Positions 1 through 64,000 of a stretch of DNA of 64,000 bases are shown here, piece by piece (position 1 is the stretch's first letter; each line of letters begins with the position of its first letter). Position numbers and translations under genes: made by a program. The DNA lies in assembly GCF_000227685.2 (NCBI RefSeq), contig NZ_CP007029.1:3508501-3572500 (forward strand), written 5' to 3'. This stretch comes from Thioalkalivibrio paradoxus ARh 1 (GTDB lineage Bacteria; Pseudomonadota; Gammaproteobacteria; Ectothiorhodospirales; Ectothiorhodospiraceae). The notes beneath the pieces were generated by a model. The model searched no databases. It worked only from the letters and a program-made list of their open reading frames with translations, and was not told the DNA's origin.

Positions 1-2
1 GG

Positions 3-1220
3 CGGGTGGACCGGGTGCTGGTGGCACCGGGCAATGCCGGCACGGCCGCGGAGCCGAAGTGCGAGAATGCGGCTGTCGCCGCCACCGACATCGACGCGCT
101 CGCAGCGCTTGCCCAGCGCGAGGCGGTGGCGTTCACGGTGGTCGGTCCGGAGGCCCCGCTGGTCGCCGGCATCGTCGACACGTTCCGCGCGCGCGGGCTG
201 CGCATCTTCGGGCCCACCGCGAAGGCGGCCCAACTCGAGGGGTCGAAGGCGTTCGCGAAGGATTTCATGCAGCGCCACGACATCCCCACTGCCGCCTACG
301 GCAGTTTCACCGATCTCGCCGAGGCCGAGGCCTTCATCCGCGCGCAGGGTGCGCCGATCGTGGTCAAGGCCGACGGCCTGGCCGCTGGCAAGGGCGTGAT
401 TCTTGCGCAGACCCTGGACGAGGCGCTTGCGGCGGCACGCGACATGCTGGCCGGCAATGCCTTCGGCGCCGCCGGGCACCGGGTCGTGATCGAGGAGCTG
501 CTGACCGGGGAGGAGGCGAGCTTCATCTGCATGATCGACGGCGAGCACATCCTGCCGCTGGCCAGTTCGCAGGACCACAAGGCCCGCGACGACGGCGACC
601 GCGGCCCGAACACCGGCGGCATGGGCGCGTACTCGCCGGCACCGGTGGTCACGCCGGAGATCCACCGCCGGATCGTGAGCGAGATCGTCGAGCCCACGCT
701 GCGGGGCATGGCCGCCGAAGGCGAGCGCTACACGGGTTTCCTGTATGCGGGGGTGATGATCGACCCGCAGGGCCACCCGAAGCTGCTCGAGTTCAACTGC
801 CGCTTCGGCGATCCCGAGACCCAGCCGATCCTGATGCGCCTGACCGGCGACCTCGCCGATCTGATCGACGCCGCGATCGACGGACGCCTGGACCGGACCA
901 CGATCGACTGGGATCCCCGGGTCGCGCTGGGCGTGGTGCTGGCGGCAGGCGGCTATCCGTTCGAGTACCGCAAGGGCGACGAGATCACCGGCCTCGACAC
1001 GGTCGACGGCGAGAGCGCGAAGGTGTTCCATGCAGGCACGCGCCGCAGCGACGACGGCCGCGTGCTCACCGACGGCGGACGCGTGCTGTGCGTGGTGGGG
1101 CTGGGCGATGATTTCCGCGACGCGAGGAACCGTGCCTACCAGGCCTCGCAACACATCCGGTTCAAAGGTATATACTACCGAACCGATATTGGCCACCGCG
1201 CGCTCGAACGCAACCCCTGA
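3..1220 (+). CDS. purD: Phosphoribosylamine-glycine ligase (5' end outside the window)
   Basis: This is the GAR synthetase of purine biosynthesis; it joins glycine to phosphoribosylamine with ATP in the cytosol. The reading frame is open at the left edge, and the visible protein starts inside the usual N-terminal domain (DRVLVAPGNAGTA), so roughly the first 25 residues are missing. The ATP-grasp domain is clear: VVKADGLAAGKGV, then SSQDHKARDDGDRGPNTGGM, then LEFNCRFGDPETQ with the metal-binding acidic and Asn residues. The C-terminal part ends GIYYRTDIGHRALE, as expected for the family. The frame is intact over about 405 codons. glgP follows on the same strand after about 60 bases, but no functional link is evident. 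Confidence 0.96.
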   Translation, partial: RVDRVLVAPGNAGTAAEPKCENAAVAATDIDALAALAQREAVAFTVVGPEAPLVAGIVDTFRARGLRIFGPTAKAAQLEGSKAFAKDFMQRHDIPTAAYGSFTDLAEAEAFIRAQGAPIVVKADGLAAGKGVILAQTLDEALAAARDMLAGNAFGAAGHRVVIEELLTGEEASFICMIDGEHILPLASSQDHKARDDGDRGPNTGGMGAYSPAPVVTPEIHRRIVSEIVEPTLRGMAAEGERYTGFLYAGVMIDPQGHPKLLEFNCRFGDPETQPILMRLTGDLADLIDAAIDGRLDRTTIDWDPRVALGVVLAAGGYPFEYRKGDEITGLDTVDGESAKVFHAGTRRSDDGRVLTDGGRVLCVVGLGDDFRDARNRAYQASQHIRFKGIYYRTDIGHRALERNP

Positions 1221-1281
1221 CGTCCCGTCCCCGGACCGCCAGCGACCGGCCTGCCACCGCGACCCCTGGAGCTCCAACGCG

Positions 1282-3789
<2,508 letters not shown>

Positions 3790-3793
3790 CCGG

Positions 3794-3816
3794 GGCGCCG
3801 CTGCCCCGGCGGCGCC
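3794..3816. terminator. GC hairpin between convergent glgP and rimO
   Basis: An 8-bp perfect inverted repeat (GGCGCCGC / GCGGCGCC) with a 7-base loop lies in the 40-base gap between the two converging stop codons. There is no T-run on either side, so it may act as a transcript-stabilising or weak bidirectional termination hairpin rather than a classic intrinsic terminator. Confidence 0.45.
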
Positions 3817-3829
3817 GGACCCACGCCAC

Positions 3830-5164
3830 TCAGGCCGGGCGCGCGAACAGGTCGTGGTCCGAGGCTTCGACGATCTCGACTTCCAGGAAGTCGCCCGGCG
3901 CTGCGCTCGCGCCCTCGACGTAGACGACGCCGTCGATCTCCGGGGCTTCCGCCGGGGAGCGCGCGATCAGCGTCCCAGCCTCGTCGATGGCATCGACCAG
4001 CACGGTCTGCAGCGTGCCGATTCTGCGCTGCAGCCGCGCGGCACTGATGTCGGCCTGCACCTGCATGAACGCCTCCAGGCGCGCCGCCTTCTCGACTTCC
4101 GGAACCGGGGCCGCCAGCGCGTTCGCCTGCGCCCCCTCGACCGGCGAATAGGCGAAGGCCCCGACCCGGTCGAGCTGCGCGTGCTGCAGGAATTCGAGCA
4201 GCGCCTCGAACTCGGCCTCGGTCTCCCCGGGGAATCCGACGATGAAGGTCGAACGCAGCGCGAGGTCCGGCACCCGTTCGCGCCAACCGCGGATCCGCTC
4301 CAATACCCGCTCGGTCGCGGCCGGGCGACGCATCGCCTTCAGCACCCGCGGATGCCCGTGCTGTAGCGGCATGTCGAGATAGGGCAACAAATGCCCGTCG
4401 GCCATCAGCGGAATCAGCCGGTCGACATGCGGATAGGGGTAGACGTAATGCAGCCGCACCCAGATCCCGAGCTCACCCAGCGCAGTGGCCAGCTGCTCGA
4501 TGTCGGAACGCATCGGCCGCCCGCGGAAGAACCCCGTGCGATAGCGGAGATCGACACCGTAGGCCGAGGTATCCTGCGAGATCACCAGGAGTTCCCGCAC
4601 ACCGGCTGCGGCGAGCCGCTCCGCCTCGGCCAGCACTTCGCCGATCGGGCGGCTGACCAGATCGCCGCGCAGACTCGGGATGATGCAGAAGCTGCAGCGG
4701 TGATTGCAGCCCTCGGAGATCTTCAGGTAGGCGTAATGCCCCGGCGTGAGCCGCACGCCCTGCGCGGGCACCAGGCTCTCGAACGGATCGTGTGGCGGCG
4801 GCAGCTGCTCGTGCACGGCCGCCATCACGTCCGCGTAGGCCTGGGGGCCGGTCACCGCCAGCACGCCCGGATGGGTCTGCTGGATCCGCTCGGCGTCCTT
4901 GCCCAGGCAGCCGGTGACCACCACCCGACCGTTCTCGGTCAATGCCTCCCCGATCGCGTCGAGCGATTCGGCGATCGCGGCATCGATGAAGCCGCAGGTG
5001 TTCACGATCACCAGGTCGGCACCGTCGTAATCCGGAGCGATCCCGTAGCCCTCCGCGCGCAATCGGGACAGGATCTGCTCCGAGTCCACCAGTGCTTTCG
5101 GGCACCCAAGGCTCACGAAGCCGATCCGTGGCTGGGGGGTTGACAGACGCTCACGCTTATTCAC
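3830..5164 (-). CDS. rimO: Ribosomal protein S12 (Asp89) methylthiotransferase
   Basis: This radical-SAM methylthiotransferase modifies an aspartate of ribosomal protein S12. The 444-residue protein has the full architecture. The N-terminal MTTase domain carries the second-cluster cysteines in [12 protein letters not shown] (C21), NTCGFI (C57) and TGCLG (C86). The radical-SAM motif [10 protein letters not shown] gives C153, C157 and C160, and a C-terminal TRAM-like beta domain follows. The wording [18 protein letters not shown] favours RimO over the tRNA enzyme MiaB. It is divergent from rpmE across a 366-base intergenic region with unusual features. Confidence 0.96.
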
Positions 5165-5227
5165 AGTCGTTCACCCGCGGCCGCGAACGTCCGAATTCCG
5201 GAGCCCCACCCGCGGGGGAACGGACGA

Positions 5228-5354
5228 CGATATATTTTTCCATTATTTTTCATATAGTTATGATAATCGGTCAATTCTTGCCCTGCGCCCGGAAAGCCTT
5301 GAACCACAACGATCTTCGGGCACTGATGACAACTGATCCACAGAGTTATCCACA
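5228..5354. promoter_or_regulatory. AT-rich tract followed by a cluster of DnaA-box-like 9-mers
   Basis: In the rimO-rpmE intergenic region a roughly 45-base AT-rich tract (about 5229-5273) stands out from the GC-rich surroundings. Downstream, in the same orientation, are TGAACCACA (5300-5308, 7/9 match), TGATCCACA (5334-5342, 8/9) and a perfect consensus DnaA box TTATCCACA (5346-5354). The last two are separated by only three bases, and GATC tetranucleotides occur nearby. The arrangement of an AT-rich tract plus ordered boxes resembles part of a replication origin or a DnaA-titrating or regulated promoter. No origin-associated genes such as dnaA, gidA or parAB are visible, so an origin role is unproven. 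Confidence 0.45.
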
Positions 5355-5530
5355 GGAGCTGGGGAAAACTGCGATCGGCACGAAGGGTCAGACACTTACG
5401 GCCCTCGCGTGCCCGAGCGGACGTCCGGGCACGGCCGGCATTCTGGAGCTGCTCGACCCGATGTTGCCAGCCGGCCCACGGCAGCTGTATTCTATTGCAC
5501 TTTTCGCCGGAACCCGACCCGAGCCAGATC

Positions 5531-5734
5531 ATGAAAGCGAACATCCATCCCAAGTATCAAGACGTGAAGGTCACCTGCAGTTGCGGGAACACCTTCGAGA
5601 CGCGCTCCACCTACGCCGGTGACGAGATCCACGTCGACGTATGCTCGCAGTGCCACCCGTTTTACACGGGCAAGCAGAAGATGCTCGACACCGCCGGACA
5701 GGTCGACAAGTTCCGCCGCCGCTACGGCTTCTGA
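5531..5734 (+). CDS. rpmE: 50S ribosomal protein L31, zinc-binding form
   Basis: A small structural protein of the large ribosomal subunit. The ATG at 5531 gives 67 residues starting [10 protein letters not shown], the conserved L31 start; an in-frame start at 5495 would add 12 unrelated residues. The zinc ligands are present as CSC (C16, C18) and CSQC (C38, C41), so this is the zinc-containing paralogue rather than the zinc-free YkgM type. It is a single-gene unit followed by two hairpins, the second of which is a good intrinsic terminator. Confidence 0.95.
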
Positions 5735-5743
5735 CGGCAACCG

Positions 5744-5766
5744 GCCACCCGCTGTCGCCGGGTGGC
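5744..5766 (+). terminator. Hairpin just downstream of rpmE
   Basis: A perfect 8-bp stem GCCACCCG / CGGGTGGC with a 7-base loop lies 10 bases after the rpmE stop. No U-tract follows; it may protect the rpmE transcript or work together with the next hairpin. Confidence 0.4.
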
Positions 5767-5787
5767 GCTCGCGGGAACCCCGCCCAG

Positions 5788-5819
5788 ACGGCACCCCTCG
5801 ACGGGTGCCGTTGCGTTTT
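5788..5819 (+). terminator. Rho-independent terminator of rpmE
   Basis: The stem ACGGCACCC / GGGTGCCGT (9 bp, 6-base loop) is followed by TGCGTTTTC, a recognisable intrinsic terminator. It separates rpmE from the downstream M48 protease gene. Confidence 0.7.
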
Positions 5820-5971
5820 CCTGGGCGGGCCGCCGGCCGGCATCGAAGCGCCATCGGCGGCCCGGATCGCGGGCGCTCGCACTTAAGGCGCCGTTCATCC
5901 TGCCGGCGCTAGAATGGAAACCGTACTGCCCCGGACGAACCGTCCGTCTACCCGGCACGAGGTTCCAGACC

Positions 5972-6835
5972 ATGAAACCCTCCCCTTCCGCGCCTCCCCG
6001 CTCGCGCCGCATCCTGTCCTTCGGGGCGACGCTGGTCGCGTTGGCCACGGTTGCTGCTCTGCTGGTCGCCTGCACCGCCAACCCGGTCACCGGCCGATCG
6101 CAGCTGATGCTGGTGTCCGAGAGTGCCGCGATCAGCGCCTCGCGCCAGGCCTACACGGAAATGCTGGCGCCCGCCCGCGAGGAGGGCCGCGTCGACAGCG
6201 ATCCGCGCACCAAGCAACGCGTGCTCCGGATCAGCGAACGCGTGGTTGCCCAGGCGGTGCGCTACCGCCCCGACACCGCCGACTGGGACTGGCAGATCGC
6301 GGTGATCGACGCACCCGACACGATCAACGCCTTCGCAATGGCGGGCGGCAAGATGGCGATTTACACGGGCATCATCGACCAGCTCGACCTGAACGATGAC
6401 GAACTGGCCCAGATCATCGGCCACGAGATCGCCCACGCCCTGTCCGCGCACTCGGCCGAGAAGATGTCGGTGGCGCTGGCCAGCAACCTCGCGCTGGCGA
6501 CCTACGCGGCAACCGGCACCCGCTCCGATGTCGCGCTGACCGGCGCGGCATTGGCCGCGATGGTGGCGATCCAGCTGCCGAACAGCCGCCAGATGGAGGC
6601 AGAAGCGGATCGCATCGGAATCGAAATCGCGGCGCGCGCAGGATATCGCCCGGAGGCTGCCGCAAGCCTCTGGGCGAAAATGGCCGATCAGGCCGGCGCC
6701 CGGCATCCGGTGTTCCTGAGCACCCACCCGGCGCCCGAATCGCGGCAGCGCGATCTCGCGGCGCTCGCCAGCCAGATGCAGCCGCTGTACCAGCAGGCGC
6801 GCCGCGGCCCGTTGCCGACCCATCCGGTACGCTGA
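5972..6835 (+). CDS. M48 family metalloprotease, lipoprotein
   Basis: A 287-residue predicted envelope protease of the LoiP/YcaL-like group. The ATG at 5972 follows no obvious long leader and gives a signal peptide ending in the lipobox LVAC (Cys near residue 34), so the mature protein should be lipid-anchored facing the periplasm. The zinc-protease motif HEIAH is present in IIGHEIAHALSAHSAEK, and the downstream glutamate ligand lies in RQMEAEADRIGIE. Earlier in-frame starts, back to 5762, would destroy the signal peptide. Such proteases act in envelope quality control. It is read on its own, with malic enzyme about 100 bases downstream. Confidence 0.88.
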   Translation: MKPSPSAPPRSRRILSFGATLVALATVAALLVACTANPVTGRSQLMLVSESAAISASRQAYTEMLAPAREEGRVDSDPRTKQRVLRISERVVAQAVRYRPDTADWDWQIAVIDAPDTINAFAMAGGKMAIYTGIIDQLDLNDDELAQIIGHEIAHALSAHSAEKMSVALASNLALATYAATGTRSDVALTGAALAAMVAIQLPNSRQMEAEADRIGIEIAARAGYRPEAAASLWAKMADQAGARHPVFLSTHPAPESRQRDLAALASQMQPLYQQARRGPLPTHPVR

Positions 6836-6935
6836 CTGCGCGGCCTGGCCGTTGGGTCCGGGTGCGGTCTGCCCCATGCACCGGACCCCGGCCAGGGATT
6901 ACACTGGACCATCCCCCGTCACGGACCCCGCCACC

Positions 6936-8156
<1,221 letters not shown>

Positions 8157-8243
8157 GCGCACGCGATGCAATCTTCCGAAGGCCGCCGTAGCGGGGATCG
8201 CGTGCCCGCGCCGTCGATGCCCGCTTGGGAAACGGGGGCTCGC

Positions 8244-8332
8244 GTCATCGCGAGGAGCGAACCGACGTGGCGATCCTGGTGGTTCCGATTCCATTTGCGC
8301 CGTTTGGATGGCCGCGCTTCGCTCGCCATGAC
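8244..8332. repeat. Imperfect palindromic intergenic repeat (REP/MITE-like)
   Basis: An 89-base element in the maeB-like/mdh gap. Its ends are GTCATCGCGAGGAGCGAA and its near reverse complement GCGCTTCGCTCGCCATGAC, a form typical of dispersed extragenic palindromes in proteobacteria. Only this copy is seen in the window. Confidence 0.6.
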
Positions 8333-8407
8333 ATTGATCGGCATTTCCCTGGCAGCGGGCCGGTCAGCCGGCCCCATCCCTCGAACCGCAACGCGGAGAA
8401 CGCAGAC

Positions 8408-9331
8408 ATGTTGAAGATCGCGATCATCGGCGCCGGCCGCGTCGGGGAGTCCACGGCCCAGTTCCTGGCCGAATCCGACCTGGCACGCGAAATTGCACTG
8501 CTCGACGTCCGCGAGGGTGCCGCCGCCGGCGCCGCTCTGGACATCCAGGAAACCGCGCCTCTGTTCGGCTTCGATGCCCGGCTGGTCGGCGACACCGATC
8601 CCGCTGTGATTGCCGGCGCCGAACTGGTCATCGTCACCGCGGGCCTTCCGCGCAAGCCCGGCATGTCGCGTTCCGACGTGCTCGACAAGAACGTCGAGAT
8701 CCTCGACAGCATTCTCGTCGACGTGATGCGCGAGGCGCCCGACAGCCGCCTGTTGGTCGTGTCCAACCCGGTCGACGTGCTGACCTACCGGGCCTGGCAG
8801 AAAACGGGGTGGGAACGTTCGCGGGTCTTCGGCCAGGCGGGCGTACTGGACGCGTCCCGGATGGCCGCGTTCATCGCGCTCGAGACGGGGCTCTCCACGC
8901 GCGACATCCACACGCTCGTGTTGGGCGGTCACGGGGATTCGATGGTGCCGATGCTGCGGTACTCGGGCATCAACGGCATCCCGCTGCATCACTTCATGGA
9001 CCAGGACGCCATCGACCGGATCGTCGAACGCACCCGTCACGGAGGCGCCGAAATCCTGGCGCTGAAACAGACCTCGAGCGCGTACGACGCGCCCGCTGCG
9101 GCGATCAAGGCCATGGTCGAGGCGATCGTACTCGACCGCCAACGCGTGCTGCCCACGGTCGCGCTGCTGAACGGCGAGTACGGTGCGAGCGATATCGCGA
9201 TGGGCGTGCCCTGCGTGCTCGGTGCCGGCGGCATGGAGCGGATCGTCGAACTGGAGCTGAACGCCGCCGAGCGCGAGGCCTTCACGACCTCGCTCGCGGG
9301 CGTGAAGGCCGACATCGACCGCCTGCAATGA
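8408..9331 (+). CDS. mdh: Malate dehydrogenase, lactate-dehydrogenase-like type
   Basis: It interconverts malate and oxaloacetate with NAD in the TCA cycle. The ATG at 8408 gives 307 residues beginning with the Rossmann motif IIGAGRVGES; upstream in-frame codons would run through the intergenic repeat. The substrate loop LPRKPGMSR has Arg where lactate dehydrogenases have Gln, which indicates malate specificity. The catalytic histidine is in GGHGDSMVP, and NPVDVLTY is also conserved. The protein belongs to the tetrameric LDH-like MDH clade rather than the E. coli-type dimeric enzyme. Its TGA overlaps the ATG of the next gene. Confidence 0.93.
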   Translation: MLKIAIIGAGRVGESTAQFLAESDLAREIALLDVREGAAAGAALDIQETAPLFGFDARLVGDTDPAVIAGAELVIVTAGLPRKPGMSRSDVLDKNVEILDSILVDVMREAPDSRLLVVSNPVDVLTYRAWQKTGWERSRVFGQAGVLDASRMAAFIALETGLSTRDIHTLVLGGHGDSMVPMLRYSGINGIPLHHFMDQDAIDRIVERTRHGGAEILALKQTSSAYDAPAAAIKAMVEAIVLDRQRVLPTVALLNGEYGASDIAMGVPCVLGAGGMERIVELELNAAEREAFTTSLAGVKADIDRLQ

Positions 9332-10305
9332 GCCGTACCGAGACACCGTCGGCGACCCCGCCAGCGGCTGCGGGCGAGCGTGTCGCGACGCTGGTCGACA
9401 GCAGCATCTTCGTGTTTCGCGCCTGGTTCGCCCGCGGCGAACAGCCCGACATGTTCGGACGCCCCGGCGGCGCGGTGCATGGATTCGCGCACTCGCTGTG
9501 CCAATGGTTGCCGCTGTGCCCCGCGGGCCCGGTTGCGTTCGCATTCGACACCGGCTTGCGCAGCAGCTTCCGGCACCGCATCGACCCCGACTACAAGGCC
9601 CACCGGCCGCCGGCGCCCGACGCGTTGCGCAGCCAGTTCGGCCGCATCCGGGAGATGCTGGACGCGCTGGGCCTGGTGCAGCTGGCGCACAGCGAGTTCG
9701 AGGCCGACGACCTGATCGCGACGCTGGCCGCGAATGCCCGTACGCACGGCCTGGCGGTCGACGTGCTGAGCGCCGACAAGGATCTCGCCCAGGTCATCCT
9801 CGGTCCCGACGATCGGCTCCGGGATCCCGAACGCGGGACCGTTCTTGGGCGCGCGGATCTCGAGCGCAGGCTGCGGGTCCGGCCCGAACAGGTGGCCGAC
9901 CTGCTCGCGCTGGCCGGAGATCGCAGCGACAACATCCGCGGCCTGACCGGCGTGGGCCCCGCCAGTGCCGCGCGCATCCTGCGCAGGCTGGGAGACCTGG
10001 AGGCCGTACTGGCCGCTCCGCAGGAAGTCGCCCGCTGCCGGATCCGGGGAGCGGCCGGAATCGCCCGGCAGGTGGCCGACCGCGCCGATGCGCTCCGGCA
10101 GGCACGCCGGCTGACCGCGCTGGTCACGACGGTACCCGACCTGCCGGATCCGGATGCGCTGTATCCGCAGGGACCGCTGCCGGATGCGGAGCGGCGCCTG
10201 CATGCGCTCGGCGTCGCCCCACCCTACCGCAGCCGTCTGCTGGCGATCGCGGCGGACATGGCCCGGCGCCACATTGCGGGCCGGCGCCCGCAGCAGGCGG
10301 CATGA
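9328..10305 (+). CDS. 5'-3' exonuclease, FEN/Xni family
   Basis: A 325-residue homologue of the 5' nuclease domain of DNA polymerase I, standing alone as in Xni (exonuclease IX). The start ATG overlaps the mdh stop (ATGA). The acidic metal-binding residues of the family appear in LVDSSIFVFRAWFA, FEADDLIAT, LSADKDLAQ and LAGDRSDNI, and the helix-hairpin-helix GLTGVGPASAARIL is present. It probably acts on flap or branched DNA during replication and repair. The N-terminal 15 residues are extra to the domain. It overlaps the following DUF1007 gene by four bases, so mdh, this gene and the DUF1007 gene look co-transcribed. Confidence 0.85.
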   Translation: MSRTETPSATPPAAAGERVATLVDSSIFVFRAWFARGEQPDMFGRPGGAVHGFAHSLCQWLPLCPAGPVAFAFDTGLRSSFRHRIDPDYKAHRPPAPDALRSQFGRIREMLDALGLVQLAHSEFEADDLIATLAANARTHGLAVDVLSADKDLAQVILGPDDRLRDPERGTVLGRADLERRLRVRPEQVADLLALAGDRSDNIRGLTGVGPASAARILRRLGDLEAVLAAPQEVARCRIRGAAGIARQVADRADALRQARRLTALVTTVPDLPDPDALYPQGPLPDAERRLHALGVAPPYRSRLLAIAADMARRHIAGRRPQQAA

Positions 10306-11009
10306 TGACGGCTGGCGGATACCCTCGGACGCGGTCGCCGCGGTCGAGAGCGAACACCCAGCTGAGCGCCTTGCTGCTGGGGATCATCGCCTGGGCCTGC
10401 CTGCTGCCACCGCTGCAGGCGCACCCCCACGCCTGGATCGACCTCGACATCGAACTGAAGGCCGACCCTGAGGATCGCGTCGTCGCCATGGCGCAGACCT
10501 GGATCATGGATCCGCTCTACAGCCGTTACCTCTACGACGACGCGATGGAGCAGTTCGAGGGCGACACTCCAGAGGCCAAGCTGGCGCGGCTCGGCGCCGA
10601 GATCCTCGACAACCTCGCCGAGTACGACTGGTACACCGAGTTCCGGGCCGGGGATCGCCGCATTCGCGCGCGCCCGGACGGCGGTGCCGAGCTGTTCCTG
10701 CACGACGGGCGGCTACGGTTCCGTTTCCGCCTGGTCCTGGACCAGGCGGTCGACCCGCGCGCGCAGGAACTGCACTACCGCATCTACGACCCGACCTATT
10801 TCATCGAGGTGCTGCACGACACCGACACGCCGCCGCGACTCGAGCTGAGCACCGGGCCCTGCCGCCTGGAAGTGCAGAAGCCGCGGCCCGATCCCGTAAT
10901 GGTCGCCCGGGCACTGGCGCTGGACTACGGCCAAACCGGCGAGCCGGACCTCGGACGCCACTTCGCCGAGCGGGTCACGGTCCACTGCGACCAGGCATCC
11001 GGAGGCTAG
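10302..11009 (+). CDS. DUF1007 family secreted protein
   Basis: A 235-residue protein with an N-terminal basic stretch and hydrophobic signal segment (LLLGIIAWACLLPPLQA), then the diagnostic HPHAWID that starts DUF1007 proteins. The domain is beta-rich and periplasmic; members often neighbour RcnA/NicO-type nickel-cobalt exporters, but none is visible here. The start overlaps the upstream nuclease stop (ATGA). The function is unknown; a role in metal handling is only by association. Confidence 0.82.
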   Translation: MMTAGGYPRTRSPRSRANTQLSALLLGIIAWACLLPPLQAHPHAWIDLDIELKADPEDRVVAMAQTWIMDPLYSRYLYDDAMEQFEGDTPEAKLARLGAEILDNLAEYDWYTEFRAGDRRIRARPDGGAELFLHDGRLRFRFRLVLDQAVDPRAQELHYRIYDPTYFIEVLHDTDTPPRLELSTGPCRLEVQKPRPDPVMVARALALDYGQTGEPDLGRHFAERVTVHCDQASGG

Positions 11010-11304
11010 GCTTCCGGCGCGCATACCCCATCTGCCCGACAGGTCCCGGGAACGCTGACCCGGTTCGCCCAACGCGACACCATGGCGAATGACGGCCGCA
11101 GCCGGGCATCCATCGCTGCGGCGGATCCGCTGCCGCGTGGCATCGTGGACGATCGACGGCATCAAACCGGGCCGCCGCGTCGGGCTCGGACCGCACGGAC
11201 GGTCCGGAGTCGGACACGATTTTTTCTTCCTGACCATTGCATTAGCCGACAAACTTGAGGAACATGAAGCGATCTTCAGGGTTCCCCCATAGGGAGTGTT
11301 CGCG

Positions 11305-13359
11305 ATGCGAATCGGCGCGCCTGTTGTTGCTGCCCTTGCTCTTGTCCTGACCCTGAGCGCCGCGACCGCGGGGCCGATCGAGCGCGACTTCACCGTCGAG
11401 CGCAGCCTGTTCCTGCTCGCGGAACGTGCATTGAACCAAGACGACGGGCGCGCGTTCGAGGCCACGCGGACAGCTCTCGGCGACTACCCTCTGCTGCCCT
11501 ACCTCGAGTACCGGCGCCTGGCGCGCAACCTCGGAAGGCCGGATCCCGGGGACGTCGCGGACTTCCTGGAACGGCACGGCGAGACCCCGCTGGCGGGAAT
11601 GCTGCGCAACAGCTACCTGAACCACCTGGCACAGGAAGGCCAGTGGCGCGACTTCCTGCGCTTCGCCGGGGACGGCGACGGGCTGTCCACCGAACTGACC
11701 TGTTTTCGCAAGCAGGCGCTGCTGAACACCGGGCAGCGTCAGGAGGCGCTGGCGGAGGTCGACGCCATCTGGCTGCACGGGCATTCGCAGCCACAGGCCT
11801 GCGACCCGGTGTTCGATGCTTGGCGCGCCGAAGGCCGACTGACCCCGGAACTCGCGTGGCAGCGTTTGGAACTCGCGATCGACGCCGGCCAGACCGGCCT
11901 TGCCCGCTATCTGCGCCGCTACCTCGGCACCGATGACCGGGCGTGGGCGGACCGCTGGCTGCAGCTGGAGGCCGATCCGGCGCGGGTGACCCGCGCGGGA
12001 TTCGATGCCGGCGCCCACCGCTCCGCCGGCCGGATGCTGGAGCGTGCCTTCCTGCGCCTGATCCCACGGGATCTCGATGGCGCGCTCGCCGCGTGGCAAA
12101 GCCACGGCGACCGGCTCGGGCTCGAGACCGACCACCAGCACCGCATTCTTCACGCGCTGGCGCTGCGCCTGGCGTTGCGCGGCCGCCCCGAGGCCCTGCC
12201 CTTCATGGCCGGCCTGCCGGACGCGGTCTTCGACGACCAGCTGCGCCAGTGGCAGCTGCGCTCGGCGCTGCGAGACCGCGACTGGAACACGGTGCTCGCG
12301 GCGGTCGATGCGATGAGCACCGACGCGGCGGCAGAGGCGCGCTGGCAGTACTGGCGTGCCCGCGCCGCGGAACAGCTGGGCCGGGACGACGAGGCCATGC
12401 AGAACTACCGCGCCGCTGCCCAGGAACGCAATTTCTACGGTTTCCTGGCCGCCGACCGGCTTGGCGTGCCGTACCGGATCGGGCACGCGCCGACGGTGGT
12501 TCCAGCAAGCGCCGTGGAGCGCGTGGCGCAGGATCCGGCGATCCAGCGCATGCGCGAACTGGTGTTGCTGGACCGCTATCCGGAAGCCCGCCGCGAGTGG
12601 TCGCACCGCATCGACGCATTGCCCCCCGGCGACCAGGAGGCCGCCGCACGCCTGTTCGCCGACTGGGGCTGGCATGACCGCGCGATCTTCACGGCTGCCC
12701 GCGCACGCAGCTGGGACGACATCGATCTGCGCTTCCCGCTGGCCTTTGCCGACCTGATCGTCGAGGGCGCCCGGGAGCGGGAAATCGATCCCGCGTGGGC
12801 GATGGCGATCGCCCGGCAGGAAAGCGCCTTTCTGCACGACGTGCGCTCGGGCGCCGGCGCGCTGGGCATCATGCAAGTCATGCCCGCCACCGGCCGCTCG
12901 GTCGCCAACGCGGCGGGCGTCCGGGTGCGCAACAACCACGACATCCTGAACCCTTCGAACAATGCACGCCTCGGCACCTACTACCTGAAGCGCAATCTCG
13001 ACAACTTCGGCGGCCACAGCCTGCTGTCGACCGCGGCCTACAACGCAGGCGCGCACCGCGTGCGATCCTGGCTGCCCGAGCAGGGCCGAATGGACCCGGA
13101 TATCTGGGCCGAACTGATCCCGTTCCACGAAACCCGGGACTACATTCAGCGGGTGTTCGCGTACCGGATCATCTACGCGGTCCGGCTCGGGATGACACCC
13201 CCCTCACTGCAAACCCTGCTGTACCCGGTAACGCCCACGGAACAGTTGGCGCTGGCGCGGGAGAGCCACCTCGCCGGCCGGGGAATCACCGGCGCGACCC
13301 TGGCCGCGACCCGGGACTTCTGCGATGCACCTGGGTACACCAACGCACGCTGCCACTAG
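11305..13359 (+). CDS. slt: Soluble lytic murein transglycosylase, Slt70 family
   Basis: A periplasmic enzyme that cleaves peptidoglycan glycan strands, forming 1,6-anhydro-muropeptides. The ATG at 11305 has a good ribosome-binding site (AGGGAG, 8 bases upstream) and gives 684 residues with a short signal peptide ending near ATAGPI. The long alpha-helical superhelical (U/L) domains occupy most of the protein. The catalytic SLT domain is C-terminal, with the Glu in IARQESAFLHDVRSGAGALG followed by IMQVMPATG and STAAYNAG. The length matches E. coli Slt70. It is read alone. Confidence 0.93.
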   Translation: MRIGAPVVAALALVLTLSAATAGPIERDFTVERSLFLLAERALNQDDGRAFEATRTALGDYPLLPYLEYRRLARNLGRPDPGDVADFLERHGETPLAGMLRNSYLNHLAQEGQWRDFLRFAGDGDGLSTELTCFRKQALLNTGQRQEALAEVDAIWLHGHSQPQACDPVFDAWRAEGRLTPELAWQRLELAIDAGQTGLARYLRRYLGTDDRAWADRWLQLEADPARVTRAGFDAGAHRSAGRMLERAFLRLIPRDLDGALAAWQSHGDRLGLETDHQHRILHALALRLALRGRPEALPFMAGLPDAVFDDQLRQWQLRSALRDRDWNTVLAAVDAMSTDAAAEARWQYWRARAAEQLGRDDEAMQNYRAAAQERNFYGFLAADRLGVPYRIGHAPTVVPASAVERVAQDPAIQRMRELVLLDRYPEARREWSHRIDALPPGDQEAAARLFADWGWHDRAIFTAARARSWDDIDLRFPLAFADLIVEGAREREIDPAWAMAIARQESAFLHDVRSGAGALGIMQVMPATGRSVANAAGVRVRNNHDILNPSNNARLGTYYLKRNLDNFGGHSLLSTAAYNAGAHRVRSWLPEQGRMDPDIWAELIPFHETRDYIQRVFAYRIIYAVRLGMTPPSLQTLLYPVTPTEQLALARESHLAGRGITGATLAATRDFCDAPGYTNARCH

Positions 13360-13493
13360 CAGGCCGCGGAGGAACGTGGAAGCACGCGAAAGCGCCTCGC
13401 TCTCCCGTCGCTTTCGGCAATGTTCGTGAATTGCCTTTGGCGACTCCGTTTCACGCCGGCCGGCCCCGGCAGAAGGGCATACGGAAACCCTCG

Positions 13494-14381
13494 ATGGAAC
13501 CCTGGATCGAAGCCGTCAGCAACCTGATCGCGACCCAGACCGGCCAGCCCTTCGATGCGAGCCGCCCGCGCGGGGCCGGCGGAGGCTCGATCAGCCAGGG
13601 ATTCGTGCTCGCAGGCCGCGACGGGCGGCGGTTTTTCGTGAAGCGGAACCAGCTGCGCCTCCGGCCGATGTTCAAAGCCGAGGCGGCCGGCCTGACCGAA
13701 CTGGCGCGCTGCAGCGATCTGCGTATCCCCGGTGCCCTGGGCGTGGTGGCCGAGGGCACCGCCTGTTTCCTCGTACTCGAACACCTGGAACTCGGCGGGC
13801 CTGCCGACGGTGCCAGGCTCGGCGAGGGAGTCGCCGCATTGCACCGGATCACGGCCCGGGAATTCGGGTGGCAGATGGACAACTTCATCGGCAGCACGCC
13901 GCAGCCGAACGCCCCCCGCACCGACGACTGGGCCGAGTTCTTCCGGGAACAGCGTCTGGCCCATCAGCGCCAGCTCGCAGGTCAGAACGGGGCGCACCGC
14001 GCGCTGCTCGACGCGGTCGCCGAACTCGAACAGGAACTCGGCGGCTTCTTCACCGACTACCGCCCGATGCCCTCGCTGCTGCACGGTGATCTCTGGAGCG
14101 GCAACTGGGGCTTTCTGCCCGACGGCTCGCCGGCGCTGTTCGACCCGGCCGTCTACTACGGCGACCGCGAGGCGGACATTGCGATGATGGAGCTTTTCGG
14201 GCACCCCGGGACCGATTTCTTCGCCGCCTACAACGAGCACATGCCGCTCGATCCCGGCTATCCCGTGCGCCGGGAACTCTACAACCTCTACCACATCCTG
14301 AACCACTTCAACCTGTTCGGCGGCGGCTACGCGATGCAGGCCGAACGCATGGCACTGGGGCTCCTGGCGCAGCTGCGCTGA
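13494..14381 (+). CDS. Fructosamine-3-kinase family protein
   Basis: A 295-residue kinase-like protein of the fructosamine/ketosamine-3-kinase family (E. coli YniA type), thought to remove sugar adducts from glycated amines by phosphorylation. Visible features are SISQGFVLAGRDGRRFFVK with the ATP-site lysine, the catalytic loop LLHGDLWSGNWGF and the metal-binding DPAVYYGDREADIAM. The substrate cannot be read from the sequence. The gene is flanked by about 130 bases on each side and appears monocistronic. Confidence 0.88.
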   Translation: MEPWIEAVSNLIATQTGQPFDASRPRGAGGGSISQGFVLAGRDGRRFFVKRNQLRLRPMFKAEAAGLTELARCSDLRIPGALGVVAEGTACFLVLEHLELGGPADGARLGEGVAALHRITAREFGWQMDNFIGSTPQPNAPRTDDWAEFFREQRLAHQRQLAGQNGAHRALLDAVAELEQELGGFFTDYRPMPSLLHGDLWSGNWGFLPDGSPALFDPAVYYGDREADIAMMELFGHPGTDFFAAYNEHMPLDPGYPVRRELYNLYHILNHFNLFGGGYAMQAERMALGLLAQLR

Positions 14382-14504
14382 TCGCAGCGACCGCGCGAGC
14401 AATTTCCCGGAACCGGTGCTAGGGTTACCGTCGAATCCCGGCCGGGTGCTGCCGGCACCGTTCGGAAGCCCCAGCCCTGCCATCATCCAACCGAGGTCGA
14501 CATC

Positions 14505-15608
14505 ATGGATTTCGCGGTCTTGCTCCAACCCGAGGTGGTCATCGTAGCCATCCTGCTGGCACTGATCGGCGCGGTGCTGGGCTTCGCACTCGGCAGAGGC
14601 CTGGAGGCGCGCCGGGCCGAGGAGACGCTGCAGGCGACGAACAACGCGCATTCCCGGACGGTGGCCGATCTGGAAGCCGACTACGCCGAGACGCTCAGCC
14701 GGCTGCGCGAGAGCCACGCCGAGGAACGCGACCGGCTGAAGACCAGGCACGCCCGGGAGATCGAGACGCTGCGTTCCGAACACGCGGCCGAAATCCAGCA
14801 CCTGACCGAGGAGCACGACGCCCTGGTCCAGCGGTTGAACGAGGCCAACATCGCGAACGTGAAGGAGCTGCGCAGCGACTACGAGGGGCAGCTTGCGCAA
14901 TTGCGCGAGCAGCACGAGAAGACGGTGAACGACCTGAACGAGCAGCACGCCGCCGAGACCCGCGAGGCCCGGGCCGAGATGGACCGCAACGTGCAAGTCC
15001 TCCGCGACGAACACGGGCGCGCACTCGCGGCACTGCGCGAAGAGCAGAAGGCGAACCTGGAAACGCTGAAAGGCGAATATGCGCAAGCCGCGGCGGCACT
15101 GCGCAGCGAGCAGGAAGGGATCCGCGAACGGCAGGCGGCCGAAGCCGAACGGAAGCTGGAAGACCAGCGGGCGGCGAAAGACGCCGAGATCCAGCGCCTG
15201 GAAACCCGGATCCGGCAGCTCGACGAAGCCGCGGCCGGCCTGCGCGACGAAAACCGCACCCTGCAGGACACCATCCGCGAACTCAACGAAAGCATCAAGG
15301 AAGCCAAACGCAACAACACCTTCTCGCTCTCGAAGTCGGGCGAGCGCCTGATCCGGGTGATCCGGAGCGTGCAGGAACTCGCCAACGAGCTCGACGAAAC
15401 GTCCCGCGCAGTCACGAACGGCGAATACTCGTTCTTCGACGCGATCCAGGACCGGCGCGACCGCGAGACGATTCTGAAGCTGGCGGGCGAGGACCGGCGC
15501 GTCGTCGACGGACAGGAACTGCGCCCGGGCCAGACCATCGAGACGGAAGCGGAACCCGAGACGGAACCCGCTCCCACCGAGGACAGCGAGGGCAAGCCCG
15601 CTTCCTGA
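14505..15608 (+). CDS. Membrane-anchored coiled-coil protein of unknown function
   Basis: I do not recognise a named family. The 367-residue protein has one N-terminal transmembrane segment (about residues 10-30), then almost 250 residues of continuous heptad-like, Glu/Arg-rich coiled coil with repeated ERDRLKTRH-, EHAAEIQHL- and EQHEKTVND-type phrases. A small globular region follows (about residues 275-330, SFFDAIQDRRDRETILKLAG), then an acidic tail rich in Glu, Pro and Thr. The topology recalls membrane-tethered scaffold proteins such as RmuC, but no nuclease-like domain is visible. It probably faces the cytoplasm. An ATG with an upstream GAGG supports the start. Confidence 0.7.
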   Translation: MDFAVLLQPEVVIVAILLALIGAVLGFALGRGLEARRAEETLQATNNAHSRTVADLEADYAETLSRLRESHAEERDRLKTRHAREIETLRSEHAAEIQHLTEEHDALVQRLNEANIANVKELRSDYEGQLAQLREQHEKTVNDLNEQHAAETREARAEMDRNVQVLRDEHGRALAALREEQKANLETLKGEYAQAAAALRSEQEGIRERQAAEAERKLEDQRAAKDAEIQRLETRIRQLDEAAAGLRDENRTLQDTIRELNESIKEAKRNNTFSLSKSGERLIRVIRSVQELANELDETSRAVTNGEYSFFDAIQDRRDRETILKLAGEDRRVVDGQELRPGQTIETEAEPETEPAPTEDSEGKPAS

Positions 15609-15624
15609 ACCTGAAGGCGGGCAG

Positions 15625-16029
15625 TCAGTGGCCGGACCGGTGCTTGCGGCGGCGCCGGGCCAGCGGGTGTTCGACCCGCCGCAGCTTGTCCAGCATGTGC
15701 AGCAATGCCTGCCAGGGATGGCGCCACAGCATCCGCGGGCCCGCGTAGCACATCACCTGCCGCACCTGTTCCCGCTGCGCGCGCTTGTAGCAGTGCACCG
15801 GGCATTTCGCACACGTCGGTTTCTGTTCGCCGTACGGGCACTTTGCGAGCCGCCGTCCTGCATAGGCGAGCAGTTCCTGACACTCGGCACAAAGGCCATC
15901 GGAGCGGCCAACCGCCCCATGACGGTCGGCACACCAGATCCGCAGCATACTCTCGATGGTGCGATACTCGCGCTGCAGACGCGGCGTCGACGGCAGTTCC
16001 CCGGTCATCGGACGCTCCGAACGGTTCAT
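15625..16029 (-). CDS. YgbA family protein (nitrous-oxide-stimulated promoter family)
   Basis: A 134-residue cysteine-rich protein matching the YgbA_NO family. Six cysteines are arranged as WCADRH, LCAECQELLAYA and CPYGEQKPTCAKCPVHCYK, a pattern suited to metal or Fe-S binding, followed by a basic C-terminus. In enterobacteria the ygbA gene is induced by nitric oxide through NsrR; its exact role is not settled. Here it lies 34 bases downstream of the MFS gene and may be the last gene of a NarL-MFS-ygbA group. Confidence 0.82.
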   Translation of the reverse strand: MNRSERPMTGELPSTPRLQREYRTIESMLRIWCADRHGAVGRSDGLCAECQELLAYAGRRLAKCPYGEQKPTCAKCPVHCYKRAQREQVRQVMCYAGPRMLWRHPWQALLHMLDKLRRVEHPLARRRRKHRSGH

Positions 16030-16063
16030 CGCTCAGCCTCGGGCCGTCGCATCGCGCGCGGCA

Positions 16064-17272
16064 TCAGCCGGCCTGTGTCCGGGCCGCTGCCGGGGCCGAC
16101 ATACCGGAGCGATGCAAGCGTAGCAGCCAGGGCAGGCAGACCAGCACGCACAGCGCCTCCAGCGCGCCGACGAGCAGGAAGACCCCGGGCCAGGGTTCCC
16201 AGCCCAGTGCACGCAGCAGCGCAACGGCCCCGACCCCCACCAGCGGCCCCAGCATGAAGCCGAGCGAGCCGGCGAGGTGGAACCCGCCCATCGCGGTCGC
16301 GCGCTGTGCCGGATCGGCCAGCCGGGTGACCAACACCAGCGACGGCGCGAACATCATCGCGGCCACCACGCCCCCCAGCGCCATGACCGGAACCACCGCC
16401 TGGGCGGATGCGAACCCCAGCCCGGCCAGGAACAGACCGTAGAGCAGGCTGCCCACCGCCATCAACACTACCGGATCCCGGCGCTGGCACAGCAACCCCG
16501 CGGGATACGTCAGCAGCGCGAACGGCAGCAGGAACGCGGCCATCGACAGCCCGATCCGTGCCGGGTCGAACGCCAGAACGGTGGCGAAGTACAGCGATAC
16601 GGTGGAGATGATGAAGCCGACCGTCAGCCGATCGACGAAGGTGAACGCGTAGGGCACCAGGAGCGCGCGCCGCTGCAGCGCCAACTGCAGCATTTGCTGC
16701 AGGCGTTGTGGCGCCTGAAGCAGCGGCGCATCCCGCAGGATCCAAACGCCGGCGACGCCAGCCGCGAGCATCAGCCCCCCACCCCAGAGGAAGACCGCTT
16801 CCGGTGTCTCGGCACCGACAAACCCGCCGAACACTGCGCCGCTGGCCACGCCCAGGCTCAGCGCCGCGCCGACCAGCCCCATCGCCCCGCCTTCGCGACC
16901 GCCGGGCGCCCGATCGGCCGCGAGCGTCATCGCCAGACTCAGCACGGTCATGTGCGCGCAGCCCTCGACGAAACGCAGCGCGAGCTGCATCTCGTAGGGC
17001 CAGGGCCATGCCATCAGCAGCAGCACGCCGCCGTTCACGAACAGCGCCGGCACGATCAGCCGCTTGCGCGCGCCGAGCCGGTCGGACAGCAAACCGGCGA
17101 CAACCGCGAACAGCAGCGCCCCGGCCATATGCGCAGACATGAACAGGTGGCGCTCCAGATCCGACAGTCCGGGGTAGCGTCCCTCGGTCAACGCATACAG
17201 CAGCGGCACCATCGCGGTGACCGGCAGCATCAACAGGTAGATACCCAGCGCAATGGGCCAGATCCTGGTCAT
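16064..17272 (-). CDS. Major facilitator superfamily transporter
   Basis: A 402-residue integral membrane carrier with about 12 hydrophobic segments. The preferred start is the codon at 17272 (MTRIWPIALG); an in-frame start at 17329 would add 19 basic residues. The MFS loop motif between helices 2 and 3 is present as GLLSDRLGARKR. The substrate cannot be assigned; drug/efflux-type carriers look the most similar in layout, and it does not carry the nitrate-signature motif of NarK. It is downstream of a NarL-type regulator and upstream of the YgbA-type gene, all on the same strand. Confidence 0.82.
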   Translation of the reverse strand: MTRIWPIALGIYLLMLPVTAMVPLLYALTEGRYPGLSDLERHLFMSAHMAGALLFAVVAGLLSDRLGARKRLIVPALFVNGGVLLLMAWPWPYEMQLALRFVEGCAHMTVLSLAMTLAADRAPGGREGGAMGLVGAALSLGVASGAVFGGFVGAETPEAVFLWGGGLMLAAGVAGVWILRDAPLLQAPQRLQQMLQLALQRRALLVPYAFTFVDRLTVGFIISTVSLYFATVLAFDPARIGLSMAAFLLPFALLTYPAGLLCQRRDPVVLMAVGSLLYGLFLAGLGFASAQAVVPVMALGGVVAAMMFAPSLVLVTRLADPAQRATAMGGFHLAGSLGFMLGPLVGVGAVALLRALGWEPWPGVFLLVGALEALCVLVCLPWLLRLHRSGMSAPAAARTQAG

Positions 17273-17383
17273 TCTCCGTGTCCGGCAGGCGTGATGCTGC
17301 GCAGCATGCCGCGTCCGACGCCGCAGCACAAAGGGGGGCCCTGAGCTCAGGGGCCGGCCACGATCCCGACCGAAGTCGCATGG

Positions 17384-18226
17384 TCAACGCTGGCGGCGAA
17401 CCTCGCGGCCTGGTGTCAGCGACGGTAACACTTCAGCGGTTCTCGCCCGCTGCGGAACACCACCGCCAGAGCGGGCGGCGGCTGGATCGCGATGGCGACC
17501 GTGCTGAATGCACCACAGGGCGGCCTCCACGCGCGAATGCAGGTTCAGCTTCTTCAACAGATGCTTCACGTGCACCTTCACGGTCGAATCGGCGATTCCG
17601 AGCTGGCGCGCGATCTCCTTGTTGCTCAGACCGAGTGCGATCTGGTCGAGAATCTCCTTTTCGCGGTCGGTCAGACCGGCCCGGTCCAGCGCCTCGCAGC
17701 GGCGGTCCTTCCGAATCGCCTGCGCCAACGACTCCCCCAACCCATCGCCCAGCACCGTGTGGCCGGCCGCAATCCGGCGCAGTTGCGCCAGCAGGCAATC
17801 CGGAGCCGTGCTCTTCAGCAGATAACCGTCGGCGCCCGCGCGCAGCGCGGCCGCCAGATCGTCCGGGGCGTCCGACACCGTGACGATCGCCACCCGCGCC
17901 TGAACGCCAGCCTCGCGCATTCGGCGCAGTGCAGCCGGCCCTTCCATGTCCGGCAGCCTCAGGTCCAGCAGCACCAGGTCCGGTCCGAGATCCAGCGCAA
18001 GATCGAGTCCCTCGCTCCCGGAACCCGCCTCGCCGACGATCCGGAAGGCCCCGCTCGTCTCCATCAGATCCCGCGCCCCCCTGCGGAACAGCGGGTGATC
18101 GTCGACCACCAGCGCACGCGTTGGAGCCGACCGCCGCGACAGCGACTGCCATCCGCCCTGCAGAGCCGCGGGACGGGATCCGCCGCGCCCGACCCCGGAA
18201 ACGAAGCTCGGGTTGTTCAAAGCCAT
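17384..18226 (-). CDS. NarL/FixJ-type response regulator
   Basis: A 280-residue two-component regulator. A receiver domain starts near residue 37 (RALVVDDHPLFRRG), with the phosphoacceptor Asp in LVLLDLRLPDMEG and the conserved Lys in YLLKSTAPD. A LuxR-type helix-turn-helix follows (LTDREKEILDQIALGLSNKE, then STVKVHVKHLLKKLNL), wording very close to NarL. The N-terminal 36 residues and the basic C-terminal tail are unusual; a later start is possible. No sensor kinase is in the window. An FNR/DNR-like palindrome lies about 55 bases upstream. Confidence 0.87.
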   Translation of the reverse strand: MALNNPSFVSGVGRGGSRPAALQGGWQSLSRRSAPTRALVVDDHPLFRRGARDLMETSGAFRIVGEAGSGSEGLDLALDLGPDLVLLDLRLPDMEGPAALRRMREAGVQARVAIVTVSDAPDDLAAALRAGADGYLLKSTAPDCLLAQLRRIAAGHTVLGDGLGESLAQAIRKDRRCEALDRAGLTDREKEILDQIALGLSNKEIARQLGIADSTVKVHVKHLLKKLNLHSRVEAALWCIQHGRHRDPAAARSGGGVPQRARTAEVLPSLTPGREVRRQR

Positions 18227-18281
18227 CGCACACCCATCGTCTACCGATGGGTCGAGGGTGCGCCGGCGGCCGGCGGGTGTC

Positions 18282-18297
18282 CTTGACTTTCGTCAAG
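18282..18297 (-). promoter_or_regulatory. FNR/DNR-like palindrome upstream of the NarL-type gene
   Basis: The perfect inverted repeat CTTGAC-TTTC-GTCAAG contains TTGAC-N4-GTCAA, close to the FNR/ANR/DNR consensus TTGAT-N4-ATCAA (or GTCAA). It ends 56 bases before the regulator's start codon. The position and form suggest control by a Crp/Fnr-family regulator responding to oxygen or nitrogen oxides. Confidence 0.4.
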
Positions 18298-18333
18298 CAG
18301 CGCGGCGCGCCGAATCTCCGTGCGGCCGGCCTG

Positions 18334-18453
18334 TTACCAGAGCGTTTTCTTGATCCAGTCGCGCACGAGCAGGCCGAGGAGCACCAGGATCGACAGCGTG
18401 GTGATCACGGTGGCGCTGGTGACGAGCAAGGCCAGAAAGGTTTCCGAAGCCAT
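18334..18453 (-). CDS. 39-residue single-span membrane protein coupled to the symporter
   Basis: A short ORF whose ATG lies one base beyond the symporter stop (TGA-G-ATG), preceded by a G-rich ribosome-binding stretch. The product begins MASETFLALL, has one hydrophobic helix (about residues 7-30) and ends with a basic, aromatic tail RDWIKKTLW. The tight spacing suggests translational coupling and a role as an accessory subunit of the sodium:solute symporter, comparable to the small subunits of some other Na+-coupled transporters; this is inference. Confidence 0.6.
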   Translation of the reverse strand: MASETFLALLVTSATVITTLSILVLLGLLVRDWIKKTLW

Positions 18454-18454
18454 C

Positions 18455-19906
18455 TCAGCCCCCCTGTCCGTTGTCGGGCGGCGGCTCGCGCAGGCGCTCC
18501 CAGTCGAAGTCCTGCGGCCGCAACCAGGTGGTCAGCAGCACGATCACCATCGATACCGCGGCCCCCACCAAGGCCCCGACATAGAAGCCGATCTGGAAAT
18601 ACGCGGTGATGCCGGCCGCGCTCCCGAGCACCATGGCCGCCGAAGCGCCGAGACGGTTCGTGCGCCGCCAGTACAACCCGGCCGCGATCGGCCAGATGGT
18701 GCTGGCAACGAAGGCCCCGGTGAAATGCAGCAGTTCCGCCAGCGTGGTGATCCGCGGCAGGCACAGCAGCCAGGCCAGCACGCCAAGCAGCAGGATCGTG
18801 ACCTTGGTCGCGCTGCGCAGATGCGCAGCCGACGCCATCGGCCGGAAATGCCGATGGTAGATGTCCCGCACGACCAGCATCGCGGTGGCCGCGAGCAGCG
18901 AGTCGAGGCTGGACGCAAGCGCCGCGAACACCATCACCAGCACGATCACCGCACCCGCGACGCCGAGCAGCTCCGAGGCGACGATCGGCCCGACCATGTC
19001 CGCGGCCGGGATGTTCGCCCCCAGCGCCGGCCCCGCCAGCGCAATGAACCCGGCGACGATCGGAATCGGCGCCCAGAACAGCCCCGCGAGCAGGTAGGCC
19101 CACATGCCGACGCCTTCCCGGAACGAGTAGGCGCGGGTCCACCAGACATTCGAGTGGAAGATCTCGCCGATCCCGAACAACAGGTTGTTGAACAGGAACA
19201 TGATCGCCGCCGGCATCAACAGGGCCAGCAGTTCCGGGCGCTCGAGTTCCAGACTGAAGTGGATCTCGTCGAAACCGATCCCGCCGATCACCATCCAGGC
19301 CAGCACGACCAGCCCGACCAGGATCAGGATCGACTGGATGAAGTCGGTGCCGATGACCGCGCGGAACCCACCGATCAGCGTGTAGGCCACGCAGGCAGCG
19401 AGAATCACCGTCATCCCCTGCCAGTAGGGAATGCCGGAAAGCGCGTGCGTCAGCACGCCGCCGGCCATGCCCAGGCTGACCAGCCAGCCGAGGCTGTAGA
19501 ACAGCGAGATGGCCAGAAAGATGCGCCAGGCCAGGTGCCCGTAGCGCAGGCGCACGAAGTCGCCGCTGGTGTAGCCGTGGGGCATCAGCGTGCGGATGCG
19601 CCGGGCCAGCGGCGCGAACAGCAGCAGGCCGACCGAACCGAGCGAATAGCCGATCATGCCCCAGATGCCCATCTGGTACGCGAGCTGCGGCGCCATCATC
19701 GTGGTGTTGCTGGTCACCCAGGTCGCCATCGCGGTCGCGGTGCCGACCGCGAGCCCAACCTTGCGCCCCGCGAGCACGAACTGGTCGAGCTCCTTGTCGC
19801 GCCGGCCGAAATACCAGCCCAGGCCGACGTAGAGCGCGGTGAACAGCGCGATCAGCAACCAGGCCTGACTGGGCTCGAGGATGGCGGTTTCCTGGACTCT
19901 CATCAC
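18455..19906 (-). CDS. Sodium:solute symporter family protein
   Basis: A 483-residue Na+-coupled transporter of the SSS (PutP/PanF) superfamily with about 13 membrane segments. Characteristic stretches are FVLAGRKVGLAVGTATAMAT, GGFRAVIGTDFIQSILILVG on the segment after the fifth helix, and AALASSLDSLLAATAML, which contains the Na2-site Ser residues. The substrate is not evident. A small secreted anchored protein is encoded upstream and a 39-residue membrane ORF immediately downstream. The start could be either of two adjacent Met codons. Confidence 0.88.
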   Translation of the reverse strand: MMRVQETAILEPSQAWLLIALFTALYVGLGWYFGRRDKELDQFVLAGRKVGLAVGTATAMATWVTSNTTMMAPQLAYQMGIWGMIGYSLGSVGLLLFAPLARRIRTLMPHGYTSGDFVRLRYGHLAWRIFLAISLFYSLGWLVSLGMAGGVLTHALSGIPYWQGMTVILAACVAYTLIGGFRAVIGTDFIQSILILVGLVVLAWMVIGGIGFDEIHFSLELERPELLALLMPAAIMFLFNNLLFGIGEIFHSNVWWTRAYSFREGVGMWAYLLAGLFWAPIPIVAGFIALAGPALGANIPAADMVGPIVASELLGVAGAVIVLVMVFAALASSLDSLLAATAMLVVRDIYHRHFRPMASAAHLRSATKVTILLLGVLAWLLCLPRITTLAELLHFTGAFVASTIWPIAAGLYWRRTNRLGASAAMVLGSAAGITAYFQIGFYVGALVGAAVSMVIVLLTTWLRPQDFDWERLREPPPDNGQGG

Positions 19907-19961
19907 AATGCTCCGCGGGCAGCGGCCGGAATGGGCATCGATGGGGCTCCCGGCACCGGGA

Positions 19962-20462
19962 TCACCGCTGCCGTTCCCTGCGCCGTTCGGCGCGCGTTCC
20001 GGCGACGATCAGGCCCGCGGTCGCGAGGAACACCAGGCCGCCGACGGTGAAGATCCCGAAGGCCTGCGCGCGGGGATGGTGCGCGACTTCCACCGTCAGC
20101 GTTTCGCTCCAGGCAGACTCGCTGCCGTCGGCGAGCGTCGCCCGCGCGCGGTAATGGAAAATGCCGTCGCTGCGGCCGCTGACCACGGTCGCGCGGTCGG
20201 CGCCCTCGTACAATGCGACCGGATCCGGGAAACCGGGATCGCTGTCCTCTTCCACCCGGTAGCGGGCGACGTCGGCTTCGTCCAGCACCCAGCGCAGCTG
20301 GTAATAGCCGGCCCGCGCCAGCTCGGCCGAGCTGCTGATCTCGGGGGCGGCTGCGCCAGCCCCAGCGGCCGGGGATCCTGCGACCAGCGCCAGCAGCACG
20401 ACGGCGCAGACTCCGGCAGCAGGGCGACGCAAACAACGGGGCTCCGGACTCGACTGGGTCAA
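19962..20462 (-). CDS. Secreted, C-terminally membrane-anchored protein with a fibronectin-III-like domain
   Basis: I do not recognise a named family. The best start is a TTG at 20462 with a strong ribosome-binding site (AAGGAGAG); it gives 166 residues with a signal peptide (VCAVVLLALVAGSPAAGAGA). The middle (GYYQLRWVLDEADVARYRVE to SAWSETLTV) reads like a single fibronectin type III beta-sandwich. A C-terminal hydrophobic helix (GIFTVGGLVFLATAGLIVAG) plus Arg-rich tail would anchor it with the domain outside the membrane. Its position 55 bases upstream of the symporter suggests a shared transcript. Confidence 0.65.
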   Translation of the reverse strand: MTQSSPEPRCLRRPAAGVCAVVLLALVAGSPAAGAGAAAPEISSSAELARAGYYQLRWVLDEADVARYRVEEDSDPGFPDPVALYEGADRATVVSGRSDGIFHYRARATLADGSESAWSETLTVEVAHHPRAQAFGIFTVGGLVFLATAGLIVAGTRAERRRERQR

Positions 20463-20697
20463 GAGACTCTCCTTGGACGCGCGCCGGACGAACGGCGGGT
20501 TGGCGGGGGGCTGCGGCCGGGACCCCGTGTCGTGCGCGGGAACGCTCGTGCCGGCCCAGACAGGGGGGCGCGCGTCGGGTCGTTTTCGCACTACCCTAGA
20601 CCCGGCACCGGGGAAGGGTCAAGGCTCGCGGGGCCAAGCGGCAACGGCGCACCGGCGTTCCAGGCGGCCGCAAACCGCCGCGGCCGTACCCGGCGGA

Positions 20698-21297
20698 TCA
20701 GGCTTCCGGCACCCGCAGCAGCAGGCCCCGGGCCTGGCCGCCCACGCGCTCGCGCAGGATTTCCCAGCCTTCCGGGGCAGGCAGTGCCGCCTCCTGTTCC
20801 ACATACACCAGCGCCCGCGGTGCCAGCCAGCCGCCCTCCCGCAGCGCCTGCAATGCCGGGCCCACCCGGCCCGCGCCGAACGGCGGGTCCAGGAACACGA
20901 GGTCGAACGGCATTCCGCCGGCCGCCTGGCAGCCCTGGTCCAGCAGCCGTTGGGCATCGCCCGGATGCACGCCCACCTGCTCGGCAGCGAGCAGCGCCAC
21001 GCTGTCACGCAACTGGCGCAGCGCAACCGGATTGCGCTCGACCAGCAGCACGAATCGGGCACCGCGCGACGCAGCCTCGAGTCCCAGCGCCCCGGTGCCG
21101 GAAAACAGGTCCAGCACCGCGGCGCCGGGAATCTCCGGCTGCAGCCAGTTGAACAGGGTCTCGCGCTGCGCGTCGGCGCTGGGCCGCAACCCCGGAACCG
21201 GGGCCACCGGCAGCCAGCGCCGGCGCCAGGCGCCGCCGATGATCCGCACACGGGCCGGACGACCGGCCGGCGCAGCCCCCCGAGCCCTGCGGCTCAC
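20698..21297 (-). CDS. rsmD: 16S rRNA (guanine(966)-N(2))-methyltransferase
   Basis: It methylates G966 of 16S rRNA during 30S assembly. The 199-residue protein shows RIIGGAWRRR at the N-terminus, the SAM-binding VLDLFSGTGALGLEA and the catalytic DPPF in LVFLDPPFGAG. The start used is a GTG at 21297; an internal GTG at 21249 is an alternative. It follows the two M16 peptidase genes with a 36-base gap, the same order as in many gammaproteobacteria, where it lies opposite ftsY. Confidence 0.93.
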   Translation of the reverse strand: MSRRARGAAPAGRPARVRIIGGAWRRRWLPVAPVPGLRPSADAQRETLFNWLQPEIPGAAVLDLFSGTGALGLEAASRGARFVLLVERNPVALRQLRDSVALLAAEQVGVHPGDAQRLLDQGCQAAGGMPFDLVFLDPPFGAGRVGPALQALREGGWLAPRALVYVEQEAALPAPEGWEILRERVGGQARGLLLRVPEA

Positions 21298-21333
21298 CGG
21301 CCGATTCCGCGACGCGAATCGCGCACCGGGACT

Positions 21334-22683
21334 TCAGTCCTCGCCGCCGACCACGACCGTGACCAGCGCGTCCGGGCGCAGCCGGCGCTGCAGCGCCTGA
21401 TGCACGTCGTCCACCGTCACCGCGTCGATGCGCTCATTGTGGCCGCTCAGGTAGTCCAGCGGCAGGTCGTAGAACCCGAGCATGCCCAGGTTCTGCACGA
21501 TGTCGCTGTTCGATGCCAGCCGTAGCGGGAAACTGCCGGTGATATTGGCCTGGGAGGCCTCGAGCTCGTCCGGCGTGACCCCATCGCGGTGGTAGCGCAG
21601 CAGCTCCTCGCGCAGCACCTCGATGGCCTCGTCGGTCTGGTCCCGGCCGGTCTGCATTCCGATCAGGAACGGACCCTCGGCCGCCATTGGCCGATAGGCG
21701 CTGTAGACCGAATACGCGAGCCCGCGGCGGGTACGGACCTCGTCGAAGAGCCGGGAGGTGAAGCCGCCGCCACCCAGCACGTGGTTCGCGACAGTGAGCG
21801 CGTAGTAGTCGGGGTCGTCGCGCCGCAGTGCCGGGGCACCGATGAAGATGTGCGCCTGCTCCGACGGGAACCCGATCCGCTCGGTCACCGGACCCTCGAG
21901 CTGCGGGACCGGGGGCAGTTCCGGCGCACGCTCGCCCTGCGGCAGCGCCGCGGCGATGCGGTCGGCCAGCGCCTCGGCCTCGTCGCGGCTGATCGCGCCG
22001 GTCAGCGCCAGCACCGCGTTGCCGGCGGTGTAGTACTGGCGGAAGAAAGCGTCGACTTCGTCGCGGGTCAGCGTCGGCAGCGTGGCCTCGTCGCCGAGCG
22101 TCGGGTTGGCGTACGGGTGGCCGGGGTACATCAGCTGGTAGAAACGGCGGCTGGCCACCGATCCCGGCTCCTGGCGCTCGCGCTGCAGCGCCTGCAGCAG
22201 CTGCCTGCGCCCGCGCGCCAGATCGTCCTCCGGGAACGCGGGGGCCGCCAGCAGTTCGGTCAGGGTGTCGATCGCCTCGGCCATCCAGTCCGGCTCGGTC
22301 AGCGTGCGCAGGCTCACAATGCCCATGTCCCGTGCGGCGCTGGTGCTGAAGCGGGCACCGACCGACTCGAAGCGCTCGGCCAGCGCGTCGGCATCCATCG
22401 CCTCCGTGCCGTAGGTCAGCGCCTCGTTGGTCAGGCGCGCAAGCCCGTGGCGGTCTCCGTCCCGCGCAGCGCCGGCGTCGAAGGTCAGCCGGACGTCGAC
22501 CATGGGCAGGCCGGCGGCGGGCGCGTAGAGCACGCGCATCCCGCCGGCGGCGTCCCAACGCTCGATCTCGACCGCCTGCAGCGCGGGGGCGAACCACAGC
22601 GCGAAGGCAGCGAACAGGCCGAGACCCGGCCATCGCAGGCAGCGCCCCGTGGCGGGCGCGGCGATCCATGTACGGCGGCTCAT
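21334..22683 (-). CDS. M16 family peptidase-like protein, non-catalytic subunit
   Basis: A 449-residue pitrilysin-fold protein with a signal peptide (LFAAFALWFAPALQA). The region that should hold the zinc site reads RHGLARLTNEAL, so the HxxEH motif is absent; the Arg/Tyr-type C-terminal motif RTRRGLAYSVYSAY is kept. This is the pattern of the inactive partner in heterodimeric M16 peptidases. Its start overlaps the stop of the catalytic partner by four bases, so the two are translated together and probably form a periplasmic heterodimer. Confidence 0.88.
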   Translation of the reverse strand: MSRRTWIAAPATGRCLRWPGLGLFAAFALWFAPALQAVEIERWDAAGGMRVLYAPAAGLPMVDVRLTFDAGAARDGDRHGLARLTNEALTYGTEAMDADALAERFESVGARFSTSAARDMGIVSLRTLTEPDWMAEAIDTLTELLAAPAFPEDDLARGRRQLLQALQRERQEPGSVASRRFYQLMYPGHPYANPTLGDEATLPTLTRDEVDAFFRQYYTAGNAVLALTGAISRDEAEALADRIAAALPQGERAPELPPVPQLEGPVTERIGFPSEQAHIFIGAPALRRDDPDYYALTVANHVLGGGGFTSRLFDEVRTRRGLAYSVYSAYRPMAAEGPFLIGMQTGRDQTDEAIEVLREELLRYHRDGVTPDELEASQANITGSFPLRLASNSDIVQNLGMLGFYDLPLDYLSGHNERIDAVTVDDVHQALQRRLRPDALVTVVVGGED

Positions 22684-24023
22684 GCCTCACCCCCGATCGG
22701 CAGCGGGTCCAGCACGCCGACGGTGCGACGCTCCGGGACCAGATACTCGCGCGCGACGCGCTGCACGTCCTCGGCGGTGACCGCCCGGATCCGGTCGACG
22801 TATTCCTCGGCGACCTGCCAGCCCAGCCCGACGGTCTGCAGCATCCCCAACTCGAATGCCTGTGCCCGGATCGAGTCTTTCTGAAAGATCTCCGAGGCAA
22901 TCACCCGGGCCTGCACGCGCTGCAGTTCGGAATCTTCGATCGGCTCTTCCTTCAACCGCTCGATTTCAGCCAGCAGCGCCGCCTCGAGGGCGTCGATGTC
23001 GGTGCCCCCGGCCGGCACTGCCGCGACGGTGAACAGCGAATCCAGCCGGCTGAACGCGCTGTAGCGAGCCGAAGTGCTGCTGGCGATTTCCCGGCCGCGC
23101 ACCAGCCCGCGCGCAAAGCGCGACGCGTCGCCGGAGTCGAGCACGCCGGCGGCGACGATCAGCGCGTAGGCGTCGGCGGGGTCGTCGAGCGTCTTCAGCA
23201 CCGGCGTCTTCCAACCCATCAGCAGGTAGGGCAGTTCCGCCGGCGCCTGCAATGTGACCCGGCGCTCGCCCCGCTGCGGGGTCTCGATCCGGGGCTTGCG
23301 CGCCGGCAGTTCGCGCGCCGGAATGTCGCCGAAATGGCGCTCGGCCGCGGCGATCACCGCGTCGGGATCGACATCGCCGACGACGACCACGACCGCGTTG
23401 TTCGGCGCGTACCAGGAGTCGTACCAGGCCTGCAGATCGTCGAGCGTATACGCGTCGATATCGGTCATCCAGCCGATGATCGGGTGACCGTAGGGATGGT
23501 TGAAAAACGCGGTCGCCATGAACTGCTCGTGGAGCAGCGAGTTCGGGCGGTCCTCGGTCCTCAGCCGGCGTTCCTCGATGACCACGCGGCGTTCGGGCCG
23601 GAATTCCTCCTCGGTGAGCTGCAATGCATGCATGCGTTCAGCCTCCATCGCCATCACCTTTTCCCAGTGCTCGTTCCCGAGCACCTGGAAATACCCGGTG
23701 TAATCGCGCCCGGTGAACGCGTTCTCCCGCCCTCCCAGCCGCGACACGATGCGCGAGAACTCGCCGGGCGGGTACTGTTCGCTGCCCTTGAACATCATGT
23801 GCTCGAGCATGTGGGAGATACCGGTGATGCCGCTGTGCTCGTCCATCGACCCGACCCGGTACCAGACCTGGTGGGTCACCACCGGGGCCCGCGAGTCCTG
23901 CTGAACCAGCACGGTCAGGCCGTTTTCCAGCCGGTGTTCGACCACCTGCTCGGCCGTAGCACCTGGAACGAGCGCAAATACCAGCAGGGCACCGGACAGT
24001 GCCTCGAATAGCCGTCTCATCAT
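22680..24023 (-). CDS. M16 family zinc peptidase, catalytic subunit
   Basis: A 447-residue pitrilysin/insulinase-family peptidase. The start at 24023 has a ribosome-binding site (CACGAGG) and gives a signal peptide ending ATAEQ; a start at 24044 adds seven residues. The inverted zinc motif is visible as HMLEH in GISHMLEHMMFKGS, with the third glutamate ligand downstream in EERRLRTEDRPNS. It is predicted to be periplasmic and to degrade peptides. It overlaps the inactive partner gene and is divergent from ftsY with only about 50 bases between starts. Confidence 0.92.
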   Translation of the reverse strand: MMRRLFEALSGALLVFALVPGATAEQVVEHRLENGLTVLVQQDSRAPVVTHQVWYRVGSMDEHSGITGISHMLEHMMFKGSEQYPPGEFSRIVSRLGGRENAFTGRDYTGYFQVLGNEHWEKVMAMEAERMHALQLTEEEFRPERRVVIEERRLRTEDRPNSLLHEQFMATAFFNHPYGHPIIGWMTDIDAYTLDDLQAWYDSWYAPNNAVVVVVGDVDPDAVIAAAERHFGDIPARELPARKPRIETPQRGERRVTLQAPAELPYLLMGWKTPVLKTLDDPADAYALIVAAGVLDSGDASRFARGLVRGREIASSTSARYSAFSRLDSLFTVAAVPAGGTDIDALEAALLAEIERLKEEPIEDSELQRVQARVIASEIFQKDSIRAQAFELGMLQTVGLGWQVAEEYVDRIRAVTAEDVQRVAREYLVPERRTVGVLDPLPIGGEA

Positions 24024-24075
24024 GCGTGAACCTCGTGATAGCATTGCCGAACCTTAGCCCTTGACCACGGACACG

Positions 24076-25053
<978 letters not shown>

Positions 25054-25072
25054 GCCCCGATCACCCGTGTCC

Positions 25073-25756
25073 ATGATCCGGCTGCAGCGGGTGACCAAGC
25101 GCTTCGACGGGGGCGCGGAGGCGCTGCACAACGTCAGCCTGCGCGTGGACGAGGGTGCGCTCGCGTTCGTCACCGGCCCATCGGGCGCCGGCAAGAGCAC
25201 GCTGCTGCGGCTGATCGCAAGGCTCGAACGACCGACCCGCGGCCGGATCCTGGTCAACGACCAGGATCTCGCTACCCTCCCCAAGAGCCGTGAGCCGCAG
25301 TTCCGTCGCAGTATCGGGCTGGTGTTTCAGGATCATCGGCTGCTGTTCGACCGCCCGGTGCACGCGAACGTCGCGCTGCCACTGGAGATCCTCGGATACC
25401 GCCGCGCGGAAGCCCGCAAGCGGGTCCGCGCGGCGCTCGACAAGGTCGGGTTGTTGCACAAGGAAGGCGCGGAGCCGCAGACGCTGTCGGCGGGCGAGCA
25501 GCAGCGGGTGGGGATTGCCCGGGCGATTGTGCACCGGCCGGCGCTGTTGCTGGCGGACGAGCCCACGGGCAACCTGGATCCGGCGCTGTCGCGCGAGATC
25601 ATGCAGCTGTTCCTCGACTTCAATCGCGTCGGCGTGACCGCATTGATCGCGAGCCACAACCTCGAACTGATCTCGGCCCTGCGCAAGCCGATGCTGCACC
25701 TGGAGCACGGACGCATCGAGGCCCGCCACGCCCCCCGTGCGGCGAGCCCGGCATGA
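25073..25756 (+). CDS. ftsE: Cell division ATP-binding protein FtsE
   Basis: The ABC ATPase of the FtsEX complex, which links the division ring to peptidoglycan hydrolases. From the ATG at 25073 it is 227 residues: Walker A GPSGAGKST, the Q-loop in LVFQDHRLL, signature LSAGEQQRVGIARA and Walker B LLLADEPTGNLD. A GTG six bases upstream is a possible alternative. Twenty bases follow the ftsY stop, and the stop overlaps the ftsX start. Confidence 0.95.
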   Translation: MIRLQRVTKRFDGGAEALHNVSLRVDEGALAFVTGPSGAGKSTLLRLIARLERPTRGRILVNDQDLATLPKSREPQFRRSIGLVFQDHRLLFDRPVHANVALPLEILGYRRAEARKRVRAALDKVGLLHKEGAEPQTLSAGEQQRVGIARAIVHRPALLLADEPTGNLDPALSREIMQLFLDFNRVGVTALIASHNLELISALRKPMLHLEHGRIEARHAPRAASPA

Positions 25757-26679
25757 AGAAGGACGGCAGCGAACGCGCGGGTTGTTTCGAAGCCTGGCTG
25801 CACAACCACGCCGACGCGGCGATCCGGTCGTCCCGGCGCCGTCTGAGCGCGCCGGTGCAGACGCTGATCATGATCGCGGTGCTGGGCTTCATCCTGGCCT
25901 TGCCCGCGTATCTCTGGCTGCTGCTGGAAAACGCCCGGGCCCTGTCCGCCGACCTCGATCACGAACCGCGGATCGCGCTGTATCTGGACGACGTCGGCGC
26001 GGCAGAGCTGGCCGCCAAGGTCGAGCAGGTCGGCGACCTGGAGGGCATCGCGCAGGTCGACGCCACCGGAGCGGACCAGGCGCTCGACGCGTACCGTGCC
26101 AGCCTCCCGGACCCGGCATTGCTCGACTGGCTCGACGCCAACCCGCTGCCGGCCATCATCGAGGTGGTGCCGCTGCAGCATACCCCGGAGGCGGTGCAGG
26201 CGCTGGAAACCCGGCTCGCGGAGCGGCTGCCCGACGCCATGCTGATCAGCGATCACGAGTGGGTGCGCCAGCTCGAGGCGCTGCACGGCGCGGGACTCCG
26301 AATCCTGCTGGTGATCGCGGGACTGCTCGGGCTCGGAATCACCCTGATCCTCGCGGTGGCATCCGCCGCCGAATTGCGGGAGCGGCGCGAAGAAATCTCG
26401 ATCTCGCGCATCACCGGCGCCACGGACCGGTTCCTGCGCCGGCCGTCGCTGTATGGCGGACTGACGATCGGACTGGGTGGCGGGCTCTTCAGCTACGCTT
26501 TGCTATGGATCGGCGTCGGGTTGACCCGGCTCCCGGTGGAGGAAGCCGCCGGCGTGTTCGGGCTGCCGCTGGTATTCGTCGGACCGCAACTGCAACTGGC
26601 CGCGCTGCTGACCGGCGCCGGCGCGCTGCTCGGCTGGCTGGGCGCGAGGCTTGGCAGCGGCGCCGCGCTGCACGACTGA
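25753..26679 (+). CDS. ftsX: Cell division protein FtsX
   Basis: The four-helix membrane partner of FtsE. The 308-residue protein has an N-terminal cytoplasmic stretch, one membrane helix (about residues 38-60) and a periplasmic domain of about 110 residues for binding hydrolase activators. Three further helices follow in the C-terminal half, with the conserved cytoplasmic loop ELRERREEISISRITGATD. Its ATG overlaps the ftsE stop (ATGA), so the pair is translationally coupled. Confidence 0.94.
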   Translation: MKKDGSERAGCFEAWLHNHADAAIRSSRRRLSAPVQTLIMIAVLGFILALPAYLWLLLENARALSADLDHEPRIALYLDDVGAAELAAKVEQVGDLEGIAQVDATGADQALDAYRASLPDPALLDWLDANPLPAIIEVVPLQHTPEAVQALETRLAERLPDAMLISDHEWVRQLEALHGAGLRILLVIAGLLGLGITLILAVASAAELRERREEISISRITGATDRFLRRPSLYGGLTIGLGGGLFSYALLWIGVGLTRLPVEEAAGVFGLPLVFVGPQLQLAALLTGAGALLGWLGARLGSGAALHD

Positions 26680-26780
26680 CTGAAGGACCGCGCCGTTCCG
26701 TACACTGGCCTCTGCGGCAGCCGCTGGCCGTGCCCGTCCGCAGGCATCCCCCCGCGGCCTGCCGGGAACCCCTCCCGCCT

Positions 26781-26810
26781 TTAGCACTCCAATCGGCAGA
26801 CTGCTAGAAT
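26781..26810 (+). promoter_or_regulatory. CIRCE-like HrcA operator overlapping a promoter before rpoH
   Basis: The sequence TTAGCACTC-N9-GACTGCTAG (26781-26807) matches the CIRCE consensus TTAGCACTC-N9-GAGTGCTAA at 16 of 18 arm positions with exactly nine bases between arms. The downstream arm overlaps a TAGAAT (26805-26810) that fits a sigma-70 -10 element. It ends 40 bases before the rpoH start codon. This suggests that rpoH transcription is repressed by HrcA, layering the two heat-shock regulators. No hrcA gene is in the window. Confidence 0.6.
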
Positions 26811-26846
26811 CAGCCGCAAGCAATATTCTTCTCAGGGGAGACCTAC

Positions 26847-27710
26847 ATGAGCCAAGCATTGGTGCGCAAGCCCGTGGACATGCCGGTCCCAGTCGGCAAT
26901 CTGGATCACTATATCGCCGCCGTCAGCCGCATCGAGGTCCTCGACGCGCAGGAAGAGCAGCGTCTGGCGCGCGCGCTACGCGACCGGCAGGATCTGGACG
27001 CGGCACGGCAACTGATCCTGCACAATCTGCGGTTCGTCGTCCACGTGGCCCGCGGCTACCTGGGCTACGGCCTGCCGCTGGGCGACCTGATTCAGGAAGG
27101 CAATGTCGGCCTGATGAAGGCGGTGCGCCGCTTCGATCCCGAGCAGGGCGTGCGACTGGTCTCGTTCGCGGTTCACTGGATCCGCGCCGAGATCCACGAA
27201 TTCATTCTGCGCAACTGGCGGATCGTGAAGGTGGCGACGACCAAGGCGCAGCGCAAGCTGTTCTTCAACCTCCGTCAGGCCAAGCAGCGCCTGGGCTGGC
27301 TGAATCCCGGCGAGGTCACCGCGGTCGCCCGGGATCTGGGGGTGTCCGAAAGCGACGTGCTGGAGATGGAGAGCCGATTGTCGAGCCGGGATACCAGTTT
27401 CGACCCGGCGCCGGAAGACGACGAAGACCGGGAACACCGGGTACCGGCCGAGCACTTGGCCGGCAGTCCGGAGCACGATCCGGCGCAAGTCACGGAAGAT
27501 GCCGACTGGAACCGCCACTTCCAGTCCCGGCTCCGCGAGTCGCTGAATGCGCTGGATGCACGCACGCGCGACATCCTGACGCGGCGTTACCTGAGCGAAC
27601 CGAAGGCCACGCTGCACCAGCTGGCGGCCGAATACGGCGTGTCCGCCGAGCGCATCCGCCAGATCGAAAACCGCGCGATCCGCTCCCTGCGCGAAACCCT
27701 GGCGGCATAG
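26847..27710 (+). CDS. rpoH: RNA polymerase heat-shock sigma factor (sigma-32)
   Basis: It directs RNA polymerase to heat-shock promoters. The 287-residue protein has region 1.2/2 (NLRFVVHVARGYLGYGLPLG, DLIQEGNVGLMKAV), the -10 recognition segment around SFAVHWIRAEI, and the RpoH box QRKLFFNLR that separates sigma-32 from other group-3 factors. The region 4 helix-turn-helix is TLHQLAAEYGVSAERIRQIE. The position downstream of ftsX is conserved in gammaproteobacteria. The gene has its own promoter region with a CIRCE-like element. Confidence 0.96.
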   Translation: MSQALVRKPVDMPVPVGNLDHYIAAVSRIEVLDAQEEQRLARALRDRQDLDAARQLILHNLRFVVHVARGYLGYGLPLGDLIQEGNVGLMKAVRRFDPEQGVRLVSFAVHWIRAEIHEFILRNWRIVKVATTKAQRKLFFNLRQAKQRLGWLNPGEVTAVARDLGVSESDVLEMESRLSSRDTSFDPAPEDDEDREHRVPAEHLAGSPEHDPAQVTEDADWNRHFQSRLRESLNALDARTRDILTRRYLSEPKATLHQLAAEYGVSAERIRQIENRAIRSLRETLAA

Positions 27711-27751
27711 CGCCCCCAGCCGACGACCCCAGGCAGCGTCCCCGGCTGCGC

Positions 27752-27784
27752 CCCCGGCGCGGCGGCACACCGGCCGCGCCGGGG
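27752..27784. terminator. Strong GC hairpin between convergent rpoH and a membrane protein gene
   Basis: Perfect 12-bp arms CCCCGGCGCGGC / GCCGCGCCGGGG enclose a 9-base loop in the gap between the two converging stops. No T-run follows; it is probably a bidirectional termination or mRNA-end structure. Confidence 0.5.
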
Positions 27785-27791
27785 CCGGACG

Positions 27792-28181
27792 TCACACCAG
27801 GGTCTGGCCACGCGCCGCGCCCAGCCGCGCGTCGGCGACACCGGGCGACGCGACCGGCAGCGGATCGGACCGCTGCGCAGCGTGTTCGTCGCCCCCGCGC
27901 ATCGCCCACACCAAGGTCAGCGCGCCGAGCACCACCGCCAACGCCAGCCGTTGCCGGACCTGTTCGGAGGGAATCACGATCGGCTCGAGGCGCACCAGGA
28001 TCCACAGCGCAATGGCCGGTGCGATCCAGGCCAACCACCCGGCCAGGCCGAGCGGGTCCAGCACCCGGCGCAGCAGATCAGGCGCGGACATCCCCAGCAG
28101 CGCCAGCAGGAACACCAGCGCGAGCGTCAGGCTGCGCCCGCGAACCGCCTGCCAGAGCCATCGAAGATCGAACGGATTCAT
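27792..28181 (-). CDS. Small integral membrane protein of unknown function
   Basis: I do not recognise the family. The 129-residue protein has about four hydrophobic segments (near residues 16-34, 43-63 and 79-93, the second being long enough to span twice), an Arg-containing N-terminus (LRWLWQAVRGRS) and a hydrophilic, poorly structured C-terminal 35 residues. It is divergent from the cysteine-desulfurase-like gene and convergent with rpoH. Coding is supported by the distribution of hydrophobic segments and GC-rich third positions, but there is no functional clue. Confidence 0.55.
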   Translation of the reverse strand: MNPFDLRWLWQAVRGRSLTLALVFLLALLGMSAPDLLRRVLDPLGLAGWLAWIAPAIALWILVRLEPIVIPSEQVRQRLALAVVLGALTLVWAMRGGDEHAAQRSDPLPVASPGVADARLGAARGQTLV

Positions 28182-28372
28182 TCCAGGACACCTCCGAACG
28201 GCGCCGATCGCGGCGCCCCTGCGCAGGTTCGGTCAGCCGCACCGCGATCGCAAGCCCGTGGATGCCGGCAGCGCAGCGGTAGGGCATGAGTCGGATCGGC
28301 GGCGCACCACCCGAGACACCGGCGACCCGCAACCGCTCCGGGGCCAGCCGGGCGAACTGCTATCCTTGGGAC

Positions 28373-29548
28373 ATGCGCAGGATCTATCTCGACCACAACG
28401 CCAGCACGCCGATCGCGGCCCCGGTGGCCCGGGTGATGCAGGATCTGATCCGCGATGCTTTCGGCAACCCATCCAGCCCGCACTGGGCGGGGCGGCCCGC
28501 CCGCGCGGCCGTCGAGACCGGGCGCCGCCAAGTGGCCGAGCTGCTGGGCTGCGCGCCGGAGGAGATCGTGTTCACCAGCGGCGGAAGCGAGGCGAATAAC
28601 CTCGCGTTGAAAGGGTTGTACTTCGCCCGCCGGCCGACTCGCGCCCAGATCATCACCACCGCCGTGGAACACCCCGCGATCACCGAACCGTGCCGCTTCC
28701 TCGAGTCCCTGGGCGTGCGGATCGTCCGGCTGCCGGTGGATCCGACCGGGCGCATCGATCCGGAGGATCTACGCTGCGCGATCACCACCGACACGCTACT
28801 GGTGAGCGTGATGCACGCCAACAACGAGGTCGGCAGCGTGCAGCCGATCGCCGAGTGCGCTGCGATCGCGCGCGAGCACGGCGTCCCGTTCCATACCGAT
28901 GCAGCCCAGTCGGTCGGCAAAATCGCGACCCGGGTCGACGACCTCGGGGTGGACCTGCTGAGCGTGGCCGGCCACAAGTTCCAGGCCCCCAAGGGGGTCG
29001 GCGCCCTGTACCTGCGCACAGGCACCGCGCTGGAACCGCTGATTCACGGCGCAGGCCACGAACGGGGCCTCCGGGCCGGCACCGAGAGTGCGCTGCTCGC
29101 GGCCGCGCTCGGCGCCGCCGCCGAGCTGGCGCGGGATCTCGAACCGATCGAACGGGTTCGAGAGCTGCGAGACCGGCTGCGCGACTCGCTCGCCGCGGCG
29201 ATGGGGGAACGGGTGGTGTTCCACGGCGCCCGGGACGCGATGCTGCCGAACACGCTGAGTGTGTCGTTCGCGGGCGTGACCGGGTCCGAGGTGCTGGCCG
29301 CGCTCGATGGCGTAGCCGCCTCGACCGGTTCGGCCTGCCATTCCGGAGTCATCGAGCTTTCACCGGTATTGCGCGCGATGGGGGTACCCCCCGAAATCGG
29401 ACAGGGTACGGTGCGGTTCAGCCTCGGACGGGACACCACCGATGACGAAATCACCGAGGTAGCGGAACGGCTGATCCGCGAACCCTGGAAGACTCGGCAC
29501 GCCGGCGAGCTGCGCAATCGCCCCGACGGGAGGACCGCGGTCCGCTGA
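28373..29548 (+). CDS. Cysteine desulfurase-like class V aminotransferase (NifS/IscS type)
   Basis: A PLP enzyme likely to remove sulfur from cysteine for Fe-S clusters or thio-modification. From the ATG at 28373 it has 391 residues: YLDHNASTPIA at the N-terminus, TSGGSEANNLALKG for cofactor binding, HTDAAQSVGK, the PLP-lysine motif AGHKFQAPKGVGALYL, and the sulfur-accepting loop cysteine in STGSACHSG. No isc or suf scaffold genes are adjacent, so it may serve another thiol pathway; it resembles the stand-alone group rather than operonic IscS. Its TGA shares one base with the next gene's ATG. Confidence 0.88.
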   Translation: MRRIYLDHNASTPIAAPVARVMQDLIRDAFGNPSSPHWAGRPARAAVETGRRQVAELLGCAPEEIVFTSGGSEANNLALKGLYFARRPTRAQIITTAVEHPAITEPCRFLESLGVRIVRLPVDPTGRIDPEDLRCAITTDTLLVSVMHANNEVGSVQPIAECAAIAREHGVPFHTDAAQSVGKIATRVDDLGVDLLSVAGHKFQAPKGVGALYLRTGTALEPLIHGAGHERGLRAGTESALLAAALGAAAELARDLEPIERVRELRDRLRDSLAAAMGERVVFHGARDAMLPNTLSVSFAGVTGSEVLAALDGVAASTGSACHSGVIELSPVLRAMGVPPEIGQGTVRFSLGRDTTDDEITEVAERLIREPWKTRHAGELRNRPDGRTAVR

Positions 29549-30027
29549 TGCGGGATCCGGGGATCCATCGTCCGGGGGAGCTCTGGCCGTCCGCGGCCTA
29601 TGCGCGGCAACTCGAACGCCTGCGCGCTGCGGTGGGGCAGACCGTCTACCTGGTCGAACTCGACGCCTCCGACACCCAGCTCGCGGTTCGCCAGACCGGA
29701 CGCGGCCAGGTGCTGCTCGACGTGCTCGACTTCCCGCGTCCGGACCCTGTGCGCGGCCTCGCACCCCATTTCGTGCTGCTCGACGACGGCCGCGGGATCA
29801 ACCTCGGCCGCATCCTGCGCATCAGCCTCGGCCGGGCCTTCGACCCGTCGCCGGCGCAGCTGGTCTACCTGGACGAACCCATGCAGCGTCGCCTGCTGCT
29901 GGGCGAGCGAAAGCTGTCGAAGGCGTTCATCGCCGATCGCTCCCGGCAGCTTCTGGGGCATCTCCTGGGGCGAGACGCGCCGCGATCGTTGGAAGCGCCG
30001 GGGGAGGAACCCGGCGAAGCCGACTAG
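29548..30027 (+). CDS. Hypothetical protein coupled to the cysteine-desulfurase-like gene
   Basis: I do not recognise this 159-residue protein. It starts within the upstream stop (TGATG), so it is co-translated with the desulfurase-like enzyme. It has no signal peptide, membrane helix or cysteine cluster. The middle is alternating hydrophobic/polar (GQTVYLVELDASDTQLAVRQ, LAPHFVLLDDGRGINLGRIL), suggesting a small alpha/beta fold, and the C-terminal third is basic and then acidic (EEPGEAD). It may assist the desulfurase, perhaps as a partner or acceptor regulator; that is inference from coupling only. Its last four bases overlap a convergent small membrane ORF. Confidence 0.6.
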   Translation: MRDPGIHRPGELWPSAAYARQLERLRAAVGQTVYLVELDASDTQLAVRQTGRGQVLLDVLDFPRPDPVRGLAPHFVLLDDGRGINLGRILRISLGRAFDPSPAQLVYLDEPMQRRLLLGERKLSKAFIADRSRQLLGHLLGRDAPRSLEAPGEEPGEAD

Positions 30028-30128
30028 CCGCCGAACAGGATCACCGAGAAGAAACTCAGCCAGGATACGATGACCAGAATGATGATCAGCGTCAGGGGCA
30101 GATTGTCGAAAGTGAACCAGTCGCGCAT
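30024..30128 (-). CDS. 34-residue membrane peptide at the end of the cbb3 oxidase cluster
   Basis: A short ORF on the strand of the cco genes, 135 bases after ccoS. The product begins MRDWFTFDNLPLTL and is almost entirely one hydrophobic helix (IIILVIVSWLSFFSVILFGG). The charged/aromatic N-terminus followed by a single span is typical of small oxidase-associated subunits. The ribosome-binding site is weak. Its stop overlaps the end of the convergent hypothetical gene. It may be an accessory or assembly peptide of the cbb3 oxidase. Confidence 0.5.
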   Translation of the reverse strand: MRDWFTFDNLPLTLIIILVIVSWLSFFSVILFGG

Positions 30129-30263
30129 CGCGGGCAATCTCGGCTGTGGCTTGGGTCGAAAGGGTATGCGGATGGCCATCCGGAAGCAAGGAAAGCGGCC
30201 GGAAAGCGGTACCGCCGTCCTTGCACCGCGACCGCGTTCGGCATCGCGACACCTCCCGCCGCG

Positions 30264-30491
30264 TCAGCGATCCCGATCGCCGCCTTGGCCCTCGCCGTCG
30301 GGATCGCGTTTCGCTCGATCGTCGCGGGACTCGTTACCGGGAATCAGCGGGTCGTCGTCGTCCATCAGGATCCGGTACGCCGGACCTTCCATGTCCTCGT
30401 ACTGGCCTGAACGAATCGCCCAGAACAACGCGAAACCCACGATGACCACAAAGATCATCGCCAGCGGAATCAGCAGGTACAGAACTTCCAT
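30264..30491 (-). CDS. ccoS: cbb3-type cytochrome oxidase assembly protein CcoS
   Basis: A small membrane protein needed for cofactor insertion in cbb3 oxidase. The start at 30491 gives MEVLYLLIPLAMIFVVIVGF, the family's usual opening, followed by FWAIRSGQYEDMEGPAYRIL, the hallmark FWA...GQYDD-type motif. The total is 75 residues, with a long charged tail (DDDD, then Asp/Arg-rich). An in-frame start at 30521 would add ten unrelated residues. It follows ccoI by about 40 bases. Confidence 0.9.
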   Translation of the reverse strand: MEVLYLLIPLAMIFVVIVGFALFWAIRSGQYEDMEGPAYRILMDDDDPLIPGNESRDDRAKRDPDGEGQGGDRDR

Positions 30492-30530
30492 GCCGACAGT
30501 GTAGCCGGACCCCGGCGACAATGGCCAGGG

Positions 30531-33083
30531 TCAGCCGTCGCGTGCCGCGCGGACCACCGCGGCGTGCTGCGCCGGCTGGATGCGCGATCCCGCCGACTGC
30601 TCCTGATCCACCTGGCGCAGCCGCAGCGCATTGCCGACCACCAGCAGCGAACTCAGCGACATGCCCAATGCGGCGAGCCATGGAGTCAGCAGTCCGGTGG
30701 CGGCCACTGGTAGCGCCAACGCGTTGTAACCCACCGCCCAGGCGATATTCTGGCGCACGATCCGCAAGGTGCGACGGGCCTGCTGCACCGCAGCCGGGAT
30801 CGCCTCCAGCCGGTCGGACATCAGTACCAGGTCCGATTGGGTCTGCGCGATCCGCGTTCCGCTGCCCATCGCGAGCGAGATGTCGGCACCCGCGAGCACG
30901 GGTGCATCGTTGATCCCCTCACCGGCCATCACCACGATCTCGCCGTCAGCCTGGCGCGCACGCACGTAGGCGACCTTGTCCTCGGGCGTCATGCCGCCAT
31001 GAGCCTCCTCGATACCGGCACGGGCGGCAAACGCGGCGACCGCTTCGGGACGGTCTCCCGACAACAGCACCACCGCGAGTCCCAACTCCCGCAGCTCCTG
31101 CACAGTCTGCTCCATCTGCGGCCTCGGGGGGTCGGCAAACCAGAACACGCCCAGCACCTGGCCGTCGCGGGCCATCCAGACCGCGGTGGCATGCCCGTTC
31201 GCCGGCGGCGGCCGCACGTCGTCAGGCACCCGATCCAGGCCGACGAATTGCGGCGTCCCGACCCGGATCTCGTGTCCGCCGACACGGCCTGCCAACCCTC
31301 GGCCCGGCGAGTTGAGCAGCTCGTGCACCTCGGGCAGTTCCCGGTCACCGGCGGCGCGGACCAGCGCCCGCGCCAGCGGATGCTCCGAATGACGCTCCAG
31401 CGCGGCCGCCGCCGCGAGCAGCGTTTGCTCGTTCCAGCCCGGGGCGAGCACCTGCGTGCCGATCCATTCCGGGTGGCCGATCGTCAGCGTACCGGTCTTG
31501 TCGAAGCAGAACACCCGGGCACGCGCCAGGTCCTCGATCGCCTGGCCGCGGGTCAGCAGCAGTCCCATCCGCGACAGCACACCGGTGGTCGTCGTGATCG
31601 CCACCGGGGTCGCCAGCGCCAGCGCACACGGGCAGGTCGCGACCAGCATTGCGACGACCACCCAGAAGGCCCGATCGGGCGCGATCCAGAGATACCAGGT
31701 CAGGCCCACCAGCGCGGTCAGGATCAGCACCGCCGCGACGAAATGGCCGGTGCCCTTCTCCGCCAAGCGGGCGAGCCGCGGCTTTTCCGTCTGCGCGCGA
31801 TCGAGCAGTCGCTGGATCGCCGCCAGCGTGGTCTCGGCACCGACGCGGGTGACCCGCACCACCAGCGGGCTGTCCACGTTGACCGTGCCGCCGGTGACGG
31901 GGTCCCCGGTCCGGCGCGGACAGGGTTCGGGTTCGCCCGTCAACAACGCCTGGTTCACCGTCGATTCGCCTTCGTCGACCACGCCATCCGCAGGCAGCGG
32001 TTCGCCCGGACGCACGCGCACCCGGTCGCCGGGCACGAGTTGCGCGACCGGAACCTGTTCGTCGCGACCGCTGGCGTCGATGCGCACGGCGAGCGCGGGG
32101 ATCAGCCGGTCGAGCCGGTCGATCGCCTGACTCGAGCGCTGCCGTGCCATCAGTTCGAGATAGCGGCTGGTCAACAGGAAGAACACGAACATCGCCACCG
32201 ACTCGAAATAGACGTGCTCGCCGGTGCCCAGCACCACCGAATAGACGCTCGCAGCATAGGTGCTCGCGATCGCCAGGCTGACCGGCACGTCCATCCCGAG
32301 TTGGCGCTGCCGCAGATCGCGCCAGGCGCTCTGGAAGAACGGCAGCGCCGAGTAGAACACCACCGGCGTGGTCAGCCCCGCCGCCACCCAGCGCATGAAC
32401 TGCAGCAGGTCGGCATGGGTCTCGTCGCCGGCGCCCAGCCAGAGCGCCACCGCCAGCATCATCACCTGCATCATCCCCAGACCGGCGACCGCGAGCCGGC
32501 GCAGCGCGAGATGCCGCTCGCGCCGAAACGCCTGATCCCGCGTGCCGGGATCATAGGGATGGGCACGGTAGCCGATCGCGCGGATCGCCTGCAGGATGTC
32601 GGACAGCGCCAACCGCTCCGGATCCCAGCGCACCCGGGCGCGGTGGGTCGAGTAGTTGACCGCGAACTCGGACACACCGGGGATCGCCCGGACATGACGC
32701 TCGTTGAGCCAGACACAGGCCGCACAGGTGATGCCCTCGAGGATCAGCGAGGCCTCGCGCAGCACGCGCCCGGAGGCACGGTCGGTCTCGTCGGTCACGA
32801 ACTGCCGCTGCACTTCGGGCTCGTCGAACAGCTTCAGTTCGCGCAATTCATCCGGGATCAGCGGCTCGCCGGGGCTTCCGGCCGGCGCGGTACGGTGGTG
32901 GTAATAGCCCCCGAGACCGTTGTCGATGATCGCATTGGCGACCGCCTGACAACCGCCGCAGCAGGTCTCGTGTGACCGTCCCTCGAAAGACACCGGGTAA
33001 TGCGCGCCGCGGGGAATCGGCAGGCCGCAATGAAAACAGTCATCGGCCGAATCGCGGCCCGACGGCGGATCCTCAGGTGTCAT
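30531..33083 (-). CDS. ccoI: Copper-translocating P-type ATPase of cbb3 oxidase assembly (CcoI/FixI)
   Basis: This P1B ATPase exports copper for insertion into the cbb3 CuB site. The 850-residue protein has an N-terminal Cys-rich extension (CFHCGLPIP and ETCCGGCQ), a heavy-metal domain with ITCAACVW, eight membrane helices, the ion-channel motif CPCALA, the phosphorylation site DKTGTLT, the TGE-type actuator motif LLTGEPEP and GEGINDAPVL. The Cys-rich N-terminal module is typical of CcoI rather than CopA. It lies in the assembly half of the cco cluster between fixH and ccoS. Confidence 0.94.
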   Translation of the reverse strand: MTPEDPPSGRDSADDCFHCGLPIPRGAHYPVSFEGRSHETCCGGCQAVANAIIDNGLGGYYHHRTAPAGSPGEPLIPDELRELKLFDEPEVQRQFVTDETDRASGRVLREASLILEGITCAACVWLNERHVRAIPGVSEFAVNYSTHRARVRWDPERLALSDILQAIRAIGYRAHPYDPGTRDQAFRRERHLALRRLAVAGLGMMQVMMLAVALWLGAGDETHADLLQFMRWVAAGLTTPVVFYSALPFFQSAWRDLRQRQLGMDVPVSLAIASTYAASVYSVVLGTGEHVYFESVAMFVFFLLTSRYLELMARQRSSQAIDRLDRLIPALAVRIDASGRDEQVPVAQLVPGDRVRVRPGEPLPADGVVDEGESTVNQALLTGEPEPCPRRTGDPVTGGTVNVDSPLVVRVTRVGAETTLAAIQRLLDRAQTEKPRLARLAEKGTGHFVAAVLILTALVGLTWYLWIAPDRAFWVVVAMLVATCPCALALATPVAITTTTGVLSRMGLLLTRGQAIEDLARARVFCFDKTGTLTIGHPEWIGTQVLAPGWNEQTLLAAAAALERHSEHPLARALVRAAGDRELPEVHELLNSPGRGLAGRVGGHEIRVGTPQFVGLDRVPDDVRPPPANGHATAVWMARDGQVLGVFWFADPPRPQMEQTVQELRELGLAVVLLSGDRPEAVAAFAARAGIEEAHGGMTPEDKVAYVRARQADGEIVVMAGEGINDAPVLAGADISLAMGSGTRIAQTQSDLVLMSDRLEAIPAAVQQARRTLRIVRQNIAWAVGYNALALPVAATGLLTPWLAALGMSLSSLLVVGNALRLRQVDQEQSAGSRIQPAQHAAVVRAARDG

Positions 33084-33208
33084 CGGCCGCTCCCTCGCAG
33101 ATATGCCTGCCGGCCAGGCGGCATTCCGGGACGCGGCCAGCCCCCGATGACGGCGGCACGGGCGACCCCAAGCGCTGTGCGTGCGCGGGCCGCGCCGGCC
33201 AGCGCAGG

Positions 33209-34033
33209 TCAGCCACGCGTGGCACGGACGCTGGTGCTCGCCTGCTGCTCGTGCACATCGTCGCCGCGCTGCACGCGGAACAGCAGGTCCCAGCGCCCCG
33301 CTGCCGGCAGCGCTACCTGCGCCTCGTAGAGCCCGCCACCGACCGGCCGCATCGCGAAGGTCTGGTCCAGGCTGAAGTCGGAGACGCGCATGAACTCACC
33401 CTCGATCGCCGCATCCGAAATCGGTTCGCCGTTCCGATCGAGCACCCGCACCTGGAACAGCGCCGGTTCGCCGGCAGTGGGCCGCGACCGCCAGCCCTGA
33501 TGCACCTGCCAGCCCAGTTCCCGCTGCCGGCGCACCTGGGTCACATGGTCGACCGCCAGCGCCTCCTTGCGCTCGCTGATCCGCGCGACGGTGCCCGGGA
33601 ACCCGGAGGTGACTTCCGACGCCTGGCTCTGGGGCTCGGGCAAGAACACCCCGACGAGCTGGGTCGGCATGCCATTGTTGGCCCAGGCGAGCAGCACCGC
33701 GTTCACCGTGGCCACCACGCCGAAGAACACGAGGATGATCATCGGCGCCCAGTGCAGCCGGCCGCCGGTCGCCTTCCGGCCGCGCTCGCCTTCGATCTGG
33801 GTGGTGATGATCCCGAGCCCGTAGGGCACGATCACGTAGAGCGCAAGGTGGATCGCGAACACGTCCGCACTGCTCCAGTTCAGCACCGACAGCGGGATGA
33901 ACACGATCATCGTGATCGCCAGAACCAGCCCGGCGGTGTGATAGCCGCGCATGCGGGTGAAGCGGTAGATGACGAAGAACAGGGCCGCGATCAGCGCGAC
34001 CCCGAGCCCGAGAGAGACGACCAGATTATCCAT
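33209..34033 (-). CDS. ccoH: FixH-family cbb3 oxidase assembly protein with extended membrane part
   Basis: The start at 34033 (MDNLVVSLGLGVALIAALFF) gives 274 residues, well above the usual 150-180 for CcoH/FixH. The N-terminal third carries three hydrophobic segments (about residues 2-22, 30-50 and 55-75) that ordinary FixH lacks. A further helix (WAPMIILVFFGVVATVNAVL) and the FixH-like periplasmic beta domain follow (WQVHQGWRS, FQVRVLDRNGEPISDA, AAGRWDLLFRV). The position between ccoG and ccoI fits the assembly role, stabilising CcoN. The fused extra helices may be a family-specific addition. Confidence 0.82.
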   Translation of the reverse strand: MDNLVVSLGLGVALIAALFFVIYRFTRMRGYHTAGLVLAITMIVFIPLSVLNWSSADVFAIHLALYVIVPYGLGIITTQIEGERGRKATGGRLHWAPMIILVFFGVVATVNAVLLAWANNGMPTQLVGVFLPEPQSQASEVTSGFPGTVARISERKEALAVDHVTQVRRQRELGWQVHQGWRSRPTAGEPALFQVRVLDRNGEPISDAAIEGEFMRVSDFSLDQTFAMRPVGGGLYEAQVALPAAGRWDLLFRVQRGDDVHEQQASTSVRATRG

Positions 34034-34139
34034 CACAGCGACCTGCCAACAAACGTAACCTGCAAACATACCGGCGTTGCCCGCGGGGTGCCAGCGACGT
34101 CCCCCGGTGACCAGGAGGCGAAACCAGGGGCCGGGGCCA

Positions 34140-35540
34140 TCAGGGACGCAGGCTCAGCTGTGAGCCTACCCGCACCGGTTCCATCGCCCCCTCGCGGTCG
34201 ACGATCTCGAATTCCAGCGGCAGCCGCGACGGGCTGCCGCCAGGCTCCGGATGATAACGTACCCGCGCCAGCACAGTCGTGCGCTGGCTGGGTTCGAGCA
34301 CGATCTCTTCGACCCGCCCCAGATCCAGTACCGCGCCCTCGAGACCGGCCACCCGGATCTCCAGATCCAGCGGACGCTGCGTCTTGTTGTTCAGCGCGAT
34401 CTCGTAGCTGTTCTGGGTGCTGCCGTCGGCCATCTGCACGAACAGCGGCTGGCGCACCTGGCTGACGTTTGCATCGAGCTCGGGCCGGTGCAGCACGCTG
34501 AGCACCAGCAACGTGCCGACGATCACGATCGCGGTGCCGTAGCCTACCGTCTTCAGCTTCAGGAACCGGGTCTTGTTCCCCTCGAGCGCGTTCTCGGAGG
34601 TATAGCGGATCAGCCCGCGCGGCCAGCCCTGCCGGTCCATGATCGCGTCGCAGGCGTCGATGCACAGCGCGCAGTGGATGCACTCGATCTGCAGTCCCTT
34701 GCGGATGTCGATGCCCGTGGGACAGACCTGCACGCAGTACCCGCAATCGATACAGTCGCCGACGCCGGCCTGCTGACGCTGTTCCCGGGACCGAAGATCG
34801 CGCGCGGGCTTCGCACGTCCGGCCGTGCCTTCCCCGCGCGCATCATCGTAGGACACGATCAGCGTGTCCCGGTCGAACATCACCGACTGAAAGCGCGCAT
34901 ACGGGCACATGTAGGTACAGACCTGCTCGCGTGCGAGCCCCGCGAAGGTATACGTCGTCAGGGTCAGCAGCCCTGCGGTCACATAGGCTGCATGGGCCGC
35001 TTGACCGGCAAAGAAGTCGCGCACCAGCGTCGGCGCGTCGCCCCAATAGAGCACGAAGCCGAGACCCGTCGCGAACGCGACCAGCAGCCAGGACGCGTGG
35101 GTGGCGCCGAGTTTCAGGATCTTTTCGGCGTTCCACGGCTGGTTGGACAGGCGGATTCGCGCCGGGCGCTCGCCCTGGATCCGCCGCTCGAGAAACATGT
35201 AGACGTCGGTCCACAGGGTCTGGAAACAGAAATAGCCGCAGAACACGCGTCCGGCGAGACCGGTGACGAAGAACAGCAGCAGCGCCGCGATCATCAGCAG
35301 CCCGGCGAGCCAGAAAATGTCCTGCGGGTAGACGATCAGGTCGAACAGGTAGAACCGGCGGTTGGGAATATCGAAGAGCACCGCCTGGGAAGGCCCCGCT
35401 TCGCGTTCCCAGCGCAGCCAGGGCAGCAGGAAAAAGACCGCGTAGGCGACCACGAGAATTCCGGACTTGAGGTTCCGGAACCGGCCGCTGACCGAACGGG
35501 GATGGATCGGTACGCGCGCCTGATAGAGGGGCTGAGACAT
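34140..35540 (-). CDS. ccoG: cbb3 oxidase accessory protein CcoG (polyferredoxin, Cu reductase-like)
   Basis: A membrane iron-sulfur protein (RdxA/CcoG family) that supports copper delivery to cbb3 oxidase. From the codon at 35540 (MSQPLYQARVPIHPRSV) it has 466 residues. Five or so membrane helices contain FCGYFCFQTLWTD and CTYMCPYARFQSVMFD. Two 4Fe-4S motifs follow: CIDCGYCVQVCPTG and CIHCALCIDACD. A last helix and a periplasmic immunoglobulin-like tail (about residues 350-466) complete the protein. It is 269 bases downstream of ccoP, and fixH follows. Confidence 0.93.
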   Translation of the reverse strand: MSQPLYQARVPIHPRSVSGRFRNLKSGILVVAYAVFFLLPWLRWEREAGPSQAVLFDIPNRRFYLFDLIVYPQDIFWLAGLLMIAALLLFFVTGLAGRVFCGYFCFQTLWTDVYMFLERRIQGERPARIRLSNQPWNAEKILKLGATHASWLLVAFATGLGFVLYWGDAPTLVRDFFAGQAAHAAYVTAGLLTLTTYTFAGLAREQVCTYMCPYARFQSVMFDRDTLIVSYDDARGEGTAGRAKPARDLRSREQRQQAGVGDCIDCGYCVQVCPTGIDIRKGLQIECIHCALCIDACDAIMDRQGWPRGLIRYTSENALEGNKTRFLKLKTVGYGTAIVIVGTLLVLSVLHRPELDANVSQVRQPLFVQMADGSTQNSYEIALNNKTQRPLDLEIRVAGLEGAVLDLGRVEEIVLEPSQRTTVLARVRYHPEPGGSPSRLPLEFEIVDREGAMEPVRVGSQLSLRP

Positions 35541-35809
35541 GTAGCACTCGACGGGACGGCGGCACGTCGCCACGGGGCCGCAACAAACAAGGTTCCGGAG
35601 CCAGCACGAACCGGACGGGCGGATCGGCCTCTCACCCGCACGCCCGATATCATTCTAGCCCTGTCGGCGCCGGCGCCGGCGAGTTCACGCAACGGCATTG
35701 CGGAAGTCGCAAGCCCGGCCGCGCACAGCGGCGGCGGCCGACCCGGAAAGAGCGCGCAACCGCCGCCCACGCGCTCGGGTTGCGCGCGGCGCGGACTCCT
35801 GCCGCCCGC

Positions 35810-36739
35810 TTACTGCCCTCCGCCCAGCGAATGCACGTAGGCGGTCAGCACCCGGATCTCGGTCGGCGACAGGCGGTCGGCGAAGGCCGGCATCTCGCGC
35901 TGGATCCCGTCGCGCACGAACTCCGCCACCAAGGCGACGCGCTCGTTGTCGTCGGCCGCCCCGGGCACGTCGACCAGCGCCCAGAGATTGTTGCCGAGGT
36001 TCGGAGCGCCCTGCGAGGCCAGCCCCTGCGCGTCCATCCCGTGGCACTGGAAACAGCCGCCGAGAGGGCCGGTAAAGATCTCGCCGCCTTCGGCCACGGC
36101 ATCCGCATCCATCTCGTACCCGTTCAGCGACAGCACGTACGACGCGACCTGCTCCAGCTGTTCACGATTCAGTGTTTCGCGGTAGCCAGGCATGTAGCCG
36201 AGCCGACCCTGTGCCAGCGTTTCCTCGATCTGGTCCACGGTCCCGCCCCACTTCCACTGGTCGTTGCGCAGGTTCGGGTACTGCCCGATCACCCCGGCTC
36301 CGCCGGTCTGGTGGCAGGCTGCGCACCAGGTGCCGAACGAACCCTTGGCATAGGCATTCACGAAGCTCATCGCCTCGACATCGGCCAGGATGGCGGCGTA
36401 CTCCATCTCACCCACCCGCTCCAGCATCTCGCGCTGGCGCACTGCGTGCCTGCCTTCCTGCATGTCGCGCGCCAGCAGCGCCCGGGTATTCCAGTGCATC
36501 GTGCGTTCTTCGCCGTCATCCATGAAGGTCACGGTGTTCAGGCCCTTGGTGAACGAGTCACCGACCGGCCAGGCCGGGTACAGGATCCAGTACACCACGG
36601 CGAACACCACGGTCGCATAGAAGCCCCACAGCCACCATCGTGGGAGCGGATTGTTGTACTCCTGCAGGTTCGCGTCCCAGACGTGCCCGGTGGTCTCGAC
36701 CTCGCCCGGCTTCTTGCTCGGTTTCTCGTTCGTGCTCAT
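35810..36739 (-). CDS. ccoP: cbb3-type cytochrome c oxidase subunit III (dihaem cytochrome c)
   Basis: The membrane-anchored dihaem c subunit that passes electrons to CcoO/CcoN. The 309-residue protein has an N-terminal helix (WWLWGFYATVVFAVVYWILY) and two cytochrome c domains with CAACH and CFQCH, each followed by a methionine ligand region (GYMPGYRE, EMPAFADRL). The start overlaps the ccoQ stop by four bases. Confidence 0.95.
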   Translation of the reverse strand: MSTNEKPSKKPGEVETTGHVWDANLQEYNNPLPRWWLWGFYATVVFAVVYWILYPAWPVGDSFTKGLNTVTFMDDGEERTMHWNTRALLARDMQEGRHAVRQREMLERVGEMEYAAILADVEAMSFVNAYAKGSFGTWCAACHQTGGAGVIGQYPNLRNDQWKWGGTVDQIEETLAQGRLGYMPGYRETLNREQLEQVASYVLSLNGYEMDADAVAEGGEIFTGPLGGCFQCHGMDAQGLASQGAPNLGNNLWALVDVPGAADDNERVALVAEFVRDGIQREMPAFADRLSPTEIRVLTAYVHSLGGGQ

Positions 36740-36957
36740 GACCTTTCGCCCTTGTTGCGGTCGCCGGGTGAGACGTTCGGATCCAGATGGGAGTCCTCGT
36801 CATCCAGCGGAATGTAGCGGTAAGACTCGAAGCGGGTGGAACGCCTGCGGCTCGAAAACAGGTAGATCACGATCGCGACGAACGTGCTCATGAACAGGAT
36901 CAGCGCCACGATCTTGCTGTTGCCCAGATCGGTAATCCAGCTCCAGAACTCAGCCAT
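36736..36957 (-). CDS. ccoQ: cbb3-type oxidase subunit CcoQ
   Basis: A 73-residue single-helix subunit. The helix is KIVALILFMSTFVAIVIYLF, followed by the typical Arg-rich turn SSRRRSTRFESYRYIPLDDE. It is thought to stabilise the oxidase complex. It is 29 bases after ccoO and overlaps ccoP. Confidence 0.9.
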   Translation of the reverse strand: MAEFWSWITDLGNSKIVALILFMSTFVAIVIYLFSSRRRSTRFESYRYIPLDDEDSHLDPNVSPGDRNKGERS

Positions 36958-36986
36958 GCGAGCCTCCGCCCTGCCTTCGGGACAAT

Positions 36987-37721
36987 CTATCGGAACTCGG
37001 CAAAGTAGCCGTCCGAGTACGCGTTGAAGTCGACCATCGTACCCAGCACCTGCAGGTAGGCAACCATGGCATCCATCTCCGAGATGAACGACGGATCGCC
37101 GTCATAGTTCCCGGCCTGCGCCTGCGCGATCAGATTATCCTCGGCGCGGTTGATGTCGAGCATGACCGCGGCTTCCTCGCCGAAGCGTTCGACGTTGGCC
37201 TCGAACTCGTCCTGATTGATCGAATACGGTACGCCGACCCGCTTCAGCGCAATCATTCGCTGCTCGATGTCCGTGTAGTCCAGCGGCGTCGTCGCCAACC
37301 AGGGATACCCGGGCATGATCGACTCCGGCACCAGCGACTGCGGGTCGATCAGGTGCTGTACCTGCCACTCGTTCGAGTACTTGCCTCCGACACGGGCGAG
37401 GTCGGGCCCGGTGCGCTTCGACCCCCACTGGAACGGATGGTCGTACTGCGACTCCGCGGCCAGCGAGTAATGCCCGTAGCGCAGCATCTCGTCGCGGAAC
37501 GGGCGCACCATCTGCGAGTGGCAGGTATAGCAGCCCTCGCGCACGTAGATGTCGCGGCCCCGCTGCTCCAGCGGCGTATAGGGGCGCACGCCCTCGACTT
37601 CCTCGATCGTGTCGTTGATGTAGAACAGCGGCACGATTTCGACCAGGCCGCCGATACTGATCACCGCGAGCGTCAGGATGATCAGCAGGCCCGCATTGGT
37701 CTCGACGCTTTCATGCTTCAT
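36987..37721 (-). CDS. ccoO: cbb3-type cytochrome c oxidase subunit II (monohaem cytochrome c)
   Basis: The 244-residue membrane-anchored cytochrome c subunit. An N-terminal helix ([20 protein letters not shown]) is followed by the haem motif [12 protein letters not shown] and the methionine ligand in [11 protein letters not shown]. It is 17 bases downstream of ccoN and is followed by ccoQ. Confidence 0.96.
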
Positions 37722-37738
37722 GGTCTGGCAACTCCGGA

Positions 37739-39223
37739 TCAGGACGCGCTGGCGGCGGCGGCACGGGAGGCCTCCGTCGCGCGGGCCTCGCGCTTGGCGG
37801 AAAGAATGGTCACGGTGATGTTGAAGGCCATGATCACCATGCCGAGCAGGAACAACCCACCCCCGATCGCCCGGACCACATACGGCTTATGCAGGAACAC
37901 CACGGACTCGGTGAAGGTGTAGGCAAGGTTTCCGTATTCGTCGAACGCGCGCAGCATCAGCCCCTGGCCGATCCCGGCGACCCACATCGACACGATGTAC
38001 AGCACGATGCCGATCGTTGCGAGGAAGAAGTGGATGTACACCAGCCGCAGACTGAACAGCTGCGTGTTCCACAACCGCGGAATCAGGTGGTACAGCGAGC
38101 CGAAGGTGATCATCGCGACCCAGCCCAGCGCGCCGGAGTGCACGTGGCCGACGGTCCAGTCGGTGTAGTGCGACAGCGCATTCACGCTCTTCAGCGACAT
38201 CATCGGGCCTTCGAAGGTCGACATGCCGTAGAACGACAGCGCGGTGATCAGGAACAGCATGATCGGATCGGTGCGCAGTTTGTCCCAGGCGCCGGAGAGC
38301 GTCATGATCCCGTTGATCATGCCGCCCCAGGACGGCAGCAGCAGCAGGATCGAGAAGGTCGCGGCCAGCGTCGACACCCAGTCCGGCAACGCGGTCCAGT
38401 GCAGGTGGTGCGCGCCCACCCACATGTACAGGAACACCAGCGCCCAGAAGTGGATGATCGACAGCTTGTACGAGTAGATCGGGCGCCCGGCCTGCTTCGG
38501 AACGAAGTAGTACATCATCCCGAGGAACGCGGCTGTGAGGAAGAAGCCGACCGCGTTGTGGCCGTACCACCACTGGGTCATTGCATCCTGCACACCGGAG
38601 AACAGCGAGTAGGAATGCGGGCTGGTCAGGCTGACCGGCACCTGCAGGTTGTTGAAGATGTGCAGCAGCGCGGTGGCGAGGATGAACGCCATGAAGAACC
38701 AGTTCGCGACGTAGATGTGCGGCTGGCTGCGGCGCAGCAGGGTCATCAGGAAGACCCAGAAGTAAGTGACCCAGACGACCGCGATCAGGATGTCGATCTG
38801 CCAGTTGAACTCGGCGTACTCGCGGCCCTGGGTGATCCCGGCCATGTAGGTGATCACGCCGAGGATCAACGCGAGGTTCCAGCCGTAGAAGGTGAACAGC
38901 GCCAGTTTGTCGCCGTACAGCCGCGTGTGGCAGGTGCGCTGCACGATGTAGTAGGAGGTCGCAAACAGCGCGTTACCGCCGAAGCCGAAGATCACCAGCG
39001 TGGTATGGACCGGGCGGAAGCGGCCGAAGGTGATCTGGGCGATGTCGAAGTTCAGGAACGGCCAGGCGAGCTGCGAGGCGATCCAGACGCCGGCAGCCAT
39101 CCCCAGCACCCCCCAGACGACCGCCGCGATCGCGAACTTCTTGACGATTTCGTAGTTGTACTGTTCCGCTGGAACAGCCGTCGAAGCCGGCACGGACCCG
39201 GCGGTTGCTGCAGTTTCAGACAT
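37739..39223 (-). CDS. ccoN: cbb3-type cytochrome c oxidase catalytic subunit I
   Basis: The catalytic haem-copper subunit of the high-affinity terminal oxidase. The ATG at 39223 ([10 protein letters not shown]) has a ribosome-binding site AAGGTGG eight bases upstream; an in-frame GTG at 39235 is less likely. The 494-residue protein has 12 helices, with metal-ligand regions [52 protein letters not shown] and [13 protein letters not shown]. It opens the ccoNOQP-GHIS cluster. No convincing FNR box is seen in the 168 bases separating it from bioC. Confidence 0.96.
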
Positions 39224-39391
39224 ATTGATTTCCACCTTGCCTGCGGGGAATACGGTATGCCCGGCACGCCGGGACGTGAACTGTACCCCAAGAATCCACC
39301 AGAAAAAAGCAATGCCTGTACAGGCTCAGCCGGCTCGCCGGCGCCCCGGATGAGGCGACGAAACGCGGAGCCCGTCTATTCCCCCGTACGC

Positions 39392-40255
39392 TCATCCGGG
39401 CCGGACCGGGATGAATCGGCCCGGAAATCGCGAGGGCGGCGGCGCCGCCGGAACCCATGCGTGACCATAGACCACTTCCCAGGATGCCGGCAGCCGCCCC
39501 TGCTCACCGTACTGCGACAGATACGCATCCGCCACCGCACGCAACCGGCGCGGCCCCAGCAGTCCGCGGTGGCGCCCCGACAGCGCATTGCGCACGCCGA
39601 CGCCGCGCAGGTCGCGCAGCAATGCGGGCAGGTCGGGGTAGGTCACGGTCAGGCGCTCCTGATCCATCACCGGATCGGCAAAGCCCGCGCGCACCAGCGC
39701 ATCGCCGATATCGTGCATGTCGATGAACGCGTTCACGTGCACGGCCGAACCCGCATCGACCCGAGCGAACGCCTCGCGCAATTCCCGCAGCGTATCCGGC
39801 CCGAAAGTCGCGAAGAGCCAGAGGCCGCCTGGCGCCACCACCCGCCGCACCTCGGCGAACACGCGGTCGAGATCGGTCACCCACTGCAGCGCCGCAGCCG
39901 AAATCGCAAGGTCAAAGCTGGCGTCGGCCAGCGGCAGCCGCTCCATGTCGGCGCAGATCGCCCAGGGCCGGCGGAACCAGCGCCCCTGGGCACGGGCACG
40001 CAGCGCCATGCCCTGCGCGAAATCCAGCCCCGCCACCCGGGCCTTGCGGTAGCGCTGCGCCAGCGCCTTCAGCGCGCCGCCCGGACCGCAGCCGAGGTCG
40101 ATCACCCGCGCGGGCTCGATCCGGATCCAGTCCAGACGCTCGAGCAGCCGTTGCTGCACTTCCTGCTGCAGCCGGGCATGGCGCTCGTAGTCGTGCGCCG
40201 CACGGTCGAACGCCGCGCGCACCAGGGCCTTGTCGATCTCGAAACCGTCCTTCAA
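39392..40255 (-). CDS. bioC: Malonyl-ACP O-methyltransferase BioC
   Basis: It methylates malonyl-ACP to start pimelate synthesis for biotin. The 287-residue SAM-dependent methyltransferase has the N-terminal VRAAFDRAAHDYERHARLQ, motif I VIDLGCGPGG, and SAAALQWVTD. The start appears to be a TTG that overlaps the bioH stop (TTGA), with GAGG upstream; no better ATG exists at this end. Together with BioH it covers the initiation and release of the pimeloyl chain. Confidence 0.9.
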   Translation of the reverse strand: MKDGFEIDKALVRAAFDRAAHDYERHARLQQEVQQRLLERLDWIRIEPARVIDLGCGPGGALKALAQRYRKARVAGLDFAQGMALRARAQGRWFRRPWAICADMERLPLADASFDLAISAAALQWVTDLDRVFAEVRRVVAPGGLWLFATFGPDTLRELREAFARVDAGSAVHVNAFIDMHDIGDALVRAGFADPVMDQERLTVTYPDLPALLRDLRGVGVRNALSGRHRGLLGPRRLRAVADAYLSQYGEQGRLPASWEVVYGHAWVPAAPPPSRFPGRFIPVRPG

Positions 40256-41004
40256 GCCACCACCTCGCGCAGGAAACGCGCCAGATCGTCTGGCCGCTCC
40301 AGCCAGGCGGCATGCCCGCCCGGCACCAGCCGGATCCGGGCATCCGGGCGCAGCTCGGACAGACCGGTCGCGGTTTCCGGCGGGACCAGACGATCATGCT
40401 GGCCCAGCCAGGCGGCCACGGGAGCATCCAGGCCGGCCCAAACGGCGCGCAAGTCGGCCCGCGTCAGCGCGTCGAGCCCCGCCTGCAGCCCCTGAAGAAC
40501 CGCTGGCCGGGCTGTCATCTGCTCGGCCAGCTGGCGGCGCAGGCGTGCGGGGGCCCGCCCACCTTGCGCGCACAATGCAGCGAAGCGCCGCTCCAGCAGC
40601 GTTCGGTTGCGCCCCAGTTCGACGCCGAACGCGGCCAGCTCCGCCCCCGGCATGCCACAGGGCCAGCCGGGCGCACGGGCGAAGCGCGGCGTGCCGGCGA
40701 CCAGCACCAGACGTTGCGCGCCCTGCCACCGCTCGGCCGCGGCCAGCGCGACGATCGCGCCCAGCGACCACCCCACCCAGACCGGTTCCCGCACCTGCGC
40801 CGGTAGCCGGCGCAGCAGGCTCTGCGCGGCCAGCCGAGGGTCCGCCAGTTCGGCGCCCCCGGGGACATCGCCGTGCCCGGGCAGTTCGAGCACCAGCGGA
40901 TCGAGATCGTCGATCCGCGTCCGGAGCGCGTCCCAGATAGCACCGCTGAAACCCCAGCCATGGATCAGCACCACCGTGGGCGCCTGCCGCGGTGCCGCCT
41001 TCAT
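40252..41004 (-). CDS. bioH: Pimeloyl-ACP methyl ester carboxylesterase BioH
   Basis: It removes the methyl group from pimeloyl-ACP methyl ester, completing the pimelate detour. From the ATG at 41004 it is 250 residues with the alpha/beta-hydrolase oxyanion motif IHGWGFSG, nucleophile Ser80 in GWSLGA, the acid residue in LGQHDRLVPP and the catalytic His in VPGGHAAWLE. The frame is open a further 550 bases upstream without similarity, so the ATG at 41004 is chosen on family length. bioC overlaps its stop. Confidence 0.9.
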   Translation of the reverse strand: MKAAPRQAPTVVLIHGWGFSGAIWDALRTRIDDLDPLVLELPGHGDVPGGAELADPRLAAQSLLRRLPAQVREPVWVGWSLGAIVALAAAERWQGAQRLVLVAGTPRFARAPGWPCGMPGAELAAFGVELGRNRTLLERRFAALCAQGGRAPARLRRQLAEQMTARPAVLQGLQAGLDALTRADLRAVWAGLDAPVAAWLGQHDRLVPPETATGLSELRPDARIRLVPGGHAAWLERPDDLARFLREVVA

Positions 41005-41199
41005 CGACCCACACGCCCTGCCGGTTGCGGCTGGCGGGGAAAGGCACCATGCCGCGACCGAAGGCGCTGCCTCTTGGTCGCGGTTGCCCACCGGCCGGCC
41101 GCGGCATCCGGCGGTCGGTGCACCCTCGCGGATGAACCGGGACGCCGGGCTTGCGTATGATGGCAGCCGTCGACAGCGGCACGGGCCGGAAGGATGGGC

Positions 41200-41817
41200 A
41201 TGGGAGTATTGATCATCGGCATTTTGCTGGCATACCTGCTCGGCTCGATTTCTTCCGCGATCGTGATCAGCCGCCTGATGGGGCTGCCGGATCCACGCGG
41301 CACCGGCTCGGGAAATCCCGGCGCGACCAACGTGTTGCGCGCCGGCAGCAAGACCGCCGCGGCGCTGACCCTGGCCGGCGACGTCGCGAAGGGCTGGCTG
41401 CCAGTGTTCATCGCGGTACAGAGCGGGTACTTCCCGGCGTGGATGGTCGGGCTCATCGGACTGGCGGCATTCCTCGGTCACCTCTATCCAGCATTCTTCG
41501 GCTTCCGCGGCGGCAAGGGCGTGGCCACCGCACTGGGCGTGATCCTCGCGATCCACCCGCTGACCGGCCTGCTGGTGCTGGCCACCTGGCTGCTGATCGC
41601 ATTCATTCTGCGCTACTCGTCGCTCGCCGCGCTGGTGGCCGCACTGGCAGCGCCGGTATATCTGGCCCTACTGCACCCGGAGCCCTGGCTGATCGCGGCC
41701 GCGGGCGTGATGGCGCTGTTCCTGTTCCTGCGCCACGCCTCGAACATCCAGCGCCTGCTGCAGGGCACCGAACCGCGCATCGGCACCAAACGGCCGGCCA
41801 CCGACCGCCACCACTGA
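41200..41817 (+). CDS. plsY: Glycerol-3-phosphate acyltransferase PlsY
   Basis: An inner-membrane enzyme that transfers acyl groups from acyl-phosphate to glycerol-3-phosphate, the first step of phospholipid synthesis. The ATG at 41200 is preferred because GGAAGG lies six bases upstream; an ATG at 41194 would abut it. The 205-residue protein shows the three conserved cytoplasmic loops: GSISSAIVISR, GTGSGNPGATNVLR with the active-site Ser/Arg, and GFRGGKGVATALG. Five membrane helices are evident. It is convergent with tsaD. Confidence 0.94.
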   Translation: MGVLIIGILLAYLLGSISSAIVISRLMGLPDPRGTGSGNPGATNVLRAGSKTAAALTLAGDVAKGWLPVFIAVQSGYFPAWMVGLIGLAAFLGHLYPAFFGFRGGKGVATALGVILAIHPLTGLLVLATWLLIAFILRYSSLAALVAALAAPVYLALLHPEPWLIAAAGVMALFLFLRHASNIQRLLQGTEPRIGTKRPATDRHH

Positions 41818-41859
41818 GCCCTATCCGCCAGCGCCCCCTTTGCGGGCAAGGGACGCGGG

Positions 41860-42894
41860 TCAGGCCGAGGGCTGCGCGGGCGCCGGCTCGCCCAGGGTCA
41901 ACTCGGCCAGGGGCCAGCGGGCGCGGGCACGGATCGCCAGCCCGGTGTCTGCACCACCGGCCTGCAGGCGGCGCAGCCCGGCGAGCGCGATCATCGCACC
42001 GTTATCGGTGCAGAACGCCGGCCGCGGGAAAAACACCGGCACTGCCTGCGCCGCCGCCATGACCTCGAGAGCGGCGCGCAGCCGGCGGTTCGCGGCCACG
42101 CCCCCGGCCACCACGAGCGCGGGTGCCCGACTGGCCTCCAGCGCCCTGCGCGTCTTCTCGACCAGCGTATCCGTCACCGCCTCCTCGAAGGCCCGTGCGA
42201 TCGTCGCCGGGGGGTGCCCGCCCTTCTGCACCGCCGTCAGAACCGCCGTCTTCAGGCCCGAGAAGCTCATGTCCAGACCCGGCCGATCGAGCATCGGTCG
42301 CGGCAACCGAAGGCGGCCCGCCTCGCCGCTTTCGGCCAGCCGCGACAGCGCAGGGCCACCGGGGTAGCCGAGATCCAGCAACTTGGCCGTCTTGTCGAAT
42401 GCCTCGCCAGCCGCGTCGTCGATGCTTTCGCCCAGCAACTCGTAATCACCGAGCCCCCGCGCCAGGATCAGCTGGGTATGGCCGCCGGAAACCAGCAGCA
42501 CGAGGAACGGGAACGACAACCGGGCGTCGTCCAGCAGCGGCGCCAGCAGGTGCCCTTCCAGGTGGTGCACCGCGATCGCGGGCACGCCCCAGCCATAGGC
42601 CAGCGCACGCGCGACCGAGGCACCGGTCAGCAGGGCCCCGAGCAGACCCGGGCCCGCAGTGTAGGCGACCGCGGACAGTTCCGGGCCCCGCATGCCCGCC
42701 GCGTCCAGCACCTCGCGCAGCAGCGGCAGGATGCGCCGGATATGATCGCGCGACGCCAGTTCGGGAACCACTCCGCCGTACAGCGCGTGCAGATCCACCT
42801 GGCTATACAGCCGGTGCGCGAGCAGGCCCGCTTCGGCGTCGACGATCGCAACGCCGGTTTCGTCACAGGAGGTTTCGATTCCAAGTACACGCAT
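41860..42894 (-). CDS. tsaD: tRNA N6-adenosine threonylcarbamoyltransferase
   Basis: The catalytic component of t6A37 tRNA modification. From the ATG at 42894 it is 344 residues. The ASKHA fold motifs are [10 protein letters not shown], the metal-binding histidines in HHLEGH (H111, H115), [10 protein letters not shown] and [16 protein letters not shown] with the third metal ligand. The frame continues open far upstream through an unrelated gene, so the family start is used. Unlike many gammaproteobacteria, rpsU is not next to it here. Confidence 0.95.
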
Positions 42895-42968
42895 GGTCAA
42901 AGTTCGTTGGCGGCCCGCGATTGGACAAGGTGCTGCAGGCGAAGTGTCGTCGGCCCGGGCCGCACTGG

Positions 42969-44183
42969 CTACAGGCGTTCGCGCCGGTCGGGAAAGCTGC
43001 CAGCGGAGGGGAGGTCGCAGCGACGACCGAGCACCATCACCTGAAAACGTTCGCCCATCTCGCCGGGGAGCGTCAGCATCCGTACCTGCTGCGCGAGCTG
43101 CATGATGTGCCGCGGATCGTCGTTCCCGGCCACCGACTGCTCGAACAGGGCGGGCAAACCGGCACCGAGCAGAAACTCGCCTTGTGCCGCGTAGGCCAGC
43201 ACGTCCAGGTCCGCCGAATGCGCGGCTTCGGCGACGGCGGTGAAATCCACGCTCGCGGTCAGATCCATCAGCCCCGGCCAGGCGAACGGTTCGAGTACCA
43301 ATTGCTGCCGATAGTAGCCGACCAGCGTGCCAGCATCGCGCTCGGCCGCGTAGAACTCGCGCCGGGGGTAGCCGTAGTCGCCGATCCAGACCAGTCCGTC
43401 CGCCAGCAGGTCGGCCACAGTACGCAGCCACGGCTGCACGGCCGGGCGCAGCTCGGACACATAGCCCTCCGGCCAGGGACCAACCTGCCGCTCCAGCTCC
43501 CGCACCGCCCGGTCCAGCCATTGCGGTGCCGGGCGTTCCGCGAAGCTGAGCCCGGTGGCGGCATCCTGCGCCACCACCCCACGCTGCAGCACCCGGCCTT
43601 CGCGCCAGGCGAAGACTTCCACCGGCATCGCATCCAGCACCTCGTTGGCCAGCACCACGCCATTCAGCGGCTCGGCCGGGAGCCGGTCCAGCCATTCGAC
43701 CCGGACCATGCGCTCGGAACCAAGGCGCGCAGCGAGCAGCGACTGCTGCTGCGCACGCAGATCCGGGCTGACCTCCAGGATTCGATAGCGCTCGAGTCGC
43801 ACGCCGAGGTCGTCGAGCCGCTGGATCACGTCGGCCGCCAAGCGGCCGCTGCCGGCGCCGAACTCCAGGATCTCGCAACGGGTTCCGTCCAGCACCGGCC
43901 CCAGCCACTGCGCCAGGGTAGCGCCGAACAGCGGCGACAACTCGGGAGCGGTCACGAAGTCGCCGTCGGCGCCGAGCTTGCGCAGTCCGTTCACGTAGTA
44001 GCCAAGCCCGGGTTCGTACAGCGCCATCTCCATGTAGCGGGAGAAGGGCAGAAAACCGCCGCCGGCGTCGATCGCCGCGCGAATCCGGTCGCGCAGGCGC
44101 TCCGACAGCGCCAGCGCCTCGCCGATCGGCTCGGGCTCCGGTCGCGTGCCGGCGGGTGTGCTAGATTCTGGGCGAGCGACCAT
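42969..44183 (-). CDS. SAM-dependent methyltransferase, MidA/NDUFAF7 family
   Basis: A 404-residue protein of the DUF185 family, whose eukaryotic member methylates an arginine of a complex I subunit. Characteristic stretches are [33 protein letters not shown], the SAM motif [25 protein letters not shown] and [14 protein letters not shown]. The bacterial substrate is not established. It is divergent from folM, with starts only about 25 bases apart. Confidence 0.86.
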
Positions 44184-44206
44184 GATGCAAGAATGAAGAG
44201 ACCCTG

Positions 44207-44974
44207 ATGGCGGAAAGTTCTGGCACGGCCGAAAGCGGCCGCGACCACGAAGTCGTGCTGATCACCGGAGCGGCTCGCCGGATCGGGGCGGAGATCGCCC
44301 GCACCCTGCACCGCGCCGGCATCCGAGTACTGCTGCATTATCGCGGTTCGCGCGAGGAGGCCGCCACCCTGGCCGCGGAAATGAACGAGGCCAGGCCCGA
44401 CAGTGCGCGGCTATTGCAGGCCGACCTGCTCGACGAACGCGCCACCGCGGCCTTGGCGGAACGGGCGGTGGCGGAATACGGCCACCTCAACTACCTCGTG
44501 AACAACGCCTCGACGTTCTACCCGACCCCGGTGGGCCAGATCACGCGCGAGCACTGGGACGACCTGATGGGATCGAACCTGAAGGCCCCGCTGTTCCTCA
44601 CCCAGGCCTGCGCGCCGGCCCTGCGGGAAGCACGCGGCGCGGTGGTGAACATCGTCGACATCCATGCGCTGCGGCCGCTGAAGGACTACCCGCTGTATTC
44701 CGCGGCCAAGGCCGGGTTGTGGGCACTGACCCAGGCCTATGCCCGTGAACTCGGTCCCGAGGTGCGAGTGAACGGCGTCGCCCCGGGCGCGATCCTGTTG
44801 CCGGAAGACGTGGCGTCTTTGCACACCCACGACACGATGGTTCTGCATACCGCGCTGAAACGTGAAGGCGATCCCAGCGACATCGCCCGAACCGTGCTGT
44901 TTCTGCTGCGCGAGGCGCCCTACATCACCGGGCAGGTGATTCCGGTCGACGGCGGGCGTTCCTCATCGCAGTAG
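44207..44974 (+). CDS. folM: Pteridine reductase / dihydromonapterin reductase (FolM-like SDR)
   Basis: A short-chain dehydrogenase of 255 residues. The nucleotide motif TGAARRIGAEIA with the double Arg indicates NADPH and is typical of pteridine reductases. NNASTFYPTPVG, the active-site YSAAKAG and the C-terminal ITGQVIPVDGG are also present. It probably reduces dihydromonapterin or dihydrofolate. ubiK lies 57 bases downstream on the same strand. Confidence 0.86.
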   Translation: MAESSGTAESGRDHEVVLITGAARRIGAEIARTLHRAGIRVLLHYRGSREEAATLAAEMNEARPDSARLLQADLLDERATAALAERAVAEYGHLNYLVNNASTFYPTPVGQITREHWDDLMGSNLKAPLFLTQACAPALREARGAVVNIVDIHALRPLKDYPLYSAAKAGLWALTQAYARELGPEVRVNGVAPGAILLPEDVASLHTHDTMVLHTALKREGDPSDIARTVLFLLREAPYITGQVIPVDGGRSSSQ

Positions 44975-45031
44975 GGTGCCGGCCCCGGGCTGCGTTATGC
45001 TGGCAAGCTCCGGACTACGGGAGAACAACCG

Positions 45032-45307
45032 ATGATCGACCCGAAGAAGCTGGACGAGATGGCGCGGCGCATTGGCGCTGGCCTGCCGGAATCGGTCCGC
45101 GCATTCCAGAAAGACGTGGAACGGCAGGTCCGCTCGACGCTGCACCAGGGTTTCGAGCGCATGGACCTGGTAACGCGCGAGGACTTCGACGTGCAGGCCG
45201 CACTCCTCGAACGGACCCGGGCGCGCCTGCGCGAACTGGAAGACAGGATCGCCGCACTCGAAGGCCAGGCGCCGGTCGACGACCGCGGCGGCTCGGACAT
45301 TACCTGA
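45032..45307 (+). CDS. ubiK: Ubiquinone biosynthesis accessory factor UbiK
   Basis: A 91-residue helical protein of the YqiC/BMFP family. MIDPKKLDEMARRIGAGLP and the trimeric coiled-coil C-terminus (LLERTRARLRELEDRIAALE) are characteristic. It assists the Ubi metabolon in O2-dependent ubiquinone synthesis and binds lipids. Its neighbour comM is on the same strand, but an inserted repeat separates the two. Confidence 0.88.
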   Translation: MIDPKKLDEMARRIGAGLPESVRAFQKDVERQVRSTLHQGFERMDLVTREDFDVQAALLERTRARLRELEDRIAALEGQAPVDDRGGSDIT

Positions 45308-45316
45308 GCCTAACCC

Positions 45317-45483
45317 TCATGGCGCGGGCAGCCACCCCCGGTGATGAAAGAGGCGTAGGGCGGAAAAGGCCGAAGGCCGTCATCCGCCATCCGGCGCCCG
45401 GGTTGCCGCAGGCCGCGCGGGGCGATCCGAACGCCGAGCGGCGGATGACGCTGCGCTCTTCCGCCCTACGGGTCGCCCGGGAC
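45317..45483. repeat. Dispersed palindromic repeat, copy 1 (ubiK-comM gap)
   Basis: A 167-base element. It begins TCATGGC, includes CCACCCCCGGTGATGAAAG and CGTAGGGCGGAAAAGGCCG, and after an internal spacer returns as GGCGGATGACGCTGCGCTCT and TTCCGCCCTACGGGTC. A second copy in reverse orientation lies at 49061-49271, and homology covers both ends. This copy contains a single GGCGTA unit, where copy 2 has an expanded array, and an inner spacer about 20 bases longer. The 355-base ubiK-comM gap holds nothing else recognisable. Confidence 0.75.
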
Positions 45484-45662
45484 ACGAGACAGGCCGTGAC
45501 TTTCACGCTAACCCTCGACTCGCTTGCGGAACGGCTGGGCGAGCCCCGGAAACGGGCCGACGTGCGCCAACGCGGTTCCCTCGCCTGCAACGCACTGAGC
45601 CCATGGACGGCGCGCGGGATCCGCAACCCGCCTGAAACCCAACAGAACAAGGAGGGGCAGGG

Positions 45663-47171
45663 ATGCCCATCGCAATGGTCAACGCCCGTGCCGTCGACGG
45701 AATCCAGGCCCCGCTGGTGCGCATCGAGACACACCTCGCGAACGGGCTGCCCGGGTTCCAGATCGTCGGCCTGCCCGAGGCTGCGGTGCGCGAAAGCCGC
45801 GACCGTGTTCGTGCCGCGATCCAGACCAGCGGCTTCGAATTCCCGCGCCGGCGCATCACGGTGAACCTCGCGCCCGCCGACCTGCCGAAGGACGGCGGGC
45901 GCTTCGACCTCGGCATCGCACTGGGGATTCTCGCGGCCAGCGCCCAGGTTCCCCAGTCCGCGCTGGATCCGCGGGAGTTTCTCGGTGAACTCGGGCTCGA
46001 CGGTCGGCTACGCGCGGTCGGGGGCACGCTGCCGGCAAGCCTGGCAGCCCGCGACAGCGAGCGCCAGCTGGTACTGGGGCGCGACGACGGCCCGGAGGCC
46101 GCACTGGCCAGCGGTGCCGACGTGGTCATCGCCGATCACCTGCTCGAGGTCTGCGCTGCGCTGAACGGCAAGGCCCAGTTGCCTGCCGCGGAGCCGCCCG
46201 GCCTGCAGCCGGTATCCGCCCCCGATCTGGCCGATGTGCGCGGGCAGCACCAGGCACGGCGGGCACTCGAAATCGCTGCCGCCGGCGGGCATCACCTGCT
46301 GATGATCGGCCCTCCTGGAAGCGGAAAGTCGATGCTCGCCTCACGCATTCCGGGAATCCTGCCGCCGATGACCGAGGCAGAGGCGCTGGAAACCGCCGCG
46401 ATTCACAGCCTGCGCGGCTCCGACCATCTGCACCACAACTGGCGCTGCCGCCCGTTCCGCTCGCCACATCACACCGCATCCGGGGTGGCGCTGGTGGGCG
46501 GCGGCCCGAACCCGCGGCCGGGCGAGATCTCGCTGGCGCACAACGGCGTGCTGTTCCTCGACGAACTCACCGAATTCGACCGCAGGGTGCTCGACGTGCT
46601 GCGCGAACCGCTGGAGACAGGCGTGATCCATATCTCCCGGGCCGCACGCCACGCCCAATACCCGGCACGGTTCCAGCTGGTGGCCGCGATGAACCCCTGC
46701 CCCCAGGGCTTCGACTGCGACCTGGCCGAACGTTGCCAGTGTTCCCCCGAACAGCGCGCACGACACCGCCGCCGGCTGTCGGCCCCGCTCATCGACCGCA
46801 TCGATCTGGCGGTCGAGGTGCCGCGCCTGCCGACCACGGCATTGCAGCCGGTTCCCGGAGAGGACGAAGCGTCGGCCAGCGTCGCCGAGCGCGTCCGTGC
46901 CGCGCATGAGCGCCAGCGCCGACGCCAGGAGGGCCGGCTCAACAGTCAGTTAAGCGGAAGGGAACTGGAGGTGCATGCCCCATTGGAGCCGGGCGAACGC
47001 GTGCTGCTCGAGCGGGCGGTCGACAAGTTCCGGTTGTCCGCGCGCGCCTACCATCGGATCCTCCGAGTCGCACGCAGCATCGCCGACCTGGCCGACAGCG
47101 AGACGATCCGCGCAGACCACTTGGCCGAAGCCCTGGGCTTCCGTGCCCTGGACCGGTGGCGGATCGATTGA
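45663..47171 (+). CDS. comM: ComM/YifB family Mg-chelatase-like AAA ATPase
   Basis: A hexameric helicase that promotes branch migration of incoming DNA during natural transformation. The 502-residue protein has an N-terminal Lon-like domain (GLPGFQIVGLPEAAVRESRD, DLPKDGGRFDL), Walker A GPPGSGKSMLASR, a sensor region with FLDELTEFDRRVLDVLREPL, and a C-terminal helical domain. A ribosome-binding site (AAGGAGG) precedes the ATG. The gene is complete, so it could support DNA uptake. Confidence 0.92.
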   Translation: MPIAMVNARAVDGIQAPLVRIETHLANGLPGFQIVGLPEAAVRESRDRVRAAIQTSGFEFPRRRITVNLAPADLPKDGGRFDLGIALGILAASAQVPQSALDPREFLGELGLDGRLRAVGGTLPASLAARDSERQLVLGRDDGPEAALASGADVVIADHLLEVCAALNGKAQLPAAEPPGLQPVSAPDLADVRGQHQARRALEIAAAGGHHLLMIGPPGSGKSMLASRIPGILPPMTEAEALETAAIHSLRGSDHLHHNWRCRPFRSPHHTASGVALVGGGPNPRPGEISLAHNGVLFLDELTEFDRRVLDVLREPLETGVIHISRAARHAQYPARFQLVAAMNPCPQGFDCDLAERCQCSPEQRARHRRRLSAPLIDRIDLAVEVPRLPTTALQPVPGEDEASASVAERVRAAHERQRRRQEGRLNSQLSGRELEVHAPLEPGERVLLERAVDKFRLSARAYHRILRVARSIADLADSETIRADHLAEALGFRALDRWRID

Positions 47172-47189
47172 CGCGGGCTTGGTAACCGG

Positions 47190-48080
47190 TCAGAACGAAG
47201 CGACGTACGCCGCGAGGTCCGCGATCGCCTCGTCGGACAATGCCGATGCGTGCGGCGCCATCAGCGGCGTGTTCGGACCCACCGTCTCACCCGCGCGATA
47301 CTGCGACAAACGCTCGGCGATGTACTCCGCACTCTGCCCGGCGATCTTCGGGAAGATGCCCATCCCCTGCCCTTCGGGACCATGACAGCTCACGCAGGTC
47401 GCATACCGCTGCTGGCCACGTTCAGCGTCGCCCGCCGCGACAGGCTCGGCCTCGGGCGCGGGCTCATCTTCGACAGCGGCTTCGTCTTCGACGGCGGGAT
47501 CGTCAGCCGGCTCGCCGAGGGTCGCAACGTAGACGGCCAAATCGGCAATCGCCTCGTCGGACAGGGCCGATGCGTGCGGCGCCATCAGCGGCGTGTTCGG
47601 ACCCACCGTCTCGCCCGCGCGATACTGCGACAAACGCTCGGCGATATACTCCGCGCTCTGCCCGGCGATCTTCGGGAAAATGCCCGAGCCCTCGCCCTCG
47701 GCTCCGTGGCAGCTCACGCAGGTCGCATACCGCTCCTGGCCGCGCTCCACGTCGCCCGCCGCGGCAGGCTCGGCCTCGGGCGCGGGCTCATCTTCGACAG
47801 CGGCTTCGTCTTCGACCGCGGGATCGTCAGCCGGCTCGCCGAGGGTCGCAACGTAGGCGGCCAGATCGGCAATTGCGTCGTCGGACAGGGCCGATGCGTG
47901 CGGCGCCATCAGCGGCGTGTTCGGACCCACCGTCTCACCCGCGCGATACTGCGACAAGCGCTCGGCGATGTACTCCGCACTCTGCCCGGCGATTTTCGGG
48001 AAGATGCCCGAGCCCTCACCCTCGGCTCCGTGGCAGCTCACGCAGGTCGCATACCGCTCCTGGCCACGCTCGGCGTCGCC
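47190..48080. repeat. Tandem 324-base repeat inside the cytochrome gene (about 2.7 copies)
   Basis: The coding sequence around 47269, 47593 and 47917 recurs at exact 324-base spacing, each unit encoding one cytochrome c domain plus an acidic linker. Differences between units are few and mostly single bases, for example TCACCC versus TCGCCC and ATGTAC versus ATATAC. The copy number could vary by recombination without shifting the frame, since 324 is a multiple of three. Confidence 0.85.
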
Positions 48081-48638
48081 ATCGGCGGGAACGGCTTCAG
48101 GGGCATCCGCCTCCTCGTCTGCAGCCGCGACCTCGACCGGGGCATCCACATCCACTACCCCGGCCTCCGACAGCATGTAGTTCACCGAAGCCGTCACCTC
48201 ATCATCGCTGAGGTTCGGATCACCGCCTCGCGCGGGCATGGCCTGGAAACCGTCGATCGCATGGGCAACCAGCGTTTCCAGCCCCTTGTCATCCAGGCGA
48301 GCGCGCCACTCGTCGGTATCGCTCGTCTTGGGGGCACCGGCCGCGCCGGTGTCATGACACGCCGCACACACGGACTGATACACCTCGCTGGCCGGGCGTG
48401 GCTCCGAAGGCGCTGCGTCCTCGTCGACCGCGGCCACCTCGACCCGCCCCACCGGCGCAATGCGCTGGTCCACGGTCTCAGTGACTGCCGGGGCCGGATC
48501 CCTTTCCCCAAGGCTGACCTGCCCCAGGAAACTCACCAGGTGATACGCCAAAAAGGCGACCGCACCCGCCAACGCGAGCACGGACACGACCATCAGGAAC
48601 TTGTTCCCCGCATCTATCTTGAACTGTTGATCAGCCAC
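47190..48638 (-). CDS. Membrane-anchored four-haem cytochrome c with three near-identical domains
   Basis: The GTG at 48638 with a strong GGAGGAG ribosome-binding site gives 482 residues; the frame upstream overlaps tRNA-Arg and is not coding. An N-terminal helix (FLMVVSVLALAGAVAFLAYH) anchors the protein. Four cytochrome c domains follow: a divergent one with CAACH, then three with CVSCH that are almost identical over about 80 residues (GIFPKIAGQSAEYIAERLSQ, VGPNTPLMAPHASALSD), joined by acidic Ala/Glu/Pro linkers. The single-domain form resembles cytochrome c5/c4-type electron carriers. It should face the periplasm and carry electrons, perhaps to the cbb3 oxidase. The DNA repeat period is 324 bases. 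Confidence 0.88.
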   Translation of the reverse strand: MADQQFKIDAGNKFLMVVSVLALAGAVAFLAYHLVSFLGQVSLGERDPAPAVTETVDQRIAPVGRVEVAAVDEDAAPSEPRPASEVYQSVCAACHDTGAAGAPKTSDTDEWRARLDDKGLETLVAHAIDGFQAMPARGGDPNLSDDEVTASVNYMLSEAGVVDVDAPVEVAAADEEADAPEAVPADGDAERGQERYATCVSCHGAEGEGSGIFPKIAGQSAEYIAERLSQYRAGETVGPNTPLMAPHASALSDDAIADLAAYVATLGEPADDPAVEDEAAVEDEPAPEAEPAAAGDVERGQERYATCVSCHGAEGEGSGIFPKIAGQSAEYIAERLSQYRAGETVGPNTPLMAPHASALSDEAIADLAVYVATLGEPADDPAVEDEAAVEDEPAPEAEPVAAGDAERGQQRYATCVSCHGPEGQGMGIFPKIAGQSAEYIAERLSQYRAGETVGPNTPLMAPHASALSDEAIADLAAYVASF

Positions 48639-48848
48639 TTCACTCCTCCGGGATCCTGGCCGGCTGCGGCCCCGTGTTCTTGCCCGTACCACTGGGGCCG
48701 CCCGAGACGGTCGCCGAGTATAGGCCATCCCCCGAGCGCTAGCCATATTCGGCGCCGGCACACGCTCAGGGAGCGCTCGGAACACCCCGATGCCGCTCGA
48801 AAGCTCTGGACGCCCCACGCGGCGGCTCGTATGATGGTGGGCTACGAT

Positions 48849-48925
<77 letters not shown>

Positions 48926-49060
48926 TTTTCCATGACTTGCGTCACCCTTGAGCACATCCAGACTCACAACGTGACTCTTTCGTGACTCACCCTCCAGCTA
49001 ACCGACCGCGAACCGGAGGTGCTCCGGCGCCAGGTTAACGTGAAAAAACCCGCAGCGCGC

Positions 49061-49271
49061 GTCCGGGGTGACCTGTAGGGCGGAAAAGCGCAGCGTCATC
49101 CGCCGCTCGGCGTTCGCGCCTCCCCGGCGCCGGATGGCGGATGACGGCCTTCGGCCTTTTCCGCCCTACGCCTACGCCTACGCCTACGCCTACGCCTACG
49201 CCTACGCCTACGCCTACGCCTACGCCTACGCCTACGCCTCTTTCATCATCGGGGGTGGCCGCTGGCCATGA
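49061..49271. repeat. Dispersed palindromic repeat, copy 2, with (CCTACG)12 expansion
   Basis: This is the reverse-oriented homologue of the element at 45317-45483: GTCCGGGGTGACCTGTAGGG at one end and CATCGGGGGTGGCCGCTGG, ending CCATGA, at the other. Between them the hexamer CCTACG occurs 12 times without interruption (49165-49236); copy 1 has the unit once. The expanded array sits at the inner edge of the palindrome and reaches into the vapC stop codon. Confidence 0.8.
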
Positions 49272-49708
49272 CAGTTAGCGTAGCGTTCGGTCATCGCCCC
49301 CCAAGGGTTGATGACGGTCACGCCAGACGCTTCATAGGGCGAGGTGTCTCGTGATGCCACAATGAATCCTTTCGATGCGGCAATGGCCGCGATGTAGCCG
49401 TCCGGCGTCGGAAAGCCGCGCCCGCCGTTTCTGGCTGTCACGGTCAGGTCGGCATAGTGGCGCGCTGCATCGGTGTCGAACGGCAAGACCCGATTCTTGA
49501 ACAGCTCCAGCAGCTCGGTCAGGGCGCGATCGAGCAGGTTCTTGCGCTTTCCCGCTGGCAACGCCCGGATGCCGAACAGCAACTCGGCCAGGGGGACGCT
49601 GGACAGGTACAAGGTCCCGGCCGCCTGGTCGTTCAGCCAAGCCCTCACGGTCGCGTCCGGCTCCGGCCTCATCGCCTCGAAAACGACGTTGGTATCCAGG
49701 ACAATCAT
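49232..49708 (-). CDS. PIN-domain toxin, VapC/FitB type
   Basis: A 158-residue PIN ribonuclease, toxin of a type II toxin-antitoxin pair. The acidic active-site residues appear in IVLDTNVVFE (Asp5), VPLAELLFG (Glu42) and TPDGYIAAIA, and the family's usual end is near VTVINPWGA. The ATG directly abuts the antitoxin stop. The last dozen residues (HGQRPPPMMKEA) and the TAG stop are encoded by the neighbouring dispersed repeat, so the native C-terminus was replaced or extended when the repeat inserted. Confidence 0.86.
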   Translation of the reverse strand: MIVLDTNVVFEAMRPEPDATVRAWLNDQAAGTLYLSSVPLAELLFGIRALPAGKRKNLLDRALTELLELFKNRVLPFDTDAARHYADLTVTARNGGRGFPTPDGYIAAIAASKGFIVASRDTSPYEASGVTVINPWGAMTERYANCHGQRPPPMMKEA

Positions 49709-49963
49709 TCAGTCGAAGCTCAACGGTTTGGCCGGCGTCTTGTCGCGCACACTCTCGAAGACGGCGAAATCATCGTCGGTCAGACCGATCTTGCGGCCGA
49801 TGGCGGCCAGGGCCTCGCTCACGCGCACGCGCTTCTCCGGATTGACCGCGGTTGCCAGAATCTCGCGCACCTCGGCTTCCGTGCTGCGGCCGTGTTGAGC
49901 CGCCCGCACGCGCAAAGCGCGGTGCACGTCATCAGGCACGTTCCTTACAGTCAGGATCGCCAT
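49709..49963 (-). CDS. FitA-like ribbon-helix-helix antitoxin
   Basis: An 84-residue antitoxin and autorepressor. The N-terminal ILTVRNVPDDVHRALRVRAA, followed by GRSTEAEVREIL, is the Arc/FitA DNA-binding fold; the C-terminal half should wrap the toxin. Stop and toxin start are adjacent, indicating coupled translation. A palindromic operator lies just upstream. Confidence 0.86.
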   Translation of the reverse strand: MAILTVRNVPDDVHRALRVRAAQHGRSTEAEVREILATAVNPEKRVRVSEALAAIGRKIGLTDDDFAVFESVRDKTPAKPLSFD

Positions 49964-49981
49964 AATTCAAAACCTCTGATC

Positions 49982-50043
49982 TGCTGTCTATGACAGCAAA
50001 CATGGTCTCGTGCAGTCACCCGTGCGAGCCTCGGTTTGCTGTC
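49982..50043 (-). promoter_or_regulatory. Palindromic operator array upstream of the vapB/fitA gene
   Basis: A perfect palindrome TGCTGTC-TAT-GACAGCA (49982-49998) lies 19 bases before the antitoxin start, and GTTTGCTGTC at 50034-50043 is an inverted match to GACAGCAAAC at 49992-50001. Several half-sites of this kind are typical for ribbon-helix-helix autoregulation. The rest of the gap to 50351 shows nothing recognisable. Confidence 0.5.
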
Positions 50044-50351
50044 TGCCAACTGACTCGAAGCAAAGACTACCCGCAGACGGAAATCAGCGCTTCGCCGCGC
50101 CCTTGTGCTTAATGCTGATCCGTCACGACAGCTCTGCACCCCACAACACGCTCTTCACCCTCCTCAACACTGTCCTGTGTGGGCGAGAAGAGATTGCTGA
50201 TAGCAGGGTTCGAAACGGGCAGTCGGAGGAAATGATCCACGGTCTGCGTTCGGACCCACCACGGACTCTGCCATGGCTCGTCTTGGGGCACCTCGCTCGG
50301 CCGGCATGTCGTTGTGCCGGGAAAAGTCCGGAACACGTGCCGGGAGATCGG

Positions 50352-51323
50352 TCAATCCTGGTCGTGTCGTGATCTCTCGGCGGCCCGCCATGCGGTCATG
50401 CCGCGGCGCACGATATGGATGTCGCGAAAGCCGTGGGCATGCAAGAGCTTTGCGGCGGTCCGCGACCGGCGGTCGGTGTGGCAGACCAGTGCCAGGGGGC
50501 GGTCCTTGGGCAGCTCGTGCAGACGGTTGGCAAGCTGATCGAGGGGAAGGTTGAGGGCGCCGTCGACGTGGCCGAGTTCGCCGGTGAATTCCTCAACGCT
50601 GCGCACGTCCACTACCACGGGGGGCGAGTGACCTGCCAGCTCTCGTGCGAGTTCCTGCACCGTCAGCCACTCGGCGGGAACGCGCAGGCGCTTCACCAAG
50701 CGCGGAAGAAATGCCACCGCGGCGAGCAGCGCGAGCGCGATCAGCCCGGTCTGGATCGCCGCTTCGCCTCCCGCGATCGCCTGTCGCCCGGCATGGCCGA
50801 CATAGGTGTAGGCAAACGCCCCGGGCGCCATGAATACGAAGGTGGCCAGGGCATACGCAAGCAGGCGGATGCGCGTGAGTCCCAGCGCGTAGTTCAGCAG
50901 GTTGTACGGAAACAGCGGCACCAGCCGCACGAACGCCACGAAGCGCCAGCCTTCGGCCTCGACGCCGTTCACCAATTCTTTCAGCCGGCCGCCCAGGCGT
51001 CGCGAGACCCAGTCGGCGCCGAGGTAACGGGCGACCAGGAACGCAGCCGTTGCGCCCAGCGTCGCGCCGATCAGGTTGATCAGCGTACCCCAGACCGGTC
51101 CGAACAGCGCGCCGCCGGCGAGCGTCATGATCATTCCGGGCAGGAACAGCACCGAGGCCAGCGCGTACACGGCGACGAACACCAGCGGCGCGGTGATGCC
51201 GAATCCGGCGATCCAGGCTTCCAGTGCGACCGGATCGATCCGATCCCGGAAGGTAACCGCAACACCGATCGCGACCAGCAGTCCGGCGAGCAGACCGATC
51301 CGGAGCCAGGGCCAGGACTTCAT
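50352..51323 (-). CDS. VTT/TVP38-family membrane protein fused to a rhodanese domain
   Basis: A 323-residue fusion. The N-terminal two-thirds is a DedA-like VTT (SNARE-associated) membrane domain with about six hydrophobic segments and the motif LPGMIMTLAGGALFGPVWGT, then FVRLVPLFPYNLLNYALGLT. The C-terminal 100 residues are a rhodanese domain (VVVDVRSVEEFTGELGHVDG) with the active-site cysteine in LVCHTDRRSRTAA, facing the cytoplasm. This suggests a membrane protein handling sulfane sulfur. Its start overlaps the desaturase stop (ATGA). Confidence 0.85.
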   Translation of the reverse strand: MKSWPWLRIGLLAGLLVAIGVAVTFRDRIDPVALEAWIAGFGITAPLVFVAVYALASVLFLPGMIMTLAGGALFGPVWGTLINLIGATLGATAAFLVARYLGADWVSRRLGGRLKELVNGVEAEGWRFVAFVRLVPLFPYNLLNYALGLTRIRLLAYALATFVFMAPGAFAYTYVGHAGRQAIAGGEAAIQTGLIALALLAAVAFLPRLVKRLRVPAEWLTVQELARELAGHSPPVVVDVRSVEEFTGELGHVDGALNLPLDQLANRLHELPKDRPLALVCHTDRRSRTAAKLLHAHGFRDIHIVRRGMTAWRAAERSRHDQD

Positions 51324-52216
51324 CGGGTCGTTCCCGACTTCCGGGACGGCTCACCCGCCGGGGGCCAAGTGGCCGCCTCGCCCTCGGGCCGCCGGTTGAT
51401 CGGGTAGCTGTCGGCCGGGCCGACGAACGGCTGCACCAGCATTTTGTCCAGGCGCTCCCATTGGGGATCCCGGAACAGGTTGATCCCGATGGTCATGCCT
51501 TCGTGCCCGTCCTGCGGCTGCGCGCGGTAGGTACCGAGCAGCCGGTCCCAGAGCGACAGGTTGAAGCCGAAGTTGGAGTTGGTCTCGTGCGGATACCAGG
51601 AATGATGCACCCGGTGGAAATCCGGGGTCACGATGAACCAGCGCAGCACGCGGTCGATGCCAACAGGAATGCGCACGTTCGAGTGATTGAACAGCGCGAG
51701 CGAGCTCAGGATCACCTCGAAGATCAGCACCGCGACCGCCGGCGCCCCGATCATCACGATCACGCCGGCCTTGATCCCGAATGACAGCAGGATCTCGATC
51801 GGGTGAAAGCGCAGACCGGTGGTCAGGTCGAAGTCCAGGTCGGCGTGGTGCATGCGGTGCAGCCGCCACAGTGCGGGGACGGCGTGGAACATCACGTGCT
51901 GTGCCCAGATCGCGAAGTCGAGGATCACCAGCGCGATCAGCACCGTGAGCCAGAACGGCAGGTCGAGCACCTGCAACAGTCCCCAGCCCTGGCTTTCGAC
52001 GAAGAACGCCAGCCCGACCGCGCCGGCCGGGAAGATCAGGCGCGTCAGCACCGTGTTGGTGATCACGATGCCCCAGTTGTTGGCCCAGCGGTAGGCCTTG
52101 CCGATGGTCAGCGCCCGGCGGGGTGCAAGCACTTCCCACAGTGCCATGATTCCGACCACACCGAACAGGAAGCCCAGGCGCACGACCGGCTCCTGCTCCA
52201 GAAACCATTCCATCAC
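51320..52216 (-). CDS. Sterol desaturase/fatty acid hydroxylase family protein
   Basis: A 298-residue di-iron membrane oxygenase. The histidine boxes are HVMFH, HRMHH and HRVHH with an intervening NHSN, spread over four to five helices. It likely hydroxylates or desaturates a lipid; the substrate is unknown. Either of two adjacent Met codons may be the start. It is coupled by a four-base overlap to the VTT-rhodanese gene and is preceded by a TTCAAA-type operator, so it belongs to a regulated two-gene unit downstream of an ArsR-rhodanese regulator. Confidence 0.85.
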   Translation of the reverse strand: MMEWFLEQEPVVRLGFLFGVVGIMALWEVLAPRRALTIGKAYRWANNWGIVITNTVLTRLIFPAGAVGLAFFVESQGWGLLQVLDLPFWLTVLIALVILDFAIWAQHVMFHAVPALWRLHRMHHADLDFDLTTGLRFHPIEILLSFGIKAGVIVMIGAPAVAVLIFEVILSSLALFNHSNVRIPVGIDRVLRWFIVTPDFHRVHHSWYPHETNSNFGFNLSLWDRLLGTYRAQPQDGHEGMTIGINLFRDPQWERLDKMLVQPFVGPADSYPINRRPEGEAATWPPAGEPSRKSGTTR

Positions 52217-52248
52217 TGCGCTCCTCGCACCGCCGCAAAATGCACGTA

Positions 52249-52266
52249 TTCAAACGATTATTTGAA
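52249..52266 (-). promoter_or_regulatory. TTCAAA-N6-TTTGAA operator before the desaturase operon
   Basis: A perfect inverted repeat with 6-base arms and a 6-base spacer, 33 bases before the start codon, within a short AT-rich patch. The size and symmetry fit an ArsR-family dimer site; the ArsR-rhodanese gene lies 460 bases upstream. The remaining bases to 52675 contain no gene I can support. Confidence 0.5.
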
Positions 52267-52675
52267 GCTAACGGCAACCACGGAGGTGCGTCAAGTCAGC
52301 GAACGCGCAGGCGGGTATTCCAGCTGCGCCCACCGGGAGCGCCGCCCGAACCCCTGAGCGCATCGCGTTGCATGCGTGCGTGCGTGCGCCCCGCAGGTTG
52401 CCGAACTCCCGCGCCATGGCGGTTTCGCATCTGGCTTTGCTGGCGTCGCCCCGGTGCGCGGCCACGGCCAGAAAGCCGCCCAGCGGAATCGCTGCGGGCA
52501 GAAGTTGCTCGATCATTCGGGCTACAGCAGGGCTTGCACTGGGCTCGAACACAGCCCAGCGGCACACCACCGGCCCGAGTTCCGGGATGCCGAAAACCAG
52601 CGGCGCACTTCGCCCCATCGGTCCCAGCGCGCGCCGCGGTAGGCGCCTCGCCCCGCCTTGCGGCGGCGCGGTCTG

Positions 52676-53353
52676 TCAGCGGGTGGCGCGGGCGACCGGC
52701 AGACGTGCGGCCTTCCACTCGGGATAGCCCGCGTCCAGTCTTCGGGCGCGAAATCCCTGGCGTCGCAGCTCCTCGACGGCCTCGTAGGACAGCACGCAGT
52801 AGGGGCCGCGGCAATACGCAACGATTTCGCGGTCCCGGGGCAGATTGGACAGGCACTGACCCAGTTCTTCCAGCGGGACGTTGATCGCACCCTTCACGTG
52901 GCCGGCGTGGAATTCGTCGCGCGGGCGTACGTCGATCACCGTCACTTCGCCGCGGCGGGCCAGTTTCATCACCTCGCGCGGATCCATCGGGGTCAGGGTG
53001 TCGCGGCTGGTAAAGGCTTCCCGTACGATTCGGTCGACCTCAGCCAGTTGTGCCTCGGCGATGCGCCGGATGCCCGCGATGACCTGGGTGATCTCGGTTT
53101 CGTCACTCAGGGAGTAGATGATCTGAACCCCGTCCCGGCGCGAGTGGACCAGGCCGCCGTCGCGCAGCACCTGCAGGTGGTGAGACGCGTTCGCGATCGG
53201 CACACCCACGGCGCGCGCCGATTCGTCCACGCTGTGCTCGCCCTGCGCGAGCGCCTCGAGGAGTTCCAGCCGCACGGGGCTTGCCAGAGCCTTCGCGACG
53301 CGCGCGAAATGGGTGAAGAGCTGGTTCTTGGGCGAGGACTCGCTTGCGTTCAT
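52676..53353 (-). CDS. ArsR-family regulator fused to a rhodanese domain
   Basis: From the ATG at 53353 (MNASESSPKNQLF) the product is 225 residues. A winged helix-turn-helix (about residues 15-90; LASPVRLELLEALAQGEHSV, NASHHLQVLRDGGLV) is joined by a helical linker to a rhodanese domain (about 125-222; VTVIDVRPRDEFHAGHVKGA) with the active-site loop YCRGPYCVLSY (Cys171, Cys176). The helix-turn-helix part has no cysteines, so persulfide sensing, if any, would be through the rhodanese loop. An in-frame start at 53458 adds 35 unconvincing residues. Confidence 0.88.
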   Translation of the reverse strand: MNASESSPKNQLFTHFARVAKALASPVRLELLEALAQGEHSVDESARAVGVPIANASHHLQVLRDGGLVHSRRDGVQIIYSLSDETEITQVIAGIRRIAEAQLAEVDRIVREAFTSRDTLTPMDPREVMKLARRGEVTVIDVRPRDEFHAGHVKGAINVPLEELGQCLSNLPRDREIVAYCRGPYCVLSYEAVEELRRQGFRARRLDAGYPEWKAARLPVARATR

Positions 53354-53863
53354 GTTCAACTGGGCGCCCGTGCACCGGCGGAGCGGGATCCGAAATCCTA
53401 ACGAATGCTCGTGCATCGCACCAATCCGCGCGCAGGGCCACGCCATCTGATTCGGCAAGCTGCTGGAAGGTCGTAGGCTCCGCGCTACGCGAGTTCGTAA
53501 CCAAAGGGATGCCGCCGGGACTCGAGAAGCTGTTGAAGAGCGAAGACCTCGTCCAGTCGCTGCAGATCACCGACCGGGAATTTCGGACGCTGGCGAGCAT
53601 CGACCTGCCGGAAAACACGGACCGGGTTGGGTACGTGCAGCTGCTGCTCACGGTGCGGGCGATTCGGATGCATTGAGCACGCTGTCGGCCGGGCCTTAGC
53701 AATTCGCAAGCGCGGAACATTGGCAGAAGGTGGGCGACGCCCTGGAAAACGCTACAGGTTTGCCTGATTGATTCCCGCGTTCGTTCCTGGCCCTTCACAT
53801 GCATCGGCAGCAGTGAGGCCGCGCTCGGGAACCAGGGCAGGAGCGGGCAGCCCCTTGCGCTAT
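53354..53863. other. Intergenic stretch with one doubtful short ORF
   Basis: No clear gene. The plus-strand frame 53509-53676 could encode 55 residues (MPPGLEKLLKSEDLVQSLQI, ending TVRAIRMH), with plausible residue composition but no recognisable family or ribosome-binding site; it may be the remnant of a longer gene. The rest shows nothing. Confidence 0.3.
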
Positions 53864-53880
53864 GTATAGCATTGCTATAC
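53864..53880 (+). promoter_or_regulatory. Palindromic operator of the higBA-type module
   Basis: A perfect palindrome GTATAGCA-T-TGCTATAC ending 10 bases before the toxin start codon. This matches the usual placement of HigA autorepressor sites overlapping the promoter. Confidence 0.6.
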
Positions 53881-53890
53881 GATCATCGGG

Positions 53891-54169
53891 GTGATCAAGA
53901 GCTTTCGGCACAAGGGTCTTCAGCGATTCTTCGAGACTGGCTCCAAGGCCGGCATCCAGAATGGGCATGCTGCAAAGCTGTCGCGCCAACTAGCTGTCCT
54001 GAACCGGGCCAGCGGCCCGCCGGACATGAATCTGCCAGGCTGGTCTTTGCACCCGCTGAAGGGCAGCTTGTCGGAGCATTGGTCCGTTTTGGTCAGCGGT
54101 AACTGGCGGCTGACCTTCAAGTTCGAAAACGGTGATGCGATCCTGGTCGATTATCAGGATTATCACTGA
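53891..54169 (+). CDS. higB: HigB-type toxin (RelE/ParE superfamily)
   Basis: A 92-residue ribosome-dependent mRNA interferase-like toxin. The family pattern MIKSFRHKGLQRFFETGSK, then LHPLKGSLSEHWSVLVSGNW and the C-terminal FENGDAILVDYQDYH, is clear. The start is a GTG at 53891. As usual for higBA, the toxin gene precedes the antitoxin (11 bases apart). Confidence 0.9.
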   Translation: MIKSFRHKGLQRFFETGSKAGIQNGHAAKLSRQLAVLNRASGPPDMNLPGWSLHPLKGSLSEHWSVLVSGNWRLTFKFENGDAILVDYQDYH

Positions 54170-54180
54170 GGAGAGTCACG

Positions 54181-54453
54181 ATGACGATGCACAATCCGCC
54201 GCACCCCGGAGAGATCCTGCGCGATGACGTATTGCCGGCGCTGGACCTGTCGGTGACGGCTGCGGCCCGGGAATTGGGTGTCACGCGGGCGGCGCTGTCC
54301 CGTGTGCTGCACGGTCACGCGGGCATTTCGCCCGAGATGGCCTTACGCATCGAACGCTGGCTGGGTGTGGAACGTGGCGGACGCGCCGAAGTCTGGGCGG
54401 GAATGCAGCTCGACTACGATCTCTGGCGTGCGCGCCACGGCAAGGCCGCCTAG
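54181..54453 (+). CDS. higA: HigA-type antitoxin
   Basis: A 90-residue XRE-type antitoxin and repressor. It opens with the signature NPPHPGEILRDDVLPALDLS and has the helix-turn-helix AARELGVTRAALSRVLHGHA. GAGGAG precedes the ATG. It neutralises the upstream toxin and represses the palindromic promoter. Confidence 0.92.
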   Translation: MTMHNPPHPGEILRDDVLPALDLSVTAAARELGVTRAALSRVLHGHAGISPEMALRIERWLGVERGGRAEVWAGMQLDYDLWRARHGKAA

Positions 54454-54860
54454 CGGCACACGGGTGCAGGGGCGTCGCCCTGCATCAGTCACCTGATCTC
54501 ACCCGACGACATCCGCGCGAACGAGGCCGGGATCCTCGACTGGATCAGGCAGGTGGTTGCCCAAGCACGGGCGGCACCCTTTCTTGGGCCGGCAAATTCG
54601 ATCAGTCACACCGCCTTCAGCCCTGAGCCGCAGCCACGAGGTGCCCGTCAGGTAACGAAACAGCATCGTGTTGCCGCCGACGGGTTGTCTCACCCCGACC
54701 CTGTGCAGCCACAGGGTCGTAATGGATGAGTGGCCGGGGTCGAACCCTGAGCGGGCAGTCAAAAGGCTCTCCTATAGGGCGGTAAGCGGGCGCATTGCCG
54801 CTGCCTGCTCGCAATTCAGGCACAATATCTGTCACGGGAGAGGAGGAAACGGCACTAGTC
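54454..54860. other. Intergenic DNA after higA
   Basis: The sequence TGCAGGG-N6-CCCTGCA (54465-54484) forms a hairpin shortly after the higA stop and may end its transcript. The remaining 370 bases contain only short unconvincing frames. A strong AGGAGG at 54841 lies 14 bases before the next start codon. Confidence 0.35.
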
Positions 54861-55460
54861 ATGCGCACACACACCGCCACACGAGATGCGGATATCCGGA
54901 TCGCGCTGCACGCGAAGCGCCTGCGACGCGTCAAGACACAGCCCGATACGCTTGTGATCGATGAACTTGGTCTCGCGCACGCGAAAAGCCGCATCGATGT
55001 AGCGGTCATCAATGGCTGCATCCACGGCTATGAAATCAAAAGCGCCAAGGACACCCTCGATCGATTCGCAACCCAGATTAACATTTACCGCCAGACGCTA
55101 CAGAGGCTCACGGTCGTGGCCGCGCCAAAGCATGTCGTAGAGATCATGAGTCGTGCTCCTGAATGGTGCGGTGTGCTCGCAGCCGAGCAGGGACCGAGAG
55201 GAGGTATCAACTTCCACGTGTTACGAAACGCCGCCGCCAATCCCGAGGTCGATGCGGTCATGATGGCCCATCTTCTCTGGCGCGATGAAGTCATGGAGTT
55301 GCTGGACCAAGCAGGGTACGCACCGAAGGAGCTCCGCCGGCCAAGAAAGCAGCTGTACGAAATGCTGTGTGAAGCGATGACCTTGCGCGAGATCACGGCT
55401 TCGATCCGCGCGTTCATGGTGAAGCGCAATAGCTGGCGAGATCATCCAGCACATGCGTAA
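54861..55460 (+). CDS. sce7726 family protein, PD-(D/E)XK nuclease-like
   Basis: A 199-residue protein resembling the sce7726 family. Residues 44-60 read RIDVAVINGCIHGYEIK, giving Asp46 and Glu58-x-Lys60 on adjacent strands, the core of a PD-(D/E)XK nuclease fold, with a supporting polar helix QINIYRQ at about residue 72. sce7726 genes usually occur beside an sce7725/T4 beta-like gene. Here a beta-like gene lies downstream on the opposite strand and the two coding regions overlap tail to tail by 47 bases. Likely a nuclease component of a mobile or defence-type cassette; substrate unknown. Confidence 0.78.
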   Translation: MRTHTATRDADIRIALHAKRLRRVKTQPDTLVIDELGLAHAKSRIDVAVINGCIHGYEIKSAKDTLDRFATQINIYRQTLQRLTVVAAPKHVVEIMSRAPEWCGVLAAEQGPRGGINFHVLRNAAANPEVDAVMMAHLLWRDEVMELLDQAGYAPKELRRPRKQLYEMLCEAMTLREITASIRAFMVKRNSWRDHPAHA

Positions 55461-56499
55461 TGTGGTGGTTGATCGTCACGCATTTCCACCAAGGTTGATT
55501 GCTAGGGTTCTCCGTCCGCGCCGCGCATTTGGCGATGTAAGCATCGCCGAATGAGAACCCTGACCCGCTGAACTTACCCGACGCCACGATCGAGGCGCAG
55601 TGATCGTGCATTTGCCCAGGATTGTCGCGAAACGCCCCGCCCTTGCGTACTTCCCACTCGGACGCTGTCGTATAGACGAGCCTTCCAGCCGACTTGATCT
55701 TCCGCATGTCTACCGGCGCAAACTCCGGATGAACGATCGTGTAGTCTCCGTAATTGGGCTGCCGCATGTTAGAAGGCATCTTGCTAAGCAGCGCCTGATA
55801 GAAGAGCCAGTCATGGCGTGGGAGTTGGTCAGCACCCTTGGCAACGTTCTTGAATGTCTCCGGGATAGCCGTGCCGATCATCACGAAATTCCGAAAGGCG
55901 TTCAGGTCGCCAAGCCTTTGCACTGCTGCAATCAGCGCTCCTGCGAAAGCATCGTAGGGTTCGAAGTTCGGCGCGCCGAGGTCGACAACGAGATCGACCT
56001 CCGTGAGCGATAGACCGATTGATGAAACCAAATCCTGGATGCGCATGCGTGCATCCGGCTTCATCAGATCCTCCAACCTGACCGCAATAGCCACTCCAAG
56101 GCAATCGGTCGCAACAATCGCCGCGACGGATGCGGCCATAGGCGTGGATGCGTCAAGGGGGATGGCCGGTATCGCATGCGCCTGGAATGCGCGCAGGGCT
56201 TCAAACACATAGGTGAAGATGTCGCGGCCGTCCCCCATCGGCTCGCCGGAAATACTAGGGTGCAAAGAAATCCACGCCGGTTGCTGCCCCCACTTGGCTT
56301 TGAAACGAGCGGCAAAGGGATGAACGTGCTCCTGTACCGTCTTCTTCGGCTGCCACATTTCAAAATCAAATTCGACTTCCGGAATGGTGACATACGGCAC
56401 GATGCGACCCTTTGCAGCGGCCGAAAGGCGGGTAAGCGCCTGATACTCGCCCTGCCGCCACCGCAGTGCCGGCACATACATATCCCTATTCAAGATCAT
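55414..56499 (-). CDS. Beta family protein (T4 beta-like)
   Basis: From the ATG at 56499 the product is 361 residues. The N-terminus MYVPALRWRQGEYQALTRL and IVPYVTIPEVEFDFE match the beta-protein family named after a phage T4 protein; the C-terminus ends with a conserved-looking WWKCVTINHHITHV. No transmembrane or signal segment is seen. The start lies inside the upstream XRE/ImmA gene (14-base overlap), so it is the third gene of a coupled operon. The biochemical role of the family is not established; association with TA- and defence-like genes is the main clue. Confidence 0.78.
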   Translation of the reverse strand: MILNRDMYVPALRWRQGEYQALTRLSAAAKGRIVPYVTIPEVEFDFEMWQPKKTVQEHVHPFAARFKAKWGQQPAWISLHPSISGEPMGDGRDIFTYVFEALRAFQAHAIPAIPLDASTPMAASVAAIVATDCLGVAIAVRLEDLMKPDARMRIQDLVSSIGLSLTEVDLVVDLGAPNFEPYDAFAGALIAAVQRLGDLNAFRNFVMIGTAIPETFKNVAKGADQLPRHDWLFYQALLSKMPSNMRQPNYGDYTIVHPEFAPVDMRKIKSAGRLVYTTASEWEVRKGGAFRDNPGQMHDHCASIVASGKFSGSGFSFGDAYIAKCAARTENPSNQPWWKCVTINHHITHVLDDLASYCASP

Positions 56500-57763
56500 C
56501 GCTCGCCTCCTCAAGCTGCGAGCGCACCTGACCCTGACCAACCAGATGATCCAGAATGGTGTAGTCGCCGCGCTCCTTCCTGATGCGTCCAGCGAGGATG
56601 CTCGGATCGACGCCGATCCTGTCCGCATCGATCCTCACCGCCTCTTCCGATAAGGCGAACCGCGAGAGACACTGATCCCACAACTCGTCCGATATCAGTG
56701 CGCCGAGCGCGAATCTATCGGCCTCTGCCTCGATCGTATCGCCGTCATTGCCGTCTTCCTCATCAAAGAAGTCGAAGCGCAGTCCGTCAAAGAGATGCAG
56801 GAAGACGTGACCAAGCTCGTGCATCAGCACGAACCAGAAATTGTCCAGCCGATCGTAGCGCAGAGTGAGACCTACAACTGGCGTATCTCGATCACCGAGC
56901 ATCGCGGCCCCATCTAGATAGGAGCCCGGGAGGTGGCGTTCGACGACAAGCACGATGCCTTTCTTGGCTAGCAGATCGCGCGCTCGCTTAGGTCCGTCAT
57001 CTCGTTTCGTCAGGCGCACAAGCTCTGGCAACCACCGGTCATCCTGTTCGAAGGCGCCAACCTCGCCGGCTTCGATTCTTTCTCGCGCGCGCTCCAGAAT
57101 GCGCGCTTGCCACGCGAGCAGGGCATATTCATTCGGCACGTTTCCGCTGCGCATTTTCTTGCGATGAAGCGCCGTCGCAACCTGCGGCCCGGCCGCGCGC
57201 AGGAAGTACTCCTTCACGCGCTTGATCGGATCAGCGCCGCGCGGCAGATCAAGCCACTTGCGCTTGATCATCTCCTTATAAGGGAGCTGAGCCCAGACGA
57301 CATCGTCGGCGTTGCCCCAGGCGAAGAGCGATCCGGTCGCCTGCTTGGGTCCCTCGAAGCTTTCCGAGGCCTTCACGCCAAGCGCCCTTGAAATCTCGAT
57401 CAGCCTTCCCAGGCTAGCGCCCATGTAGTCGGTTGCCTCGTAACGTTGAACCTGCTGGGGCTTCATGCCGAGTTTTTCCGCGAGGTCCGTCTGGCTCATG
57501 CCGGAGGCGATGCGGGCCTGCACCAACACGCGAGGTAATTCTTCAAGGGCATACGTCTTGGAGAACGAGACCTGGCCGGATTTCAGCATGTCGTATTCGG
57601 CCAGTTCGGCCTCGATATCGGCGATCTGGCTCTTGAGTCCGTCGATCTCCGCCTTCTTGAGCCATGCCTGATCCGTGGTACGCTCCTTTGCCGCGGAGAG
57701 CGCGCCCCGCAGCTTCGCCAGTTGCGCGCTCGAGATACTGTATTGCTTGTCGCTGTAGATCAT
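56486..57763 (-). CDS. XRE-family regulator with ImmA/IrrE metallopeptidase domain
   Basis: A 425-residue protein with an N-terminal coiled coil (about residues 31-60), a Cro/C1-type helix-turn-helix (about 79-125; ARIASGMSQTDLAEKLGMKP) and a C-terminal ImmA/IrrE zinc-peptidase domain with HELGH (His305, His309) and the downstream acidic ligand region TIEAEADRFALGAL. Such proteins serve as antitoxins or repressors that can be cleaved or can cleave partners. The start overlaps the DUF6932 stop (ATGA). It is the likely regulator of the palindromic promoter of this operon. Confidence 0.87.
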   Translation of the reverse strand: MIYSDKQYSISSAQLAKLRGALSAAKERTTDQAWLKKAEIDGLKSQIADIEAELAEYDMLKSGQVSFSKTYALEELPRVLVQARIASGMSQTDLAEKLGMKPQQVQRYEATDYMGASLGRLIEISRALGVKASESFEGPKQATGSLFAWGNADDVVWAQLPYKEMIKRKWLDLPRGADPIKRVKEYFLRAAGPQVATALHRKKMRSGNVPNEYALLAWQARILERARERIEAGEVGAFEQDDRWLPELVRLTKRDDGPKRARDLLAKKGIVLVVERHLPGSYLDGAAMLGDRDTPVVGLTLRYDRLDNFWFVLMHELGHVFLHLFDGLRFDFFDEEDGNDGDTIEAEADRFALGALISDELWDQCLSRFALSEEAVRIDADRIGVDPSILAGRIRKERGDYTILDHLVGQGQVRSQLEEASDDLE

Positions 57764-58239
57764 GGCTGCACCTTCCCTAAGAGAAGAGGATCGGCCGAAA
57801 GCGAAATGGAGATGATCCCTTTCTGTTTTCCTGTGAAACGATCCAGTTGGAAAAAATCGACAAATGCCTGCCCGACGTCCGCGCACAGCATCGTGGACGG
57901 AAAGAACTCGCCCTTGAATGCGGCTTTCTGCGCCGCCCGGCCGTTCCCGAATTCGAGGAACACCGGATCCAGCTTGGCTAGGTCTACACCCGAGGGATCC
58001 CAGCACGCATCGAAATCGCCGGGTTTCGGCTTGCCCGTCACATAGCTGCCGTCGAGGTAAATCACGGTACATCCGGCCAATCGCAACTTGCCCGAGGCAA
58101 GTACGAGGCCATCGAACAGTTCGCGCCGCCAGACATTCGTCGCGAATGCCGCCGCCACGTTTTCAAGGCTCGCAGCGTGTGCCCCGGGGGGCAGAACGGT
58201 CCACGGGGAGCCAGGCAAATACACAAGGGCAGGAATCAT
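57760..58239 (-). CDS. DUF6932-like nucleotidyltransferase-fold protein
   Basis: A 159-residue first gene of the operon. Residues 64-77 read GSYVTGKPKPGDFD, a GS...DxD motif of the nucleotidyltransferase superfamily as found in DUF6932 proteins and related toxin-like enzymes. The second half carries another acidic site (CADVGQAFVDFFQLDRF). It is coupled by ATGA to the XRE/ImmA gene. By analogy it may be a toxin that modifies RNA or protein with a nucleotide; this is inference. The start codon lies directly against a perfect operator palindrome, so no Shine-Dalgarno is visible. Confidence 0.72.
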   Translation of the reverse strand: MIPALVYLPGSPWTVLPPGAHAASLENVAAAFATNVWRRELFDGLVLASGKLRLAGCTVIYLDGSYVTGKPKPGDFDACWDPSGVDLAKLDPVFLEFGNGRAAQKAAFKGEFFPSTMLCADVGQAFVDFFQLDRFTGKQKGIISISLSADPLLLGKVQP

Positions 58240-58263
58240 CGTTACAACACTAATGTTGTAACG
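58240..58263 (-). promoter_or_regulatory. Perfect 10+10 palindrome abutting the DUF6932 start codon
   Basis: The arms CGTTACAACA and TGTTGTAACG with a 4-base spacer end at the base immediately before the ATG. Upstream on the minus strand, TTGACT fits a -35 element, placing transcription start near the start codon; the mRNA would be leaderless or nearly so. It is the probable binding site of the operon's XRE protein. Confidence 0.6.
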
Positions 58264-58600
58264 TGATCAAGTCAAGGGATTGGGCGCATCGCCCTGATTC
58301 TCGCGCGGGCAGCCGGATGTTCGCCGACAGGTCCCGGTGAAGCCCCGTGCTTTGGAGTTCCAGCCCCGGTCTCCTGCGAATAAGCTCTTTGCAGCGTGAC
58401 TTGATCTTGTTGTCTAAACAGATCTTCTTGACCGCTTGGTGGCGAAGCCTGAGCGAAGCCTGAGCGAAGCCGAGACACCGGGGCGATCCACCTGTCCTCG
58501 TCCGCCAGTCAGCCTCCCGGCCTGGAAAATCTCGAGTGGGCTTGATCGAGCGTCGTGACAGAGGAACAAGACACAACGTAGGCCCCGGCTCGGCCGGATG
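58264..58600. other. Non-coding stretch with a short tandem repeat
   Basis: Apart from the promoter of the operon to the left, the stretch contains an 11-base tandem repeat (GAAGCCTGAGC-type, about three units near 58442-58472). No supported gene. Confidence 0.35.
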
Positions 58601-58616
58601 CAACCGACGGCGGCCC

Positions 58617-58860
58617 GGTCAGTGGAGAAGCACTGTACGAGATGGTCCGAGCCCATGCTCCGGGTGGCAGCCAGATTCGGCGTGTCGTCGAGCTACAAGG
58701 CCCGCGTCTGCATGCTGCTCAACGTACCGCGGCCCGAGCGCGGCTATTGGGCGAAGCTGGCGGTCGGCTGCGCCGAAGCAACCGCCACCCCCCAACCCCC
58801 GGCCTGCAGACCCATCCTTCGTCGCTCTGCGTTTTGCCGCCGGGGACTTGCCACGATAAC
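58617..58860 (+). pseudogene. Remnant of an HTH-like gene with the NVPxPxRGYWAK motif
   Basis: Pieces of one protein are spread over different frames: EALYEMV in one frame, then WSEPMLRVAARFGVSSSY and LLNVPRPERGYWAKLAVG in the next, and KQPPPPNPRPADP in a third. I recall this motif set from uncharacterised HTH proteins of mobile regions. At least two frameshifts are needed to join the pieces, and no intact start or end remains. Confidence 0.55.
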
Positions 58861-59149
58861 AGGCAGGAGGCGTCGGGTTCGCTCGGACGGCATTGAGTAT
58901 GAACAGCTGTACCCGTTGCAACAGGTTGGGGGCAACATCTTCTATTCATTGTCCGGTTGGCGCTCCGATACTGCCGCAGACGGTCTCGCCTCGAGTGCCC
59001 GTGGGCCGCGCCCTGCCACTGCCGACCATCGGGAGTCTCGTGCCGACCCAAAGCCGGCATGCGATAGGGGTCGGTCAGCGGCCCGAGTCCCAGGACGACA
59101 AGCAGACAGTCATCACGCGCCCTCGGCGTTCGGTGGTGGCACGGATGCT

Positions 59150-59338
59150 TCACAGCTTTCGCCGAAGCTTGCTATTCTGCGGGTATCTTCCTCGAGGCCC
59201 ATGCGAATCGTGAAACACAATCATGCGGCGAATCCGGTGAACGTAGGCCTGCTCGGTACACAGGCTGAAGTGCTTGGCACGGAATCGCTCGGGCATCTGA
59301 CCGAGCAGCCGGGGACGACGGGGCGTTTCCATGACCAT
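59150..59338 (-). pseudogene. Truncated integron-type tyrosine integrase (N-terminal fragment)
   Basis: An ATG at 59338 with AGGAGG gives METPRRPRLLGQMPERFRAK, then SLCTEQAYVHRIRRMIVFHD, the core-binding domain start of IntI-like recombinases. Similarity ends after about 45 residues and no catalytic domain with its Arg/His/Tyr residues follows. The fragment marks past integron or related recombination activity. Confidence 0.65.
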
Positions 59339-59431
59339 GTTCCCTCCTTCCGTTATCGTGCCGTTTGTCCCGATCAACTACCCAAGAACCACCGCTTGCA
59401 ACGCAGACTGCGGTGTTATACGTCGAAATCG

Positions 59432-60814
59432 GGTTCTTCGTCGTGTCACGTGGATTTGAGGATGGAGCCCGCGAGGCTCCCGATCAGGTAAATCATGGTG
59501 ATGAAGGTGTCGGTATTGCGGTATCCGCGGGCTCTGGCCCGTGCGTCCTGGAAGAGTCCGTTCAAGCCCTCCAGGCGGGCATGGGTGTAGGTCGAGGTCC
59601 AGCGTTGCACCACGCGTCGCGTATGGGTCTTCAGGGTCGCGAGCGCCTTGCGCACCGGCTCCAAGCGCGGCGTGTCGCCGACCAGGGCCCGGGCGTAGTT
59701 CAGGAAGTGAGTGATCCGCCACAGCGCGGCCCTGGGCGTGCGCGCTTTGCGGATCCACGGCAGCTTCTCCTTCAGCTTCCAGGCGGTCATGGCATCCAGC
59801 CCCTGCTGGGTCATCTCGGCGATCGCGACCAACTGGTCGGTGGTGAGGTGGTCTACATGGCCGCGCTTGAGCACCGCCCAGCGCAGGTCGTTCGGCAGCG
59901 GTTTCTCTTTCCCCTCGAGCTTGCGCACCTCATCCACCGAGCGGGTAAACAGGTGCACGATCTGCAACCAGTCGACCGTGATCGATGCCCCCGGCAGGTG
60001 CTGCTCGACGCCACGCAGGAAGGCCGGCGACATGTCGCAGACCACCTCGACGATCTGCCCGGGCTCGCTCCCGTGCTCGCGCAGGAACGCGGCGAACTGG
60101 CGCAGCATGTCCTCGCCCCGTCCCGGGGTGACGAACAGGACCGGCTCCTTACGCCGGGCCATGTCGATGAACACGGTCACGTAGTGATGTCCGCGCCTGC
60201 AGGCAGTCTCGTCGAGGCCGATGGCGCGCGCCGCACGCAGGTCAAAGCGCGCGATGGCCTGATCCACGTAGTAGCGCACGATCCGCCACAGGCGGGTATC
60301 GGTGACGGCCATCAGCCGGGCGGCAGCCAACACGGGCATCTCCCGGACCAGGGCCAGTGCGGCCTGCTCGAACAGCAGGGTGAAGGCGCTGCCCTTGCGT
60401 GCCCACGGCACCTCCACCAGCTGCACGCCGTGCTTCGGGCATTTCACCCGCGGTACCGATGCGGTGATGTAGCAGTGGTGTTGGAAGATGTAGCAGTGAT
60501 GTAGCGGTGATGTAGCAGCACGTGTTGGAAGAAGTTGAGATGGCGCCAACGCTTCTCAGTGAAGTCGTGCGCCGAACACAGCGCGCCGCACTGCGGGCAG
60601 GGATAGCGGGCGCCGCGCTCGCCCTCCACCTGGAGGTGCAGCTCATGCGGCTGGGTCGCGGTATCGAGTGCTGATCCACCAACTGCCACGGTGGCTGAAT
60701 GCCAATGCCCAACAGCAGAATCTCGTCGCCGCACATGCCGTCGCTCCTGTCCGCAATCACGCCCCGAGCATGGTTCAGCATGTCGGCGGATTCCACTCAA
60801 AATAACGAGGAGCC
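59432..60814. mobile_element. ISL3-family insertion sequence, decayed
   Basis: About 1.38 kb bounded by imperfect terminal inverted repeats: GGTTCTTCGTCGTG at the left (59432) and its partner GGCTCCTCGTTATT read inward from 60814; 15 of 23 positions match. No matching 8-bp target duplications were found at these ends. The element contains one frameshifted transposase gene. Its right end interrupts another reading frame. Confidence 0.7.
59446..60736 (-). pseudogene. ISL3 transposase, frameshifted
   Basis: The catalytic C-terminal two-thirds is intact in one frame (IGLDETACRRGHHYVTVFID with the DDE Asp, VVCDMSPAFLRGV, and THARLEGLNGLFQDARARAR with the Glu region). The N-terminal zinc finger (CPQCGALCSAHDFTEKRWRH) is in another frame, and the beginning MCGDEILLLGIGIQPPWQLV in a third. 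One break is a 44-base duplication at 60478-60532 in which GATGTAGC units multiply. The gene cannot make a full transposase without two frame corrections. Confidence 0.82.
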
Positions 60815-61042
60815 ATTTTTCACGATACCGTGACGGCGTACGGATCTGCGACACCTGTTCGCTCCTTCACGAGCAATGACGGCTACAGTACTAGCCTCAT
60901 TGACACAGGGTCTTTTCAAGTGGCTTGGACGGCAGGTCCAGTAACACGCGCACAAGGACTCGCGAATATCACGGACGATGTGTTCACCCGCGGCCTAGCT
61001 CGCGAAATTGTTCAAAAGCTTCGAAATGCCGGGCTCATTTAG
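60815..61042 (+). pseudogene. 3' fragment of an unknown gene cut by the IS
   Basis: An open frame enters from the IS boundary and ends with TAG at 61042; the visible 75 residues include SNDGYSTSLIDTGSFQVAWT and a helical end GLAREIVQKLRNAGLI. No family recognised. An ATG at 60830 has no ribosome-binding site, so this is best read as the C-terminal remnant of a gene split by the ISL3 element. Confidence 0.45.
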
Positions 61043-61214
61043 CTCGTTGAAATTCTCGGCCCTCGCTGGTAAGTCGGTCAAAGGAGTACTCATGAAGGCG
61101 CTCATTTATGTTAAAAAAAGCCGATCTTTGGGTTCAATATTTTTCTCCAGGCGCACACATTCGAGAGCGGGATGCATCCGCCAAATTAATCAAGACCGGC
61201 CGCACGCTGATCCC

Positions 61215-62009
61215 ATGAAGATCGCGCGTCTGCCATTTATTGTGATTGTTCTCGGGTTGTTGGTTTCGCCTTTTGCAACGGTCAGCGCAATGTACGATGG
61301 CGGCACGAACGTCCCACAAAAATACGCCGAGGCCGTTGTCTTCAACGCTCACGAAACACTTCGGGATATGCGCGAGCAATCCAATAAAAAACAGGCGGAG
61401 AGAGAGCGCGCAAGAGAACGCGAAGGATTCCGTCAAAACGCTCGATACGGCGAAATTCGACTTCTGAATTACGGCACCGTTCTGGTTAAAGGAAGACATT
61501 GGGCGCGCTGTAGTGTCGGCCAATCTTGGGACGGGACTACTTGCACGGGCACACCAGTATCCGCAACCCTTGGTGAGGCAAAAGAACTGGTCCGTATTAT
61601 GATGCGTTCCGGAGGCTATGCCGGGTACACAGATTGGCGATTACCGACGATTTTGGAGTTAGAGAGTTTGCGGGTGTGTGAATCGGGCTACCACTCCTGG
61701 ACCCTGGGGCAAATTGGCGGATTGGCTAATATTCCCAAAAGTAAAAACATTCGTAGAAGTTGCAACGATCTAAGCGAGATCCGACAACCGACCATCGAAA
61801 ACACTGTGTTTCCCAGTACGCCGAAGGGGGTTTTTTGGTCGCAGACCTTTCATATGAGGGGACCCATCAATCCCGACTTTTACGTCCGCTACCCCACCAT
61901 GAAGAAACTCACTCCGTCCAACTACGCATTAGATTTTGCTACCGGCGATATAAGTGGACACTCAGTTTCTCGATCATACCACATCCGCCTTGTGCGCGAC
62001 GCGCGTTAA
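61215..62009 (+). CDS. Secreted DUF1566 (Lcl C-terminal-like) domain protein
   Basis: The ATG at 61215 gives 264 residues with a signal peptide (ARLPFIVIVLGLLVSPFATV). A charged coiled stretch (KKQAERERAREREGFRQ) leads into a DUF1566-type domain with RHWARCSVGQSWDGTTCTG and the diagnostic GYTDWRLPTILELESL, ending in the VFWSQTF and YHIRLVRD strands. An earlier in-frame ATG at 61092 has a better ribosome-binding site (AAAGGAG) but would bury the signal peptide. Base composition is visibly less GC-rich than the surroundings, suggesting recent acquisition. Function unknown. Confidence 0.75.
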   Translation: MKIARLPFIVIVLGLLVSPFATVSAMYDGGTNVPQKYAEAVVFNAHETLRDMREQSNKKQAERERAREREGFRQNARYGEIRLLNYGTVLVKGRHWARCSVGQSWDGTTCTGTPVSATLGEAKELVRIMMRSGGYAGYTDWRLPTILELESLRVCESGYHSWTLGQIGGLANIPKSKNIRRSCNDLSEIRQPTIENTVFPSTPKGVFWSQTFHMRGPINPDFYVRYPTMKKLTPSNYALDFATGDISGHSVSRSYHIRLVRDAR

Positions 62010-63051
62010 TGTTTATGATTGGAAGATGGGCGGTGGCGATTGGGAGGACACACAGCCACTCGCTACTGTCAGGCAAACCCATCAGTTTGTAAATATTTTC
62101 AGGTAATAACGCTGATGGTCATCGGGGCTTCGTCACCGAGGAATGCCGCGCGACTAAGTTTTTCCACCGTGGACGCAGACGCATAACCGAGTGGTCCGCA
62201 GTCGCGGCATCGCAAGTCACAGTCGCCATTACGGACGTTGTGACCTATGCGCGGAAGGATGTCTATCTTGGCGTCGCATTCGCGATGGTTGATGCACAGG
62301 TCAGGATGCTGACGATCTCCCCGGGGTTGGGCTCGGAGGGAAAACTGATCCGGAAATGGACGTACGGTTACGGTTATCACAGCCATTGCCATGGTCCTCT
62401 GGGTCGGTGAGTAGGTCTATCCAAAAGAATATCGTGGATGCTTTGGGGCTGTTTGGGAGAATCCGGCGCAGAACCTCGAGCGCGCATGCGTGGCAGCATG
62501 AGTGTGCCATCGCCGCCCAGGGTGAGCAGGTTTGTTCGGCTATCGATGCCGCGAACAGTGTGGTGGCCCAATGGATCGCCGAGGGTTCTGGACCTACAGC
62601 GGCACGCCAGCAACCCTAGGTCGGCCTTCGTTCCCTTGGGCCGACTGATTGCCTAAGCCGGCCCCGAACACGAATTCTGCCATTCGGCGCTGCGGCTGTA
62701 CGCCGAACTGGCACGTGAAGCGCAACGTCTGATGGGGCTGATCCAGAATGTGACCGAGCGCAATCGATCCGAGGACGCGGGAGGCGGACTTCGACGAGCG
62801 CCTGGGCAAGCCGGTGCGGACCCAGGAGTTGAGGGAGATGATCTCCCGGCAAGCCGTTGGGCCGACTTGAATCGTTGTTCGGAGGGGTGGCCAGGTCCGC
62901 AAAGGAATGCTGACCGCCCGCTCATGGTTCGCTGGCGGGTGACCGGTAGGGGCCGAACACCGCCACCCTTTGCTCAGTGAAGTACCGCAACTCGCTGCGT
63001 CGACCCACATCGCAGGGCGGCCGAGGGGAGGACGACATCCTGCCGCGCTCT
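62010..63051. other. About 1 kb without a supportable gene
   Basis: Several short frames on both strands, none with a recognisable domain or start site. A plus-strand trace around 62690-62870 reads YAELAREAQRLMGLIQNVTE in one frame and FDERLGKPVRTQELREMISR in another, which looks like a decayed helical protein with a frameshift near 62780. Composition changes from AT-richer to GC-rich across this stretch, suggesting a junction of acquired segments. Confidence 0.4.
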
Positions 63052-64000
63052 TCACGTCCGCTGTTCCTTCCGAGCTGTGTACAGCGCCGCCATGCGCTGA
63101 CAGGTGTCCGCGATCTCGCGCCGCAGCGCAGCCGGCTTCAGGACTTCCACCAGATCACCCTGCCCGAGGATCCACCAGCGCAGCTGCCAGGAGTCCGGGA
63201 CGGTTGCGTGCACGGTGGTGCGTCCAGCCCGGATGCGGATCTCCTGATCCGCCGAGAGCGCGGTTTCGCGCAGGATGCGCTCGGCGGTCTCGTCGACCGC
63301 TAGGACCAGCCGCAACGTCTTCCCGGTGCTGGTGAACTGCAGCGCTCCACCGGCGATGTAGGCATCGAGATCGAACCCCTCGGGGCGCCGGGCAGGTTCG
63401 TCGGCGAGCGTGGCGTGGGTAAACCGGTGCAGCGCATAGAGACGCAGATCGTCGTACCCGAACGCGGTGGCCACCAGGTAGGCCACCGGACCGCGCTGCA
63501 CCAGGCCGAGCGGATGCAGGGTCAGGGGTTGCGCGTCCGAAGCGTCGGCCGCCTGGTAGTGCGCCTCGATCTGTCGTTCCTGCAGCAAGCCCTGCTGGAC
63601 GGCTTCCAGTGCCCCGGGGTCGACCTGCGGCGCCCGCAGCGGCAGCGCGGGCGGCACGGTGCGCACCTTGTTCGCCCAACGCGCAAGGGGTAAGCCCTGC
63701 GCGGACTCGAGCTTCGTTGCCGCCATCCGCAGCAACGGCTCCAGCGGTTCCAGCACGGCTGCCGGCAGCAGCGGGCGCAGCATCTGGTCCACCAGGTGCA
63801 GCGACAGCGCTTCCGGAAGGGCAAGGCCGGGAAGATGCAGCGAGGCGTGGCGGACCCAGCGCCAGCCATAGGGGATGCTGGCGTCGTTGCGGTCGATCGG
63901 GAAGGCCTCCATCAGATTGCCGAGGTCGCGCTCCACCTGCCGCTTGCTGACCCGGAAGCCGGCATCGTTCAACTCCTCGGTCAACTGCGCGGCGGTCTTG
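63052..64000 (-). CDS. WYL-domain transcriptional regulator (start outside the window)
   Basis: The frame is open at the right edge; 316 residues are visible. The upstream part reads like the end of a winged helix-turn-helix (AQLTEELNDAGFRVSKRQVE, RDLGNLMEAFPI). The WYL ligand-binding domain follows (LTLHPLGLVQRGPVAYLVAT, LRLYALHRFTHATL), then a WCX-type C-terminal extension (LRLVLAVDETAERIL, LRWWILGQGDLVEVLKPAAL). Such proteins (PafBC, BrxR/CapW type) repress or activate DNA-damage or phage-defence genes, usually adjacent or divergent. Its targets would lie to the right of the window. Confidence 0.85.
   Translation of the reverse strand, partial: KTAAQLTEELNDAGFRVSKRQVERDLGNLMEAFPIDRNDASIPYGWRWVRHASLHLPGLALPEALSLHLVDQMLRPLLPAAVLEPLEPLLRMAATKLESAQGLPLARWANKVRTVPPALPLRAPQVDPGALEAVQQGLLQERQIEAHYQAADASDAQPLTLHPLGLVQRGPVAYLVATAFGYDDLRLYALHRFTHATLADEPARRPEGFDLDAYIAGGALQFTSTGKTLRLVLAVDETAERILRETALSADQEIRIRAGRTTVHATVPDSWQLRWWILGQGDLVEVLKPAALRREIADTCQRMAALYTARKEQRT

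Follow-up and report, generated by a model that had tools for sequence, protein, structure and literature searches.

A predicted CIRCE-type HrcA operator interlocked with promoter boxes ahead of rpoH in Thioalkalivibrio paradoxus ARh 1

The rpoH gene of Thioalkalivibrio paradoxus ARh 1, which encodes sigma-32, is preceded by a CIRCE-type inverted repeat. From its sequence, its conservation and its co-occurrence with hrcA, this element (positions 26781–26807 of the 64 kb stretch of DNA that was analysed, the window) very probably serves HrcA as its operator in the rpoH promoter region, where the repressor would block two promoters until released by heat. Predicted repression of rpoH by HrcA is strongly supported by the same evidence.

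The CIRCE element ahead of rpoH

The element consists of a left arm, TTAGCACTC (26781–26789), a spacer, CAATCGGCA (26790–26798), and a right arm, GACTGCTAG (26799–26807), followed by AAT up to position 26810, and 39 bp separate it from the rpoH start codon. An earlier note on this DNA had described a repeat with the arm length and spacing of CIRCE and two mismatches, overlapping a -10 element. We found both descriptions to be accurate: relative to the consensus TTAGCACTC-N9-GAGTGCTAA, 2 of 18 arm positions are mismatched, both in the right arm, the N9 spacing is exact, and TAGAAT at 26805–26810 fits an extended -10 element (Table 1). A chance match could be ruled out as the source of the repeat. 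Allowing three or fewer mismatches, this is the only CIRCE in the window, where 0.02 would be expected, and 2 of 100 shuffles of the window gave one such match; allowing two or fewer, it is alone in the whole 3,756,729-base genome. When upstream regions were base-shuffled, three mismatches were reached in 1 of 11,200 sequences and two or fewer in none.

Table 1. Features at and around the rpoH upstream region (window coordinates)
Feature	Position	Strand	Basis or remark
ftsX-like gene, upstream of the site	25753..26679	+	FtsX_Gneg 1.2e-53, under the curated cut-off
Predicted sigma-E type -35 box, GGAACCC (consensus GGAACTT)	26765..26771	+	GGAAC 16 bp ahead of CIRCE
Predicted CIRCE-type HrcA operator, TTAGCACTC-N9-GACTGCTAG	26781..26807	+	window sequence and conservation
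Weak sigma-70 -35-like hexamer, TTAGCA	26781..26786	+	inside the left arm, 18 bp from the -10; sequence reading
Predicted sigma-E type -10 box, TCCAA	26788..26792	+	runs from the left arm into the spacer; 16-bp gap to the -35
Predicted sigma-70 extended -10, TGC-TAGAAT (TGCTAGAAT)	26802..26810	+	overlaps the CIRCE right arm
Probable ribosome binding site, AGGGGAG	26834..26840	+	sequence reading
rpoH (sigma-32 gene)	26847..27710	+	TIGR02392 equivalog, E 3.6e-116, above cut-off

The earlier note had also held that an operator of this kind should be conserved upstream of rpoH in close relatives, and this is what we observed. Within a relatives set of 58 genomes, including that of T. paradoxus, rpoH was found in 56, and 50 of these, T. 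paradoxus included, carry a CIRCE with zero to two mismatches before the gene (24 perfect, 21 with one mismatch and 5 with two). The site is present in 29/29 genomes of the genus, 36/36 of the family and 14/20 from other families of the class; the six genomes in which it was not found (G038, G039, G042, G043, G049 and G056) gave the same result when spacers of 6–12 were allowed. Across the 50 aligned sites, conservation reaches 94% or more at 17 of 18 arm positions, and the third base of the right arm is split (G in 56%). The first three spacer positions (T, A, A) are kept in 70–78% of sites, and spacer positions 4–9 and the outer flanks vary. Conserved blocks were also found beyond the repeat, namely GGAAC at -16 to -12 (86–90%) and a T three bases 3′ of CIRCE (98%).

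The two mismatches in the T. paradoxus site could instead mark an ancestral HrcA operator that is now decaying in this species, with HrcA mainly controlling groESL, and within the genus the right-arm form GACTGCTA plus a final G is confined to G000, G003 and G010. We consider such decay very unlikely, as GACTGCTA itself occurs in 18 of the 29 genus genomes and in three hrcA-positive Ectothiorhodospira genomes (L200, L204 and L228), the species' own groES site is weaker still (below), and all 29 genus genomes in which rpoH was found have kept the site.

Predicted promoter boxes interlocked with the candidate operator

A second layer, absent from the earlier note, is a predicted sigma-E type promoter, GGAACCC-N16-TCCAA (26765–26792), that is interlocked with the CIRCE. 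RpoE promoters have a -10 element of TCnAA and a spacing of about 16 bp. In the part of PMC8103513 consulted, GGAACTT is given as the RpoE -35 box. The T. paradoxus sequence fits this pattern, with 5 of 7 positions of its -35 box matching GGAACTT. GGAAC lies at exactly the same offset in 38 of the 50 CIRCE-bearing rpoH genomes, and in 44 if one mismatch or a one-base shift is allowed; TCnAA is found at CIRCE positions 8–12 in 29 of the 50 sites, and 23 have both motifs. On the sigma-70 side, TGCTAnnnT is present at rpoH in 49/50 CIRCE-bearing genomes and in 76/76 site-bearing loci of the named set described below. At groES CIRCE sites (n = 29, four or fewer mismatches) these motifs were found 0 (GGAAC), 1 (TCnAA) and 3 (TGCTAnnnT) times. 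RpoE is encoded in the T. paradoxus genome (3.9e-92), and the box occurs in 41 of 44 CIRCE-bearing genomes with RpoE but is missing from G040, G046 and G052, three near-complete genomes that carry the CIRCE and gave no RpoE match above cut-off (Fisher 0.0012, with three incomplete MAGs set aside that lack a full RpoE match and all carry the box). Both predicted -10 elements, that for sigma-70 and that for sigma-E, would lie under bound HrcA.

An alternative is that rpoH is regulated chiefly at the post-transcriptional level, through an mRNA thermosensor of the E. coli kind, leaving the operator a minor role. Sigma-32 of E. coli is controlled at several levels, which favours such a view; against it, the predicted rpoH leader in T. 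paradoxus has a length of about 30 nt, and folding of the first 150 nt showed no advantage over shuffled sequences (z +1.26), weak evidence from a single fold of a single sequence. We regard a mainly post-transcriptional control as unlikely.

Co-occurrence of the site with hrcA

We found hrcA, whose absence would have spoken against the reading in the earlier note, at G000:C1:2842681-2843340 (Pfam HrcA part, 7.8e-64); the full protein scores 326 bits with the NCBIfam TIGR00331 equivalog, above its cut-off of 197. The gene lies upstream of grpE and of a gene whose start, by eye, resembles that of dnaK. The earlier note had also pointed to groES and grpE as places to look for CIRCE sites; groES has one, and the one at the other locus is degenerate. 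Ahead of groES, TTGGCACTC-N9-GGCTGCTAA has three mismatches, lies 62 bp before the start codon and shares one base with the -10 of a TTGACA-N16-TATTAT promoter. Because a reversed control pattern also yields one match with three mismatches in this genome, we credit the groES site for its position and for the groES sites of relatives, where 28 of 30 loci examined have a CIRCE with zero to two mismatches. CIRCE-type operators are predicted at both groES and rpoH. At the hrcA-grpE-dnaK operon we found only a five-mismatch CIRCE, just before hrcA (L089 5677-5703, minus strand). In the same place, three to four mismatches were counted at 12 of the 16 further loci of the genus that were examined, and three family members (G031, G034 and G036) have zero to two, a pattern that suggests fading autoregulation.

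In the relatives set, hrcA was found in 47 of 58 genomes, of which 46 also carry the site before rpoH. Nine relatives have rpoH and no detected hrcA; five of them have grpE and lack the site. The other four (G018, G019, G041 and G052) have the site and also lack an above-cut-off grpE match, for which reason we attribute their missing hrcA to an assembly gap in which the hrcA-grpE locus was probably missed. A second sample was drawn evenly across the phylum (130 genomes), and included 32 of the class, all with rpoH, 4 of which are also in the relatives set. Nine of the 10 class genomes with hrcA in this draw carry a zero- to two-mismatch rpoH site, the exception being G049, and in the 22 hrcA-less ones no CIRCE with an N9 spacer and three or fewer mismatches was found before rpoH (Fisher p = 3.6e-7, common ancestry ignored). 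G202 and G206 were counted as hrcA-less, being absent from the full list of hrcA matches. Outside the class, 31 of the 38 hrcA-positive genomes fetched showed no site at three or fewer mismatches before the rpoH copy examined, and the 7 that have one all belong to one family, f39. In that family a CIRCE with zero to three mismatches precedes rpoH in 7/7 members examined (L357, L360, L368, L371, L374, L381 and L383).

A set of named genomes provided 79 testable loci, some identical to records of the relatives set. Of these, 57 have three or fewer mismatches to CIRCE and 19 more match only a variant, TTAGCAGTC-N9-GACTGCTAA, giving 76 site-bearing loci that include Thioalkalivibrio, Ectothiorhodospira, Competibacter, Woeseia and, in the Lysobacterales, Luteimonas, Lysobacter, Pseudoxanthomonas and Xanthomonas. 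The three remaining loci are L198, L205 and L222. We detected hrcA in 26 of 30 named genomes checked, the four without it being Stenotrophomonas koreensis, Stenotrophomonas pictorum, the Woeseiaceae MAG L212 and L219. S. koreensis (L222) has lost the rpoH site and retains only a five-mismatch remnant of the variant. S. pictorum speaks against the HrcA-operator reading, as it keeps a site with one mismatch to the variant and three to CIRCE while its groES lacks a CIRCE. L212 has perfect CIRCE sites at both rpoH and groES, and its hrcA may therefore have been lost from the assembly. Conversely, an hrcA-positive Acidihalobacter MAG (L198) has no rpoH site. A second hrcA-positive MAG, L205, at first appeared to lack one as well; it has perfect CIRCE arms with a 10-bp rather than a 9-bp spacer, 55 bp before the rpoH match.

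The variant itself is a symmetrical alteration of the operator to TTAGCAGTC-N9-GACTGCTAA at Lysobacterales rpoH (loci among L208-L257, and L260-L286), and it suggests that HrcA specificity there is altered or tolerant. The Xanthomonas sites have an altered outer left arm, yet hrcA is present in 6/6 genomes checked. The groES operator is altered likewise in three Luteimonas genomes and not in Luteimonas J29 or Pseudoxanthomonas J31; as these two do not fit, we dropped coordinated drift of the groES and rpoH operators in the Lysobacterales as an argument.

These comparisons also bear on whether the palindrome is nothing but promoter, with conserved sigma-70 and sigma-E boxes producing the CIRCE match as a by-product. 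Each arm does share bases with a promoter box, and the persistence of the variant site in S. pictorum without hrcA fits such an origin. So does a pair of congeneric genomes: hrcA and the site are both present in G179, whereas in G175, which has no hrcA, the left arm is broken (the remnant has three mismatches to the Lysobacterales variant and a 10-bp spacer) and GGAACTT, TCCAA and TGCTAAGAT remain. We nevertheless judge a promoter-only origin highly improbable, since the strongly conserved arm positions include bases needed by neither promoter, the 22 hrcA-less class genomes of the draw lack the repeat at N9 and three or fewer mismatches, and the palindrome also occurs at groES, where the sigma-E boxes are absent.

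A proposed circuit and its precedents

From this we infer that HrcA would act directly on rpoH and groESL in T. paradoxus. The activity of HrcA depends on GroEL in other bacteria, according to the part of a review consulted (PMC6032397). At normal temperature, GroEL would keep HrcA active and HrcA would occupy the rpoH CIRCE, blocking both the sigma-70 promoter, through the extended -10 in the right arm, and the sigma-E type promoter, through the -10 that straddles left arm and spacer. Once GroEL is taken up with unfolded protein, HrcA would be released, and the freed rpoH would be transcribed by sigma-70, or by RpoE under envelope stress; sigma-32 would then switch on the chaperones. Several observations weigh against this reading of the site as an HrcA operator: its two mismatches fall in a single arm, the sigma-E -35 box is GGAACCC instead of GGAACTT, and hrcA-positive genomes without an rpoH site exist (G049 and L198). 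The sites in S. pictorum and L212, the remnant in G175, the altered arm in Xanthomonas and the 31 site-less hrcA-positive genomes from outside the class count on the same side.

The site resembles the classic CIRCE/HrcA systems of groESL and hrcA-grpE-dnaK in being a 9-N9-9 inverted repeat over a predicted promoter in a genome with hrcA, with groESL as a likely co-target. It differs from them in its target, the sigma-32 gene, in its interlock with a sigma-E type promoter and in having one off-consensus arm. The idea of a CIRCE at rpoH is not wholly new. The part of PMC545781 (2004) consulted, Table 8 included, gives predicted CIRCE sites in Geobacter sulfurreducens at rpoH (perfect, at -51) and groESL, the two targets that we predict for T. 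paradoxus. That case is delta-proteobacterial and comes from one genome, with a CIRCE also at its own hrcA operon, and the same part of the paper does not mention a sigma-E promoter at rpoH. The predicted sigma-E promoter of T. paradoxus also recalls E. coli rpoH P3, which is described as RpoE-dependent in the parts seen of PMC8103513 and PMC8745692, the -35 box of RpoE being GGAACTT; in T. paradoxus, unlike at P3, the predicted sigma-E -10 overlaps a candidate HrcA operator, and HrcA was not found in the E. coli control genome. A literature search, with most subscription journals outside its reach and sources seen in part, returned no gammaproteobacterial rpoH CIRCE and no sigma-E/CIRCE interlock. 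The main text of Leyn 2016 (PMC5343134) mentions neither HrcA nor rpoH, and no HrcA-rpoH link of this kind was found in the parts covered of PMC10490939, PMC10696704, PMC11764788, PMC3224663 and PMC9866376.

More broadly, a single HrcA operator may be built into the sigma-E and sigma-70 promoters of rpoH across many HrcA-bearing gammaproteobacteria. Envelope stress would then raise sigma-32 only if GroEL also signals misfolding in the cytoplasm, which would make the arrangement an AND-type gate. In lineages that lack hrcA, E. coli among them, the ungated sigma-E promoter of rpoH would be the remnant left by hrcA loss. On the sequence comparisons at hand, we see the case for this wider proposal as evenly poised. 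A loose sigma-E pattern precedes rpoH in 9 of 20 hrcA-less class genomes (with GGAACTT in G143, G147 and G175) and in none of the six site-less relatives. The idea that genomes without hrcA generally retain a sigma-E promoter was thus only partly borne out, and loss of the gate with retention of the promoter fits some lineages only. In hrcA-less L323 and L326 (G147 and G143), CTTGCAGTC-N8-CAGTGCTAC lies close after GGAACTT, 73 bp before the rpoH match; it is possibly a fossil CIRCE, with five mismatches, a level equalled by 6 of 60 shuffles.

The HrcA repressor and the sigma-32 heat-shock circuit are usually pictured as parallel. If the proposal is true, HrcA would rank above sigma-32 in a sizeable share of the gammaproteobacteria, the promoter concerned would receive envelope-stress input as well, and the E. 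coli arrangement would have a simple, testable account in the loss of hrcA.
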